A DNA stretch of 64,000 nt from Gammaproteobacteria bacterium (GTDB taxonomy: Bacteria; Pseudomonadota; Gammaproteobacteria; Ga0077554; Ga007554): the NCBI GenBank assembly GCA_040183005.1, contig JAMPIW010000007.1, positions 1,047,314 to 1,111,313 on the forward strand. The letters are read 5' to 3'. Each line of letters starts with the position of its first letter. The first letter of the stretch is position 1. Of this stretch, positions 1-64,000 are shown in pieces. Below the pieces are notes generated by a model, which was not told the DNA's origin, made no database searches, and saw only the letters and a program-made list of their open reading frames with translations. The position numbers were made by a program, and so were the translations under genes.

Positions 1-1380
1 GGTCCACAACAATGCTGATACAAGCAAAAATCCACCCAGGATCATGCCCAATTGCTGGGGATTATTGGTGATTTCAGTTATTGCATCCGTTGCAACCGGT
101 TGCTCTGCTTCTGGAGCCTTAACAGGCTGCGGTTTGACGGAAGGCTTGCTGCTTACCGCCGGCGCCGATACTACAGATTTCGCAGCCGCTGCCTCAGTGG
201 CGGTTGCTGAACCCGCCTTATTTTGCAAGGCCGCAAGATCGCCGCTCTTGAGATTCATCAGGCGCTGCATGGAGGAGATTTGCTGCTCCAGCATCGTCAG
301 GCGGGTACGCAGCTCCTCATTTTCCTGGCGAGTGGTATCCACCGACTCTAGCGCCACAGCCAAGTCCTTACGCAATGATGCCAGGTCGTTGGCATCCGGT
401 GCGCCGGCCTTTGCGCCACCGCCTGTAGTCACGGCCGTTTTGCCGCCATCAGGCGTAATCAACTTCAATTGCGCGCCACCGCCGCCCTTTTCCACTGCGG
501 GCGTACTCTCAGTGCGCACGGGGGAAACCTCACCCTTTTGCCCGCCTAACCACTGCTGATATTGCATGGCGACTTCGTGTGCGGCTTCCTGCTGGGGAAC
601 GGCGTGGATTGCGTCCATGGGAGGCAGGCGCAGGATATAACCCGCCATCAGAGTATTCACATTACTCGTGGAAAACGCGTGCGGATTGTTCTTCGCCAAT
701 GCCAGCATCACCTGTGAAATACTGACGGAATTATCCGGGCGCATCTCCTTTGCGACTTTCCATAAAGTATCGGTTCTTGTTGTAGGTCCATAACTCGATC
801 CGGCAGTGGAGGATCTTTCACGCACGGCTACTTTCCTGGTGCCGTTGCCAGCCATGGGAGATGGGGATGGCGCTGAGGGTTCGACCTGGGATTGAGGATG
901 CGCTGCCGGAGAGGCTTCAAGACGTGGAGCAACGGGGGGAGAAGGCGTGGAAACAGGTACCTCTATCGGGGCAGGCTTGCCACCATCCGATACCGGAAAA
1001 TCGAGCAGCACGGTATATTCGCGCACAAAGCGCCCGCTCGACCAGTTGACCTCAACGAGAAAATCGAGAAAAGGTTCGCGGATTGGCTGGCTGGATGTCA
1101 CCTTGATGACGTGAGAGCCATCCGACTTCTGGATAACATTGAATCTGAGCTGGGTCAACAACCCCAGCCGCTCCACCCCCGCGCCAGCAAAGGCCGCCTC
1201 GGGAGCAAGTGCCACGGTCAGACCTTGCAACTCGGCGGGTGTCGCAGACAGCAGCCTGATCTCGGCATTCAGCGGCTGATTGAGCGCCGAATGCAGTTCG
1301 ATATCCCCTACCCCCAGCGCATAAGCGCCCGAGGCTTGCAACAACACCAGCGGAACCAACGTCAGAGCCAGCTTGCGCAT
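1..1380 (-). CDS. fimV: FimV-like LysM pilus/polarity protein, N-terminal part (runs off the window)
   Basis: The first 460 codons are present and the frame is open to the window edge. FimV proteins are inner-membrane peptidoglycan-binding organisers of type IV pili and cell poles. Visible in order: a signal peptide (residues 1-23, MRKLALTLVPLVLLQASG), the conserved FimV N-terminal domain (about 24-130), a Pro/Ser-rich linker, a LysM-like stretch (about 197-254), a predicted coiled coil (about 330-390), and at the window edge a hydrophobic membrane segment. The start is ATG with GGAG six bases upstream. It lies about 100 bp downstream of asd, as in Pseudomonas (leuB-asd-fimV). The acidic TPR C-terminus expected of FimV is outside the window. 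Confidence 0.88.
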   Translation of the reverse strand, partial: MRKLALTLVPLVLLQASGAYALGVGDIELHSALNQPLNAEIRLLSATPAELQGLTVALAPEAAFAGAGVERLGLLTQLRFNVIQKSDGSHVIKVTSSQPIREPFLDFLVEVNWSSGRFVREYTVLLDFPVSDGGKPAPIEVPVSTPSPPVAPRLEASPAAHPQSQVEPSAPSPSPMAGNGTRKVAVRERSSTAGSSYGPTTRTDTLWKVAKEMRPDNSVSISQVMLALAKNNPHAFSTSNVNTLMAGYILRLPPMDAIHAVPQQEAAHEVAMQYQQWLGGQKGEVSPVRTESTPAVEKGGGGAQLKLITPDGGKTAVTTGGGAKAGAPDANDLASLRKDLAVALESVDTTRQENEELRTRLTMLEQQISSMQRLMNLKSGDLAALQNKAGSATATEAAAAKSVVSAPAVSSKPSVKPQPVKAPEAEQPVATDAITEITNNPQQLGMILGGFLLVSALLWT

Positions 1381-1477
1381 CTATTTCTCCAGTCTTCGCT
1401 ACGTCCTTACTGCCAAGCATCGCGGTATATTAAAAACGCAGGGGCGGCCAGCGTATTATCCCGCGGCAGGCAAGCTA

Positions 1478-2503
1478 TCAATCCAAATAGTCTTTTATCA
1501 AAATCTCGGCTATCTGAACACTATTCAAGGCCGCACCCTTGCGAACGTTATCGGCCACTATCCACAAATCTAAACCCCGGGGGTGCGAGATGTCTTCGCG
1601 GATGCGCCCGACATAGACAGGATCCGTACCCACGGCCTCGGTGACGGCGGTTGGATAACCGCCCGGCTTACGCTCATCAAGCACCACGACACCCGGCGCC
1701 TTTTCCAGCAGCGCACGCGCCTGCTCCGCACTGATTTTGTCGCGGGTCTCGATATGCACCGCCTCGGAGTGACCATAAAACACCGGCACCCGCGCAGCAG
1801 TGGGATTAACCTGAATGGCATCATCCTCAAATATTTTGCGTGTTTCCCACACCATCTTCATCTCTTCCTTGGTGTAGCCATTCTCCAGGAAGACATCAAT
1901 ATGCGGCAACACATTAAACGCAATCTGCTTGGGATAGACACGCGGCGCTATCGGCTGGACGTTAAGTAGCGCGGCCGTCTGCCCCGCCAGTTCCTCGATA
2001 GCCTCCTTGCCGGTGCCCGACACCGATTGATAGGTGCAGACATTGATGCGTTCTATTCCTACCGCGTCGTAGATAGGCTTTAGCGCTACCAGCATCTGGA
2101 TGGTAGAACAGTTGGGATTGGCAATGATGTTGCGCACACGGTACTGCGCAATCGCGTGAGGGTTAACCTCAGGCACGACCAGGGGAATATCCGCCTCGTA
2201 ACGAAAATGCGCGGTGTTGTCGATGACCACACACCCCGCCTCTGCCGCCTTGGGAGCGTATATCGCGGAAACCTCACCACCCGCCGAAAACAGGCCAATC
2301 TGCACCTTGGAGAAATCGAATTCCGCGAGATCCTGCACCCTCAGATACTCACCCCTGAACTGCACCCGGCTACCCGCAGAGCGACTGCTCGCCAGAGGAT
2401 AAAGCGTACCGACAGGAAAGTTACGCTCCTCAAGGATGGATATTATAGTCTCACCCACCGCGCCGGTGGCACCCACTACCGCTACATCGTACTTTTTGCT
2501 CAT
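1478..2503 (-). CDS. asd: Aspartate-semialdehyde dehydrogenase
   Basis: Makes L-aspartate 4-semialdehyde from aspartyl phosphate with NADPH, the branch point to lysine/diaminopimelate, threonine and methionine; cytoplasmic. The 341-residue protein has the N-terminal nucleotide-binding motif VGATGAVG (residues 10-17) and the catalytic cysteine in NPNCSTIQM (Cys132). The later RVPVFYGHSEAVH stretch is typical of the family. Length matches the shorter Asd/USG-1 type of Pseudomonas and Vibrio. It follows leuB on the same strand and precedes fimV, a conserved arrangement. No lysine riboswitch is visible in the 84-bp gap from leuB. Confidence 0.95.
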   Translation of the reverse strand: MSKKYDVAVVGATGAVGETIISILEERNFPVGTLYPLASSRSAGSRVQFRGEYLRVQDLAEFDFSKVQIGLFSAGGEVSAIYAPKAAEAGCVVIDNTAHFRYEADIPLVVPEVNPHAIAQYRVRNIIANPNCSTIQMLVALKPIYDAVGIERINVCTYQSVSGTGKEAIEELAGQTAALLNVQPIAPRVYPKQIAFNVLPHIDVFLENGYTKEEMKMVWETRKIFEDDAIQVNPTAARVPVFYGHSEAVHIETRDKISAEQARALLEKAPGVVVLDERKPGGYPTAVTEAVGTDPVYVGRIREDISHPRGLDLWIVADNVRKGAALNSVQIAEILIKDYLD

Positions 2504-2570
2504 GTCATACCTTGAAATTGAACATTCGGTTTCTAGCTCCTATGCAGGATGCGTTTATGCGCCAAATTCC

Positions 2571-2591
2571 GGTGCGCACAGCGCACCCTAC
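2571..2591. repeat. REP-like hairpin at the leuB 3' end
   Basis: GGTGCGC-aca-GCGCACC, followed by CTAC, forms a small hairpin directly after leuB. On the coding strand the leuB stop TAG is the TAG of GTAGGGTGCG, the core of the hairpin family also seen at 38773, 41743 (looser match) and 62298. Confidence 0.5.
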
Positions 2592-3664
2592 CTTAGCGCA
2601 TTCACCACCGCATCACCCATTTCAGCCGTGCCTGCCTTATGCATGCCCGGCGTGTAAATGTCCGCAGTGCGCAGCCCTTGATCCAGCACCTTGTTGACTG
2701 CCGATTCGACGCGCCCGGCCAATTCCGGCTGGCTCAGTGAGTAGCGCAGCATCATCGCCACCGACAGGATGGTCGCCACTGGATTGGCGATGCCTTTACC
2801 GGCGATATCCGGTGCCGAACCATGTATCGGCTCATACATACCCTTGCCGGAGGCATCCAGCGACGCCGAAGGCAACATGCCAATCGAGCCTGTCAGCATT
2901 GCCGCACAATCGGACAGGATATCACCAAACATATTGCCGGTAACCATTACATCAAACTGCTTGGGCGCGCGCACCAACTGCATGGCGGCGTTATCCACAT
3001 ACATATGGCTCAGTGTCACTTCCGGGTAGTCCTTGGCGACACGAGTCATCACCTCGCGCCATAGCTCTGTGCATTCCAGAACATTGGCCTTGTCCACCGA
3101 ACACACGCGTCTATCGCGGCGCATGGCGATGTCAAACGCGGAGCGGCCAATGCGCTCAATCTCTGATTCGCGGTACACCATGGTATTAAAGCCTTCGCGC
3201 TCGCCGTTTTCCAGGACGCGGATGCCGCGCGGCTTGCCAAAATAGATATCGCCAGTCAGCTCGCGAACGATCATGATATCCAGACCAGAGACAACTTCGG
3301 GCTTAAGCGTCGAGGCATTCGCCAACTGGGGGTACAAGATAGCTGGGCGGAGATTGGAAAACAGCCCCAGCTCCGAACGCAATCCCAGCAGACCCTTTTC
3401 GGGGCGCAGCGCAATATCGAGCGACTCCCACTTGTAACCGCCCACGGCCCCCAACAACACCGCATCGGCCGCTTTGGCCAGGGTCAAGGTCTGCTCCGGC
3501 AGTGGATGGCCGGCGGCGTCATAGGCCGCGCCGCCCACCAGCGCCTGCTCCATCTCGACATCCAACCCAAAGTCCCGACGCAATGCTTCCAGCACCTTCA
3601 CCGCCTCTGCAACGATCTCAGTACCAATGCCATCACCGGGCAATACCGCAATTTTTTTAGTCAT
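2588..3664 (-). CDS. leuB: 3-isopropylmalate dehydrogenase
   Basis: Oxidises and decarboxylates 3-isopropylmalate to 2-ketoisocaproate with NAD+ in leucine synthesis. Recognisable segments are [14 protein letters not shown] at the N-terminus, the substrate region [13 protein letters not shown], the metal-site region [11 protein letters not shown] and the cofactor loop [18 protein letters not shown], where the aspartate of PDIAG fits NAD specificity. I take ATG at 3664 (358 residues, the usual length) rather than an in-frame start 30 bp upstream, because homologues begin M-x-K-K-I-A-V-L-P-G. Only 5 bp separate it from the leuD stop, so the two are co-transcribed. The stop codon lies in a REP-like hairpin. 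Confidence 0.96.
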
Positions 3665-3669
3665 CGATC

Positions 3670-4317
3670 CTAATCCTGCCTGCCAAACAACCAAGGTGCC
3701 TCAGCGCCGCGCTTCTTTTCATAAGTCTTGATGTCGTCCACATATTGCAGCGTCAGGCCGATATCGTCCAGCCCATTGAGCAGGCAATGCTTGCGGAACG
3801 CATCGACTTCAAACGTAAACAGTTCGCCGCCAGGTGTTGCCACCGTTTGCTGCTCCAGATCCACCGTCAGCATATACCCCGGCTGCGCTTCAACTTCATT
3901 GAACAGCCTGTCTACGCTGCCGGCATCGAGCACAAGAGGCAACAAACCATTTTTAAAACAGTTATTGTAAAAGATGTCAGCGAAACTGGGGGCGATAATC
4001 ACACGGAAACCATAATCCTGCAGCGCCCAAGGGGCATGTTCACGCGACGAACCGCAGCCGAAATTGGCGCGTGCCAGCAAGATCCTCGCGCCCTGATAAC
4101 GCGGCTGGTTGAGCACGAAATCGGGGTTCAATGGGCGCGCGCTGTTATCTTGGTCTGGCTCGCCATGATCCAGATAACGCCACTCGTCAAACAGGTTCGG
4201 CCCAAAACCGGTACGTTTGATGGATTTCAGGAATTGCTTGGGAATGATCGCATCCGTGTCCACGTTGGGACGGTCCAAGGGCGCCGCAATACCTGTCAAT
4301 CGAATAAATTTTTCCAT
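3670..4317 (-). CDS. leuD: 3-isopropylmalate dehydratase small subunit
   Basis: Small (swivel) subunit of isopropylmalate isomerase, which works as a heterodimer with the iron-sulfur subunit LeuC. The 215-residue protein has the family signatures [13 protein letters not shown] and [11 protein letters not shown] and the N-terminal [11 protein letters not shown] motif. leuC normally sits immediately upstream; here the upstream neighbour, 36 bp away, is a glycosyltransferase, so LeuC must be encoded elsewhere. leuD-leuB-asd-fimV follow on the same strand. Confidence 0.95.
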
Positions 4318-4353
4318 ATGGACCCTTTACGAAAATCAAGTCTGCATTAAAAG

Positions 4354-5499
4354 TTATGCAATGCTCAGCGTTTTTTCAGCCACCTTTTCCCAGGCGAATT
4401 CGGCGAACGCTCTGTTGCAGCCTTGCGCGCCAAGCTGACGGGCGAATTCCGGGGAGCCGAGCAAGCTGATCATTCCCGTGGCAACAGCCTCGGTTGACGC
4501 CCCATCAACTCTCACGCCGGTCACACCATCAAGCACCGCCGCGCCGGTACCACCCGCCTGCCCCGCCAAAACAGGCTTGCCACACGCCGATGCTTCCAAA
4601 AATACCATGCCAAACCCTTCATTATCACCGTTTATTTCACGATTGGGCATGGCGAATACATCTGCGGCATTATACCAGCGAGGGAGATCATCCGGGATAA
4701 CATGCCCCAATAAATGCACCCGCTCTGATACGCCGGCATCGCGCGCCAAAGAGATCAGATAATCACGATCTTCACCGACGCCAACAATCGCATAATGAAC
4801 GTCGATGCCCTGCGTCGACAAGATCGGCAGCGCCTTGATGACCTGGTCAAACCCCTTGCGGCGGCTCAAGCGGCCCACGGACAGGATCAACTTTTGATTT
4901 TCCGCCAGCCCGATGGATGCACGCAAATCCGCAACCGCCAAACCGGGATGGAAGCGATCAATATCCACACCAGGAGAAATAAGCGAGATTTTATCCGCCC
5001 GAACGCCAAGCTTGAGTAACTCGTCACGAGTGAAATCGCTGTTGGCAATAACTCGATCCGCGTGCTTATAGGTAAACACCATTGCCTGGAATTTCCCTGG
5101 CTGACGCCAGGTAGTGATTTCTTCGCCGTGGGCATAAACCACCAACGGACGGCGAACCAGCCGCGCCACCACCAAACCCACTAAACCTTCTGGCAGTACG
5201 CGCCCGGCATGAATGGCATCGAATTTATTCTGCAGCGCAAGTTTCAGTGACTTAGCTAATAGCTTGCCATACATTGCCAGGGATTCCGGCCTCAGCCACC
5301 AATGGCGGCGCAATGAGATGCGATGAATGCTGTTCGGATGATGCGCGTCATACGCTCCGGCACCGTTTACATCCGCCGTTACAATATGAATCTCCTTGCC
5401 GCCAATGCGTTTGTAAACCTCGTCAAACCACACCGCCGTCCCTCCTTTGGTAGGCAGGAACAACTCTGTAATTACCAGATAGCGATGCGGCTTATCCAT
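4354..5499 (-). CDS. GT4-family glycosyltransferase
   Basis: Family 4 (GT-B fold) retaining glycosyltransferase, probably adding a sugar from a nucleotide donor to a lipid-linked glycan at the inner membrane. The N-terminal acceptor domain starts YLVITELFLPTKGGTAVWF. The C-terminal donor domain has SVGRLSRRKGFDQVI and the EGFGMVFLEASACGKPVLAG segment carrying the EX7E-like motif. I choose ATG at 5499 (381 residues), with AAGGG upstream; it overlaps the GT2 stop by 8 bp. A GTG 21 bp further upstream has no clear ribosome site. Last gene of a four-gene glycan operon. Donor and acceptor cannot be told from sequence. Confidence 0.85.
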   Translation of the reverse strand: MDKPHRYLVITELFLPTKGGTAVWFDEVYKRIGGKEIHIVTADVNGAGAYDAHHPNSIHRISLRRHWWLRPESLAMYGKLLAKSLKLALQNKFDAIHAGRVLPEGLVGLVVARLVRRPLVVYAHGEEITTWRQPGKFQAMVFTYKHADRVIANSDFTRDELLKLGVRADKISLISPGVDIDRFHPGLAVADLRASIGLAENQKLILSVGRLSRRKGFDQVIKALPILSTQGIDVHYAIVGVGEDRDYLISLARDAGVSERVHLLGHVIPDDLPRWYNAADVFAMPNREINGDNEGFGMVFLEASACGKPVLAGQAGGTGAAVLDGVTGVRVDGASTEAVATGMISLLGSPEFARQLGAQGCNRAFAEFAWEKVAEKTLSIA

Positions 5500-6445
5500 G
5501 GTTTTTTCCCTTACTGACACCGCGCATTATCGAGAGCAAATCACGCAGGGTTGTAAAACCGGGGCTTGCAACGAGAGAAGGGAGAACAGCGCGGATCGCC
5601 TCGCCCTGCCTGCCCTGCCGAAGCAGTACGTAGGCCAGATTCAACCGGGCGCGCCGCAAGCGGCCTCGCCAGCCGCGTTTTATCAACGTGGGGGCGTTGG
5701 CCAACGTATTTTTCAGGGGAAGCAGCGCCTCCACGGTAAGCTGCTGGGCACGCAACGGATCCGAGCGCGTCACGCTGTTGCCGTGTATAAAATAGACGGC
5801 CATCGGCTCACACACCACCCCGATACGCTTGCTCTGGGCGCAGAGGCGGATCAGAAAATTGACGTCCTCGCATACCCTGCGGCCCAGCGGGTAACCACCC
5901 AACTCCAGAAAGGTTTTGCGTGGCACACTCAAGGTGTGTGTGTCCCCAAAATGATTTTCAATAAAGAGGCTGATTTCGTCCTCTTCCATGAGGACTTCGC
6001 GGCGCCCTGCGGCCCTTCTCAAAATCATGGAGCCTGCCTCGGTTTTTTCCATGGACCGGCTGATCCGGCTGCCGTCGGAGCGAATATAATCGTAATCACC
6101 AGTTAGAAAATCCAGTGCGGGATCACGCTCTATCCATTCTGCATGCAGCCGCAACCGATCAGGATAATACCAATCATCCGCGTCGAGAAATGCCAGCCAC
6201 TCGCCTGTCGCAAGCTGTGCCCCAGCATTACGCGCGGCGGAAACCCCGGCGTTCGATTGATGCACATAACGCACATGCCCGCCAAATTGCGCCACCTCCG
6301 CGGCTGTTGTATCAGTGGAGCCGTCATCCACCACAATCAATTCAAGCGCGGGATAGGTTTGCGACAATACCGATTCAATGGCGCGGCGAATAGTGTTTGC
6401 ACCATTGTATACGGCGATAATAACGGAAAAAGCGGGCTTACCCAT
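5492..6445 (-). CDS. GT2-family glycosyltransferase
   Basis: Family 2 (GT-A fold) inverting glycosyltransferase of 317 residues. The N-terminus has SVIIAVYNGANTI, the nucleotide-binding VVDDGSTD and the DXD-like FLDADDWYYPDRL. Later CEDVNFLIRL is typical of the catalytic-base region. No membrane segments are obvious, so it probably acts on the cytoplasmic face. Its start overlaps the end of the deacetylase-like gene by 8 bp and its end overlaps the GT4 gene by 8 bp, which implies translational coupling. Sugar specificity is unknown. Confidence 0.87.
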   Translation of the reverse strand: MGKPAFSVIIAVYNGANTIRRAIESVLSQTYPALELIVVDDGSTDTTAAEVAQFGGHVRYVHQSNAGVSAARNAGAQLATGEWLAFLDADDWYYPDRLRLHAEWIERDPALDFLTGDYDYIRSDGSRISRSMEKTEAGSMILRRAAGRREVLMEEDEISLFIENHFGDTHTLSVPRKTFLELGGYPLGRRVCEDVNFLIRLCAQSKRIGVVCEPMAVYFIHGNSVTRSDPLRAQQLTVEALLPLKNTLANAPTLIKRGWRGRLRRARLNLAYVLLRQGRQGEAIRAVLPSLVASPGFTTLRDLLSIMRGVSKGKNHG

Positions 6446-7670
6446 TGTCCTTCACGCCCCCGCAAAAAAGACGCGCCGTGAAAAATAACAGCGCAGCAGG
6501 GACTATGGCGCCCGTCAGCCACGCCAGCTTCCACAACCGGGGCACTTCGCGCAACCGCAGCAGCCACACGGCTATGCGGCGCATCGTATTAATTTCCACC
6601 AGGCTTGCGTCAGCAATGCCCATACGGTGCGCAAGATGCTCCGTAGACGTAAAGATTACATCCGGGAAACGCTGCAATGCTCCGGCGAGTAACCCATCAA
6701 GTTCGCTGATCGCGGCATCCGCCACATCCGGGTCATCAACAAAGTTAAAGCGATGCGTCTCCAGCAGGGTTGGCCGGCCCATGCGGGACTTTATTTGCAT
6801 CGCTGCCAGCCCTTTTTCGGCCATGTGGCCGAGTGCCGGTTCAAAATAATCGTCGCGCACCACGTACATCACACCACCGGCGCCCGTTTGGCCATTCAGG
6901 ATGGGGCCGCCAGAGGCGATCAAGGCTCCCACATGATCGCGCGCCTCATAGCACTGCCCTGGCGTGACGATGACATGCACACCCGCGTCGGCCCACGCCT
7001 TCTCAACCACTGGATTCCATACAAAAGTGGGCGGCACCACAACACGCGGAGGGCAGCCAAAAATTGCAATGAATGCTTCAACTTCTTCGGTCACGGCGGC
7101 CTTGATTTGGCTTTCCGGAATCGGACTGGAAGGCAGGCTTGAGGCATCAATCCAGCGGCTTTGCAGGTGTGATGGCAGACCTTCCGTTCTTGAATCATCG
7201 CTGGTAAGCCAGCGCCTGATACCGGCATCGAGGCCCGCAGCAGTCATCAACGCAGGAGGCCAGAAATGTTCCATGCCATGTAATTGCAGCGCGAACACAC
7301 CGGATGCAACACCACGCTGAATAACGTCGCGCATCGCCGGGTACTGAGAGTGGGAAAGCAAAACGCGGTGATAGCGCTGGCAGCCTTCCTGTCGCATAAG
7401 CTCTGCATCAGGCACAGCCAACACCACCCCCAGCGTCATCACGGGAGGGTGTCCCTCGCTATCCTTATAGCGCGACAACACCTTGGCAATGCGATGCAAT
7501 TGCTGCGCATCCGCCTTGGGTCCAGGCCCCCAGTCATCGCTTTCGATAATCAGCACAGGACGGCGCAACACCGGCTCGCGCCATAAAGACAGCAACTCGC
7601 GACGATAGCGCCAAACCAGCGCTGCCCCTGCCGTGAACCATAAAAGCAATATTGCGACTAAAAGCTGCAT
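6438..7670 (-). CDS. Membrane-anchored polysaccharide deacetylase-like protein
   Basis: A 410-residue protein with an N-terminal membrane segment (about 2-18) and a hydrophobic C-terminal segment (about 378-402) around a NodB/CE4-like domain. Deacetylase-type metal and catalytic signatures are visible: IESDDWG near residue 44 (Asp-Asp), LQLHGMEHF (two His) and ETHRFNF late in the domain. Such enzymes remove N- or O-acetyl groups from glycans. The match is motif-level only, and the domain is divergent enough that another hydrolase role is possible. It sits 15 bp after the sulfotransferase and overlaps the GT2 gene. Confidence 0.68.
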   Translation of the reverse strand: MQLLVAILLLWFTAGAALVWRYRRELLSLWREPVLRRPVLIIESDDWGPGPKADAQQLHRIAKVLSRYKDSEGHPPVMTLGVVLAVPDAELMRQEGCQRYHRVLLSHSQYPAMRDVIQRGVASGVFALQLHGMEHFWPPALMTAAGLDAGIRRWLTSDDSRTEGLPSHLQSRWIDASSLPSSPIPESQIKAAVTEEVEAFIAIFGCPPRVVVPPTFVWNPVVEKAWADAGVHVIVTPGQCYEARDHVGALIASGGPILNGQTGAGGVMYVVRDDYFEPALGHMAEKGLAAMQIKSRMGRPTLLETHRFNFVDDPDVADAAISELDGLLAGALQRFPDVIFTSTEHLAHRMGIADASLVEINTMRRIAVWLLRLREVPRLWKLAWLTGAIVPAALLFFTARLFCGGVKDNG

Positions 7671-7685
7671 TATTTTGGATAGGCT

Positions 7686-8609
7686 TTAAAAGTCATACCC
7701 CATCGCGCGCGCCACATCGGTAACCGAGGGCATAATACGCTCGATGCGCTCATGATTGCGTCCATCCCGCCATTTGTCGAGGCGGATTTCGGAAAAGGCG
7801 TTGTAAGGGATATCCAGCACCTCCGCGCAATGTCTTTCCAGCGCTGGCGTGAATGCAAGGCGACATGATTCAAAAGATCGTCGAAATCCCGCGACCGGAT
7901 CCTTGACCAAGTCTTCGTAAAATATTTCATTCCACTGCGCGGGGGGGACGAGCTTGCGCCCCTCGATGATCGCCTGGTTAATAGCTCTATATTGAAATGC
8001 GCAGACTTCTTCAACAGGGGCGCGCAGATAATTTCGCCATCCTTCGGCAAGAAAAAAACACCAGCGCGCATAGCGGCCATCATCAACAGCAACGGTTTCG
8101 GGCAGATCGTTTGACCAAGTGGCGAATTCGTCCGCCTTACCCCACCCCTCTATCAGCGAGTTGATGTTGTCGCCGGGGCTGCGCTTGACATAAACAAAAT
8201 GCGCATCAGGGAAAAGAGCATAAAGGTAGGGCACACACAATCCGTTCTGATTGTTTTTGTCTACAAAACGGTGTTTTCCTGTGTTGCTATAGAAATAGCG
8301 CGAAACGGCGTCACGGTCTTGCGGGCTGGCATCCTGGGCGTCCAACGCATGGGTATCCCAGTTTTTTTCCTGTAAAGGATGTAAATCAACCCAAAAGTCA
8401 TGGGTTTCGCGCTGCAAGGAGCCAATTTCCAGGGATTCGGAGAATGTTTTGTACACCAAGGTAGTGCCCGCACGGCTGCACCCCAAAATAAAAATGGGGC
8501 GTTGCGCCACATGGCGCCTCACCTCCCAGGCCACGCTTCGCGCAGCGTTTAATGTCCTGCGGCTATGATAAGCTAGTGTTTTCTCAACCTTCCGCCAAAA
8601 TTCACTCAC
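7686..8609 (-). CDS. PAPS-dependent sulfotransferase family protein
   Basis: The 307-residue protein has a sulfotransferase P-loop-like 5'-phosphosulfate site, PIFILGCSRAGTTLVY (about residues 36-51), and a 3'-phosphate-binding segment FVYVKRSPGDNINSLIEGW. Enzymes of this family move sulfate from PAPS to hydroxyl or amino groups of carbohydrates or proteins. The start is GTG. A possible -10 box (TATAAT on the minus strand, 8648-8653) lies about 40 bp upstream, so this is probably the first gene of the glycan operon. The acceptor is probably the glycan built by the two downstream glycosyltransferases; that is inference. Confidence 0.8.
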   Translation of the reverse strand: MSEFWRKVEKTLAYHSRRTLNAARSVAWEVRRHVAQRPIFILGCSRAGTTLVYKTFSESLEIGSLQRETHDFWVDLHPLQEKNWDTHALDAQDASPQDRDAVSRYFYSNTGKHRFVDKNNQNGLCVPYLYALFPDAHFVYVKRSPGDNINSLIEGWGKADEFATWSNDLPETVAVDDGRYARWCFFLAEGWRNYLRAPVEEVCAFQYRAINQAIIEGRKLVPPAQWNEIFYEDLVKDPVAGFRRSFESCRLAFTPALERHCAEVLDIPYNAFSEIRLDKWRDGRNHERIERIMPSVTDVARAMGYDF

Positions 8610-8725
8610 AACCGACCTTGCGCCTTGGTAAAGTGTATAAATTCGCCATTATACGCTAACATCTGGCGCATTTTTTGGTTGGCTGTGGGATTGCGCCACT
8701 AAACATTTTTAGCACTGCGGAAAAA

Positions 8726-10084
8726 TCAGTTTGCGATTTCGTAAGCCTGACGAACCGCTGCCGCCAAATAATTTGCCAGCGACTCGACCTGTTGCGCGTC
8801 AACGCCTTCGATCATCACACGTATCAAGGGCTCAGTGCCAGAGGCACGCAGCAACACCCGGCCTTTGCTCGCCAACTGCGACTCCACTTCGCGCAGCGCA
8901 TCCTGCACATGGCTGGATGCGGCAAAATCGAATTTTTTATCGGTGCGCACATTGACCAGGCACTGCGGGTACTTTGCCATCCCTGATTTCAATTCATGCA
9001 AGGAACGCCCGGACTGCATAAGCGCCGCCAATACCTGCAATGCCGACACAATACCGTCGCCGGTGGTAGTGCAGTCCAGGCAGATGATATGGCCAGACGA
9101 CTCCCCGCCCAATGTCCCGCCTTCCTTGCGGAGCAGGTCCATCACGTAACGATCACCCACCGCCGCGCGCCGGAAGTCCACCCCAATGGCGCACAACGCG
9201 TGTTCCAGACCCAAGTTACTCATTACCGTACCTATCACCGCGCCCTTGAGATTACCGGCTTCGCGCCGCGATTGGGCGATGATAAACAGCAGTTCATCGC
9301 CGTCCACCAGTTCGCCCTTGTGATCCACCATAATCAGCCGGTCACCGTCGCCGTCCAGCGCAATCCCCAAGTCCGCCTTGTGTTCAAGCACGGCGGCCTG
9401 CACAGCTTCCGGATGCGTGGAACCACAGCCTTTGTTGATATTCAGCCCATTGGGCTGCACGCCCAGCCGGATAACTTCTGCGCCCAGCTCCTCGAACACA
9501 TGCGGCGCGACATGGTATGTCGCACCATGTGCGCAATCCACCACCAGCTTCATGCCACGCAGCTCGACATTGCCCGGTATGGTGCTTTTACAAAACTCAA
9601 TGTACCGCCCTGCGGCATCGCGCACACGCTCAGCCTTGCCCAGCAACGAGGAATCCACTGTGTGCATGGGTTTATCAAGCTCCGCTTCTATGGCCAGCTC
9701 GACCTCGTCAGGGAGCTTCTCCCCGCGCGCGGAAAAAAACTTGATGCCGTTATCCTGGAAAGGATTGTGTGACGCGCTGATGACAATGCCCGCCTGTGCA
9801 TGCAGCGTGCGGGTCAAATACGCTATGGCAGGTGTCGGCATAGGACCAAGCAGGTGAATATCGACGCCTGCGGAAGACAATCCTGCCTGAAGCGCGGATT
9901 CAAGCATATAACCTGAGATGCGGGTGTCTTTACCGATCAGCACCTTGCCGCGCCCGCCCTTGGTCAGCACGCGCCCGGCCGCCCAGCCCAGCTTAAGAAC
10001 GAATTCCGCAGTGATCGGTGTTTCCCCGACCAGCCCGCGAATACCGTCCGTGCCAAAATATTTTCTCTGCTGGCCCTTGCTCAT
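8726..10084 (-). CDS. glmM: Phosphoglucosamine mutase
   Basis: Interconverts glucosamine-6-phosphate and glucosamine-1-phosphate on the way to UDP-GlcNAc for peptidoglycan and LPS. The 452-residue protein shows YFGTDGIRG at the N-terminus, the phosphoserine loop [17 protein letters not shown] (active serine about residue 105), the Mg-binding DGDGDR loop, the GGESSGH sugar-binding loop and the C-terminal phosphate-binding [15 protein letters not shown] at 10084 with AAGGG eight bases upstream is preferred over a GTG three codons earlier. It ends the conserved rlmE-ftsH-folP-glmM series. Confidence 0.96.
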
Positions 10085-10156
10085 TGTTATCACCCTTTTA
10101 AGTCCATGTTTCTTCCGATAGCAGGGGCGGTTGGCCCATCTATTCTGAACACACGC

Positions 10157-10978
10157 CTACGCCTGCTTGACAGCCCACACCATTTTTATAGCATCCGCAG
10201 TGGCCTGCACATCATGGGTACGGATAATAGAGGCCCCCTGCCAAACCGCAAGCGCCGCCAGGGCAACACTGCCATGGAGACGTTGCTCCACCGGCTTGCC
10301 TAGCACCGCTCCAATCATGGATTTTCGCGATACACCCACAACCAGGGGCAACGCCAGATCACGGAGAGCGTCCAAATGTTTAAACAGGCGCAGATTATGC
10401 CCCAAAGCCTTGCCAAACCCAAAACCCGGATCGACCAAAAGCCGCGCGCGGGGAATACCCGCCGCCACACAGGCATGGATCCGTTCGACCAAAAAGGACC
10501 CCACCTCTGCGACCACATCGTTATAGTGAGGGCAGTGCTGCATGACGCGCGGCTCGCCCTGCATATGCATCAGGCATACCGGCACGCAGGCTTGCGCCGC
10601 AGCCTGTAGCGCACCTTCTTCTCTAAGCGCTCGGACATCATTGATCAAACCGGCCCCTGCGGCCACCGCCGCACGCATAACTTCGGGCTTGCTGGTATCT
10701 ATGGATACAATAATCGGGAGTTCTCGTGAAATAATTTCAATGACAGGAATAACCCGATCCAACTCTTCCTGAACAGAAACGGGAGCAGCACCAGGACGGG
10801 TCGATTCGCCGCCCACGTCGATAATCGCCGCACCCTCTTCGACCATCCGCCGCGCCCCGGCGAGTGCAGTTTGCGCGGACAAAAAAATACCCCCGTCCGA
10901 GAAGGAATCGGGGGTGACATTGAGTATTCCCATCACCTGGGGCTGATTGAGATCGAGCAGCTTCCCGGTAAAATCCAT
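10157..10978 (-). CDS. folP: Dihydropteroate synthase
   Basis: Condenses p-aminobenzoate with dihydropterin pyrophosphate in folate synthesis; the sulfonamide target. The protein carries VMGILNVTPDSFSDGG, GGESTRPGA, the SIDTSKPEVM segment and the LLVDPGFGFGKALGHNL and GVSRKSMIG signatures. I choose ATG at 10978 (273 residues), since family members begin a few residues before the VMGILN motif. A GTG at 11026 would add 16 residues encoded across a strong hairpin. It lies just after ftsH, as in most gammaproteobacteria. Confidence 0.95.
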   Translation of the reverse strand: MDFTGKLLDLNQPQVMGILNVTPDSFSDGGIFLSAQTALAGARRMVEEGAAIIDVGGESTRPGAAPVSVQEELDRVIPVIEIISRELPIIVSIDTSKPEVMRAAVAAGAGLINDVRALREEGALQAAAQACVPVCLMHMQGEPRVMQHCPHYNDVVAEVGSFLVERIHACVAAGIPRARLLVDPGFGFGKALGHNLRLFKHLDALRDLALPLVVGVSRKSMIGAVLGKPVEQRLHGSVALAALAVWQGASIIRTHDVQATADAIKMVWAVKQA

Positions 10979-10999
10979 TGTATAAACAGGCTTTGGCGC

Positions 11000-11024
11000 G
11001 GGGGCAAGTTTCAAACCTGCCCCC
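11000..11024. other. Strong hairpin between ftsH and folP
   Basis: A 25-bp nearly perfect inverted repeat (GGGGGCAAGTTT facing AAACCTGCCCCC) lies just after the ftsH stop and before the folP ATG. No T-run follows on either strand, so it looks like an mRNA stability or attenuation element in the operon, not a classic terminator. Confidence 0.5.
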
Positions 11025-11033
11025 ACACTGAGA

Positions 11034-12956
11034 CTAATGTTGGCCTGCCGGCCCGCCTATCGTGCCATCCGCGGGCTTGCCACCCTCGCTGGAAGCTTCC
11101 GCACTGGCACCACGCCCGGAACTAGACCCGGAGTCTTCACCCCAGTCCTTCGGCGCACGCGGCTCTTTGCCTGCCATGATATCGCCAATCTGCTCGGCAT
11201 CAATGGTCTCGTACTTGATCAGCGCGGCAGCCATGGCATGCAGCTTGTCCATATTTTCGGTGAGTATCCGTCTGGCACGCTCGTAGTTGCGGTCGACAAT
11301 CATGCGAATTTCCCCGTCGATGGTATGCGCGGTTTCATCCGAGACCCCTTTGTGCTGCGTTACGGAACGACCCAAGAACACCTCGCCTTCTTCCTCGGCA
11401 TACGTCAACGGACCAAGCTTCTCGGACAGGCCCCACTTGGTCACCATGCTGCGGGCAAGTTCGGTAGTACGCTGAATATCATTGCTGGCGCCGGTCGTAA
11501 CCGCCTCCGACCCGAAGATCAATTCCTCGGCAACCCGCCCGCCGAACATGCTGGAAATCTGACTTTCCAGGCGTTGTTTGCTATAGCTGTAACGATCCTC
11601 GGTCGGCAGGAACATGGTTACACCCAAAGCCCGGCCGCGTGGAATGATGCTCACTTTATGCACGGGGTCATGGGCGGGCACACTCAAGCCCACGATGGCA
11701 TGGCCTGCCTCGTGATAGGCAGTGAGCTTTTTCTCTTCGTCGTTCATCACCATGGAGCGGCGTTCCGCACCCATCATGATTTTGTCTTTGGCCTTCTCGA
11801 AGTCGTTCATACCCACGGTGCGGCGATTGGAGCGCGCCGCAAACAGAGCAGCCTCATTCACCAGGTTGGCAAGATCGGCGCCGGAGAAGCCCGGCGTGCC
11901 ACGCGCAATGATCGCCGGTTTGACATCATCATCAATCGGCACCTTGCGCATATGCACTTTAAGCACCTGCTCGCGGCCACGCACATCGGGCAACGGCACC
12001 ACCACCTGGCGGTCGAAGCGGCCGGGACGCAGCAAAGCGGGATCCAGCACGTCTGGGCGGTTGGTGGCAGCGATCACGATCACGCCCTCACTGCCTTCGA
12101 AACCATCCATTTCAACCAACAACTGATTAAGGGTCTGCTCGCGCTCGTCATGCCCGCCACCCAAACCGGCGCCGCGATGACGGCCCACAGCATCAATTTC
12201 GTCGATGAAGATGATGCACGGCGCATGTTTCTTGCCCTGCTCGAACATGTCGCGCACTCGCGCCGCGCCGACACCGACGAACATCTCCACGAAGTCCGAA
12301 CCGGAAATCGAGAAGAACGGCACCTTGGCCTCGCCTGCGATAGCCTTGGCCAGCAGCGTCTTACCAGTACCGGGCGAACCTACCATCAACACGCCGCGTG
12401 GGATCTTTCCACCGAGCTTCTGGAACTTGCTGGGGTCGCGCAAAAACTCGACCAGCTCAGCCACTTCTTCCTTGGCCTCTTCCACGCCCGCGACATCCGC
12501 GAAGGTTACTTTGACCTGATCTTCACCCATCATCCGAGCGCGGCTGCGACCGAATGACATGGCGCCACGGCCGCCACCGCCGCCACCCTGCATCTGGCGC
12601 ATAAAGAAAATCCACACGCCAATCAGCAGCAACATCGGGAACCAGGAGATAAACATCTGCATGAGCACACCCTGCTGCTCTTGCGGACGGGCCTGGATGA
12701 CTACGCCCTTGTTGAGCAAATCACCAACCAGGCCGGGGTCGCCGGGGCTATAGGTGACGAATTTCTCGCCACTCTGATATATACCCTGGATAGTGCGCCC
12801 TTCGATCACGACCTTCTGGACATTACCCTGCTTTACATCCGCGATAAACTGCGAATAGGCAAGCTGCGCCGAGGCAACCTGAGGTGGGCCAAAATTGTTA
12901 AACACCGACACCAGGATGACGGCAATCACCACCCATAAGATTATATTCTTTGCCAT
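11034..12956 (-). CDS. ftsH: ATP-dependent zinc metalloprotease FtsH
   Basis: Membrane-anchored hexameric AAA+ protease that degrades LpxC, sigma-32 and misfolded membrane proteins. The 640-residue protein has two membrane segments (about 5-22 and 101-119) flanking a periplasmic domain. The AAA module has Walker A GSPGTGKT (about 193-200) and Walker [12 protein letters not shown], followed by the second region of homology. The zinc site is HEAGH (about 416-420), and the C-terminal tail is low-complexity Gly/Ser. Walker A has Ser where many family members have Pro, a harmless variant position. ATG at 12956 gives the canonical MAKNIILW start; an in-frame GTG lies three codons earlier. Confidence 0.97.
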
Positions 12957-13092
12957 ATCACTCACGTGTGCGCCTCTGCTTTAAGAGAAATACAGTATAT
13001 ATCAACCTAACACTGGCCATAATGCATTTATCAGACCATGCGTTTTTCGCCACTAATCTGGCGATCTGTTATGCCTTTTTATAAGAACCATT

Positions 13093-13713
13093 TCAGCCAA
13101 GATAGTTCCTCGCCAGCACATACACTTCGCGGCTACCGGGCCGCGACGCTTTGGGTTTGCGGATCAGCACTTTTTGAAACAAGGGCTGAATCTCCTTATG
13201 GAAGGCATCAAAACCGCTGCCCTGAAACACCTTCACCAAGAAATCCCCCCCTGGGGCCAGAACTTTACGCGCCATATCCAATGCCAGCTCGGCAAGATAC
13301 ATCGCACGCGGCTGATCAACCGAAGCCATACCAGTTATATTAGGCGCCATATCGGAAATTACAAGCCCCACGTTACGGCCTTCGACCATTTCGAGCAGCT
13401 TGTCAAATACCTCCTGCTCACGAAAATCACCTTGCAGAAAATCAACGCCAGCTAGGGCTTCCATCAACAGGATGTCCGTGGCAATCACCTTGCCCTTATC
13501 CCCTACAGCTTTCACGGCTATTTGCGACCAGCCCCCCGGCGCCGCTCCCAGGTCGACTACCGTCATCCCTGGCCGCAGTATGTGGTCGCGCTCGTTGATT
13601 TCGAGCAGCTTATAAGCTGCTCGGGAACGATAGCCATCCTGCCACGATTTCTTGACGTAGGCGTCAACAAAATGCTCTTTCAGCCAGCGGCTGCTGCTTT
13701 TACTCCTGGCCAT
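13093..13713 (-). CDS. rlmE: 23S rRNA (uridine-2552-2'-O)-methyltransferase
   Basis: RlmE (RrmJ/FtsJ) methylates the ribose of U2552 in the 50S A-loop using SAM. The 206-residue protein has [10 protein letters not shown], the RSRAAYKL segment carrying the first catalytic Lys, the SAM site [12 protein letters not shown], the Asp in VISDMAPN, and [11 protein letters not shown] with the later catalytic Lys. ATG at 13713 has GGA five bases upstream; a farther in-frame Met lacks one. It precedes ftsH on the same strand as in E. coli, and its start overlaps the end of a small membrane-protein gene by 14 bp. Confidence 0.95.
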
Positions 13714-13990
13714 AATTCCGGCGTTCATTATATTGATTGGATTGCACCCTGGTCAGCACACGCCGCGTGCGGAAAACAATCCACACCATCCCTACGCACC
13801 CATACCCACCCATCAGAAGGAGCTGGGCCATCGGGTTGGCCGTGATTCGCCCCTGCGCCAGCCACAGTAGCACACCGACGCAGCATATGACTGCCAACTC
13901 AAGCTTTACGGCATTCATCGGGCTGGGCGCCACCATGAAGCCGCTTCTGCGTTGTGATATACTGCTCCGCTTATTATTATCTTTGGCCAT
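13700..13990 (-). CDS. Small two-span membrane protein of unknown function
   Basis: A 96-residue protein with a basic, hydrophilic N-terminus, two hydrophobic segments (about 28-46 and 55-74) and a charged tail, so a likely inner-membrane hairpin protein. I do not recognise the family. Its stop region overlaps the rlmE start by 14 bp, and its ATG is only 11 bp from the divergent yhbY ATG, so the promoters for both must lie inside the opposite gene. A GTG 18 bp upstream is an alternative start. Confidence 0.6.
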
Positions 13991-14001
13991 CGATACTTTA
14001 T

Positions 14002-14295
14002 ATGTCACTTACTGAGAAAAACAAACGTTATTTGCGGACACTCGGCCATAAATTAAAGCCGGTGATTATCATTGGAAATGCCGGTCTGACGGAGGCCGTG
14101 CTCAAGGAAACCGGGCTGGCTCTGAACCATCATGAGCTAATCAAGATCCGGGTGAACGCTGCCGACCGCGCCGCCCGTGACCATATGATAGATGAAATCT
14201 GTAGCAGCACACACGCCACGCTGATTCAACGCATCGGCCATATTGCACTGATTTATCTGCGCAATAAAGACAAGCCGCTTATCACCGTCACCTGA
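14002..14295 (+). CDS. yhbY: CRM-domain ribosome-associated RNA-binding protein YhbY
   Basis: A 97-residue single CRM-domain protein that binds pre-50S particles and helps ribosome assembly in E. coli. The N-terminus MSLTEKNKRYLRTLGHKLK, the GNAGLTEAVLKE segment and the GHIALIYLRNKD C-terminus match YhbY closely. The start at 14002 is set by this similarity; an upstream in-frame ATG would add 16 unrelated residues. It is divergent from rlmE-ftsH, the usual gammaproteobacterial layout. Confidence 0.92.
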   Translation: MSLTEKNKRYLRTLGHKLKPVIIIGNAGLTEAVLKETGLALNHHELIKIRVNAADRAARDHMIDEICSSTHATLIQRIGHIALIYLRNKDKPLITVT

Positions 14296-14303
14296 AGATA
14301 GGG

Positions 14304-14338
14304 TGCCTGGTGGATTGCGCAAACCCACCGGGCATTTT
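14304..14338. terminator. Rho-independent terminator after yhbY
   Basis: TGCCTGGTGGATT pairs with AACCCACCGGGCA (two wobble pairs) around a short loop and is followed by TTTT on the plus strand. It lies between the convergent ends of yhbY and the DUF4149-type gene. Confidence 0.6.
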
Positions 14339-14361
14339 GGCTTACTCTTCGCCGTATCACG

Positions 14362-14841
14362 TTAAAGGGTATACCTGGAGGGCCGCCTGCCACCTGGACC
14401 TGCGATCACCAGCCCCAACCCCAGCAGGCTGGTCGCCATATACAGTATTGATGAAATGCCGTGCAATCGCCCAAAGCTCGCTGTCTGGGCGCTGCCTTCA
14501 ACCAGACCATGGGCTTTGAGATCCTGCATCATCGGCTGCAGAACAAAGAAGCTCACGGCAATAAACACCAGCATGGCGGACAACATCCACACCCGCCAGG
14601 CACGCAGCCATTTGTCACCCGCCCGGTACACTGCACCGATCAGCAATAAAACACCGAGCACCAAACCTATCATGCTGATGATGCTGAACATTTTTCCGGC
14701 AAGCTCACCTGCCAGCTGCCGGTCATTCAACATGTTAAACAACACCGGCACGGCCAGGTAACCGATGGCCCACAGGCCGCCGACCCACAGGGTCAGCATA
14801 ATTTTTTCACCGACGAGTGCAAAACGCGCCGCGCGGCTCAT
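14362..14841 (-). CDS. DUF4149-type four-span membrane protein
   Basis: A 159-residue integral membrane protein with about four hydrophobic spans (roughly 15-35, 50-70, 82-103 and 127-147), resembling DUF4149/TMEM205-like proteins. The [15 protein letters not shown] opening span and the [15 protein letters not shown] segment before the last span are typical. Function unknown. Its ATG overlaps the greA stop by 4 bp (ATGA), so it is the last gene of the carA-carB-greA transcript. Confidence 0.75.
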
Positions 14842-15314
14842 ATATATTTTACGGCCGCAATCTCATACTCGATTTCACCGCCGGGCGCACGCACCACGGC
14901 GATGTCGCCCTCTTCCTTGCCAATCAGGGCGCGGGCGATGGGAGAGCTGATCGATATCTTGCCTTGCTTGATGTCGGCCTCCAGATCACCCACAATCTGG
15001 TAAGTCACTTCGTCGCTGGTTTTGACATTCACCAGGCCCACCGTGGTGCCGAAAACGATCCTGCCATTGGCATTCACTGTCGCAACATCAATGATCTGGG
15101 CGTTGGAAAGCTGGCCGTCAATTTCGGAGATGCGCCCTTCAATAAAACTTTGCTGCTCCTTGGCGGCGGCATATTCGGCGTTTTCCTTCAGGTCACCGTG
15201 CGCGCGGGCCTCGGCGATGGCCTGGATAACGCGCGGCCTTGCAACGCTCTTCAATTCCTGCAGCTCTTCGCGCAATTGCTGCGCGCCTTTCGCTGTCATC
15301 GGTACTTTGCTCAT
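14838..15314 (-). CDS. greA: Transcription elongation factor GreA
   Basis: Binds the RNA polymerase secondary channel and rescues backtracked complexes by stimulating transcript cleavage. The 158-residue protein has an N-terminal antiparallel coiled coil with the acidic tip in [16 protein letters not shown] and a C-terminal FKBP-like domain ending [16 protein letters not shown]. Its ATG overlaps the carB stop by 4 bp, so translation is probably coupled to carB. The carAB-greA order is common in gammaproteobacteria. Confidence 0.96.
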
Positions 15315-18300
15315 GCTGTTATATTTCTCCCGAGTAATTCCTGATGCAGATCCTGTAAACGATTCACCGCTCGATCATCCGGCTGTTGCAAGGCCAGACA
15401 AGTCGCCCAGGCACCGGCCAGCGTGGTGCTGTGGGTGACCTTGTGCTGCAACGCGGCGCGGCGAATTTCATAGGAATCCGCAATCGCCTGCTTGCCTTCA
15501 GTAGTGTTGATAATAAGGCTGATTTCGTCGTTTTTAATCATATCGACAATGTGAGGTCGACCCTCGGCAACCTTGTTTACTTTAATGCAAGGTACGCCCT
15601 CGCCTTCCAGGATCTTCGCTGTGCCGCGGGTAGCGAGCACCTTGAAACCAAGCGCCACGAGGTCGCGCGCCACTGCCGCCACGCGAGGCTTGTCGGCCTC
15701 ACGCACGCTGATAAAAGCACGGCCACCGCGCGGCAGGGTAATGCCCGCCGCCTCCTGTGACTTGGCGAACGCTTCGGCGAAACTGCGTCCTATGCCCATC
15801 ACCTCGCCCGTGGATTTCATTTCCGGCCCCAGAATCGGATCGACGCCAGGGAATTTGATGAATGGGAACACCGCCTCTTTGACGGAATAGTAATCTGGAA
15901 TCACTTCCTTGGTAACCCCTTGGCTGACCAGACTGCGCCCTACCATACAGCGCGCTGCGATTTTGGCCAGGGGCAAACCTGTCGCCTTGGAGACATAAGG
16001 GACGGTACGGGAAGCGCGCGGGTTAACCTCGAGGACGAAAACCTTGCCTCCCTGAATGGCGAATTGAACATTCATCAGACCCACCACGCCGAGCGCGGAG
16101 GCCATCTGGCGGATCTGTTCGCGCAGCTCATCCTGAATTTCGGCACCCAGGCTATAGGGTGGCAGCGAGCACGCCGAGTCACCGGAATGCACGCCGGCCT
16201 GCTCGATATGCTCCATGATGCCGCCGATCAGCACGTCCACCCCGTCGCTGATGGCATCCACATCCACCTCAGTGGCATCATCCAGGAAGCGGTCGAGCAG
16301 CACGGGGGAATCGTTGGAGACCTTCACGGCGTCGCGCATGTACCGGCGCAGGTCGTCTTCGTTGTAGACAATCTCCATGGCGCGTCCGCCCAATACATAG
16401 GAAGGCCGCACCACCAGCGGATAGCCGATCTGCTTTGCCAACTCCACTGCCGCCTCGGGATGGCGAGCAGTGCGGTTCGGCGGCTGGCGCAGCCCCAGCG
16501 TGTTGATCATCTGCTGGAAGCGCTCACGATCTTCGGCAATGTCGATGCAATCCGGCGTGGTGCCGATTATTGGGGCGCCGGCAGCCTCCAGGGCGCGCGC
16601 CAGCTTGAGCGGCGTCTGCCCGCCGTATTGCACGATCACGCCCTTGGGCTTTTCCACGGCGATGATTTCAAGCACATCTTCTAAGGTAAGCGGCTCGAAG
16701 TACAGGCGGTCCGAGGTGTCGTAATCGGTAGAGACGGTCTCGGGGTTGCAGTTCACCATGATGGTTTCATAGCCATCCTCGCGCAGGGCGAACGCGGCGT
16801 GGACGCAACAATAGTCAAATTCGATGCCCTGCCCGATGCGGTTGGGTCCGCCACCGAGCACCATGATCTTGTCTCGGGAAGTGGGTGCGGCCTCGCACTC
16901 TTCCTCATAAGTGGAATACATGTACGCCGTGGCCGAGGCAAATTCAGCAGCGCAGGAATCCACACGTTTGTATACCGGACGCACGCCCAGCGCATGACGC
17001 CGCGCGCGGAACTCGTTCTCGCTGACACCCAGCAGCGCAGCCAGACGGCGGTCGGAAAAACCCTTGCGCTTGAGCGCGAAGACACGCGCCTTATCAAGCC
17101 TTGATTGCCCCGAAGCACGCACCTCCGCCTCGGCCTTGATTAGATCCTCAATCTGCGCAAGGAACCAGGGGTCAATCTGGCTCAGCTCATGGATCTCCTC
17201 AGAGGACAAGCCGGCACGGAAGGCGTCACCCACAAACCAGATGCGATCCGGTCCCGGCGTGCGCAGCTCGTTACGGATGCGGTCAATGGACTCCGGAAAG
17301 GTAAGATCAAGTTTTTCGTTCAACCCGTCCGCCCCGGTCTCCAGTCCGCGTAGCGCCTTTTGCAGCGATTCCTGGAAGGTGCGGCCTATCGCCATCACCT
17401 CGCCCACCGACTTCATCTGGGTGGTGAGGCGCTGGTCGGCCTTGGGAAATTTTTCGAAGGTGAAACGCGGCACTTTGGTTACAACATAGTCGATGGATGG
17501 CTCGAACGACGCCGGGGTGGCGCCGCCAGTGATCTCATTGCGCAACTCATCCAGGGTGTAACCCACCGCGAGCTTGGCTGCCACCTTGGCGATAGGGAAA
17601 CCGGTGGCCTTGGAGGCCAGCGCCGAGGAACGCGATACGCGCGGGTTCATCTCGATGACGATCATGCGCCCGTCGTGGGGATTAATGGCGAACTGCACAT
17701 TGGAACCACCGGTATCGACGCCGATCTTGCGCAGCACGGCGATGGAGGCATCGCGCAGCAGCTGATATTCCTTGTCAGTCAAGGTCTGGGCGGGGGCAAC
17801 GGTGATGGAATCACCCGTATGCACACCCATCGGATCGAAGTTCTCGATGGAACAGATGATGATGCAGTTGTCCTTGCGGTCACGCACCACCTCCATCTCG
17901 AACTCCTTCCAGCCGAGCAGCGATTCCTCGATGAGCAGCTCTTTGGTCGGTGAAAGGTCCAGCCCACGCTCGCAGATCTCGACAAATTCCTCGCGGTTAT
18001 AGGCGATGCCGCCGCCACTACCACCCATCGTGAACGAGGGACGGATGATGGTGGGGAAGCCGATCTGCGCTTGCACCTGCAATGCCTCTTCCATGCTGTG
18101 AGCAATCGCAGCACGCGCACTGTTGAGGCCGATGTCGCGCATGGCGTGGCGGAAGCGGTCGCGGTCTTCGGCCATATCAATGGCGTCGCGTGAGGCGCCG
18201 ATCATCTCCACGCCGTATTTTTCCAGCACGCCCTCGCGCACTAGGTCGAGTGCGCAGTTGAGAGCAGTCTGCCCGCCCATGGTGGGCAATAGCGCGTCGG

Positions 18301-18547
18301 GGCGTTCCTTTTCAATGATGCGGGCAACCACCTGCCAGGTGATGGGCTCGATATAGGTGGCGTCGGCCGTCTCCGGATCGGTCATGATGGTGGCCGGGTT
18401 GGAGTTGATCAACACCACGCGGTAACCTTCCTCGCGCAATGCCTTGCAGGCCTGAGCGCCGGAATAATCGAACTCGCAAGCCTGACCGATCACGATGGGT
18501 CCGGCGCCGATGATTAAAATCGTCTTGATGTCAGTACGTTTTGGCAT
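15311..18547 (-). CDS. carB: Carbamoyl-phosphate synthase large subunit
   Basis: Synthesises carbamoyl phosphate from bicarbonate, two ATP and ammonia channelled from CarA, feeding arginine and pyrimidine synthesis. The 1078-residue protein has two homologous ATP-grasp halves (carboxy-phosphate half about 1-400, carbamate half about 555-935). Signatures [20 protein letters not shown] near the N-terminus and [17 protein letters not shown] at the second half are clear, and a C-terminal MGS-like allosteric domain follows. Full length for the family. It overlaps greA by 4 bp and lies about 80 bp after carA. Confidence 0.98.
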
Positions 18548-18602
18548 AGAAAATCAGTTACAAGGTCAAGTAACGAGTAGCAAGAGGAAAACGATGTGGT
18601 TT

Positions 18603-18637
18603 TTACTTGTAACTTGCAACTTGAAACTTGTCACTTG
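18603..18637. repeat. Heptanucleotide tandem repeat in the carA-carB gap
   Basis: Five consecutive 7-bp units of the form NNACTTG on the plus strand (CAAGTNN on the coding strand) start inside the last carA codons and run into the spacer. A copy of GTTACAAG at the carB side is complementary to CTTGTAAC here, so the transcript could fold. Confidence 0.7.
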
Positions 18638-19752
18638 TTACCTCTCATGAGATCAATAAAGTAGTCGAACAGCGGTGCAGCATCGTGCGGGCCAGGACTT
18701 GCCTCGGGGTGTCCTTGAAAACTGAAGACGGGCCTGTCGGTGTGATGGATGCCCTGTAGAGAGCCATCGAACAGCGAGCGGTGCGTAGCGCGCAACGTGG
18801 GGGGCAGGCTGGCGTCGTCCACTGCGAAACCGTGATTCTGGCTGGTGATCATCACCCGCCCGGTAGCCAGATCCTGCACCGGGTGGTTGGCGCCATGGTG
18901 GCCAAATTTCATTTTCAGGGTTTTTGCGCCGCAGGCCAGGGCCAGCAGTTGGTGCCCGAGACAGATACCAAATACCGGCACACCTGTTTCGACAATCACC
19001 TGAATCGCAGCAATGGCGTAATCGCACGGCGCCGGATCGCCCGGCCCGTTGGAGAGAAACACACCGTCCGGCTTCATGGCCAGCACTTCAAACGCGGGGG
19101 TCTGTGCCGGCACCACTGTGACACGGCATCCGCGATCCACCAGCATGCGCAGTATGTTGTACTTGACGCCATAATCATAGGCCACCACATGGAAACGCGC
19201 CTCGGGAATAGCGGATGCGCCGCCTAGAGTCCAGCTTCCACGCTCCCAGCGATAAGGCACCTCGGTAGTGACCACCTTGGCCAAATCCAGGCCGTTCATT
19301 CCCGGGAAAGCGCGCGCGGCATCGAGCGCTGCCGCTTCGTTGGCATCCCCCGCCATGATGCAGCCGCTCAAGGCGCCCTTTTCACGAAGCAAGCGCGTCA
19401 AACGCCGGGTGTCGATACCCGCAATGCCAACCACCTGCTGTCTGCGCAGGTAGGCATCCAGTGCCTCCTGAGAGCGCCAACTGCTCGCCAGCAGCGGCAG
19501 ATCGCGTATTACCAGGCCGCTGGCCATCACTTTCGAGGACTCTTCATCCTCACTGTTGGCGCCGGTGTTGCCAATGTGCGGATAGGTGAGAGTGACGATC
19601 TGTTTACAATAAGAGGGATCGGTGAGAATTTCCTGATAGCCGGTGATGGCGGTATTGAATACCACCTCCCCCGTCGACTGCCCCTCAATACCAATGGACT
19701 CACCCCAAAACAGGCTGCCATCTTCCAGGGCTAACAGGGCTTGATGCCGCAA
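18631..19752 (-). CDS. carA: Carbamoyl-phosphate synthase small subunit
   Basis: Glutamine amidotransferase subunit that hydrolyses glutamine and channels ammonia to CarB. The protein has the [17 protein letters not shown] start, the [20 protein letters not shown] motif, and a class I glutaminase triad with the nucleophile in [13 protein letters not shown] and the histidine in [12 protein letters not shown] prefer a TTG start at 19752 (373 residues), since GGAGG lies five bases upstream and homologues begin just before ALLxLEDG; a GTG at 19764 is the alternative. No carA-type attenuator is evident. It shares an operon with carB. Confidence 0.95.
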
Positions 19753-19891
19753 AACTACCTCCACATCAGACGCGCGAAACGGGGGGAGACCAGGCTAAAA
19801 CCCCTCCCACCGCTGCAATAATTACTATTATTAATCGGATGAATTCTACTTTACCAGGCCCCTTGCTGTCTATGACATTCACCCAGTCTTC

Positions 19892-20335
19892 TCAGAAGCT
19901 GAGCAGCTTCAACCCCCACTCCGGCCCACCCTTTCCGCGCAACATTACAAACAGCGGCCTGCCCTGTGTGCGCCAGAACTCCACAGACGCATCCAGAATT
20001 TCCAGAGCGGTCTCGAACTGATCCGGGACCTGTTCGGCAAAAACATCGAAATGATCGTACAAAATCACGTAACCTGGCGCTTCACGCCAGGAAAGGTCGG
20101 TGAGACAGTCTTCCAGCGCGTCCCAGTTACCGCCGAAATAATCAGGGAAATCCATGGCGCGGGCAATCTGACCCAGAAATTGCTCTTTGCCAAGGACGCC
20201 CTCTCCTTCCAGGTAAAAAAAAGCGTAGCCACAACGCTCAACTTCTTTTTCAATATCCACCACAGCTATCGCCGTATCAAGCAAATACATCCCGGCAGCT
20301 TCACTATCACGCAAAAACAATGACAAGCCGTTCAT
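19892..20335 (-). CDS. Barstar-family RNase inhibitor
   Basis: A 147-residue protein whose central part (IARAMDFPDYFGGNWDALEDCLTDLSW, about residues 57-83) is the barstar signature that binds and blocks barnase active sites. The C-terminal half is beta-rich, as in barstar. It has no signal peptide, so it acts in the cytoplasm. It begins 3 bp after the stop of the barnase-type RNase gene, making a toxin-immunity pair. The start is ATG. About 50 residues longer than Bacillus barstar, mostly at the N-terminus. Confidence 0.85.
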   Translation of the reverse strand: MNGLSLFLRDSEAAGMYLLDTAIAVVDIEKEVERCGYAFFYLEGEGVLGKEQFLGQIARAMDFPDYFGGNWDALEDCLTDLSWREAPGYVILYDHFDVFAEQVPDQFETALEILDASVEFWRTQGRPLFVMLRGKGGPEWGLKLLSF

Positions 20336-20338
20336 AAA

Positions 20339-20770
20339 CTACTCCTTGATCCGCCTGAAAGTGCTGTAGTGATCACTTGTATAGTAAAGCTCACCACCCA
20401 TCCCGGCGATAATGCGCCGGGCGCCACGGTCGCGGGAACCGGGCGTCTTGACAGTATATTCCTTGTAATAGCCGCGCTCACGCGAGGGCAGGCGCCTTTC
20501 CCGGTTACCGAAGGTCGAGCCGTCCTTGCCATAGGGGAATGGCCCACCCTGCTGGATGAGTTTCAGCGTCTCGCGCGCTTCAGGAGGAAGATCGCTGGCG
20601 ACAATAACGCCCAAACCTTGCGGCTTGGCTGCGTTATCACCAAAAAAATTAAAAGCCAACTGGTGTTGGTCATTCGCACCGGCCACCGCAGGGTGCAGCC
20701 CTACAGCCAGCAACAAAACAGCCGACAACAACCACAGTGCGATGGCGCGCCCTACTCCTCGACGCTCCAT
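20339..20770 (-). CDS. Secreted barnase-type (T1/N1) ribonuclease
   Basis: A 143-residue exported guanyl-preferring endoribonuclease. A signal peptide covers about residues 1-30 (cleavage near AVAGA). The mature part carries the barnase-like core FGNRERRLP, GYYKEYTV (Glu104, equivalent to the general base), RDRGARRI (substrate-phosphate arginines) and TSDHYSTF (His134, general acid). It overlaps the diguanylate cyclase gene by 19 bp and is followed 3 bp later by barstar. In such pairs the inhibitor protects the cytoplasm before export; the target, nutrient RNA or competitor cells, cannot be told from sequence. Confidence 0.88.
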   Translation of the reverse strand: MERRGVGRAIALWLLSAVLLLAVGLHPAVAGANDQHQLAFNFFGDNAAKPQGLGVIVASDLPPEARETLKLIQQGGPFPYGKDGSTFGNRERRLPSRERGYYKEYTVKTPGSRDRGARRIIAGMGGELYYTSDHYSTFRRIKE

Positions 20771-22230
20771 TGGTCTCTCCCTTTATGTTTGCTGCGATAC
20801 AGCGCTGCATCGGCGCGCTCGAATACCTGGGCCACTGTGTCGACGCCTCCAAACTGGGCGACGCCACCGCTCACGGTAATGGGCACGCGTGATCCGCTGT
20901 GCTGGAATTCACAGCCGCGCACACCCGCGCAAAGCTTATCCGCCACGATACCGGCGCTTTGAATATTGGTCTCCGGCAACAAGATGACGAATTCCTCCCC
21001 GCCATAGCGGGCCATGAAATCCACGTCACGCAGGTGTTTGCACAGCTCCTGAGCAATGACCCTGATCACCTTATCCCCCGCCTGGTGCCCATACAGATCG
21101 TTAACGCGTTTGAAATGATCAATGTCGATAACGATCATCGACAGCGGCGCATGGTAGCGTCGCCAGCGTGCGTACTCATCTGCGACGCGCTTCTCATAGG
21201 CCATCCGGTTGGGAATGCCCGTCAAGGCGTCCTGCAGGGCGTTTTCCTGCTCCTTGCGCACCCTGCTGTGCAACCGGCTGATTTCTTTTTCCATGTCACG
21301 CAGACGGGATGTCAACACATCAACCTGATGCTTTGAATCAACCTGACGCTGCGTTTCATCCTGCCGGAAGGTGTCCATATGCTCGCGTATGCCATCCAGA
21401 CGCCGCTGAATCACCTGCTTTAACTGGCCGATATCGGAGACCTCTTTCATGGTGGTCTCGATACCCTCGACCTGGGCATGCACCGCAATATCCAACTGGT
21501 GCTGGTTTTGCTGCGACGCCTGCTGCGTTATCGCATTATCAGACAAGCGCTGATCTATTTCCTGCAAACGCTCGGTGAGCTGAAGCAGGAAGGCCTCAAG
21601 ATCGCTTTTTTCGCTACGGATCTTATCCAGGGCATCGGCCACCAGCACCGCAATTGATTGCAATGATGACGAAAGTGCGCTCGGATCAGTGTCCTCGCCA
21701 AGCTGCTGCTTGAGCACTTCCACCTGCTCGGTCATCTCGGGTTGCAGGGCCAAACGCTCCAATAGCTGGGCAAGGGCTTCGTGAACATCGGAGGGAATGC
21801 CTCTTGGTTGAGCAACTTCCGCAACCACCGGCGTCTCGCGGGCGCCCTTTGAGGAAAGCCCACCCAGCAATTTCCCCAAAAATCCCGGCGCCGTTTCAGC
21901 GCGGTTTTCCACAGCCGCCGTTTCCGTGGGTGCTGGCTTTGGCGCCGGTCGCTGATCCAGCTTTAGCAACGCTTGGGAGATCCCTTCGATACGATCCTGT
22001 AATCCCACGGCACCCACGCCATCCCGGATCGCCTTGCGTAGACTCTCCAGCTGAACATCAATCTCGGGATGGATACCGTCAGCCGCCAGTGCCAAACGGG
22101 AGATGCAGCGGCGCAGGGTTTTTTCCAAACCTTCCCACTGCTCCTGCTTTTGCTCAAGCTTCTCCAGGGAATCATAATACTTCTGACGCCACTGCTCGAA
22201 ATCCTGCTGATTGCCGCCTTCTTGCTTCAT
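20752..22230 (-). CDS. Diguanylate cyclase with N-terminal coiled coils
   Basis: A 492-residue protein with a long charged, helical, coiled-coil-rich N-terminal region (about 1-330) and a C-terminal GGDEF domain. The active site is GGEEF (residues 410-414), and the inhibitory I-site RxxD is present as RDVD (401-404), so it should synthesise c-di-GMP with product inhibition. The ALQDALTGIPNRMAYEKR opening of the domain is typical. No membrane segment is visible, so it is likely cytosolic and controlled through the coiled coils. First gene of a three-gene unit with the secreted RNase and barstar. Confidence 0.9.
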   Translation of the reverse strand: MKQEGGNQQDFEQWRQKYYDSLEKLEQKQEQWEGLEKTLRRCISRLALAADGIHPEIDVQLESLRKAIRDGVGAVGLQDRIEGISQALLKLDQRPAPKPAPTETAAVENRAETAPGFLGKLLGGLSSKGARETPVVAEVAQPRGIPSDVHEALAQLLERLALQPEMTEQVEVLKQQLGEDTDPSALSSSLQSIAVLVADALDKIRSEKSDLEAFLLQLTERLQEIDQRLSDNAITQQASQQNQHQLDIAVHAQVEGIETTMKEVSDIGQLKQVIQRRLDGIREHMDTFRQDETQRQVDSKHQVDVLTSRLRDMEKEISRLHSRVRKEQENALQDALTGIPNRMAYEKRVADEYARWRRYHAPLSMIVIDIDHFKRVNDLYGHQAGDKVIRVIAQELCKHLRDVDFMARYGGEEFVILLPETNIQSAGIVADKLCAGVRGCEFQHSGSRVPITVSGGVAQFGGVDTVAQVFERADAALYRSKHKGRDQWSVEE

Positions 22231-22266
22231 CGCGTTTTTCCCGCCTCACAACATGGCCATCAACTA

Positions 22267-22409
22267 TCCTACTGTGTCACAACGCGATCAGGGGATGCAG
22301 TGCAAGGCAAAATCGGGCGAAAAAGCGGAGTTTACACGGAGTAAATGAGCATTTTGAGCCTGATTTTAACGCCGCAATGCGCCCCTCAGCGCTTTGTGAC
22401 ACAGTAGGA
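22267..22409. mobile_element. MITE-like 143-bp palindromic element
   Basis: Terminal inverted repeats of about 28 bp (TCCTACTGTGTCACAA at both ends) enclose an imperfect palindrome with no coding potential. CTA flanks both ends as a possible target duplication, and the right-hand CTA is the complement of the dapB stop codon TAG. Small non-autonomous elements of this kind are moved by a transposase encoded elsewhere. No other copy is seen in this window. Confidence 0.7.
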
Positions 22410-23300
<891 letters not shown>

Positions 23301-23430
23301 ACATTGTAATATTGGGATTAGAGCAAGCGACTTTTGCACGGACTCGTGGGCACCCATCTGGTGGATTGGCCATGTGTTGGCGACGATAACCGCTCTTGTG
23401 GGTTGTTCGCACATACAACGCTGCGCTCGC

Positions 23431-23808
23431 TCACCGTTCAAAGCGCTCGATTTTGAGTGACTCGATAGGCACGAAATGCTTGATGTTGCCGGTGAGTAAG
23501 ATGAGATTATGTTCCAACGCGGTGGCGGCGATGAGCGCATCACCCAACTGCAATCCGTCACTCAAAGACAATGCCTCCATCAAGGCGGTCGCGCGTTCGG
23601 TAATTGCAGGTGTCAGCGGCAGGCGTTGCGTTCTGCGCATCTCGAAACTTTTTTGCACTGCGGCCATCTCCGCTTTGCTGCGAAAGCCCTGCAACAACTC
23701 AAGCCACGTGACCGCTGAAATGGTCAGGTTCGGCAACTGATCGAGCCGCCGTGTTGCTTGTGGTAGGCCGCGCAGATGCCAGATCAATACATCGGTATCC
23801 ACCAGCAT
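23431..23808 (-). CDS. VapC-type PIN-domain toxin
   Basis: A 125-residue PIN-domain endoribonuclease of a type II toxin-antitoxin pair. The acidic metal site fits Asp4 (LVDTDVLIW), Glu37 (WLELLQG) and Asp90 (LQLGDALIAATA). Such toxins usually cleave tRNA or rRNA. The ATG immediately follows the TAA of the upstream antitoxin gene, so translation is coupled. It sits with its antitoxin between two 44-bp direct repeats next to dapB. Confidence 0.85.
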   Translation of the reverse strand: MLVDTDVLIWHLRGLPQATRRLDQLPNLTISAVTWLELLQGFRSKAEMAAVQKSFEMRRTQRLPLTPAITERATALMEALSLSDGLQLGDALIAATALEHNLILLTGNIKHFVPIESLKIERFER

Positions 23809-24069
23809 TTACGGCTCCTGTTCGCGTGAGAAGCGTGGCGCGCGCAGCTTGTGCAGATAAGCGTCCACGTCCGCCATGTCTTCGCGATCACGCCAAATGC
23901 CGAATGCAGGATCGTTGGTGACAAAGGGTTCTGCCTGATTCGCGGCAGTCTGCTCCGCCTCTTCCTCGATGCGCACAGTCACCCGCGCATTGCTCTTTGC
24001 GTGCAACCGCTCGCGCCAATCCTGGGGCAGATCGTCCACCTTTACATGCTCAATTACAATCGCATTCAT
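23809..24069 (-). CDS. Antitoxin partner of the PIN-domain toxin
   Basis: An 86-residue protein that begins MNAIVIEHVKVDDLPQDW, a start seen in small antitoxins found upstream of PIN genes. An acidic, Pro- and Arg-containing C-terminus (about 45-86) would fit toxin binding. No classic AbrB or RHH motif is obvious, so the assignment rests mainly on position: it lies directly upstream of the toxin with no gap. Confidence 0.7.
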   Translation of the reverse strand: MNAIVIEHVKVDDLPQDWRERLHAKSNARVTVRIEEEAEQTAANQAEPFVTNDPAFGIWRDREDMADVDAYLHKLRAPRFSREQEP

Positions 24070-24186
24070 GCCTCACCTCACTTCAGTCTGGCGGCAGGAA
24101 CGTAAGCGGATCATCCCACTCTCCGTTTTAACTGCCCGCGTTCAACAAACAGATCAATCACCAGCAACACCCTCGCGCTCGCAATC

Positions 24187-24230
24187 AGAGTCTAATTCAC
24201 CCCATCAAGAAAGACAAAATCAGAAAAATC
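24187..24230. repeat. 44-bp direct repeat, copy 2 (toxin-antitoxin far side)
   Basis: Begins AGAGTCTAATTCACCC and ends AGAAAAATC; about 84% identical to the copy at 23257-23300, 930 bp away in the same orientation. Confidence 0.65.
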
Positions 24231-24242
24231 CATCCCGGCTAC

Positions 24243-24290
24243 TTGACATTACCATCAATTGCAAATGATAATCATTCTCAATTGATGGTA
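24243..24290 (+). promoter_or_regulatory. Sigma-70 promoter with overlapping Fur box inside a 41-bp palindrome
   Basis: TTGACA (24243-24248) and TGATAA/GATAAT (from 24266 or 24267) are spaced 17-18 bp. The -10 lies in AAATGATAATCATT, a close match to the Fur operator. The whole segment 24250-24290 is a 41-bp palindrome whose outer 12-bp arms (TACCATCAATTG) match perfectly. Bound Fe-Fur would cover the promoter. It lies about 105 bp upstream of the peroxiredoxin-like gene. Confidence 0.8.
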
Positions 24291-24395
24291 GCTAAATCGA
24301 ACAAGCAAGCAAGGAACACCACCTGCGCCTCACCAGCAACGGAAAATTGATTCTGACGAAGCCCATTATTAAACCGCCACGAAGGAGACACGGCC

Positions 24396-24920
24396 ATGCT
24401 AACCATCGGACAAACCATCCCTGCCATCGACGTCGAAGCCCTTACGCCCCATGGCGACTATCGCATCATCAACCTGGGCGAACAGCGCAGCCGATGGAAG
24501 GTGCTGTTTTTCTGGCAGTGGGACTTCACCTTCACCTGCCTTATGAACATCCGCGCCTACCACGATCTGGTCAGGCAATTCACGGAAAGCGACGCAATAT
24601 TGCTCGGCGCAAGCGTGGACAGCGTTTATGCGCATCGCGCCTGGACCACCAACGGCCTGGGAAAAATCGGCTTCCCCCTCATCGGCGATGCCACGCGCCA
24701 GCTCGCCAGACGCTTTGGGGTGCTCTCCGGGGAAGAGGGCATGGCCGAGTATGCCACCTTCATTATCGACCCCAGCGGGCAAGTCGCCGGGGTTTCCACA
24801 AACCCAATGAATGTGTCACACAGCGCACGGGAGGCCTTGCACATGCTGCGGATGATCCAAACAGGCAGAGCTGCCGACCACGATCAGCCACCCTCCCCGC
24901 CCTACGGCAGAGTGGCATAG
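24396..24920 (+). CDS. AhpC/TSA-like peroxiredoxin-family protein with altered active site
   Basis: A 174-residue thioredoxin-fold protein. The peroxidatic cysteine position is Cys48 in WDFTFTCLMN, and Thr45 is kept. The canonical active-site Pro (PxxxTxxC) is Gln41, and the Arg found before the xTFxID segment is Tyr119 (AEYATFIIDPSG). No C-terminal resolving cysteine exists, so it would be 1-Cys if active. GAAGGAGAC forms a strong ribosome site before the ATG. A Fur-box promoter lies upstream, so it is probably iron-repressed. Either a divergent peroxidase or a thioredoxin-fold protein with another job. Confidence 0.8.
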   Translation: MLTIGQTIPAIDVEALTPHGDYRIINLGEQRSRWKVLFFWQWDFTFTCLMNIRAYHDLVRQFTESDAILLGASVDSVYAHRAWTTNGLGKIGFPLIGDATRQLARRFGVLSGEEGMAEYATFIIDPSGQVAGVSTNPMNVSHSAREALHMLRMIQTGRAADHDQPPSPPYGRVA

Positions 24921-24943
24921 CAGGTACTGCGAACGGCCACCCT

Positions 24944-25321
24944 TTACTTCTTCAACAGCGCCTTGAGATCGGCGAACGGCTTGAATTGGGCTGAGGTCTC
25001 TTGCATTCCTCCTGGGGTCACCGCCCCCTGCCCAGCGGCTTCCAGATACCGCGAGTGTTCATTGTCGTGACAATAAATGCACAGCAACTCCCAGTTACTG
25101 CCATCGGATGGATTATTGTCGTGGTTGTGATCCCGGTGATGGACAGTGAGCTCACGAAGATTTTCCCGGCTGAACTCGCGCATGCACCGCCCACATATCC
25201 AAGGGTAAAGCTTGAGCGATTTCTCCCGATAGCCCAACTCCCGCTGTGTCTTGTTGCGCTGGGCCTCGGCTACAATCCGGTCCAGCTTATCGTTGTTGGG
25301 TTGTGATTTCTTCGTCGGCAT
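24944..25321 (-). CDS. yajD: YajD-family HNH nuclease
   Basis: A 125-residue HNH protein close to E. coli YajD: GYREKSLKLYPWICGRCMREF, ENLRELTVHHRDHNHDNNP, NWELLCIYCHDNEHSRYLE and the C-terminal FADLKALL are all conserved. The Cys pairs CGRC and CIYC would hold a structural zinc, and the His cluster is the nuclease metal site. Its role is unknown. I take the second ATG (25321), eight bases after GAGG; the first lies only two bases after it. Convergent with the peroxiredoxin-like gene. Confidence 0.88.
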   Translation of the reverse strand: MPTKKSQPNNDKLDRIVAEAQRNKTQRELGYREKSLKLYPWICGRCMREFSRENLRELTVHHRDHNHDNNPSDGSNWELLCIYCHDNEHSRYLEAAGQGAVTPGGMQETSAQFKPFADLKALLKK

Positions 25322-25841
25322 ATGCATTTCCTCGATTCGCGTTCACCTCAAGATTGATGGGCATTATAGAGCATTTTTTGAGCAGAATTTAGTGCGACAG
25401 CCATCCAGACACGCCAACATTAACATTGCCGCTATGGCCTGAACCCACAAGGGTTTCATCAAATACACCTGCATTGCGCAGGAACAAATTGGGCGGACGT
25501 GAATCGGTGGATCGTCCAAATTTACTCGCACAACCGAGTGTTTTCTGTTGCCTCAAATTCGCTCATCACCTGCTTGGTTCTTGGTTCCGGCTTAGGATAA
25601 TTCCCGCACCCGTTTGCAGGATGAGCAGATGGTGGGTGGAACCCAGCGGCTGTTCGCTATAACGCTTCCGCCAGTCTCACCTTCAAAAAAACAACACCTC
25701 TCTAAAGTTCCCGCCCTGCGGGCCGATACACATAGCGCACGGGTGATGCGTAAATCCCGGCCGGCGCGATGTATGCGGTCTTTGCCGAACACCAGGCACA
25801 CCCAATGCCCCCCGGCACAAACAACTGAGAAAGGCCCGCCC
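25322..25841. other. Gene-free stretch upstream of the propeller lipoprotein
   Basis: About 520 bp between yajD and the lipoprotein start. I see no convincing coding region, tRNA or recognisable riboswitch. It must carry promoters for both flanking genes. A c-di-GMP (GEMM) aptamer was looked for and not found. Confidence 0.5.
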
Positions 25842-28212
25842 ATGATCCGCTTACTCTTTCGCTCCCTCACCCCCGCGCTCACGCTGGCCTCGATACTCGC
25901 CTTGGCCGCTTGCGGGGGCGGGGGGTGGAGGGTCTGATCCTGGCGGCAATGGTGGCGGCGGTGACATCACACCACCCACCCTGGCTTCCATAACCCCGAC
26001 CAACGGCGCGACGGAGATCACCGTAAACCCCACTGTATCCGCCACCTTCTCCGAGGCCATGAATGCCTCGACCATCAGCACCAGCACCTTCACGCTCACC
26101 GGCCCCAGCGGGGCCGTCTCCGGCACAGTCAGTTACACCGGCAACACCGCCATCTTCTCACCCACGGCCGCACTTGCCAATAGCGCGACCTATACCGCGA
26201 CGATCACCACCGGCGCGCAGGATGCGGCCGGTAATGCGTTGGCGGCGAACTATTCCTGGAGCTTTACGACCATTGCGGTAGGAGTGGTCGACACCAGCAA
26301 CCCCACCACCGTCGGCGGCAGTGTGTCTGGCCTGCAAGGTTCGCTCGTGCTGCGCAACAACGGCGGTAACGATCTCGCTCTCAGCTCCAATGGCGCCTTC
26401 ATCTTTAGTACGGCCTTCGCCGCTGGCACTGCGTATAACGTGACGGTTGCGACCCAGCCAGTTAGTCAGAGCTGCACCGTATTGAATGGCGCCGGCACAC
26501 TTGCGGCGAATGTCACCAATGTCAGCGTGAGCTGCGTGCTCGCGGCACCGGCGGCACCCACCGTCACGCTCGGGTTCGGCATCAAACAACTCCAGTTCGC
26601 GTGGTCCGCTATCAGCGGCACTACCTATTATCGCGTGTTCGAGAACCCCGACGGTGTCTCTGGCTATAGCCAGGTCGGCGCTGACCTGACCGCCACCAGT
26701 TATAACCACGGCATCGTGCTGTATCGCCGCGTCAATGCCTCTTACTTTGTGCAGGCCTGCAACAGCGCGGGCTGCACGGCCTCCCCTGCGGTATATGTGT
26801 CCGTCGGCCTGACCCAGTCCATCGGTTATTTCAAAGCCTCGAACACAAACGCAGGTGACTGGTTCGGAACCGCCGTTGCCCTCAGCATCGATGGCAACAC
26901 CCTGGCGGTGGCTGCCTACCGTGAGGACAGCAACGCCGAACTCATCAACGGCAACCAGGCGGATAATTCGGCGAGCTTCGCCGGCGCGGTGTACGTATAC
27001 ACGCGCAGTGCGGGGGTCTGGTTACAGCAGGCCTATGTGAAGGGCTCGGGTACAAGTGTTAGCTTCTTCGGATACGCCGTTGCCCTCAGCAGCGATGGCA
27101 ACACCTTGGCGGTGGGTGCCCCTGCGGCGGGATCCAGCGGCCAGGTGAACGTATACACGCGCAGCGCTGGGGTTTGGTCATCTTCGGGCTATGCGCAGGC
27201 ATCGAACGCAAACTTAACTGACTGGTTCGAAACCGCCGTTGCCCTCAGCAGTGATGGCAACACCCTGGCGGTGGGTGCCCCCTTTGAGGACAGCAACGCC
27301 ACCGGCATCAATGGCAACCAAGCGGATAATTCGGCGACTGACGCCGGCGCGGTGTATGTCTACACGCGCAGCGCCGGGGTCTGGCCACAGCAGGCCTATG
27401 TGAAGGCATCGAACACAAACGCAGGTGACGATTTCGGACGCGCCGTTGCCCTCAGTGGCGATGGCAACACCCTGGCGGTGGGTGCCCCCTTTGAGGACAG
27501 CAACGCCACCGGCATCAATGGCAACCAGGCTGACAATTCGGTGAGCGAAGCCGGTGCGGTGTATGTCTACACGCGCAGCGCTGGGATTTGGTCACAGCAG
27601 GCCTATGTGAAGGCCTCGGACACAAACGCATATACCGTGCTCGGCGATATGTTCGGCTTCGCTGTTGCCCTCAGCGGCGATGGCAACACCCTGGCTGTGG
27701 GTGCCCACCGGGAGGACAGCAACGCCACCGGCATCAACGGTAACCATTTGGACAATTCGGCGAGCGATGCGGGCGCGGTGTACGTTTACACACGCAGCGC
27801 CGGGGCTTGGTCACAGCAGGCCTATGTGAAGGCATCGATCACAAGCCCAACTGGTGGCGAGTTCGGCTTTGCCGTTGCCCTCAGCAGTGATGGCAACGCC
27901 CTGGCGGTGGGTGCCCACCGGGAGTCCAGCAACGCCACCGGCATCAACGGCAACCAGCTGTGGTCCAGTTTGGCGATCCACGCCGGCGCGGTGTACGTAT
28001 ACACGCGCAGCGCTGGGGTCTGGTCACAGCAGGCCTATGTGAAGGCCTCGAACACAAACGCATCTGACCTGTTCGGAACCGCCGTTGCCCTCAGCGGCGA
28101 TGGCAACACCCTGGCTGTGGGTGCCGTCGATGAGGACAGCAACGCCACTGGCATCAACGGCAACCAGGCGGACAATTCGGCGAGCGGCGCTGGCGCGGTG
28201 TACCTGTACTGA
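25842..28212 (+). pseudogene. Frameshifted lipoprotein: Ig-like domain plus seven FG-GAP-type repeats
   Basis: The ATG at 25842 (GAGAAAGG upstream) starts a lipoprotein signal MIRLLFRSLTP ... LALAAC with a good lipobox, but its frame ends after a G-rich tract at about 25913-25931 (GGGGGCGGGGGG). The rest continues in the next frame to 28212: GGSDPGG linker, an SbsA/Big_5-type Ig-like domain (about 25970-26270), a second beta-rich region, then seven repeats of about 60-70 residues (AVALSxDGNTLAVGA ... GAVYVYTRSAGVW), enough for a seven-blade integrin-like propeller. An in-frame product would need one base skipped or two added. Possible causes are a real mutation, phase variation or a homopolymer sequencing error. 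Confidence 0.75.
26826..28212 (+). repeat. Seven tandem FG-GAP-like coding repeats
   Basis: Seven in-frame units of about 150-220 bp, each encoding (W/L)FG-x-AVALSxDGNTLAVGA, then EDSNATGINGNQADNS and AGAVYVYTRSAG. Units 3 to 7 are highly similar at DNA level, which implies recent expansion or gene conversion. The second unit lacks the EDSNATGINGNQ insert. The last ends at VYLY, closing the ring. Confidence 0.8.
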
Positions 28213-28620
28213 TTGATCCGAGGTTATGGGATTCAAAGACTATGATTCGAACATACGGACTTTATTGGCATGTTGATAAAGTGTTCTGGGGGCACCAAGC
28301 GCCATCGTACTTCACATCACACGGAGTGCCGATATGAAGTACGATGGAAAAAATGATCTGGAAAGGCCTGCCGAAGAAATCCGGCGGTTTCCGCTACAAT
28401 GGCTGCAAAGAAAGCTTGGTGTCAGAAAGCTTGGTGTCAGGTCTTGCGTTAACGCATAGCCCCTGCTCTTGCTGTTGTTAATTTCACAAAGAGTGTTGCA
28501 TTGCAAGACCTGACAAAATAGTTTGTTGCTTGACACCATAATTTGTTGCTCTGGCCTCATCGTTGGTGTGTTCCTTAATTAAAACGTTGCGTACATCGAA
28601 ATTGTGACAGGAGGAGAGAA
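28213..28620. repeat. Gene-free, repeat-rich stretch
   Basis: Contains a perfect 12-bp inverted repeat (CCATCGTACTTC, 28302-28313 against 28336-28347), a perfect tandem duplication of GAAAGCTTGGTGTCA (28410-28439), an inverted repeat GTCAGGTCTTGC (28436-28447 against 28503-28514) and two direct TTTGTTGCT copies. No gene is supported. It resembles debris or insertion hot spots of REP-type elements. Confidence 0.6.
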
Positions 28621-29211
28621 ATGAACTTAGGGGCTGACGCGTTCTCGAACGTCATGGCGTGCATTTCGCTAATTGTTTCAATCGCACTTGCGGTCTTCTA
28701 CATCAGAGATAGGAGGCATGTGAAGTTTTCCATCGAAAGCGAGCATGCAAATCAGTTGTTGGCATGGCATGCGACTGTCGTTGAGCTATTAGTCGCGCTA
28801 CGTAACAGCGCCAAGAACAATAAGGACGAAGAAAGGCGCTCATTGCTGGTACGGTTATCTGCGTTAATTGAGCAAGGCCGATTCTATTTTCCAAACATAG
28901 ACCCTGATGGCTATGGCGCAGAAAAGCCCCCTGCGTACCGCGGGTATCGAAACATTGCATTAGATTTTCTAGTGGCTTCCTACAATCTGCACCATAAGAC
29001 CTACACGGAGCGAATCGAGAAACAAGCCGTATACCTACAAAAACTATTTACGTCTGTTGTGTTTGAAGTGGTGCGACCAGCGGAACGTCTAGTGAAAATA
29101 CATAACCTCGCTGATCATTACTTTGTTAAAGACCTTTCCGTAGAGAATCTCGAAGAGCAGGAACAAATTGACGCAATTAGTCATATGTGGGATAGACCCA
29201 GATTAAGGTAA
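28621..29211 (+). CDS. Unknown protein with one N-terminal membrane anchor
   Basis: A 196-residue protein not recognised as a known family. An N-terminal hydrophobic segment (about 8-27) is followed by YIRDRRHVKF, giving a cytoplasmic soluble domain of mostly helical, charged sequence by the positive-inside rule. A GGAGGAGAG ribosome site precedes the ATG. It lies 29 bp upstream of the TerB-like gene on the same strand, so the two may be co-transcribed. G+C is lower than its neighbours, which suggests acquisition. Confidence 0.65.
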   Translation: MNLGADAFSNVMACISLIVSIALAVFYIRDRRHVKFSIESEHANQLLAWHATVVELLVALRNSAKNNKDEERRSLLVRLSALIEQGRFYFPNIDPDGYGAEKPPAYRGYRNIALDFLVASYNLHHKTYTERIEKQAVYLQKLFTSVVFEVVRPAERLVKIHNLADHYFVKDLSVENLEEQEQIDAISHMWDRPRLR

Positions 29212-29240
29212 GATTAAGTTCGTAGGATGGGTGATTTGAA

Positions 29241-29816
29241 ATGGCGATGTTCGGCTTTCTTGGTTTAGATAAAACCGTCACTGCTGCCGCTGCGGCGGGA
29301 GGCGCGCTCGTCGGCGCTGGCGCGGCGCATGTTTATCACAAAATAACAACGGGCGGTAAGATCAAGCGCCTTGAAGAGAGGCTAGGCGACGTTGACGATG
29401 AGGCGCAGGAGAGAGCGGTTAAGAAGATCGCCATCTTGAAGGCGCTGGCCCACCGCGACGGCTCGTTCCATGCGGAGGAGAAGCTTTTTCTATATCGCTA
29501 CATACTCTTGTGTCCTCACCTGCCTGCCGATTTGAAGGTCTCATTGGGGCGGGAGCTTGAGGAGCCACCACCCACCCTGCTGAGCGAGATATGGAAAAAA
29601 ATCCGCGAAGTGATCCGTTTTTCCGATCTCTTCAAAACGGACGAAGAGGCGGCGGGGTTTGTGCAAACAATGTTGCAGCTGGCCAAGGCGGATGGCCAGA
29701 CCGACCCATCCGAAATGGATCAGATAAACAAAGTGTGCGCTGATTGTAAAATTCCAGTGCATCTTCATCCCATCGTCAATACAACGAGCCTAACCCGCCA
29801 AGGCTGTACTGGATGA
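29241..29816 (+). CDS. TerB-like helical protein
   Basis: A 191-residue protein starting MAMFGFLGLDKTV, with an Ala/Gly-rich hydrophobic stretch (about 13-33), a short coiled coil, and then a helical region. The segments KIAILKALAHRDGSFHAEEKLFL and MLQLAKADGQTDPSEMDQI resemble the paired acidic-helix motifs of TerB/tellurite-resistance-type domains. The role of such proteins is unclear, often membrane stress. The C-terminal 15 residues look unstructured. It follows an unknown membrane-anchored protein. Confidence 0.6.
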   Translation: MAMFGFLGLDKTVTAAAAAGGALVGAGAAHVYHKITTGGKIKRLEERLGDVDDEAQERAVKKIAILKALAHRDGSFHAEEKLFLYRYILLCPHLPADLKVSLGRELEEPPPTLLSEIWKKIREVIRFSDLFKTDEEAAGFVQTMLQLAKADGQTDPSEMDQINKVCADCKIPVHLHPIVNTTSLTRQGCTG

Positions 29817-29878
29817 AGTGAACGCCAACACCTCACCGCTCCATTGTCTTAATTTCTTCAACGTTTTCAATTATTCTC

Positions 29879-29907
29879 GAAAGCATCAAAAAATATTTGA
29901 TGCTTTC
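29879..29907. terminator. Perfect 12-bp-stem hairpin upstream of selO
   Basis: GAAAGCATCAAA and TTTGATGCTTTC pair around AAATA, 29 bp before the selO ATG. It could end the transcript of the TerB-like gene or regulate selO. No T-run follows. Confidence 0.45.
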
Positions 29908-29936
29908 AACAATAATTCTCCTGTTACAATTGCGCA

Positions 29937-30773
29937 ATGCGAAAACTTGAACAGCTTGATTTTGACAATACGTTTGCCCGCCTGCCGGACATATTTCACA
30001 GCCGTCTCCACCCTACCCCGCTACCTGAGCCTTATCTGGTCAGCTTCAACGCGAACGCCGCCCCATTGATTGACTTGGACAGTGCCGAAACCCAGCGCGC
30101 TGACTTCGCTGAATATTTCATTGGCAACCGTTTGCTGCCCGGTTGCGAGCCACTGGCGATGCTCTATGCCGGGCACCAGTTTGGCCACTATGTGCCGCAA
30201 CTGGGGGATGGGCGCGCGGTATTGCTTGGTGAAGTCAAGAATAGCGCGGGGGAATACTGGGATGTCCAGCTCAAAGGCGCCGGGCGCACCCCTTACTCAC
30301 GCAATGGCGATGGCCGTGCCGTGCTGCGTTCCAGCATCCGCGAATATTTGTGTTCGGAGGCCATGCATGGTCTGGGCATACCTACGTCGCGCGCCTTGTG
30401 TATCGTGGGCAGCGATCACAGGGTTTACCGCGAGCAGGTTGAAACCGCTGCGGTAGTTACACGCATCGCGCCCTCGCACGTGCGTTTTGGCTCGTTTGAA
30501 GTGTTTTTCTATCGCGGACAGAACCAGCCTCTTGCCATGCTTGCCGATTACGTCATCGCCAGGCATTTTCCGCGCTTGACTGAAGCACCGGACAAATACC
30601 CACGTTTTCTCAACGAAGTCGTAACACGCACCGCAACCCTGATGGCCCAATGGCAAGCGGTGGGATTTTCCCACGGTGTCATGAACACCGACAACATATC
30701 TATCCTGGGCCTCACCTTTGATTATGGCCCGTTCGGCTTTATGGAAAATTACGATCCCGGTTATATTTGTAAC
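29937..30773 (+). pseudogene. selO: SelO protein adenylyltransferase, 5' part split by an IS
   Basis: SelO (YdiU) is a pseudokinase-fold enzyme that AMPylates Ser/Thr/Tyr residues in redox control. This part encodes the first 279 residues, including [16 protein letters not shown], the nucleotide loop [20 protein letters not shown] and the catalytic segment [20 protein letters not shown]. After YICN an IS4-family element intervenes; read-through adds only a few residues and a stop at 30794. Removing the IS and one 9-bp target copy restores a continuous 489-codon frame with the part at 32104. The truncated product is unlikely to be active. Confidence 0.92.
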
Positions 30774-32094
30774 CAGAAGTGTCCGGTAATTTAATTGAAT
30801 AGATTCAATTGGTTATTGTCTTTCTGCATGCTCATTTGCGTCTCCGCATTTTTAAGTAATTGATCGAGTGGCGTTTTCTCGAAAAGAGTCAGGCTCAAAA
30901 TCTGTAGGATTGTGTAAAGCGAAGCCTCGGTATTGAGCCGCTTTTTCACGATGGCGACCACGACGTAAACCGCGATGGCGATCCATATTTGCGTCTTGAC
31001 TGCATTCTCGGTGGTGCCATAGAACCGCTTGATTCGAAGATGCTGTTTGATCCACTTGAAGAATAGCTCGACCTGCCAGCGGCAACGATAAAGCTGAGCG
31101 ATGGTCAGCGCAGGCAGGTCGAAGTTGTTGGTCAGAAAGACCAGAAACCTGTCGTGTTCGGCATCGTAGAACTTGATGCGTCGCAGGTGCTGCGGGTAAT
31201 CCTTGCTGGCCTTGCGAGCAGTCAATGCAATGGTCTGGTCGCAGCGCAGTCCAGTGGACTTGTCCACGGTGCGAGAGTAGACGCGACGAAAGAGCAGATT
31301 GGATTTGCCACGGATGACAAAGAACGCCTGTGCTTGATGCAGGGTGAACCAGCGAGCGAAGTCGGTGAAGCCACGATCCATGATGTAAAAGCTGCCGGCT
31401 TCGGGTATCAGGATATCGAGCACATTGACCTCGTGCATCTTGCCATCGCTGATGTGGATGAAGGTTGGAATGTTGCCGCGCAGGTCGAGCAGCGTATGCA
31501 TCTTGACGGCAGCTTTGGTGGAGCGGAAGCGTGCCCACGGAAAGACGCTCAAGCACAGGTCGATGGTCGTGGTATCGAGTGCGTAGACCGTCTGTTCCAG
31601 TTCGACCGCAAAGCTGTCGCTGGCGTAAAGCTTTCTGGCGGTCTGGATTAAGCTCATCGCGAAATCCGCGTAGATGCGACAGTCGCGTTGCTCGTTGGCA
31701 TCGGCCAGCGTGCTCTTGGCGATGTTGCCTCGTATGCCCAAGTGATAGAGCTTGGCTTGGTGGGCGCGCAGACAGGTTTCGATGTCGCGCAGGCTTTCGC
31801 GGTAAGTCAGCTGCGCGAACGCCATGCAGAGAAATTGATCGAGATGCGAAAAAGTCTTGGTGGGATATTTGGAAGGGTAGCGCTGCACGCAGCGACGGAA
31901 TGTGTGAAGGGGCAAATGCTCCATGAGTTGTGCGAACACCAACTGGCCTGAATACATGACGGAAACTCCTGGGGGGAAAGCCCCAGTTTCCCAAAAAATT
32001 CACGTTCAAGTCGGTGACACCCCTAAACACACACTTTCCTATTCAACATCATCATGTTATATAGCCGTCTTTGCGAAATTGCCGGACACTTCTG
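30774..32094 (-). mobile_element. IS4-family insertion sequence, copy 1 (1321 bp)
   Basis: Terminal inverted repeats CAGAAGTGTCCGG at both ends and a 9-bp target duplication ATTTGTAAC (30765-30773 and 32095-32103) define the element exactly. It carries one transposase gene on the minus strand and interrupts selO. A nearly identical copy in the opposite orientation lies at 34327-35647. Confidence 0.93.
30791..31957 (-). CDS. IS4-family DDE transposase, copy 1
   Basis: A 388-residue transposase with an N-terminal DNA-binding region ([20 protein letters not shown]), the first catalytic Asp in [18 protein letters not shown], the second in [14 protein letters not shown], and the IS4 YREK-type segment [20 protein letters not shown] with the catalytic Glu. 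AGGAG precedes the ATG. It differs from copy 2 by one residue (Cys against Arg in NEQRDxRIYADF), so the two copies are recent. Confidence 0.93.
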
Positions 32095-32103
32095 ATTTGT
32101 AAC

Positions 32104-32736
32104 CATTCCGACCCTGCCGGGCGCTACGCCTATAATCAGCAGCCACAAATCGGCCTATGGAATCTCGCCTGCCTGGCACAGGCCTTGACGCCGATCATCT
32201 CGACGGAAGATGCGGAAGCAGCCCTTCAAAGCTATCGTTCGACCTACGCCGAGCGCTATACGGCATTAATGGGACAGAAACTGGGCCTGACTCACGCAAG
32301 CAAAGACGATGCTTCGCTGGTTAATACGCTATTGGACATGATGCACACCAGCCACGCCGACTACACCAACCTGTTCCGCAGTTTAAGCCATTTCAAGTCG
32401 GCACCCGGAGAGAAAAACGCTGCGTTGCGCGATCAATTCATCGACCGCACAGCGTTCGACACCTGGAGCGCATCTTATCGCGACCGCTTACAAAGGGAGC
32501 AAGGCTCGGATGCGGAACGCAAAACACGCATGAACAAGGTCAATCCAAAGTACATTTTACGCAATCATTTGGCGCAGACTGCCATCAACAAGGCCGAACA
32601 GGGGCGCGATTTTTCAGAAGTAGACCGCTTGTTGAGATTGCTCCAACATCCTTTTAACGAACAACCGGAGATGGAGGATTATGCCGCAACACCGCCGGAA
32701 TGGGCGCGCCACATTACAGTAAATTGCTCATCCTAA
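32104..32736 (+). pseudogene. selO: SelO, 3' part beyond the IS
   Basis: Encodes residues 280-489 of the original SelO: HSDPAGRYAYNQQPQIGLWNL continues YICN exactly as in E. coli YdiU (ICNHSD). The family C-terminus ([33 protein letters not shown]) is intact. No proper start or ribosome site exists here, so it is unlikely to be expressed as a useful protein. It overlaps the convergent trhO gene by 9 bp. Confidence 0.9.
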
Positions 32737-33666
32737 TAAAGGGTCTCGCTTTTTCTGCGGTGACCCTATGTGTACCGTACCCCGCTTGAGTGCCAATTCG
32801 ACTTGCTTTTGCCGCTCCGCCGAGCTGACACGCTTTTCTTCCGTCAGAGAGTCGAAACAGTGCGGACAGGATATGCCCTCCTGGTATTTTGGCGAGGCTT
32901 TGTCTTGGGGTGATATGGCATAACGGCAGGCGTGGCATTGTTCGTATTCACCCAATGCCAGGCCATGCCCGACAGCCACCCGCTGGTCAAATACGAAACA
33001 TTCGCCTTGCCACAGGCTTTTTTCAGCGGGGATCTTTTCCAAATATTTTAGAATACCGCCTTGCAGGTGGTAGACCTCCTCGAATCCCTGCTCCAACATG
33101 AAAGATGTGGCTTTTTCACAGCGAATGCCGCCGGTGCAAAACATGGCGACTTTTTTATGTTTTGCGGGGTCGAGGTTTTTGCTGACGTAGTCCGGAAACT
33201 CACGGAACGTATCCGTGCCGGGGTCAATCGCACCGCGAAAAGTGCCAATATCGTATTCATAGCCATTGCGTGTATCAATCAGCACCACATCCGAATCGGA
33301 GATCAGGGCATTCCAATCTTCCGGGGCGACGCGGATACCTACCTTTTCGTTTGGATCAACGCCCGGCACACCCAGCGTGACGATTTCCTTTTTCAGGCGA
33401 ACCTTCATCCGGTAAAAAGGCATTTCATCGGCATAAGACTCTTTGTGTTCCAGGTCCGCAAGTCGTGCATCCGCACGCAGAAATGAGATCAGGGCATCAA
33501 TCCCTGAGCGCGTGCCCGCGACGGTACCGTTAATGCCTTCCGCGGCAAGCAAAAGCGTTCCCTTTAGCCCTTGCGCAACGCAAAAATCGAGCATGCCAGG
33601 TTGCATGTCCCGGTAGTCAGGCAGCTTGGCGAATTTGTATAAGGCGGCAACAATAATATTTGTCAT
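32728..33666 (-). CDS. trhO: tRNA uridine-34 hydroxylase, rhodanese family
   Basis: TrhO (YceA) installs 5-hydroxyuridine at the wobble position of some tRNAs using oxygen. The 312-residue protein has the N-terminal acylphosphatase-like UPF0176 domain (about 1-95), the rhodanese-like domain with the active cysteine in [16 protein letters not shown], and a C-terminal Cys-rich part ([17 protein letters not shown]) that may bind zinc. It lies between the two IS copies and converges with the broken selO. Confidence 0.93.
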
Positions 33667-33696
33667 AATCTTTTCGGTTTATCAATGTCAATGGGA

Positions 33697-34239
33697 CTAC
33701 GGGGTTTTTAACATAACCAAGTCTACCTGCACTGTGTCGTCCTTATCGGCCAGCCAAATCTGCCCATCCTGAACGGTACATAGCAACTGCATATTGCGCT
33801 GCGCCAACTTCGCCAAGGCTTGGCTTACGGCCATTGACAGGTTTATCACTGTGAGATTTTTCAGCCTTCCAAGATTGCTGCTGTTTTGATCCCACCAGAT
33901 ATCGGCGCTACGCCCGCCATAATTATAAATGAATACGTGCCGGGCGCGGCCACAGGCTTTGCGAACCCGTTTTTCGTCGGGCAAACCCACGTCTATCCAG
34001 GTTTCGATGGCGCCGGTTAAATCCTTCTGCCAGAGATCGGGCTCATCATCAGCGCTTAACCCCTTGCCAAACGCCAATGCCTCGTGAGCGTGCTGCACAA
34101 AGGCCAATAAGCGCACCATCATGCGCTCGTCGGTTTCCGATGAATGCTGGGCGATGGTAAGAACGTGATCATGGTAATAGTTACGATCCATGTCGACGAT
34201 TTGCAATTCGGCTTTAAAAATAGTTGCTTTAAGGGCCAT
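33697..34239 (-). CDS. yaeQ: YaeQ family protein
   Basis: A 180-residue protein with strong similarity to E. coli YaeQ: MALKATIFKAELQIVDMDRN, SETDERMMVRLLAF, GLSADDEPDLWQKDL and the C-terminal VQDGQIWLADKDD. The fold is PD-(D/E)XK nuclease-like, but the biochemical role is uncertain; proposed links are to transcription anti-termination. It is 30 bp upstream of trhO and shares its strand. An IS copy begins about 90 bp upstream of its start. Confidence 0.92.
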   Translation of the reverse strand: MALKATIFKAELQIVDMDRNYYHDHVLTIAQHSSETDERMMVRLLAFVQHAHEALAFGKGLSADDEPDLWQKDLTGAIETWIDVGLPDEKRVRKACGRARHVFIYNYGGRSADIWWDQNSSNLGRLKNLTVINLSMAVSQALAKLAQRNMQLLCTVQDGQIWLADKDDTVQVDLVMLKTP

Positions 34240-34326
34240 AGGTCACTTTTAATGTTGCCGTGGATTCGACGCTGCATCTGGGCAGGCAGCGCATACATGA
34301 ACGGGTTCTAAGTTATAATTGCCATT

Positions 34327-35647
34327 CAGAAGTGTCCGGCAATTTCGCAAAGACGGCTATATAACATGATGATGTTGAATAGGAAAGTGTGTGTTTAGGG
34401 GTGTCACCGACTTGAACGTGAATTTTTTGGGAAACTGGGGCTTTCCCCCCAGGAGTTTCCGTCATGTATTCAGGCCAGTTGGTGTTCGCACAACTCATGG
34501 AGCATTTGCCCCTTCACACATTCCGTCGCTGCGTGCAGCGCTACCCTTCCAAATATCCCACCAAGACTTTTTCGCATCTCGATCAATTTCTCTGCATGGC
34601 GTTCGCGCAGCTGACTTACCGCGAAAGCCTGCGCGACATCGAAACCTGTCTGCGCGCCCACCAAGCCAAGCTCTATCACTTGGGCATACGAGGCAACATC
34701 GCCAAGAGCACGCTGGCCGATGCCAACGAGCAACGCGACCGTCGCATCTACGCGGATTTCGCGATGAGCTTAATCCAGACCGCCAGAAAGCTTTACGCCA
34801 GCGACAGCTTTGCGGTCGAACTGGAACAGACGGTCTACGCACTCGATACCACGACCATCGACCTGTGCTTGAGCGTCTTTCCGTGGGCACGCTTCCGCTC
34901 CACCAAAGCTGCCGTCAAGATGCATACGCTGCTCGACCTGCGCGGCAACATTCCAACCTTCATCCACATCAGCGATGGCAAGATGCACGAGGTCAATGTG
35001 CTCGATATCCTGATACCCGAAGCCGGCAGCTTTTACATCATGGATCGTGGCTTCACCGACTTCGCTCGCTGGTTCACCCTGCATCAAGCACAGGCGTTCT
35101 TTGTCATCCGTGGCAAATCCAATCTGCTCTTTCGTCGCGTCTACTCTCGCACCGTGGACAAGTCCACTGGACTGCGCTGCGACCAGACCATTGCATTGAC
35201 TGCTCGCAAGGCCAGCAAGGATTACCCGCAGCACCTGCGACGCATCAAGTTCTACGATGCCGAACACGACAGGTTTCTGGTCTTTCTGACCAACAACTTC
35301 GACCTGCCTGCGCTGACCATCGCTCAGCTTTATCGTTGCCGCTGGCAGGTCGAGCTATTCTTCAAGTGGATCAAACAGCATCTTCGAATCAAGCGGTTCT
35401 ATGGCACCACCGAGAATGCAGTCAAGACGCAAATATGGATCGCCATCGCGGTTTACGTCGTGGTCGCCATCGTGAAAAAGCGGCTCAATACCGAGGCTTC
35501 GCTTTACACAATCCTACAGATTTTGAGCCTGACTCTTTTCGAGAAAACGCCACTCGATCAATTACTTAAAAATGCGGAGACGCAAATGAGCATGCAGAAA
35601 GACAATAACCAATTGAATCTATTCAATTAAATTACCGGACACTTCTG
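34327..35647 (+). mobile_element. IS4-family insertion sequence, copy 2 (1321 bp)
   Basis: Same length and CAGAAGTGTCCGG ends as copy 1, opposite orientation, with its own 9-bp target duplication ATTGCCATT (34318-34326 and 35648-35656). The different target duplications show that each copy inserted separately. It sits between yaeQ and an M48 protease gene. The original target read TTATAATTGCCATTATAAT, with two TATAAT boxes. Confidence 0.93.
34464..35630 (+). CDS. IS4-family DDE transposase, copy 2
   Basis: A 388-residue transposase identical to copy 1 except for Arg instead of Cys in NEQRDRRIYADF. The Asp, Asp and Glu catalytic segments and the YREK-type motif are all intact, so it should be functional. 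An AGGAG ribosome site precedes the ATG, inside the element. Confidence 0.93.
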   Translation: MYSGQLVFAQLMEHLPLHTFRRCVQRYPSKYPTKTFSHLDQFLCMAFAQLTYRESLRDIETCLRAHQAKLYHLGIRGNIAKSTLADANEQRDRRIYADFAMSLIQTARKLYASDSFAVELEQTVYALDTTTIDLCLSVFPWARFRSTKAAVKMHTLLDLRGNIPTFIHISDGKMHEVNVLDILIPEAGSFYIMDRGFTDFARWFTLHQAQAFFVIRGKSNLLFRRVYSRTVDKSTGLRCDQTIALTARKASKDYPQHLRRIKFYDAEHDRFLVFLTNNFDLPALTIAQLYRCRWQVELFFKWIKQHLRIKRFYGTTENAVKTQIWIAIAVYVVVAIVKKRLNTEASLYTILQILSLTLFEKTPLDQLLKNAETQMSMQKDNNQLNLFN

Positions 35648-35711
35648 ATTGCCATTATAATCGTAACCACCATGGCATATGCGGTATATAGATATGAAGG
35701 AATTTCATACA

Positions 35712-36563
35712 GTGACGACAAAACAAACCATGCATATAAAGACATTACTGATCGCCTGCATGGGCGCCGCCATGATGACCGGCTGCGCCATAGAAAGCAC
35801 GACACAGTCCGGGGCGGTGGGCGCTGACCGCAAACAGTTTATGATCGTTTCAGAAGAAGATGCACAGCGTGCCGGAAGCGCCCAATACGCGCAGTTAAAG
35901 CAGCAGGCCACGGCACGCGGCGCACTCAACAGCGATAAAAAACAATATGACCGCCTGGTTGCAATAGCCAACAACATCATACCTCAAACTGCCGTATTCC
36001 GTTCCGACGCACTAAGCTGGAAATGGGAAATCAGCCTGTTCAATAGCGATGAGATCAACGCTTTTTGCATGCCGGGTGGAAAAATTGGGGTTTATAGCGG
36101 CCTGATCAACAAACTCAAACTTACGGACGATGAGATAGCCGTCGTGATGGGGCATGAAATCGCTCATGCGCTGCGTGAACACTCGCGTGAACAGATGTCC
36201 CAGGCACTCGGGCAACAAGCCATATTCGCAGGGCTGTCTATTTTCACTGGGATGAATGCCACGCAGCTCAATGTGTTGCAACAAGCCTCAGAGGTTGGGC
36301 TAACTTTACCGCATTCACGAAAAGATGAACGGGAAGCTGACCGTATCGGCCTTGAGCTGGCTGCCCGCGCCGGCTTTAACCCGCGTGCTGGCATCAGTGT
36401 GTGGAAAAAGATGCTGGCGGCGGATGGCTCCGGCCCGCCTCAGTTCCTGAGCACCCACCCCGCCCCTGAATCGCGGATTCAGGATATCGAAGCACTGATG
36501 CCGATTGTTATGCCGCTTTATGAAGATGCGATTAAAAACAAAGGACATAGGAACAATCGTTGA
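35712..36563 (+). CDS. M48-family periplasmic metalloprotease lipoprotein
   Basis: A zinc protease of the LoiP/YggG type for envelope quality control. The signal KTLLIACMGAAMMTGC ends in a lipobox cysteine. The mature protein has NAFCMPGGKIGVYSGLI, the zinc motif HEIAH (VVMGHEIAHALREHSRE), the third ligand in RKDEREADRIGLELAA, and FLSTHPAPESRIQ near the C-terminus. The start is uncertain: GTG at 35712 has AAGGA ten bases upstream, while ATG at 35730 gives a shorter signal peptide. The IS copy 2 end is only 65 bp away and may have changed its promoter. Confidence 0.88.
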   Translation: MTTKQTMHIKTLLIACMGAAMMTGCAIESTTQSGAVGADRKQFMIVSEEDAQRAGSAQYAQLKQQATARGALNSDKKQYDRLVAIANNIIPQTAVFRSDALSWKWEISLFNSDEINAFCMPGGKIGVYSGLINKLKLTDDEIAVVMGHEIAHALREHSREQMSQALGQQAIFAGLSIFTGMNATQLNVLQQASEVGLTLPHSRKDEREADRIGLELAARAGFNPRAGISVWKKMLAADGSGPPQFLSTHPAPESRIQDIEALMPIVMPLYEDAIKNKGHRNNR

Positions 36564-36651
36564 TAGTAGGTATTGATGGCTTGGTTTTGCCGCGCGTCTC
36601 ATTTACACTTGCAGCACACTGTTTACAACCAACAATGGAATCAATATCGCA

Positions 36652-37254
36652 ATGAAATACCTGCTGAAATCCCTGACCCTTGGCACCCTTATGGTGGTTA
36701 GCGCACAGACGACTGCTGCGCCGGTTGCCGACGCTCATCCACATGTACTCATGGAAACCAGCCTGGGCAATATCGTGCTGGAACTGGACCGCGCCAAGGC
36801 CCCAAAATCGGTGGAGAATTTCATCAAGTACGTGCAGGACGGCTTTTACGACGGCACCATCTTTCACCGCGTCATCAGCAACTTCATGATTCAGGGCGGC
36901 GGATTCACCTCAGACTATGCGCAAAAACCAGTCCGCGCGCCCATTAACAACGAAGCCGACAATGGCCTCCAGAACATGCGCGGCACCATTGCCATGGCAC
37001 GCACCGGCGACCCCCATTCGGCCACCGCGCAGTTTTTCATCAACACCGTCGATAATGACTTTCTGAATCACAGCGCACCCAACCCGCGCGGCTGGGGTTA
37101 TGCGGTATTCGGCAAAGTGGTCGAGGGTATGGAAGTGGTGGACAAGATTCGCGCCGTTTCTACCGGTTCTGGCGGCCCCTTCCCTACCGATGTCCCCAAA
37201 GTTTCCGTAGTTATCAAAAAGGTCTCGCTGGTCGGCGCCGCTAAAGCAAAATAA
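36652..37254 (+). CDS. ppiA: Exported cyclophilin-type peptidyl-prolyl isomerase
   Basis: A 200-residue proline isomerase with a signal peptide (about 1-23, cleavage near TTAAP) and so probably periplasmic. The cyclophilin core is clear: [22 protein letters not shown] with the catalytic Arg, [32 protein letters not shown], and [17 protein letters not shown]. It is PpiA-like by export and PpiB-like in its lpxH neighbour. A strong terminator follows. Confidence 0.92.
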
Positions 37255-37288
37255 TCACCTGACGGGACAGCCGTTGCCGGTCAGGCTG

Positions 37289-37323
37289 AGCAGGGGCGGA
37301 TCTCCATCCCGCCCCTGCTTATT
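37289..37323 (+). terminator. Rho-independent terminator after ppiA
   Basis: An 11-bp GC-rich stem (AGCAGGGGCGG against CCGCCCCTGCT) with a short loop, followed by TATTTC. It separates ppiA from lpxH. Confidence 0.75.
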
Positions 37324-37379
37324 TCCCGAGAAAAGCAGGCCACCCTTCCCTGTATAGCTGAAAAGGCCTCTTCAATTTT

Positions 37380-38102
37380 ATGAGCACGCTATTTATTTCC
37401 GACCTGCATCTAAGCACCGAGCGGCCCGAAATTACCCACCTTTTTTTAGAGTTTCTGCGCAATGAGGCTGCCCAGGCCGATGCGCTGTATATTCTCGGCG
37501 ATTTGTTCGAAGTGTGGATAGGCGATGATGCCTCCGTATCCGAATATCGCACGGTCATTGAAGGTCTGCGGCATCTGGTGGGCAGCGGCACCCCTGTCTA
37601 TGTGATGCACGGTAACCGGGATTTCTTGATGGCAAAGGGTTTTGAGGAGGCCAGCGGCAGTCGCATCATTCCCGACCCCACCATTATCGATCTGTATGGC
37701 GAACCAACACTGCTCATGCACGGCGATACGCTGTGTACCGATGACATCGAATACCAGCGTTTCCGCAGCCAAGTACGTGATCCAGCGCGGCAGCAGCAAT
37801 TTCTCTCATTACCCCCGCAACAGCGCGCCGCCATCGCCATGGATTATCGCGCGCAGAGCCGCGAGAAATCCAGCCAGAAGGCGCAGGAAATCATGGATGT
37901 AAATCCACAGGCGGTGGAAAACACCTTGCGCGAACACGGTGTGATTAGCATGATCCACGGCCACACTCACCGCCCAGCCACGCATAAAATTACGGTAGAC
38001 GGCAAAACCGCGCAGCGCACCGTGCTTGGCGATTGGTATCATCAAGGAAGTGTGCTGACTTGCAGCGACACAGGCTGCGACCTAACAACCTATTATATTT
38101 AA
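37380..38102 (+). CDS. lpxH: UDP-2,3-diacylglucosamine diphosphatase
   Basis: Hydrolyses UDP-2,3-diacylglucosamine to lipid X and UMP in lipid A synthesis, at the inner face of the inner membrane. The 240-residue calcineurin-like enzyme has its metal ligands in FISDLHL (Asp8, His10), LGDLFEVWIGDD, MHGNRDFLM, LMHGDTLCTDD and IHGHTHRPATH. Length matches the family. The order after a ppi gene matches E. coli ppiB-lpxH. Confidence 0.95.
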   Translation: MSTLFISDLHLSTERPEITHLFLEFLRNEAAQADALYILGDLFEVWIGDDASVSEYRTVIEGLRHLVGSGTPVYVMHGNRDFLMAKGFEEASGSRIIPDPTIIDLYGEPTLLMHGDTLCTDDIEYQRFRSQVRDPARQQQFLSLPPQQRAAIAMDYRAQSREKSSQKAQEIMDVNPQAVENTLREHGVISMIHGHTHRPATHKITVDGKTAQRTVLGDWYHQGSVLTCSDTGCDLTTYYI

Positions 38103-38383
38103 AACCATATCTCCCCTCCCGCCGGAGGCAAGCTCAGCCCAGAGCATGCCTTCCCCTATATCACCTTAATCACTGTTTGATGACAGGCTGATGTAAGACT
38201 GTAGCCAGCGCCAGTCTTGTGTAACTTTGTCACAGAAGAAATGTTCTGAATATGGTTCATTAGTCACGTGGTGAAAATGGTTTCGAAGGACATGAAAAAG
38301 CGCGCGGACACAATAGCATTCTAGAAAAAATAGGGATGGCGAAACAGTAAATTCGCGCACAAGCGGCGCGGAAGGAGCGAGCC

Positions 38384-38743
38384 ATGAAGTCTCGAATCGC
38401 TATGCTTGGTACGGGTGCATTCTTGCTGCATGTTGCCACTATATCACTCGCTGACGAGGTGCCCACTATTCAGACGATAGAAGAGCATTGCTTTGCCGAA
38501 GCCATGATTGGGTTTGATTCCGTGATCAATGCACGGCTCGATGTTCCTGTCGAGCACGCCATGGAAATTGCTTCATTCCATCCTGCCCCGCCCGTCATGG
38601 GAAAAAATTACGCCAAAGAACTCCTTTCAGTTATCTTAAATGCCTATCTATGGGATGGACCGCCCCATAACTATGCGACTCACGTATTCTACATATGCGC
38701 AATCACCCATCCTGTCCCTGACTTTCCCTCCGCGTTCTTTTGA
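38384..38743 (+). CDS. Small exported protein of unknown function
   Basis: A 119-residue protein with a signal peptide (about 1-23, cleavage near SLADE), GAAGGAG ribosome site and ATG start. The mature part of about 96 residues has two cysteines (EEHCFAEA and FYICAITH) that could form a disulfide in the periplasm. I do not recognise the family. A REP-like hairpin 30 bp downstream separates it from ppc. No partner gene is evident. Confidence 0.6.
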   Translation: MKSRIAMLGTGAFLLHVATISLADEVPTIQTIEEHCFAEAMIGFDSVINARLDVPVEHAMEIASFHPAPPVMGKNYAKELLSVILNAYLWDGPPHNYATHVFYICAITHPVPDFPSAFF

Positions 38744-38772
38744 TTTTTCCGTTTCCGTTCCTTAGTGGAATC

Positions 38773-38823
38773 GTAGGGTGCGCCCCACGCACCTATGATT
38801 GTGGTGCGTGGGGCGCGCCCTAC
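38773..38823. repeat. REP-like 21-bp-stem hairpin
   Basis: GTAGGGTGCGCCCCACGCACC and its complement (20 of 21 pairs) around a 9-nt loop. The outer flanks AGTGGAATC and ATAACTATTGACGCT match those around the hairpin at queC (62298-62322), so the repeat unit is larger than the stem. Confidence 0.8.
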
Positions 38824-38856
38824 ATAACTATTGACGCTCTGAAATAGCCAGCAGCC

Positions 38857-41652
38857 TTACCCCGTATTCCGCATACCCGCAGCAATCGCGTTGATGGAAC
38901 GCAATAACGGGTCCAGCCAGGCTGCGCGTTCCGCGTCGCTGAGAGAGGTGTCGCGGTAGCGTTTGAGCAGGGTCACCTGGATATGATTAAGCGGATCCAG
39001 GTAAGGATTGCGGCGGCGCATGGAGAGTGCCAGTAGAGGATTTTCCTCGACCAGCGACTCTATTCCAGCCACATCCAGAATCTGGCTCACTGTCTGTTCA
39101 TATTCATCGCGGATCAGGTTATAGACGCACTGCCGCGCATCCTCATCATTGCACAGCTCTGCATATTCCTGTGCGATCGACATATCCGCCTTGAACAGTG
39201 CCATCTGGGTATTGCTCAACATAGCGCGGAAAAACGGCCATTCCTTGTACATGGACTGGAGCTGGGAAAAGCGCTCCGGCGTTTTTTTTCGCCAGCTCGC
39301 CAGCGCAGTGCCGATGCCGTACCATGCCGGCAGTGTGTGACGCGACTGGCCCCAGCCAAATACCCAGGCAATCGCGCGCACTGAATTCTTCGAGCGATCC
39401 GCCTTGTTACGGTGTGACGGGCGGGAGCCGATGTTGAGCAAGCCGATTTCGCTAACGGGCGTGGCCTCATAAAAATAGTCGAGAAAACCGGCGGTATGGT
39501 TCGTCAAGTTCCGGTAGGCTGCCTCTCCGGCCTGTGACAACTGAGCCATAGTATCAAGATGCTCACGTTGCTCTGCAGCAGGCGTCTGGATCAGTCCGCG
39601 GCTCGCCTTGAGGAGACCGGTGATGCCCATGGAAAGTTCATAGACCGCCGTTTCCGTGTTGCTATACTTGTACGAGATCATCTCGCCCTGCTCGGTGAAT
39701 TTGATCTGGCCGAACACCGTGCCCGCGGGCTGAGAAAGAATGGACTCGTGCGTAGGACCACCGCCGCGCCCCACCGTACCACCCCGCCCATGGAAAAGGC
39801 GGCACTCGATACCGCGTGAGGCAGTGATGGCGGTGATCTTTTTCTGCGCCTCGTAGAGATACCACGAAGAGGTTATAATCCCGCCGTCCTTGCAGGAATC
39901 GGAGTATCCCAGCATCACCTCCTGCTTGTTGCCCGATACCTTGAGCAGTGCGGCATAGGTGGGATTATCGAGTAGCGCCGTCAACACCTGATCGATATGC
40001 GCCAGATCGTTGATAGTTTCAAACAGGGGTGCGACATGAATATTGCAGAACCACCCCTCATCATTGCAACCGGCCAGCCCCGCCTGACGCGCCAGCAGCA
40101 TCACTTCCATGATGTGGCTGGCGGCATGGGTCATTGAAATAACATAGCTGCCGAAGGCCTTGGGGCTGATTTCACGGCGCATACGCGCCATTACCGTGAA
40201 CACCTCCAGGGTTTCAAGCGTGGCGGGGCTCAACACACTCGCATCGGCCATCAGCGGACGATCTTCAGCGATAACCGCAGATAACAGCGCCATGCGTTCC
40301 ACTTCGGACAACGCAAAATAATTAACAGTTTCCGGCTGCTGAGCCAGCAATTCCGCAACAGCCGCAGTATGGCGCGATGATTCCTGACGCACATCCAGAT
40401 GCATCAGGAAAAAGCCAAAGGTCTCCACCAACCGTATCAAATCCTTAAGATCGCCTTCGGCGACACTGGCATCACCGTGACTGACCAAAGAATCGTGCAT
40501 CAAATAAAGATCGGTGAGTAATTCCTCCTCGGAGTCATAACCCGTCCCTGGATCATTCGCCTCTTTATTGTCGATACGCTTTTTGACCAGCAGGAGGTTG
40601 GCCTCCAGACGATAACGCATCACGTACAGCTTGCGCCGGTAAGGCTCATTGGCGAACCGGGTAGGCGCATCGCGCAAGGCCTTGTCCAGGAAGTGATCAT
40701 CCCGCTTCAGGCTGGCCAGAAACGCCAGGGACGGCTGACACAACAGCACGGAGTGCGTCAGAACATAGCTAAGCTGTGTTACCCGGCTGATATATTCCAG
40801 CAGTATGGCGCGCGCCTGAAGGCGTAGCGCAAGCACCGTTGTCTCCGGGGTGACGTTGGGATTTCCGTCCCGATCACCGCCGATCCACGACCCAAAGCGC
40901 AGCAAGCTCGGCGCGGCAATCGCCCTGCCATTGGATGGATCGGCGCCATAGGTCTTTTTGATGGCCTTTTCCAGGTAACGATAAGTAATCGGCACCGCCT
41001 GGAACAGGCATTCCTGAAAATAGTAAATGCCGTTTTTGATTTCGTCAGGCACCGTAGGCCGATGGATACGCACCTCATCGGTCTTCCACAGGATCTGGAT
41101 CTGGTCCTCCAGCAATTCGATGATTTCGTCACGCTCGTTGGGGCCTACACGCGGGTCATCCAGACGTTCACTGGTAACAAAGATGCGCCGCAACGCCTCC
41201 ATGATGGTGCGGCGCTTCGATTCCGTGGGATGTGCGGTAATCACGGGGATATAGGCAAGCCGCTCGAGGACCGCCTGCAACTGCGATGCAGTGATGTCCT
41301 GGTCGTAAAACTCGCGCAGCGTCGCATCAAACGACCCCGTCCACAGCGGCCCACCCGCGCGCACCTGAAGGCGGCGCTGACGATGCTGATAAGCCTCTTC
41401 TGCGATATTCACCAGACTAAAATAGGTGCTGAAGGCGCGCACCACATGCGTCAGCGTCTCCGGGTCCAGTTCACTGATAAATTCAGCAAGCTGCTGCCTT
41501 TTGCGCACATTTTCCTTGCCGTGCAGGGTAAGGTAGCCTTTACGCAAGGTTTCCACAGCAACAAACACCCGCTCTCCGGCCTGGGCATGGAGAATATTGC
41601 CCAACAGATTGCCAAACAGCCTGACGCGCTCCCGCAGTTCTTTGTCACTCAT
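38857..41652 (-). CDS. ppc: Phosphoenolpyruvate carboxylase
   Basis: Carboxylates PEP to oxaloacetate to refill the TCA cycle; cytoplasmic homotetramer. The 931-residue protein has the catalytic His segment VITAHPTESKRRT, GSWIGGDRDGNPNV, GYSDSCKDGG, the glycine-rich FHGRGGTVGRGGGPTH, and the C-terminal allosteric-site end INAIAAGMRNTG. I start at ATG 41652 (MSDKELRERVRLFGNLLG); a farther in-frame start would add 32 residues unlike the family. It is flanked by REP-like hairpins on both sides. Confidence 0.96.
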   Translation of the reverse strand: MSDKELRERVRLFGNLLGNILHAQAGERVFVAVETLRKGYLTLHGKENVRKRQQLAEFISELDPETLTHVVRAFSTYFSLVNIAEEAYQHRQRRLQVRAGGPLWTGSFDATLREFYDQDITASQLQAVLERLAYIPVITAHPTESKRRTIMEALRRIFVTSERLDDPRVGPNERDEIIELLEDQIQILWKTDEVRIHRPTVPDEIKNGIYYFQECLFQAVPITYRYLEKAIKKTYGADPSNGRAIAAPSLLRFGSWIGGDRDGNPNVTPETTVLALRLQARAILLEYISRVTQLSYVLTHSVLLCQPSLAFLASLKRDDHFLDKALRDAPTRFANEPYRRKLYVMRYRLEANLLLVKKRIDNKEANDPGTGYDSEEELLTDLYLMHDSLVSHGDASVAEGDLKDLIRLVETFGFFLMHLDVRQESSRHTAAVAELLAQQPETVNYFALSEVERMALLSAVIAEDRPLMADASVLSPATLETLEVFTVMARMRREISPKAFGSYVISMTHAASHIMEVMLLARQAGLAGCNDEGWFCNIHVAPLFETINDLAHIDQVLTALLDNPTYAALLKVSGNKQEVMLGYSDSCKDGGIITSSWYLYEAQKKITAITASRGIECRLFHGRGGTVGRGGGPTHESILSQPAGTVFGQIKFTEQGEMISYKYSNTETAVYELSMGITGLLKASRGLIQTPAAEQREHLDTMAQLSQAGEAAYRNLTNHTAGFLDYFYEATPVSEIGLLNIGSRPSHRNKADRSKNSVRAIAWVFGWGQSRHTLPAWYGIGTALASWRKKTPERFSQLQSMYKEWPFFRAMLSNTQMALFKADMSIAQEYAELCNDEDARQCVYNLIRDEYEQTVSQILDVAGIESLVEENPLLALSMRRRNPYLDPLNHIQVTLLKRYRDTSLSDAERAAWLDPLLRSINAIAAGMRNTG

Positions 41653-41742
41653 GGATGATTTCTTTCGGTTATATGGAAATAAGGCAAAGCGGGATATTAT
41701 AACCTGTTGGCGGGTCTCTGAGGAATCCAAAAGCTGCCGCGC

Positions 41743-41779
41743 GCACATGTAGAGTGCGTGGGGCGCACTCTACATGTGC
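41743..41779. repeat. Perfect 16-bp-stem hairpin upstream of ppc
   Basis: GCACATGTAGAGTGCG and CGCACTCTACATGTGC around TGGGG. Its inner part resembles the GTAGGGTGCG repeat family. It lies between the ppc start and the downstream end of the mrcB operon, so it could also act as a terminator. Confidence 0.65.
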
Positions 41780-41841
41780 CACGATTTATTTAGAAAATAC
41801 AGCAACACATCAAGGCGCATACAGCGCCCTGACATTTTGGA

Positions 41842-42354
41842 CTATTTCTTGAGCACTTTGGCGACAAGGCTATCATTTTGGGCGCGCAGGGGGTCGTTCT
41901 CCCCCAGCAAGGCATTGGATTTGGCCGCCAGATCCGCCGCCTGCGCCAGACGTCCCTGCTGCTGGCGAACTAATGCCAGGCGATGCCAAACCACAGGGTT
42001 TTTCGGTTCCAGGCGCAGCGCCCTTTCCAGCGTGGCGACGGCTGCGCCTAATTTCTTTGCTTTTACTAGCCGTTCCGCCTTCTTGAGCATATCGGCGACG
42101 GCCGGACTGGTCGCCTGAGAGGCTGCCGGCGCAACCGCGTGTGATGCCGGAGGGGATGACGCGGCAGGAGGTGGGCTAGCGTTTTCTTCTTTAGGTGTGG
42201 GCGTGACTTTCTGCTCCCTGGCAACGGGAGACGGCTCTTTGGGAACAGCGGCGGGCTTATCCTTGCTCATCTGCGAGGCACAACCTGCCAGCAACAACGC
42301 GGCGGCTACCCCAGTCATGGCAGACTTGATCTGATTACTCATATTCATTTTCAT
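41842..42354 (-). CDS. TPR-containing lipoprotein
   Basis: A 170-residue lipoprotein: signal with lipobox LLLAGC (Cys at about 25), a Pro/Ala/Ser-rich linker (about 35-85), then a TPR-like helical region (AAVATLERALRLEPKNPVVWHRLALVRQQQ, about 103-132). Its ATG overlaps the mrcB stop by 4 bp, so it is translated with mrcB. The position suggests an outer-membrane or periplasmic partner for PBP1b, comparable in placement, though not in clear sequence, to the LpoB activator. That is inference. Confidence 0.75.
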   Translation of the reverse strand: MKMNMSNQIKSAMTGVAAALLLAGCASQMSKDKPAAVPKEPSPVAREQKVTPTPKEENASPPPAASSPPASHAVAPAASQATSPAVADMLKKAERLVKAKKLGAAVATLERALRLEPKNPVVWHRLALVRQQQGRLAQAADLAAKSNALLGENDPLRAQNDSLVAKVLKK

Positions 42355-44726
42355 TGCAATACCTCGTCGAGCCAGTCAACAGCTTTGTCTACCGCATTGT
42401 TTAGTGTATCGCCAATAACATCGGCAGGAGCAGCGGGATTCTCAAAGCAAGGCGCCATCGCTACAGGGGCCGAGCCGCGCATAAACGGCATCTGCGTAGC
42501 GCCCGCACATCCCTGCATACTGCGCAAGCGCGTCTGCTGATCAATCCAGACCCACTCAATGCCTTTTGGCGCCTCCAGGCGCAACGGTTGCGCTCCGATG
42601 CGCACCATGACATCACCCCACGCCTGTAATGCGCCGGTGGCGCCGCTCAGTCCCGTCGAACGGTTATCATCACGACCCATCCATACCACCGCCAGACGGT
42701 CGCCGGTAAACCCCGCGAACCAGCTGTCACGCATATCATCGGTGGTGCCAGTTTTTCCCGCCACTGACCATGACCACGGCACGCGCGAGTACAGGGACAC
42801 CCCGGTGCCGCTATGCATGACATCCTGCAGTGCGCGATTAAGCAAGTAGACCGGGGCGGGATCGAAGGCCTGCTTGACGGTCACATCATAGCTCCGCAAT
42901 GGTTTGCCATCCACGCTCAATACCTCGCGGATAGCGCGCAACGGGGTGTTGAAGCCACCACTGGCCAGCGTCTGATACATTTGAGTGACCTCAAAAGGCG
43001 TCAGTTCGGCGGCCCCAAGTAACACGGATGGATAAGGTTTGAGCTTCTCCTTCACGCCGAGGCTTGCCATCGTATGCAGCACATTTTTTACGCCAACGCC
43101 CATGCCCAGCCGCACGGTGGCGAGGTTGTAGGAGCGTGCCAACGCGGTTTTGAGAGGCACCCAGCCATGAAACTGCCGATCGTAATTGTACGGCCTCCAG
43201 GGCTTCCCACCCGGATTCTTGAGCGTCAGCGGACCATCGTCGAGCAGGCTGATCAGCGTGTATTTCTTGGGATCGGCCAGTGCAGTGAGATAGACGGCGG
43301 GTTTGACCAGCGATCCGATAGGACGCCGGGCATCCAGCACCCGGTTAAAACCGGTGGAGTCGGCATCGCGCCCACCCGCCACCGCCAGTACTTCTCCACC
43401 GTCACTGCTGGTGACAATCGCCGCCCCTTCAAGGCTGCCCGCAGGCAAACGCTGCTGTTTTTCCAAACTTTCAACACGGCCTTTAATCGCGCTGGTTACA
43501 GCGTTTTGCACCAGCGGGTCGAGCGTGGTAAGGATTTGCAAACCGGCCGAATTCAGGTCTTGCTCCTGATAATCGCGCCGCAACTGGCGGCGCACCAGAT
43601 CTATGAAAGCCGGAGAAAGCGCTGCGCTGCTTGCCGCCTTGGCTGTCACACCCAGCGGTGCGGCCTGCGCGGTGCGTGCCTGGGCTTCGGTAATGCCGCC
43701 CTGCCCTGCCAATATTTGCAGCACCTGATTGCGCCGGGCAAGAGCACGTTCGGGATGACGGCGCGGGTCATAATAAGACGGCCCGCGCACCAATCCCACC
43801 AACAGGGCCAACTCAGGCAGTTGCAGATCGCTCAGCGGGCGGCGGAAATAGAACCAGCTAGCGCGCCCAAAACCGTGTATTGCGTGCTTACCGGACTGCC
43901 CAAGATAGATTTCATTGCAATATGCTTCAAGGATCTCTTCTTTCTCATAATGCCACTCAAGCTGCCATGACATGATGGCCTCTTTGAGCTTGCGCGTCAT
44001 GGTACGCTCATTGCTGAGGAAAAAGTTCTTCACCAACTGCTGGGTCAGGGTGCTACCGCCCTGCACCATCTCCCGCGCCCGCACATCGACCCACAGGGCG
44101 CGCGCCACGGCGAGGGGGTCAACGCCGTGATGTTCACGGAAATTGCGGTCTTCCACTGCAAGCAGGCCCTTGATGAGGGGCGCGGGCACCTCTTTAAGGC
44201 GCACAAAAACTCGATCCTCGTTGTGCGCCGGATAGATTTTGCCGATCAGCACAGGATCGAAACGCACCAGCGACAGGGGCTTGCCGCTGCCCAGGTGTTG
44301 CAGACTCACCAGACGGCCACCGGAAAATACCGCCCGCAAGGCAACCGAATTTTCCCTGCCGTCGCCGAAGGTAAAGGGGCGCGTCACCACCCGAAATTCG
44401 TCCCCATTGCGCGCATAACTGCCTGTGAGCCTTTCACCCCCGGTCTGGCGATACCCCAGCATCTGCAACTCTTCCGCGAATTGCGCGCTGCTTAGTCGGG
44501 CATCAGGGACAAGTTCGAGCGGGCGTGCATAAACCTGCGCCGGCAGCGCCCACCGATTACCCTCGAACTGGCTGCGCACGGTATGATCAAGATAGGCGAT
44601 ATAGCCCACCACCGCCAGCAGCACCATGAGCAGCGCATACCTGACTGCAGGGCTGCCCCAGCCGCGAGCAAACCAGCTACGACCAAGAGGGGGGGAGGGA
44701 TTTTTTTGAGAGGATTGGGATGACAT
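42351..44726 (-). CDS. mrcB: Penicillin-binding protein 1B, bifunctional
   Basis: Class A PBP that polymerises and crosslinks peptidoglycan; inner membrane, periplasmic catalysis. The 791-residue protein has a short cytoplasmic tail, one membrane span (about 29-46), a UB2H-like region (about 70-155), a GT51 domain with the catalytic Glu in VEDRNFREHHG (about 192), and a transpeptidase domain with SLVK (Ser472), SYN and KTGTT motifs. The mature C-terminus is short. A co-transcribed TPR lipoprotein overlaps its stop. Confidence 0.96.
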   Translation of the reverse strand: MSSQSSQKNPSPPLGRSWFARGWGSPAVRYALLMVLLAVVGYIAYLDHTVRSQFEGNRWALPAQVYARPLELVPDARLSSAQFAEELQMLGYRQTGGERLTGSYARNGDEFRVVTRPFTFGDGRENSVALRAVFSGGRLVSLQHLGSGKPLSLVRFDPVLIGKIYPAHNEDRVFVRLKEVPAPLIKGLLAVEDRNFREHHGVDPLAVARALWVDVRAREMVQGGSTLTQQLVKNFFLSNERTMTRKLKEAIMSWQLEWHYEKEEILEAYCNEIYLGQSGKHAIHGFGRASWFYFRRPLSDLQLPELALLVGLVRGPSYYDPRRHPERALARRNQVLQILAGQGGITEAQARTAQAAPLGVTAKAASSAALSPAFIDLVRRQLRRDYQEQDLNSAGLQILTTLDPLVQNAVTSAIKGRVESLEKQQRLPAGSLEGAAIVTSSDGGEVLAVAGGRDADSTGFNRVLDARRPIGSLVKPAVYLTALADPKKYTLISLLDDGPLTLKNPGGKPWRPYNYDRQFHGWVPLKTALARSYNLATVRLGMGVGVKNVLHTMASLGVKEKLKPYPSVLLGAAELTPFEVTQMYQTLASGGFNTPLRAIREVLSVDGKPLRSYDVTVKQAFDPAPVYLLNRALQDVMHSGTGVSLYSRVPWSWSVAGKTGTTDDMRDSWFAGFTGDRLAVVWMGRDDNRSTGLSGATGALQAWGDVMVRIGAQPLRLEAPKGIEWVWIDQQTRLRSMQGCAGATQMPFMRGSAPVAMAPCFENPAAPADVIGDTLNNAVDKAVDWLDEVLQ

Positions 44727-44829
44727 CTTTTACAATTGTCTCAAGATATCGGGATCAAATCCAGTTGATTGAAATAATTACATTAACTTCATATGGTTGG
44801 GAATGTGCCCCACGAACCGGCATTCTGGC

Positions 44830-45591
44830 ATGAGCACGTTATTCTGGATAAATCCAGCTGACGGCACGCATTCATTCCCTCCCGTCGAATATGCCTTCCG
44901 CGAACCGAACGGCCTGCTCGCGGCGGGGGGCGATCTCGCGCCAGCGCGCCTGATCACTGCCTACCGCAGCGGCATTTTCCCTTGGTACAACGAAGGGCAA
45001 CCCATCCTCTGGTGGTCCCCCGACCCCCGCGTTGTGCTTTTCCCATCGCACCTGAAAGTATCGCGCAGCCTGCGCAAGACGCTCAAAAAGAGAGAATTCA
45101 ATGTAACGCTGGATACCGCCTTCCGCCAAGTGATGCAAGCCTGCGCCGCACCGCGCACCCATGGCCGGAAAACCGCTCCTGCGTTTCCGGCACTTCCGCC
45201 ATCCATGGCGGTCGACGGGGGCACATGGATCACCGATGAGATGCTCGATGCCTATTGCCGTTTGCATGAACTGGGTATCGCCCACTCCGTGGAGGCCTGG
45301 CGCGGAGATGAGCTGGTGGGCGGACTCTATGGTGTCGCCATCGGCAGGGTATTTTTCGGCGAATCCATGTTCAGCCGTGTCACGGATGCCTCCAAAGTGG
45401 CATTTGTCCACCTGGTGCGCCAGCTGGAGCGCTGGGGCTATGCCGTGATTGACTGCCAGGTAGGCTCCAGCCATTTGCAGAGTCTGGGGGCCGAAGATAT
45501 CAGCCGTGCCGATTTCAACACGCTATTGAAACAATGGCGCGACGTAACGGGCCATGCTGCGCCATGGCGAATTGAATGCGAGCCCCTATGA
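44830..45591 (+). CDS. aat: Leucyl/phenylalanyl-tRNA--protein transferase
   Basis: Adds Leu or Phe to proteins with N-terminal Arg or Lys, marking them for ClpS-ClpAP. The 253-residue protein has [66 protein letters not shown] and FGESMFSR. An Ala/Pro-rich insertion of about 17 residues lies between AAPR and GTWIT compared with E. coli. The ATG at 44830 fits family N-termini; farther starts are possible. bpt starts 1 bp after its stop. Confidence 0.95.
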
Positions 45592-45592
45592 C

Positions 45593-46306
45593 ATGACTAC
45601 CCGCACGTTGGCCTTATACAGCGGCACGCCACACCCTTGCAGCTACTTGCCAGGGTACACGGCAACGACACTGTTTCCCGATCCGCGCGTGGCTGTTGAT
45701 GCACACCTATACAGCCAGCTTATTGATCACGGCTTCCGGCGTAGCGGCGAGCACATCTACCGCCCCCACTGCCAAAGTTGCAACGCCTGCATCCCGGTGC
45801 GGGTTCCCGTCACCGCATTTCAACCCAGCCGCGCACAGAAACGCACCTGGCGACGCAATGAAGACCTTCAAGTAAGTCGTGTGGCGGCCACGCGCAGTGA
45901 GGAGCACTTCGCGCTCTACCGGCGCTATCTCGCCACCCGCCACCCTGGCGGTGGCATGGACGACCCCGACCCGGAGAATTATCTGTCTTTTTTCACACAT
46001 CCCCGGATCGACACCGCCTTTTATGAGTTCCGCGTGCATGACCAGTTGCTAGCCGTGGCCGTAGTCGACCATCTCGAACAGGGACTGTCGGCGGTCTATA
46101 CCTTCTTCGACCCGGACCACACTGCGCGCAGCCTGGGGGTGTATGCCGTATTGTGGCAGATCGCGGAAGCCCAACGCCTCGGCCTGTCATGGGTCTATCT
46201 GGGTTATTGGATCAAGGAATCGCCCAAAATGCGCTATAAAAGCCAGTACCGCCCGCTGGAGGCTTACCAGAGCGGACACTGGAATATTATCGATCCTGCT
46301 TCATAA
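45593..46306 (+). CDS. bpt: Aspartate/glutamate leucyltransferase
   Basis: Bpt (ATE family) transfers Leu from tRNA to proteins with N-terminal Asp or Glu, making them ClpS substrates. The 237-residue protein has the Cys motif HCQSCNACIPVRV, FQPSRAQKRTWRRNEDL, a YTFFDPDHTARSLGVYAVLW segment and GYWIKESPKMRYKSQYRPLE near the end. Start ATG at 45593, 1 bp after aat. A decayed partial copy lies at 49701-50043. infA, normally next, has been pushed 5.7 kb away. Confidence 0.95.
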   Translation: MTTRTLALYSGTPHPCSYLPGYTATTLFPDPRVAVDAHLYSQLIDHGFRRSGEHIYRPHCQSCNACIPVRVPVTAFQPSRAQKRTWRRNEDLQVSRVAATRSEEHFALYRRYLATRHPGGGMDDPDPENYLSFFTHPRIDTAFYEFRVHDQLLAVAVVDHLEQGLSAVYTFFDPDHTARSLGVYAVLWQIAEAQRLGLSWVYLGYWIKESPKMRYKSQYRPLEAYQSGHWNIIDPAS

Positions 46307-46390
46307 CGTGAAATGCAGCTAGCATACCGGGATCACGGTGTCAGATAAACACGGCTGTTGGACTGGTCACTGATGTTATGGCGGTTGTTC

Positions 46391-46417
46391 CCCGGATTTC
46401 GCTACGCTGCATCCGGG
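46391..46417. repeat. Short REP-like hairpin after bpt
   Basis: CCCGGAT and ATCCGGG enclose TTCGCTACGCTGC, a short dispersed hairpin type common in gammaproteobacterial intergenic DNA. It marks the left side of the accessory segment between bpt and infA. Confidence 0.5.
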
Positions 46418-46537
46418 CTTGCTGTTTCTCGCACGATGACGTCATCACCGGGGAAACAGGGATTTTATTACGATTATGTAAGCCATCTGTAAGATCGTGG
46501 CCGCTATCTTGATCTTGAAAAAGACAAGGAATCCGCC

Positions 46538-47215
46538 ATGACCATTCCAGGCTCCCATGCCGAGCACACGTTACAAGAAATATACGGCACCAGTAAGAAG
46601 GCTGCAGCATTCTACAAAAAACAGATGCTGAATTACCTGAATCCATCTATGTGCGAATTCATCACTCAACAGGAAATGGTTTTTATTGCAAGCTCTGACG
46701 CAAAAGGTGAATGTGACTGCTCGTTCCGGGCCGGCCTGCCCGGCTTCATTCACGTGATAGAAAACAATCTCTTAGCGTATCCGGAATACCGTGGCAATAG
46801 TGTTTTGGCCAGTTTGGGCAACATCTCTGAGAATCCACACATCGGGATGGTCTTTATCGATTTCTTCCGCAGCACTGTCGGCCTGCATATCAACGGAACA
46901 GCCCGGATTGTTGAAAATGACGATCTTTGTCGGCAAGAGACATTGCCGGATGCGATGAAGCAAACCATTCATTTACCTGACAGACAAAAACCAGAGCGCT
47001 GGGTATTCATCCATGTTGAAGAAGCCTATATTCATTCTTCCAAGCATATTCCTCTGCTTAAAAAACTTGATAGGGAAATCCATTGGGGAACTGATGATGA
47101 TCTGTACAAGGGAGGTGATTACTTCAAGGCCAAGAGCTGCGCTCGTCCTTGGTTATCTATTCCAGAGGAAGTTACTGATGATGAGAAAAACGATAACAAG
47201 AGTAACGCTGCGTGA
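46538..47215 (+). CDS. Pyridoxamine-phosphate-oxidase-like flavin split-barrel protein
   Basis: A 225-residue protein of the FMN-binding split-barrel superfamily. The pattern FITQQEMVFIASSDAKGECDCSFRAG, AYPEYRGNSVLASLGNISENPHIGMVFIDF and GLHINGTARIVEN is characteristic of PNPOx-like proteins that reduce small molecules or cofactor F420/flavin substrates. The true substrate is unknown. ACAAGGAA precedes the ATG. It lies upstream of an NsrR-like regulator on the same strand, which hints at nitrosative or redox stress, by context only. Confidence 0.8.
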   Translation: MTIPGSHAEHTLQEIYGTSKKAAAFYKKQMLNYLNPSMCEFITQQEMVFIASSDAKGECDCSFRAGLPGFIHVIENNLLAYPEYRGNSVLASLGNISENPHIGMVFIDFFRSTVGLHINGTARIVENDDLCRQETLPDAMKQTIHLPDRQKPERWVFIHVEEAYIHSSKHIPLLKKLDREIHWGTDDDLYKGGDYFKAKSCARPWLSIPEEVTDDEKNDNKSNAA

Positions 47216-47336
47216 ACGGCCACTGCGCTGGAACATGGTCAAGGGCTTTCATCATGGGCATCGTCGCTGTCAATGATTCGTGCATAGTGCGCGCGCCACG
47301 CCCCCTGATCGAGCGCCAGCATGTGGGGAATATTTC

Positions 47337-47918
47337 ATGCAACTGACACTTTACACCGATTATTCGTTACGCGTCTTGCTCTATCTCGGGCGGGTACCGG
47401 GGCGCACTGCGACCATCGCCGAAATCGCCGACGTCTATCAAATCTCGCGTAATCATCTGGTGAAGGTGGTGCACAATCTTTCCATCCATGGTTTCATCCA
47501 GACCACCCGTGGTCGCGGTGGTGGGATTGCGCTGTCGCGGCCACCCGAGGAAATCGTCGTTGGCAACGTGGTGCGGCACACCGAGATGAATTTCAATCTG
47601 GCAGAGTGTTTTGATCTGGAGCGAAACACCTGTCCGATCGCTGCAGCGTGCAGCCTGAAAGTCGTGTTATACGAAGCGCAACACGCCTTCATTGCCGTGC
47701 TCGATAAAAAGACCCTCGCCGATATTATGCCTAATAGTGCAGTAGACAGTAGGGTGGAGCGGCATCTCAAAACAAGTGTACTTATAAGCATCACCCGCCA
47801 CAAAAAACCGGCGGGTACAACAGACCCTAATAATTCATCAGGGATAGGAAACTATCGGGCTGGGAATGGCAAAACGCAAGACTTGCCCCCAGCGACCCTG
47901 ACTCCAGCAGCACTTTAA
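47337..47918 (+). CDS. nsrR: NsrR-like Rrf2-family regulator
   Basis: Iron-sulfur nitric-oxide-sensing repressor. The winged helix (MQLTLYTDYSLRVLLYLG, ISRNHLVKVVHNLSIHGF) is typical. Three cluster cysteines are seen in CFDLERNTCPIAAACSLK with spacing C-x7-C-x5-C, wider in the first gap than E. coli NsrR (C-x4-C-x5-C). From the ATG at 47337 (GGGGA upstream) the protein has 193 residues, about 40-50 more than usual; the extra is a low-complexity C-terminal tail. Targets are not visible here; the gene upstream is a flavin split-barrel protein. Confidence 0.85.
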   Translation: MQLTLYTDYSLRVLLYLGRVPGRTATIAEIADVYQISRNHLVKVVHNLSIHGFIQTTRGRGGGIALSRPPEEIVVGNVVRHTEMNFNLAECFDLERNTCPIAAACSLKVVLYEAQHAFIAVLDKKTLADIMPNSAVDSRVERHLKTSVLISITRHKKPAGTTDPNNSSGIGNYRAGNGKTQDLPPATLTPAAL

Positions 47919-47947
47919 CCGCCCAAAAAAGCAGTCAACTGGCGCGT

Positions 47948-49656
47948 TCAAGGCCAATAACGGACCAAGGCGAAGTCATAAAATCCAGTGGTGGCATTCA
48001 TGCTTCTGCCCGCCATAATGATCTTGTTATCTGGTGTTGGCTGGATCGCTATCGCAAATGCCATGTCCTCCCCGGAACCCACGGGCGCAATCACCCCTCC
48101 CCCCAATCCAAAACTGTTATCCGGCGAGCCATTCGCGCGATAGCGAACCATGGCAAAATCACCGTTCTTACCATTTGAGGCCACCCCTGCGGCAAGGATC
48201 TTGCCATCCCCCTGGACAACAACAGCGAACGCCGCAGCAGAGCTATTTGCGCCTACCGCTGTGATCACTGTACCATCACCCGCAAAACCGTTATCCAGGC
48301 TGCCATCCGTGTTATAGCGAGCGAGGCTGAAATTCGTACCGCCAGTATCATTCACAACAACGTTGCCGGCTGCGAGAATTTTGCCGTCCGGCTGAATAGC
48401 CACAGACAGCACACCGCTATCCTTGCCTGGTGCGATAGGCTGCCGGCGGCGCCAAACCCAGCATCAAGCTTACCGGTATCATCGTAACGAACCAGCGCAT
48501 AGTTTTTGTTGGTGCCGTCATCGGCATACCCCGCCACAACGATCTTACCTTTCTCCACCAGAGCGAGTGCGCGGGCGACACTGACGTTTTTGCCTACAGG
48601 CGTCATAACCATACCATCGCCATCGAAGGTGGTATCAGGGCTGCCATTATCTTTATAGCGGGCCAGAGCAAAATTCGCCTTACTCGAACCCCCACTTGAA
48701 CCCGCCACGACAATTTTGTCATCCGGCTGAATCGCAAGCGCATAAACCACGTCAATCTCCCCGAAATTGGTATTTTCGATACCGCTCGCTCCGAAGGCGG
48801 TATCAAGTAAGCCATCCCGCGTATAGCGCACCAGGGCGAAGTCATAGTCAGTGTTATTTTTAGCAACATATCCCGCCAACACAATCCTGCCGGCAGAATC
48901 GATAGCCATGGCATTCGCCAGATTATGCAGGCCGCTGCCAATATCGGTTGTCACGACACCATCTATGCCGAAGGTCTTATCCAGAGTGCCGTCCTGGTTA
49001 TAGCGGGCCAGTGCAAAATCCCAATTGGAGCAGTTAGGGCCACTTACATGACAGGCTGAACCGGCGACAAGAATCTTACCACCTGCCTGGATAACAACAG
49101 CTTTGGACTCACTCGGACCGTTGGCTGGAAACTGGGTTGTCACGACACCTGCACCACCGCCACCAAAGCTGGTATCCACCGACCCGGAGCGGGTGGTAGT
49201 AAAGTTCCAGACATAATCTCCCGTCGATGAGTTGGCATTCAAAGAATTGTTTGACATATCCGTCACAGATGCCGCTTTGATCGTCACGGTATAAGTTGTT
49301 TCGTACTTAAGGGGGGCATCGGGGGTAAAAGTCACCGCGTTGGAGAGCGCGCTGAAACCGACCTTCCCGGCAACCTGCTCGCTCCCTGCGTTTACGATGA
49401 GCGTGACATCGGAGATGGTCGAGACCTTCATTGCCTCGGAAAATGAAGCCGAAAGCACGGCGGCGACAGGTACGCCAGTGGCATCCTTGGCAGGATTGGT
49501 GAGCATGACGGAAGGCTTGGTGGTATCGGCCCCGCTACTTGCACTATCTCCTTTGGAGCCGCATCCCGCAAGCAGCATCCCAGACGCCACGGCAAACACC
49601 ACAACCATCGCCATCAGGGTTTTTCCGCTTCCGCCATTGCCAATAAAACGATCCAT
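47948..49656 (-). pseudogene. Delta-60-repeat propeller lipoprotein A, frameshifted
   Basis: A lipobox signal ([11 protein letters not shown]), a Ser-rich linker, an SbsA/Big_5-type Ig-like domain ([18 protein letters not shown] ... YVWNFTT), then seven delta-60 (DUF5122) repeats, each with LDxxFG ... [12 protein letters not shown] ... FALxRYNxDG. The frame breaks in repeat 5 near 48430-48445: compared with paralogue B, about 10 bases (CAGTGATTAC) are missing after GGCGCCGCCGGCA, giving a 434-residue product. The rest (repeat 5 to the final DFALVRYWP) is open in the shifted frame. Confidence 0.85.
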
Positions 49657-49700
49657 CCCATAGCCCTCTTTTTTGCTTCGTTAGCCAGCCACTGCTCATA

Positions 49701-50043
49701 AGCCAACTTATTGATCACGGCTTCCGGCGCAGCGGCGAGCACATCTACCGTCCCCACTGCCAAAGTTGCAACGCCTGCATCCCGGTGCAAGTGTATGTCG
49801 CCGCATTTCACAGAAACGTACCTGGCGACGCAATGAAGACCTGCATGTAAGCCGTGTGGCGGCCGTACGCAGCCTGGGGGTGTAGCCGTGCTGTGGCAGA
49901 TCGAGGAAACCCGGCGCCTGGGCCTGCCAAGGGTCTATCTTGGCATTGGATCAAGGAATCGCCCAAGATGCGCTATAAAAGTCAGTACCGCCCGCTGGAG
50001 GCCGACCAGAGGGGGCTGGAATATTATTGATCCGGATTCATGA
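49701..50043 (+). pseudogene. Decayed partial copy of bpt
   Basis: The stretch matches bpt closely: AGCCAACTTATTGATCACGG, ACTGCCAAAGTTGCAACGCC, and near the end CGCCCAAGATGCGCTATAAA followed by CAGTACCGCCCGCTGGAGGC. It lacks the 5' third and an internal 237 bp. The lost internal piece in intact bpt is bordered by the direct repeat CGCGCAG (about 45891 and 46125), so deletion by slippage is likely. Several frameshifts remove coding potential. It lies between the two propeller lipoprotein genes. Confidence 0.88.
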
Positions 50044-50086
50044 TGAGATTGCGGGCTGAGCCCGCTTTACTTACCTCATGTGAATT

Positions 50087-51886
50087 TTATGGCCAATAAC
50101 GGACCAGGGCGAAATCATAGAGCACACCGGTGGGACGCAAGCTTCTTCCTGCCATGATGATTTTATTATCTGGCGTCGACTGAATCGCCACAGAAAATGC
50201 CACATCCGCTCGGGAACGCACGGGTGTAATCACCCTTCCACCTAATCCAAAACTGTTATCCAGCGAGCCATTCACACCATAACGAGTCATTGCAAAATCA
50301 CTGTCATTGCCGTTCGAGGCTACCCCCGCCGCGAGGATCTTGCCATCCCCCTGAACGGTGACAGCGAAAGCTACGGCACCGCCATTTGCGCCGACGGATG
50401 TGATCACTGTGCCATCACCCGCGAAACCGCTATCCAGACTGCCGTCCGGACTATAGCGGGCAAGACTGAAATCTGAACCGCCAGAATCATTCTCAACGGT
50501 ACCGGCCGCGATGATTTTGCCGTCCGGCTGAATGGCCACAGATAGCGCGCCGTTATCATTGCTTGGCGCGATAGGCGTAATCACTGTACCACCACCCGCG
50601 AAACCGTTATCCAGATTACCGTCCGAATTGTAGCGGGCCAGCGCGAAATTGGCCTTGCCGCCCTTGTCGGCATACCCCGCCACAACAATCTTGCCGTCCG
50701 CTTGGAGGGCAAGGGCGCGGGCAATGCTGGCATTATCGCCAACACGGGCAGTAACCTTACCGTCATTATCAAAGCTGTTATCCAGTTTGCCGGATTGGTC
50801 GTAGCGAGCCAGCGCGAAATCGACTGCAGTCAAACCGCTTCCAAATATGATGGCGTTGGCTTGGTATGCATCAAAAAAGATGGGAACTGTCGCAGTGCCC
50901 CGGTAACCGCTAAAACCCGCCACGACAATTTTGTCATCCGGCTGAATCGCAAGCGCATAAACCACGTCACTCCGCCCACTGAAATCAGTAGTTACGATGC
51001 CGTTACTGCTCGTTCCGAAGGTCTTATCCAGCGTGCCGTTCGAATTCCAACGGACAAGAGCGAAGTCGTTGTCATTGGGGCCTTTGGAAACAAATCCCGC
51101 TACCACAATCTTGCCACTGGAATCGATCTGTATGGCATGTGCGATATCATGCTTACCACCGTCAAGATCAAGCACCATGATACCGGTACCATTCGGACCA
51201 AAAGTCATATCCAGGATGCCATCCCGGCTGTAGCGGGCCAGCGCGAAATCCCAGTCGTGGCCATTCCAGGCCGAGCCAGCGGCGACGATCATGCCATCCG
51301 GCTGGATGGCGATAGCCCTGGCCTCACTTGAGCCGTCATTTGAAAATGGGGTGATCGCGACCGAGGAATTGCCTGTGCCGCCTGTGCCGCCACCAAAGCT
51401 GCTATCCACCGACCCGGAGCGGGTGGTAGTAAAGTTCCAGACATAATCTCCCGTCGGTGAGTTGACGTTCAACGAATTGTTTGACATATCCGTCACAGAC
51501 GCCGCTTTGATCGTCACGGTATAGGTTGTGTCGTACTTAAAGGGGATATCGGGTGTAAAAGTCGCGGCGTTGGAGAGCGCGCTGAAACCGACCTTCCCGG
51601 CAACCTGGTCACTCCCCGTGTTCACGATAAACGTGACATCGGAGATGGTCGAGAGCTTCATTGCCTCAGAGAATGAAGCCGAAAGCACGGCGGCGACAGG
51701 TACGCCAGTGGCATCCTTGGCAGGATTGGTGAGCATGATGGAAGGCTTGGTGGTATCGCCCCCGCTACTTGGACTGCCTCCACTGGAGCCGCATCCCGCA
51801 AGCAGCATCCCAGACGCCAAGACGAACGCGGCAACCATCGCCATCAGGATTTTTCCGCTTCCACCATTGCCCATACACTGAACCAT
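50087..51886 (-). CDS. Delta-60-repeat propeller lipoprotein B
   Basis: A 599-residue lipoprotein: signal with lipobox GMLLAGC (Cys about 32), Gly/Ser linker, Ig-like SbsA/Big_5 domain (about 45-150), and seven delta-60 repeats (about 157-599) likely forming a seven-blade beta propeller; the last ends DFALVRYWP. Probably surface or outer-membrane exposed; ligand unknown. It is intact and a close paralogue of the frameshifted A copy, with a similar N-terminus (GNGGSGK-LMAMV). Repeat 3 has an insertion of about 25 residues. Convergent with bpt', divergent from infA. Confidence 0.85.
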
Positions 51887-52042
51887 TCCATAGCCCCCTG
51901 CTTACCTTGTTTGACATCCCCTGCACGCACGCATTACAACACAAACTTTGCCAATCATACCGGATTCAGGCAAAATGATTCATTAAGCCGGGGCGAACCT
52001 GGCCCGGCATCCATGATTATTCATCAAGAGCACTATATTTGC

Positions 52043-52261
52043 ATGGCAAAAGAAGATCATATTGAAATGGAAGGGACAATATTGGAAACCCTGCCCAATA
52101 CCATGTTCCGGGTACAGCTTGATAACGGGCATGTTGTAACGGCCCACATCTCGGGAAAAATGCGCAAGAACTATATCCGCATTCTGACCGGCGATAAGGT
52201 TACAGTGGAAATGACCCCTTACGACCTGAGCAAGGGACGCATCACTTTCCGCGCCCGCTGA
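52043..52261 (+). CDS. infA: Translation initiation factor IF-1
   Basis: A 72-residue OB-fold factor that occupies the ribosomal A site during initiation. The sequence [20 protein letters not shown] and the [20 protein letters not shown] core are almost identical to E. coli IF-1, which fixes the ATG at 52043. It is convergent with clpA, as in most gammaproteobacteria. Its usual neighbour bpt is now 5.7 kb upstream. Confidence 0.97.
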
Positions 52262-52285
52262 GTCCGCATACCTGCCTGGTTGAGC

Positions 52286-52305
52286 AGGGTGGGTGACCCC
52301 ACCCT
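52286..52305. terminator. Hairpin between infA and clpA
   Basis: AGGGTGGG and CCCACCCT around TGAC, between the convergent ends of infA and clpA. No strong T-run, but the position suits a bidirectional terminator. Confidence 0.5.
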
Positions 52306-52311
52306 ACAACA

Positions 52312-54579
52312 CTAACTTTCCTGCAATTGCTCCGCGCCTTCCAGTGCGAAGGCGAGCTTGTCATCGCGCACGCTGATGCGAATATGCCCGCCGCGTGCGA
52401 GCTTGCCGAACAGCAGCTCTTCGGCAAGGGGGCGCTTGATGTGCTCCTGAATGATCCGCGCCATCGGCCGTGCGCCCATCTTCTCGTCATAGCCATGCTC
52501 GGCCAACCACTTCCGGGCGGTACTGTCGACTTCAAGCGTAACGTTTTTACCTTCCAGTTGGGCCTCCAGCTCAATTATGAACTTGTCCACCACAAAAGCG
52601 ATTGTGGCGCTGTCCAGCGGCTTGAACTGGATAGTGGCGTCCAGTCGGTTGCGGAATTCAGGGCTAAACAGACGCTTGATCGCCTCCGTGCCGTCGCTGG
52701 CATGGTCCTGATGTACGAAACCGATGGAACTGCGGCTCATCTGATCCGCCCCGGCATTGGTGGTCATGATCAGGATCACATTACGGAAATCGGCCTTGCG
52801 CCCGTTATTGTCCGTGAGTGTGCCATGATCCATCACTTGCAATAGAATGTTGAAAACATCCGGGTGTGCCTTCTCGATCTCATCCAGCAACAGGACCGCA
52901 TGAGGGTGCTTGGTGACCGCCTCAGTCAATAGGCCGCCCTGATCAAAACCCACGTAGCCCGGTGGCGCACCGATCAGGCGCGACACGGTATGGCGCTCCA
53001 TGTATTCGGACATGTCGAAGCGGATCAGCTCGATCCCCATGACCTTGGCAAGCTGGCGCGTCACCTCAGTCTTACCCACGCCGGTGGGGCCGGCGAGCAG
53101 GAAAGAGCCGATGGGTTTTTGCACATCGCCCAGACCGGCCCGCGACATCTTGATTGCTGAGGCCAATGCCTCGATGGCATCGTTCTGGCCAAACACCAGC
53201 ATCTTCAGGTCACGCTCCAGATTACGCAACACATCTTTATCAGAACTGGAAACGCTCTTGGGCGGGATGCGCGCAATCTTGGCGACGATGTCCTCGATCT
53301 CCTTGACGCCGATTACTTTTTTGCGCTTGGAGGCAGGCAGCAAGTGCTGATTCGCCCCCACCTCGTCGATCACGTCAATCGCTTTGTCGGGCAAATAACG
53401 GTCGTTGATATAACGCGCCGCCAGTTCAGCCGCCACACGCAACGCCTGCTTGGAGTATTTAACATGATGGTGCTCTTCAAAACGTGACTTCAGACCTTCC
53501 AGGATCTGCACCGTCTCATCAACTGTGGGTTCGGCCACGTCGATCTTCTGAAAACGCCGCGCCAAGGCCCGGTCCTTCTCAAATACACCACGGTATTCCT
53601 GGTAGGTAGTTGAACCGATGCACTTCAGCGCGCCCGAGGCGAGCACCGGCTTGATCAGGTTGGAGGCATCCATCACCCCGCCGGAGGCCGCGCCCGCGCC
53701 GATGATGGTATGAATCTCGTCGATGAACAGGATCGCGCCCGGCTCTTTCTGCAACTGATTGACCACGCCTTTCAGGCGCTTTTCAAAATCACCGCGATAC
53801 TTGGTGCCCGCCAGCAGCGCACCCAGATCCAGCGAATACACTGTGCTGTGGGCCAGCACCTCCGGCACCTCGCCATCGACAATCATCTTCGCCAGCCCTT
53901 CGGCCAGTGCGGTCTTGCCGACGCCAGCCTCACCGACGAACAGCGGGTTATTCTTGCGGCGGCGGCACAGAATCTGGATAGTACGCTGAATTTCGTGCTT
54001 GCGGCCAATCAGCGGGTCGATCTTGCCCTGCCTAGCCAGTTGATTGAGGTTGGCGGCATAGAGCTCAAGCGGACTCTTGGCGGGCGCCTCCGCCCCCGGC
54101 TCGTCCTCGCTAGAGGGCATGTGTGGCGCCCCCTCATCCTCCCCATGCACCTTGGAGATGCCATGGGAGATATAATTCACAACGTCCAGGCGCGTGACAT
54201 TCTGCCGACTGAGGAAGTAAACGGCCTGGGAATCCTGCTCGCCGAAAATGGCAACCAGCACGTTGGCGGCCTGCACCTCATTTTTTCCGGAGGATTGCAC
54301 ATGAAACACCGCGCGCTGCAATACCCGCTGGAAGCCTAGTGTGGGCTGGGTGTCGCGTTTGTCCTGCGAGGGCAGTAAAGGGGTGTTCTCGTCCACAAAG
54401 GTGGCAAGATCCTTCTTCAACCTGTCGAGATCGGCGCCGCAAGCACGCAATACCGCAACCGCGCCCGGATTATCAAGCAAGGCGAGCAGCAGGTGCTCGA
54501 CTGTCATGAATTCGTGCAATTTTTCACGCGCCTCTCTGAAGGCGATATTAAGCGTGAATTCGAGGTCCTTGCTTAACAT
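52312..54579 (-). CDS. clpA: ATP-dependent Clp protease ATP-binding subunit ClpA
   Basis: AAA+ unfoldase that feeds N-degron and ssrA substrates into ClpP. The 755-residue protein has the repeat Clp N-domain (about 1-140), the first AAA module with Walker A GEAGVGKT (216-223) and Walker [13 protein letters not shown], and the second with GPTGVGKT and [15 protein letters not shown]. The IGL-type ClpP-binding loop region near residue 615 reads RSSIGFVHQ. clpS lies just upstream and together with aat and bpt gives a full N-end-rule pathway. Usual length. Confidence 0.97.
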
Positions 54580-54675
54580 GGGATTAACCTCTCGTCCGAA
54601 GACTTAATGAAATACTACTCGGCAACCGCTCCTGGCGTTACTCTACCTCGCCCATCCGTGGACTCGAACATGAGT

Positions 54676-54996
54676 CTATGCCTCTTCCATGGTGCATTTC
54701 AACGGGTGCTGGTTTTCCTGCGCAAATTGCGTCACCTGGGCCACCTTGGTCTCGGCGATATCACGCGTAAAAAGACCGCACACACCCACCCCTCGCGTAT
54801 GCACATGCAGCATGACCTGAGTAGCCTGATCGCGGCTCATGGCAAAAATGACCTCCAATACATGGACGACAAATTCCATAGGTGTGTAATCGTCGTTCAG
54901 CAGCAGCACCTTGTACATGGGCGGGCGCTTGAGCTTCGGCTTCGCCTCCTCCAGCGCCAGCCCATCGTCATGATTATCCTGTTGTCCTTCTTTCAT
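54676..54996 (-). CDS. clpS: ATP-dependent Clp protease adaptor ClpS
   Basis: Recognises N-terminal Leu, Phe, Trp or Tyr and delivers substrates to ClpA. From ATG 54996 (GGA upstream) the protein has 106 residues: an acidic N-terminal tail, then the core [20 protein letters not shown] with the substrate-pocket Asn-Asp-Asp, and [24 protein letters not shown] longer version would need a TTG start. It is transcribed towards clpA and diverges from the cold-shock gene. Confidence 0.95.
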
Positions 54997-55103
54997 AGCG
55001 ATCCGATTGTACTCAAAACCCAAAAAATTTTCCCGGTACGCTGTCTCATTATTGGGACATCACAAAAGCGGTTCAAGCCCTCGTCTATTTTCTCATAAAG
55101 GGC

Positions 55104-55131
55104 TTGACTATCCGAAAAAAATCGTTATAAC
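55104..55131 (+). promoter_or_regulatory. Promoter of the cold-shock gene
   Basis: TTGACT (55104-55109) and TATAAC (55126-55131) are spaced 16 bp, giving a leader of about 80 nt before the ATG, as is common for cold-shock mRNAs. Confidence 0.6.
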
Positions 55132-55215
55132 AGTATTTTCAATCACAATAGGGGCCAGAAGTCAACCTGCCACAAACTGCGGCAAACCCCGTCACGGTTC
55201 ACGAGGTAATATAAT

Positions 55216-55431
55216 ATGGCGACTGGTACTGTCAAATGGTTCAGCAATGCCAAGGGGTATGGCTTTATTGCCCCAGAGGGCGGTGGCGAAGACATCTTTG
55301 CCCACTTCTCGGCAATCTCCATGGACGGCTACAAGAGCTTGCGCGAAGGACAGAAAGTCGAGTTCGAGATTACCGACGGCCCCAAGGGAAAGCATGCGCA
55401 GAACATACAGGCCGCGCTAGACAATAGGTAA
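55216..55431 (+). CDS. cspD: Cold-shock domain protein, CspD-like
   Basis: A 71-residue OB-fold single-strand nucleic-acid-binding protein. RNP1 (KGYGFIAP) and RNP2 (DIFAHFS) are intact. ACGAGGTAATATA precedes the ATG. Its place next to clpS-clpA matches E. coli cspD, a replication inhibitor of stationary phase, but the sequence alone does not rule out a CspA-type chaperone role. A long leader and a nearby promoter are visible. Confidence 0.92.
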
Positions 55432-55437
55432 AATCAA

Positions 55438-55464
55438 GGGGCAAACAGACTCCCTGGTTGCCCC
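55438..55464. terminator. Hairpin between cspD and icd
   Basis: GGGGCAA and TTGCCCC, with inner CAG/CTG pairing, lie between the convergent cspD and icd ends and probably serve as a bidirectional terminator. No T-run is present. Confidence 0.5.
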
Positions 55465-55470
55465 TGTCAG

Positions 55471-56727
55471 CTACATATTAGCAATAACCGCCTCGCCAAA
55501 CCCGGAACAGCTCACCTGCGTTGCTTCCGGCATCAGTCGCGCCAGATCGTGGGTAACGGTATGGCTGGCAATGGCGCCTGCAACACCCTTGCTGACCAGG
55601 TCCGCCGCTTCAAACCAGCCCATGTGGCGCAGCATCATCTCCGCAGAGAGGATCACGGAACTGGGATTGACATCATTCTTTCCTGCGTGTTTCGGCGCGG
55701 TGCCGTGCGTTGCCTCGAACATGGCAATGGAATCGGACAGATTGGCGCCGGGGGCGATGCCGATTCCGCCCACCTGCGCGGCCAGCGCGTCGGAGATGTA
55801 ATCGCCATTGAGGTTGAGCGTGGCAATCACGCTGAAATCCTCGGGACGCAACAGGATCTCCTGGAGAAAGGCGTCGGCGATAACATCCTTAACGAGGATC
55901 TCAGTGCCGGTCTTGGGATTTTTCATGCGGCACCACGGCCCATTGCCGATCTCCTGCGCGCCGAACTCAGCTTTAGCCAGCTCATAACCCCAGCTCTTGA
56001 ATCCGCCCTCGGTGAATTTCATGATATTGCCCTTATGCACCAGGGTCACAGAGTCACGCCCATTGTCGATGGCATACTGTAATGCCTTGCGCACCAGGCG
56101 CTCGGTGCCCTCGCGCGACACCGGCTTGATACCGATGGCGGAACTGTCGGGGAAGCGGATTTTTGTCACGCCCATTTCATTGCGCAGAAAATCGATCACC
56201 TTCCTCACCTCAGGCGTACCCGCCGCCCACTCGATGCCGGCATAGATATCCTCGGAATTTTCGCGAAAGATCACCATATCCACCTTCTCCGGCGCCTTCA
56301 CGGGGCTGGGAGTGCCGGTAAAATAACGCACAGGACGCAGGCAGATATAAAGATCCAGCGCCTGGCGCAGAGCGACATTCAAGGAGCGGATGCCACCGCC
56401 CACCGGCGTCGCCAGCGGCCCCTTGATGGAGACGGGATACTCACGCAGCGCGCGCATGGTCTCATCCGGCAGATAAACATCCTTGCCGTAGACCTGTGTC
56501 GCTTTGTCCCCGGCGTACACCTCCATCCAAGCGATGGATTTGGCGCCGTTATAGGCCTTATCTACCGCCGCATTGACCACTGTGCACATGACTGGCGTGA
56601 CATCCACGCCGATGCCATCCCCTTCGATGAATGGGATAATCGGGCAAGACGGGACATTCAGCGAAAAATCCGGATTGACGGTAATCCGTTCGCCATTAGC
56701 GGGGACGGTAATCTTATCGTAGGTCAT
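55471..56727 (-). CDS. icd: Isocitrate dehydrogenase (NADP-type)
   Basis: Oxidative decarboxylation of isocitrate to 2-oxoglutarate in the TCA cycle. The 418-residue protein has the substrate loop [13 protein letters not shown] with the phosphorylatable Ser115, [30 protein letters not shown] and the cofactor segment [15 protein letters not shown]. Lys346 and Arg397 keep the NADP pattern, but the E. coli cofactor tyrosines correspond to His347 and His393 here. GGAG six bases before ATG 56727 sets the start; an in-frame codon 27 bp upstream is less likely. Confidence 0.95.
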
Positions 56728-56832
56728 ACACACTCCATCATCACAAAAAAACACGGCAGATCAGCTTATAACTTGAAGCATTTTAACAATTCCAGACCCT
56801 CACCGCACTGGTAAATCGGGTATATTCACAAA

Positions 56833-57420
56833 ATGGTAAAAATCATCCTGTTTAATAAGCCCTATGATGTCCTGACGCAGTTCACCGATCAGGAAGGGCG
56901 CAAGACGCTGGCGGATTATATTGACGTGCCGGGCGTCTATCCCGCCGGACGGCTGGACCGTGACAGCGAGGGCCTGTTGATGCTGACAAATGACGGCGAG
57001 CTGCAGCACCGCATCTCAGACCCGCGCCATAAAATGGAAAAGACCTATTGGGTACAGGTGGAAGGCGTTCCTGATACCGACGCTCTGGTTACCCTGGAGC
57101 GGGGTGTGCTGCTCAATGATGGCATGACTGCACATGCCAAGGCGCGATTGATGGATGAGCCCGAAATCTGGCCGCGTACCCCGCCCATTCGCTACCGGGC
57201 AGCCATTCCTACTGCATGGCTCGAATTGAAAATCAGCGAAGGGCGCAACCGCCAGGTGCGGCGCATGACTGCCGCCGTTGGCCATCCAACGCTACGGCTG
57301 ATCCGTTATGCCATCGGCGAATGGACTATAGAAGGGCTTGCGCCCGGCTCATGGAAAGAGGTTCAACTGCCGTTAATGAGAAAAGTGAAAAAACCAAATA
57401 TGGAAAGAGTTCATACATGA
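56833..57420 (+). CDS. rluE: 23S rRNA pseudouridine-2457 synthase
   Basis: RsuA-family pseudouridine synthase without an N-terminal S4 domain, as in RluE. The 195-residue protein starts [22 protein letters not shown], has the catalytic Asp in [18 protein letters not shown], and [23 protein letters not shown] near the C-terminus. Its TGA overlaps the nudJ ATG (ATGA). The rluE-nudJ order matches E. coli. Confidence 0.93.
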
Positions 57421-57890
57421 CCTGGAAACCCCACGTAACCGTTGCCGCCGTAATCGAACGCGAAGGGCACTTTCTCATGGTTGAGGAGCAAAGCGAGGGC
57501 AGGATTGTTTACAACCAGCCCGCAGGGCACCTGGACGAGGGCGAAGGCCTGATCGCGGCCGCTGTCCGCGAGACCCTGGAAGAAACCGCCTGGCATTTCC
57601 GGCCCGCCGCGCTGGTCGGCTTCTACCGCTGGCAACACCCACGCAGCGGCGCCACCTACCTGCGCGCGTGTTTTAGTGGCTCCTGCCACAACCATGAACC
57701 ATCCCGCACCCTTGACACCGGCATCCTGCGCGCGGTATGGATGACACGCGCCGAACTATGTGAAAACACTGCGCGCCTGCGCAGCCCAATGGTGATGCGT
57801 TGCATCGATGATTATCTGGCCGGTAAACGCTACCCGCTGGACATCATCGGCGACTTCCATTTCGATGAACCCAACGCCAGCGCCGCCTGA
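57417..57890 (+). CDS. nudJ: Nudix phosphatase NudJ
   Basis: Hydrolyses thiamine pyrophosphates (HMP-PP, TPP) and nucleoside di- and triphosphates in E. coli. The 157-residue protein has a Nudix box [23 protein letters not shown], in which the usual Gly after EE is Thr-Ala. The N-terminus [24 protein letters not shown] matches NudJ. It overlaps rluE by 4 bp and the sugar-kinase gene by about 26 bp. mnmA, normally next, is not here. Confidence 0.93.
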
Positions 57891-59319
57891 CGACCCGCTT
57901 TATCTCGCCATTGACCAGGGTGGCCATGCGAGCCGCGCTCTGGTATTTGACGGCCAAGGGAGGATTATCGCCAGCGATTTTCAACCCATCGACATTACTC
58001 ATCCCCACCACGGCTGGGCGGAGCACGACCCGGCACAAGTGATCACCTCTCTGCATACCGCCATTAGCAATACCATGCACCACTTGGGCGAACGTGGCAA
58101 AAATGTGATCGCGGCAGGACTGGCAACGCAACGCTCCAGCGTGGTGTGCTGGGACAAACATAGCGGCGCCGCGCTCTCGCCCGTCATCAGTTGGCAAGAC
58201 CGGCGCGCCCATGCCTGGTTGCAACAATTCTCGGCGGACAGCGAAAAGATCCATCAAAGCACCGGGCTTTTTCTGTCCGCCCATTATGGCGCAAGCAAAT
58301 TACGCTGGTGCCTGGATCACCTGCCTGCCGTCCAGGCCGCCCATCAAAATAACACCCTCGCCTGCGGGCCACTGGCGAGCTTCGCTCTGTTCCATCTGCT
58401 TGAGGAACGCCCCTTGCTGGCGGACCCCGCCAACGCCTCGCGCACCTTGCTATGGAACATTAAAACCCGGGATTGGGACGACGGATTACTAGCGCTGTTC
58501 GGCGTGCCGCGTACTCCCATGCCCCGCTGCGTGCCCACGCGGTACGGCTTCGGCCATCTGCGCGCAGGAGGGCATACCATCCCGCTCACCATCGCCACCG
58601 GCGATCAATCCGCCGCCCTGTTCGGCTTCGGCCAGCCGCAACCGGATACGGTCTATATCAACATGGGTACCGGCGCTTTTGTGCAACGCGTCACCAGCCG
58701 ACAACCCGCGCATCCAAGATTATTGACCAGCATTGCCTTTCAGGAAGACCAGCAAACTACCTACACCCTCGAAGCCACTATCAACGGCGCGGGCAGCGCC
58801 TTGGATTGGGCCAGCAAGGCTTTGGGATTGCGTAATACGGCAACCCGATTGGCGGCATGGCTGGCAAACGAGAGCGCACCGCCATTGTTTCTCAACGGCA
58901 TTGCAGGGCTAGGAGCGCCATTCTGGATACCTGACTTTGTCTCGCGATTCATCGGGGAAGGCGAGCCTTGGGAAAAAATCGTCGCCGTTGTCGAAAGCAT
59001 CGTGTTCTTGCTCTACACCAATCTGGCCGAGATGGAGACAATGCACGCCCCCACGAAAAAGATCATCATCAGCGGCGGCCTGGCCGCGCTCGACGGCCTC
59101 TGCCAGCGCCTCGCCGACCTCAGCGGCCTGCCCGTCCACCGCCCCGCCGAATGCGAAGCCACCGCGCGCGGCACAGCGTTCCTGCTGGTGGGTGGGTCTC
59201 CGGCCTGGCCGGAGACCGGCACAACCATCAATTTTGTACCCGCTGAAAACCCGCCGCTGGCGCAGCGTTTTCAACGCTGGCGGGATGTCATGCCGCCACT
59301 GGCGTCAGCTTTTCGATAA
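57865..59319 (+). CDS. FGGY-family carbohydrate kinase, glycerol-kinase-like
   Basis: A kinase of about 484 residues from the FGGY family, closest in pattern to GlpK. It has the N-terminal LYLAIDQGGHASRALVFD phosphate loop (GlpK has DQGTTSSRA), ISWQDRRAHAWL, IATGDQSAALFGFGQ, the YINMGTGAFV loop and FLNGIAGLGAPFW. The C-terminal FGGY motif region reads IIISGGLAALDGLCQRLADL. The substrate is uncertain, since glycerol-binding residues differ in part. ATG 57865 is chosen; it overlaps nudJ by 26 bp, and no clear ribosome site is visible. Confidence 0.82.
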   Translation: MNPTPAPPDDPLYLAIDQGGHASRALVFDGQGRIIASDFQPIDITHPHHGWAEHDPAQVITSLHTAISNTMHHLGERGKNVIAAGLATQRSSVVCWDKHSGAALSPVISWQDRRAHAWLQQFSADSEKIHQSTGLFLSAHYGASKLRWCLDHLPAVQAAHQNNTLACGPLASFALFHLLEERPLLADPANASRTLLWNIKTRDWDDGLLALFGVPRTPMPRCVPTRYGFGHLRAGGHTIPLTIATGDQSAALFGFGQPQPDTVYINMGTGAFVQRVTSRQPAHPRLLTSIAFQEDQQTTYTLEATINGAGSALDWASKALGLRNTATRLAAWLANESAPPLFLNGIAGLGAPFWIPDFVSRFIGEGEPWEKIVAVVESIVFLLYTNLAEMETMHAPTKKIIISGGLAALDGLCQRLADLSGLPVHRPAECEATARGTAFLLVGGSPAWPETGTTINFVPAENPPLAQRFQRWRDVMPPLASAFR

Positions 59320-59813
59320 CGGCCCGCCATCGGCCCGCCTTTCCTTGTGTCAACCAAGCATCCCTGCCGAAAGCATCATGAACCTAAAAACGGCGATTCA
59401 CCGCAGAGCGCGCAGAGAATGCAGAGGAAAAACAAGACATTGACAAGGTGTGCCGAGTCACCCGCTGGGTGGGCGTACTTGTTAAGCTAACCTCCTGAAT
59501 TTCGCGGTTCCTGTGCATCCCTGCACCCACCGCATTTGGGCGTCCTGCCCGGCATTTGCGTTCTCTGTGGTTCAATAGCTTTTTTTAGGATGAAACCATC
59601 ACAAATGCCGATAATTTGGGGAACCTCTCTCAAGACGTCTCGATTTAGAGCGCATTAGAAATGCTTATCTTGGAGCCATAAAGTGGGCCGACGAAATCAG
59701 CGGATCGCTGCCGGGGACTCATCAAAGGCGTACCTCAACAGTTAGCTCTGCCCTATAATCTAAAATGGCTGCAACTACCGACTATCACCACAAACCACGA
59801 AAAGGCTAAACAC
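59320..59813. other. Gene-free 494-bp stretch
   Basis: No gene, tRNA or riboswitch is evident; a B12 box was specifically looked for because of the downstream adenosyltransferase and is absent. About 59397-59575 is bordered by loosely inverted sequences (TTCACCGCAGAGCGCGCAGA and GCGTTCTCTGTGGTTCAA), perhaps remnants of a small mobile repeat. Confidence 0.45.
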
Positions 59814-60368
59814 ATGGGGCACCGTCTCTCAAAAATCTACACCCGCACCGGCGATCAGGGCGACACAGGCCTGGGCGATGGATCACGCGTAGCAAAGGAT
59901 TGCCCGCGAGTGGAGGCCTATGGTACAGCGGATGAACTTAACAGCGTGATCGGCATGGTGTTGGCCCATAGCCTGCCCGAAGCGGTGCATGCCTGCCTAT
60001 CGGATATCCAGCATGATTTATTCAATTTAGGTGGAGAGCTTTGCATCCCTGGGCATCATGTCATAACGGCGGATGATGTGGCACGACTGGAAACCACGCT
60101 GGACACATTCAACGCCGATCTGCCCTACCTCAAAGAGTTTATCCTGCCCGCCGGCGGCCCTGCCGCGGCTACGTGCCACCTGGCACGCACGGTATGCCGA
60201 CGTGCTGAACGCCACGTAGTAAGCCTGGCGCGCAACGAAACAATCAACGGGGAAGCTCTCGCCTATCTTAACCGCCTATCGGATCTATTGTTCGTCATCG
60301 CGCGTGTGCTGGCACGCGCCGAAGGCGGGCAGGAAGTGCTCTGGCAGCGAGACCGGCATCGGAGGTAG
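59814..60368 (+). CDS. PduO-type cob(I)alamin adenosyltransferase
   Basis: Transfers the adenosyl group of ATP to cob(I)alamin or cobyrinic acid diamide. The 184-residue protein has the ATP-binding N-terminus IYTRTGDQGDTGLGDG, VEAYGTADELNSVIG, FILPAGGPAAATCHLARTVCRRAERH and LNRLSDLLFVIARVLA. It is a single-gene transcript convergent with fur. No other cobalamin gene is in the window. Confidence 0.93.
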   Translation: MGHRLSKIYTRTGDQGDTGLGDGSRVAKDCPRVEAYGTADELNSVIGMVLAHSLPEAVHACLSDIQHDLFNLGGELCIPGHHVITADDVARLETTLDTFNADLPYLKEFILPAGGPAAATCHLARTVCRRAERHVVSLARNETINGEALAYLNRLSDLLFVIARVLARAEGGQEVLWQRDRHRR

Positions 60369-60400
60369 AGTACCGGGTTACAAACCCGCCCCTACCTCAA
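60362..60400 (+). terminator. Terminator of the adenosyltransferase gene overlapping the fur 3' end
   Basis: GAGGTAG pairs with CTACCTC, with an inner CGGGTT/AACCCG stem, and T8 follows on the plus strand. The T-run is the complement of the last fur codons (poly-Lys). Confidence 0.7.
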
Positions 60401-60816
60401 CTCTTTTTTTTCTGGCACTCGGCACACACACCATAAATATACAGGGAGTGGTCGGTCATCATATAACCGGCCTTTTTGGCGATGGCGCGTTGCCGCTGTT
60501 CTATGGTTTCATCGCTAAATTCATCGACCTTGCCGCAACTGATACACAGGATATGATCGTGGTGCTCACCCTGATTCAGCTCGAATACCGACTGTCCGCC
60601 CTCGAAGTGATGGCGCGACACCAGTCCCGCCGTTTCAAATTGCGTCAACACCCGGTACACCGTCGCCAACCCGACATCTTCCCCCGTCTCCAGCAATGCC
60701 TTATACATGTCCTCAGCGCTCATGTGGCGCAACGCGTTGCTCTCCAGGATCTCCAGGATTTTAACGCGCGGCAAGGTTGCCTTGAGTCCCGCCTTTTTAA
60801 GATTCGGGTTTTCCAT
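60397..60816 (-). CDS. fur: Ferric uptake regulator
   Basis: Fe(II)-dependent repressor. The 139-residue protein has the winged helix with KATLPRVKILEIL and GLATVYRVLTQFETAGLV, the metal-site HHDHILCISCGKVDEF and the C-terminal CAECQKKKS. GGAG six bases before ATG 60816 sets the start. A candidate target is the Fur-box promoter at 24243-24290. Divergent from bamE, as usual, but a 168-bp MITE-like palindrome lies in their shared promoter region. Confidence 0.96.
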   Translation of the reverse strand: MENPNLKKAGLKATLPRVKILEILESNALRHMSAEDMYKALLETGEDVGLATVYRVLTQFETAGLVSRHHFEGGQSVFELNQGEHHDHILCISCGKVDEFSDETIEQRQRAIAKKAGYMMTDHSLYIYGVCAECQKKKS

Positions 60817-60861
60817 TAGCCACTCCCTCAAGTCTGAACCATGTTATTATTTTATCCGGTT

Positions 60862-61029
60862 CTAGCAGCCTGTCGGACTTAGGTCGAATCTGCTGCAAAA
60901 GTGGGAGAGCGGTCCATTTTTCCGCTATTTTTCGTTAAATAGTGTCAGCTATTCTCCTCAAAATAGCGAAAAACTGCCCTCGCTCTCCCGCTTTTTCGCT
61001 ACGACCCCCTAAGTCCGACAGGCTGCTAG
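60862..61029. mobile_element. MITE-like 168-bp palindrome between fur and bamE
   Basis: Ends with perfect 22-bp inverted repeats (CTAGCAGCCTGTCGGACTTA, then GG), and the inner parts also pair (CGCTATTTT, GTGGGAGAGCG against CGCTCTCCCGC), making a long imperfect hairpin with no coding capacity. No target duplication is obvious. Confidence 0.75.
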
Positions 61030-61079
61030 TTGTCAGTTCCGGTTGTCACGGGAACAATACCCGAGTAAATTATTAAGCA

Positions 61080-61421
61080 ATGACGCCCAGAATGCAAAAG
61101 ATTCTCATTATTGTACTGTGCGCTGCCAGCTTGGTTTTATCAGCCTGCAGCATTCACAAAATCGACGTCCAGCAAGGCAATGTCATCACGCCAGAGATGC
61201 GCGAGCAGATCAAGGAGGGCATGAGCAAGCGTCAGGTGAGCTTTATCCTTGGCACGCCGCTACTTGCCGACCCATTTCACCGCGACCGCTGGGATTACGT
61301 ATACAGTCTCCAGGTGGGCAAAAACAAGCCTGAGATGCAGCGTGTGACACTCTTTTTCGAGGACGAAAAACTGATTCGGATTGAGGGTTGGCCGAGCGCG
61401 AAGCCTACCCCCGGGGTATAA
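61080..61421 (+). CDS. bamE: Outer membrane assembly lipoprotein BamE
   Basis: Lipoprotein of the BAM complex that inserts beta-barrel proteins. The 113-residue protein has a signal with lipobox SLVLSAC (Cys about 23), VQQGNVITPEMREQIKEGMSK, QVSFILGTPLLADPFH and RWDYVYSLQVGKN, all diagnostic. ATG at 61080 or 61092 are both possible. Divergent from fur across a MITE-like repeat; its natural promoter may be changed by that insertion. Confidence 0.93.
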   Translation: MTPRMQKILIIVLCAASLVLSACSIHKIDVQQGNVITPEMREQIKEGMSKRQVSFILGTPLLADPFHRDRWDYVYSLQVGKNKPEMQRVTLFFEDEKLIRIEGWPSAKPTPGV

Positions 61422-61466
61422 ATACAAGCACCCTAAAGGGGACAGGAGCCGCGCCGTAACGGCACG

Positions 61467-61817
61467 CTACCCTTCGGTGGGAGACTCGGCGGTCTCAAGC
61501 TCTCCCCCGCCTTTCTTCATCTTTTTGCCTTGGGCGGCGCGCTGTTTGCGCACCTCTTTAGGATCGGCCAGCAAGGACCGGTAAATTTCCACTCGGTCGC
61601 CCGCGCGCAAGTTGGCGCTTAACTTCCCAAGCTTGCCGAAAATGCCCACCTTATTCACACCCAGATCAATCTCAGGAAAGCGTTCCAAAACACCCGAGTG
61701 CCTGATTGTCTCTTCCAGTGTCGCCTCGGCATGGATTTCGAGCGGAATAATGATCTGCTCGTCAGGGCGGGCATACGCCACCTCGACATGGATCGTCTCA
61801 GCGCTGCCCATAGACAT
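61467..61817 (-). CDS. rnfH: RnfH-family ubiquitin-like protein
   Basis: RnfH (RatB) is a small beta-grasp protein coupled to ratA; its function is unclear. From 61817 the protein has 116 residues, with IHVEVAYARPDEQIIIPLEI, ERFPEIDLGVNKVGIFGKL and RAGDRVEIYRSLLADPKEVRK typical, and a Lys/Gly-rich tail. Its start overlaps the ratA 3' end by about 20 bp. Convergent with bamE. Confidence 0.9.
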   Translation of the reverse strand: MSMGSAETIHVEVAYARPDEQIIIPLEIHAEATLEETIRHSGVLERFPEIDLGVNKVGIFGKLGKLSANLRAGDRVEIYRSLLADPKEVRKQRAAQGKKMKKGGGELETAESPTEG

Positions 61818-62235
61818 CCACTGCACGCGCGCAAAAGGCATCCACCAGGCTGTTGACGATCTGATTGAATACGGGACCTATCGCCATGCCAACCAGCTTG
61901 TTGGAAAATTCAAAATCCATATCCAGCGACACCTTGCATGCTCTCTCGCCCAGGGCATCAAAACGCCAAAAACCCTCCAGATGGCGAAACGGACCTTCCA
62001 CCAGGCGCATCTCGATCATCTTGTTGTGTTGCAGCCGGTTACAGGTGGTGAACGATTTTTGTATTCCGCCACGCGCCAGTTCGATCGAGGCCCGCACTTC
62101 GTCCTCGTCACGGCTCAATATTGTGGCGGTCTTGCACCACGGTAAAAAATCCGGGTAGGTCTTGATGTCATCAACGAGCGCATACATCTCGCTCGCGGCA
62201 TACGCGACCAGCGCGCTTCTGCTCACTATTGTCAT
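61798..62235 (-). CDS. ratA: RatA-type START-domain protein
   Basis: A 145-residue Coq10/START-like protein; family members affect ubiquinone function or 70S ribosome association. VSRSALVAYAASEMYALVDDI at the N-terminus, the DIKTYPDFLPWCKTATIL segment and FEFSNKLVGMAIGPVFNQI are characteristic. I choose ATG 62235; the 26 extra residues from an upstream start do not fit the family. smpB, its usual divergent neighbour, is not here; queC lies upstream beyond a REP-like hairpin. Confidence 0.91.
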   Translation of the reverse strand: MTIVSRSALVAYAASEMYALVDDIKTYPDFLPWCKTATILSRDEDEVRASIELARGGIQKSFTTCNRLQHNKMIEMRLVEGPFRHLEGFWRFDALGERACKVSLDMDFEFSNKLVGMAIGPVFNQIVNSLVDAFCARAVDVYGQR

Positions 62236-62297
62236 TTGAAGGGCCCGATGGTTGTAGTTATGTAAATCGACTTCTATTTCAAAGCGCCAATAATTAT

Positions 62298-62322
62298 GTA
62301 GGGTGCGTCCCACGCACCCTAC
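62298..62322. repeat. REP-like hairpin forming the queC stop
   Basis: GTAGGGTGCGT-ccc-ACGCACCCTAC, an 11-bp perfect stem. The queC TAG stop is inside it, and the last residues IVES are encoded by the conserved flank AGTGGAATC also present at 38766. The other flank, ATAATTATTGGCGCT, matches the 38824 copy. Confidence 0.75.
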
Positions 62323-63026
62323 GATTCCACTATTGATTTGGAAATGGCATAAATCGTGGGGTCTACCACCCCCGCCGCCTCAAAACCTGCGGCGCGCAGC
62401 CTGCACGAGTCGCACACGCCACAGGCGCGGCCCTGCGCGTCGGCGCTGTAACAGGATACCGTGAGGGCATAATCCACACCCAGCCGTACCCCTTCACGGA
62501 TAATTTGCGCCTTGCTTAGAGAAATCAAGGGTGTGCGTATGGCAACGTGCTCGCCCTCAACACCGGCGCGTGTTGCCAGGTTGGCAAGCTGCTCGAAGGC
62601 CGCGATGAACTCCGGGCGGCAGTCCGGGTAACCGGAGTAATCCACCGCGTTCACGCCGATGAATATATCACGCGCGCCCAGTACTTCTGCCCATCCCAGC
62701 GCCAGCGCCAGGAAGATGGTATTGCGCGCGGGGACGTAGGTAACGGGGATACCCTGGGTGGGCTGGTCCGGCACGGGAATCGACAGGTCAGTAAGCGCAG
62801 AGCCGCCGATACCACCCAGATCAAGTTTGATGACCTTGTATTCGGTGGCCCCCAAAGCCTCTGAAATGCGGTCCGCGGCGGCAAGCTCGGAGCGATGGCG
62901 CTGGCCGTAATCAAAGCTCAAGGCATGGCAACTGAAGCCTTGTTCTATGGCAAGCGCCAAAGTGGTTGCCGAATCGAGGCCGCCGGACACCAATACCACG
63001 GCCTTTTTACAGGACGCCCCGATCAC
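62319..63026 (-). CDS. queC: 7-cyano-7-deazaguanine synthase
   Basis: Converts 7-carboxy-7-deazaguanine to preQ0 with ATP and ammonia for queuosine tRNA modification. The 235-residue protein has the PP-loop [12 protein letters not shown] (about 12-23), the SFDYGQRH segment, [13 protein letters not shown] and the zinc motif [21 protein letters not shown] with four Cys. GTG start directly after the queE TAA. Its last few residues and stop derive from a REP-like repeat, which has replaced the family C-terminus. Confidence 0.95.
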
Positions 63027-63665
63027 TTATTTACCCCGCGCATCGCCCCACAGGTGTTTATGCAACTGAATTTGCAAACGCACCGGCAGGCGATCCGCCA
63101 ACATCCAGTCCGCCACATCGGTGGCAGACAATTGCTGGTGGCTGGGCGAAAACAATACCTCGCAACGGGCAGGCAGATCATGCTGCGCCAGAATACCCTT
63201 TGCCCATTCGTAATCGGCCCTGTCACACAACACGAACTTAACCTGATCCTGCGTATTCAGGTGCTCTATATTGCTGTAACGATTCTTATCCATCTCACCG
63301 GAACCTGGAGTCTTGAGGTCAACGACTTTAACCACACGCGGATCAACTGCGGAGACATCCAGCGCACCGCTGGTTTCCAGCGACACTTCGTAGCCTGCGT
63401 CACATAACGCCGTAAGCAGATCATGGCAGGCCTTTTGCGCCAAGGGTTCGCCACCGGTCACCGTCACATGGCGCGGCTGGTAAGCCGCAACTTGCGCGAG
63501 AATCTCCGGCAGCGGCATCGTTTGCCCACCCTGAAAGGCATACGCCGTATCACAATACCGGCAACGCAGCGGACAGCCGGTAAGGCGCACAAATACCGTA
63601 GGCAAACCCACCGTGCGTGTCTCGCCTTGCAAGGAATAAAAGATCTCGGTAATGCGCAAACTCAA
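63027..63665 (-). CDS. queE: 7-carboxy-7-deazaguanine synthase
   Basis: Radical SAM enzyme that contracts 6-carboxytetrahydropterin to CDG in queuosine synthesis. The 212-residue protein starts ITEIFYSLQGETRTVGLPTVFVRLTG, with the cluster motif CPLRCRYC (Cys31, Cys35, Cys38), VTVTGGEPLAQ and VSLETSGALDV. Adjoins queC with no gap and lies 2 bp after cpoB, a common arrangement at the end of the tol-pal cluster. Confidence 0.95.
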   Translation of the reverse strand: MSLRITEIFYSLQGETRTVGLPTVFVRLTGCPLRCRYCDTAYAFQGGQTMPLPEILAQVAAYQPRHVTVTGGEPLAQKACHDLLTALCDAGYEVSLETSGALDVSAVDPRVVKVVDLKTPGSGEMDKNRYSNIEHLNTQDQVKFVLCDRADYEWAKGILAQHDLPARCEVLFSPSHQQLSATDVADWMLADRLPVRLQIQLHKHLWGDARGK

Positions 63666-63667
63666 AG

Positions 63668-64000
63668 CTATCTGCTCTCACTCTTCATCTTTTGCAAACG
63701 CTCCGTGGCCAGACGCGCCGCAGTTGTGCCGGGATAGCGTGCCGCCACGTCATTAAGCGTCTTGCGCGCCTGCTCCCGGTCACCCAGTTCATAATAGGCA
63801 AACCCGAGCTTGAGCGTGGCGTCTGTCAGCTTGGTGCTGGCAGGATAGCTGTCGATGATTTTTTTAAAATGTGTCGCGGCCGTTTCAAAACGGCGCGTTA
63901 CATAATTGGCCTCTCCCAACCAATATTGCGCATTGGCAGCATATTCGCTCTTGGGGTAACTGGTCAGAAAGGCCTGAAAATCGCTGATGGCCTGATCATA
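63668..64000 (-). CDS. cpoB: Cell-division coordinator CpoB, C-terminal part (runs off the window)
   Basis: CpoB (YbgF) is a periplasmic TPR protein that links Tol-Pal with PBP1b during constriction. The 110 codons present are open to the window edge and encode TPR units: YDQAISDFQAFLTSYPKSEY, AQYWLGEANYVTRRFETAATH, FKKIIDSYPASTKLTDATLK and LGFAYYELGDREQARKTLND. The N-terminal coiled coil and signal peptide are outside. Transcribed towards queE. Confidence 0.9.
   Translation of the reverse strand, partial: YDQAISDFQAFLTSYPKSEYAANAQYWLGEANYVTRRFETAATHFKKIIDSYPASTKLTDATLKLGFAYYELGDREQARKTLNDVAARYPGTTAARLATERLQKMKSESR

Follow-up and report, generated by a model that had tools for sequence, protein, structure and literature searches.

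A putative Fur-controlled pseudo-peroxiredoxin with a degenerate active site

The 64,000-nucleotide stretch of DNA analysed here (the window; C7:1047314-1111313 within a 3.33-Mb genome) carries a gene, prx, the product of which is, on balance, best read as a Fur-controlled, active-site-degenerate pseudo-peroxiredoxin, most likely one that forms rings or binds partners, with a single slow thiol, and not a peroxide scavenger. More tentatively, it may be an iron-locus peroxiredoxin that, in a lineage of Gammaproteobacteria, has turned into a true pseudoenzyme, i.e. a one-thiol ring protein made only under iron starvation and acting as a structural or regulatory partner, either of AhpC or of iron-uptake proteins. 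Both its lack of activity and its changed role are inferred.

Results

Fold and active-site residues

The prx reading frame, directly preceded by an AAGGAG-type ribosome site, encodes a protein that matches the Pfam AhpC-TSA domain (E=2.4e-24) and scores 94 bits, versus a curated cut-off of 272, with the AhpC equivalog TIGR03137 (NCBIfam), to which it is thus not assigned. Its AlphaFold2 model (47 sequences) has a mean pLDDT of 86.7, with values below 50 in the last 15 residues only, and the best PDB matches of the model are tryparedoxin peroxidase and human Prx1/Prx2. The window protein is accordingly of the AhpC/Prx1 type, with a confident Prx fold.

The original prediction held that Cys48 and Thr45 of the peroxidatic motif are retained, that Gln41 replaces the Pro of PxxxTxxC and that Tyr119 replaces the conserved Arg; it proposed alignment with AhpC/Prx families and inspection of close homologues as checks, both of which bear it out. 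The motif of the window protein reads FFWQWDFTFTC, and in PDB alignments, where Thr45 and Cys48 are matched, Gln41 falls at the site of the motif Pro and Tyr119 at that of the active-site Arg, both in M. tuberculosis AhpC (2bmx) and in four trypanosomatid tryparedoxin peroxidases; no Pro or Arg was found at the equivalent sites. An alignment of 53 homologues (loci L001-L020 and L033-L075, giving 63 proteins, 54 of them unique, with the broken homologue L058 dropped), which are the best search matches among the matches listed and not a random sample, has Thr45 and Cys48 throughout. Pro at position 41 and Arg at position 119 are present in all 48 homologues outside the clade of the window protein, and Gln and Tyr at these positions in all five inside it.

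The two predicted active-site changes are real, although their number understated the case, since Glu51, Pro49 and the resolving Cys have been lost too. In the same alignment, Glu at position 51 and Pro at position 49 occur in 48/48 homologues outside the clade and in 0/5 inside, where Asn, His or Tyr and Leu or Phe, respectively, are found. The C-terminal resolving Cys (CPxxW/CxW) is absent, Cys48 being the sole Cys of the window protein, which does not, therefore, qualify as a typical 2-Cys peroxiredoxin. A second Arg, at position 142 in 48/48 homologues outside the clade, is His in the three members of the window's genus and Arg in G004 and G006. The new residues fixed in the clade include Gln41, Trp42, Thr47, His56 and Tyr119. 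Excerpts of the AnPrx6 study describe the active-site Arg as present in 'all known peroxiredoxins' and the P-X3-[TS]-X2-C motif as invariant, and report that in AnPrx6, a solved peroxiredoxin, the Arg forms a salt bridge with the Glu at the third position past the peroxidatic Cys (PMC5719442); Arg119 and Glu51 are thus lost as a pair.

Distribution, descent and selection

The Gln41/Tyr119 clade comprises the five species found, some of the genomes compared being MAGs, in two genera: three members of the window's genus (g1), in which the orthologues of G003 and G001 are 97% and 90% identical to the window protein, together with G004 (69%) and G006 (about 64%). An orthologue is absent from three of the eight family genomes, i.e. 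G002 and G007, which are incomplete, and G005, which is 99% complete. The prx frame is intact in 5/5 clade species, dN/dS inside the clade is 0.08-0.18, and there is a strong excess of synonymous over non-synonymous change (p=6e-8, G001; p=7e-7, G003), a pattern indicating that prx is under constraint, with purifying selection and not decay.

The tree places the clade, on a stem of 0.715 substitutions per site (support 95), as sister to the canonical protein L006 (G034, family f28), followed by five f191 proteins (support 100 each). These six relatives (L006; f191 L059 and L072-L075), the nearest to the window protein at 44-52% identity and of equal length, differ from it in having Pro41, Glu51, Arg119 and a C-terminal Cys (GGLxxCxW). 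A relative of the canonical sister gene, in G179 (L029/L058), is interrupted by a stop and a shift of frame, so loss is tolerated close by.

The clade descends from this canonical group, the members of which mostly adjoin TonB, siderophore or bacterioferritin genes. The G034 relative neighbours genes for a Lys/Orn monooxygenase, a decarboxylase and TonB receptors; a ferritin-family (bacterioferritin-like) gene is present at three of the five f191 loci, one of which also has TonB and ExbD; a TonB receptor gene adjoins prx at the fourth, and inspection of the ORFs, without Pfam, revealed no iron gene at the fifth (G669). Within the clade, the neighbours of prx in G004 are ExbD, a TonB receptor, a PKHD hydroxylase and IucA/IucC-type siderophore genes, while the G006 gene is flanked by a porin, an FMN-binding protein and PepSY, a weaker link to iron. 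In G001, an FMN-barrel gene (Pfam CREG/PNPOx), which we take to be HugZ-like, lies 5' of prx.

A family of small conserved proteins of about 95 aa with no Pfam match (L025:7497-7799, L026:7070-7450, L027:7393-7668 and L101:6462-6866) sits beside TonB-receptor, siderophore or prx genes. Its members lie 5' of prx in G004 and G006, near prx in G034 and 3' of a TonB receptor in G005. The window's genus has no convincing copy, with weak matches only (E 0.002-0.1), and for this reason the gene was dropped as part of the prx finding.

Fur box, promoter and leader

The earlier description of the protein as iron-controlled gains support from a strong Fur box overlapping a promoter-like pair upstream of prx (Table 1). 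A match this close to the 19-base consensus is expected by chance 0.02 times per window, and the exact 13-base core has only three copies in the 3.3-Mb genome, i.e. 5' of prx, 5' of a solute-binding-protein gene and 5' of a hemP gene that adjoins an ExbB-ExbD-TonB receptor-PKHD hydroxylase group; a chance origin of the box was rejected on this expectation and on the rarity of the core. One-mismatch matches to the core (L086-L090, without L089) are weaker, are not clearly 5' of iron genes and look like chance. Box and promoter are kept in all three genus members having prx; within 260 bases upstream of the gene in G004, G006 and G034 no Fur box was seen. The sequence evidence is consistent with prx being Fur-controlled, with expression apparently turned on at low iron.

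Table 1. Features of the prx locus, with window coordinates
Feature	Position	Strand	Details
Promoter-like pair	24243-24272	+	TTGACA (24243-24248), 18 bases, GATAAT (24267-24272); read by eye
Near-perfect palindrome with the Fur box at its centre	24250-24290	.	41 bases; 20-base arms, 90% complementary
Fur box	24261-24279	+	Core AATGATAATCATT at 24264-24276; 3 mismatches to GATAATGATAATCATTATC
hemP 3'-end remnant, between Fur box and prx	24312-24361	+	42/50 bases shared with the intact hemP of the genome
Putative pseudo-peroxiredoxin gene (prx)	24396-24920	+	ATG start, 174 aa; Gln41, Thr45, Cys48, Asn51, Tyr119, no resolving Cys

The hemP remnant aligns to the intact copy elsewhere in the genome (Pfam hemP, 1.6e-17) with a score of 60, while the highest score among 200 shuffles was 27. 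The corresponding remnant in G003 is a 3' part (56/66 bases), and that in G001 is a 5' part. We infer an ancestral Fur box-hemP-prx order, with separate decay of hemP, as the simplest history.

The outer arms of the palindrome differ in sequence in the two sister species (G003 and G001), with complementarity retained; the fold z-scores of the three palindrome regions (in the window and upstream of L002 and L003) are -5.7, -2.7 and -4.1, with -2.3 for a hemP promoter control. Immediately 5' of the prx promoter are a toxin-like gene with a PIN domain and its small partner gene (23431-24069). G003 also has the PIN gene (98%), and G001 gave no match to it.

Discussion

The combined loss of the motif Pro, the active-site Arg, its partner Glu and the resolving Cys strongly suggests that the window protein is, as originally proposed, a poor peroxidase. 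In fold (TM about 0.84 to 3tue), in length and in having Thr45, Cys48, His80/Trp83 and the Tyr78 position it resembles typical 2-Cys Prx/AhpC proteins (2bmx, 3tue/4k1f), from which it differs in lacking those four features. With 1-Cys Prx6 proteins, such as AnPrx6, it shares a single reactive Cys and the lack of a resolving Cys; Prx6, however, retains the Pro, the Arg and a C-terminal domain, according to the AnPrx6 account, which also reports chaperone activity for that protein (PMC5719442), whereas the window protein belongs to the shorter type represented by AhpC.

The survival of Thr45 in a protein without the Arg may be explained by a ring contact. Excerpts of the Tsa1 literature define the catalytic triad as Cys/Thr/Arg and describe a Thr contact at the dimer-dimer (ring) interface, delimited in Tsa1 by Tyr77 (PMC5024103). 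The ring contact pair of decameric peroxiredoxins is present in the window protein as Thr45 and Tyr78, with Tyr78 equated to Tsa1 Tyr77 by its spacing and by alignment to tryparedoxin peroxidase rather than to Tsa1 itself; the presence of the pair thus favours a role as a scaffold or partner that carries a single slow thiol. Since nearly all of the working residues have been lost from a gene that is under selection, the protein probably has some other job, and, with a canonical 2-Cys AhpC, at L099:1107-1709 on the minus strand, and a PrxQ encoded elsewhere in the genome, peroxide removal need not depend on prx. In the mechanism that we propose, Fur would leave its box at low iron, and the protein would then be made. 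Without the Arg, peroxide and thiolate would not be activated, such that Cys48 would be slow toward H2O2, and without a resolving Cys it would stay outside the normal AhpF/thioredoxin cycle; the protein perhaps mixes with the canonical AhpC or serves the iron-uptake machinery. Against a pseudoenzyme, the retention of Cys48 and Thr45 could point to some remaining peroxidase activity, and the case comes from five species in two genera, with patchy gene presence and with the Fur box seen in genus g1 only.

Residual activity is central to a different, in our judgement unlikely, explanation, by which the protein is still an active 1-Cys peroxidase, its pocket remodelled (Gln41, Trp42, Thr47 and Tyr119) for an unusual substrate or a low rate, and would serve when iron-dependent catalases cannot be made. 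The invariance of Cys48 and Thr45, the fixation of the pocket replacements, with no drift, and the bacterioferritin and TonB genes adjoining the canonical relatives are all consistent with such an enzyme, but it would have to work without both the Arg described for all known peroxiredoxins (PMC5719442) and its Glu partner, in a genome that already has canonical AhpC and PrxQ.

It is rather improbable that Cys48, in its new surroundings, is a ligand for heme, iron or a siderophore product, the protein being an iron or heme carrier or chaperone. The Fur box and hemP remnant, the HugZ-like FMN-barrel gene of G001 and the siderophore genes near the relatives in G004 and G034 would suit this role; context alone, however, does not demonstrate binding, the window protein has no recognisable metal- or heme-binding motif, and His80, being common to all 53 homologues, is not a new ligand. 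The original prediction had raised metal chemistry as a possible role, and the sequence, context and homologue analyses yielded no evidence specific to metal binding.

That prx is decaying and functionless, which the lost canonical residues, the long clade stem, the patchy gene presence and the broken G179 relative might suggest, is highly improbable and was rejected because dN/dS is low and the frames are intact in all five species, with promoter and Fur box also kept in the genus members having the gene.

If the pseudo-peroxiredoxin assignment is correct, a peroxiredoxin with Cys and Thr that lacks the Pro, Arg, Glu and resolving Cys would separate the catalytic roles of these residues from their fold and ring roles, and would be a natural pseudo-peroxiredoxin case linked to iron starvation, for which the canonical sister proteins are available for side-by-side comparison. 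No publication on such a protein was recognisable from titles and abstract starts in the open-licence literature.

Other features in the window

In the window, a DDE transposase insertion (30791-31957) divides selO into two parts (29937-30794 and 32071-32736), whereas in G001 and G003 selO is a single 489-aa frame. At 19892-20770 lies a gene for a barnase-like ribonuclease, with a barstar gene after it.
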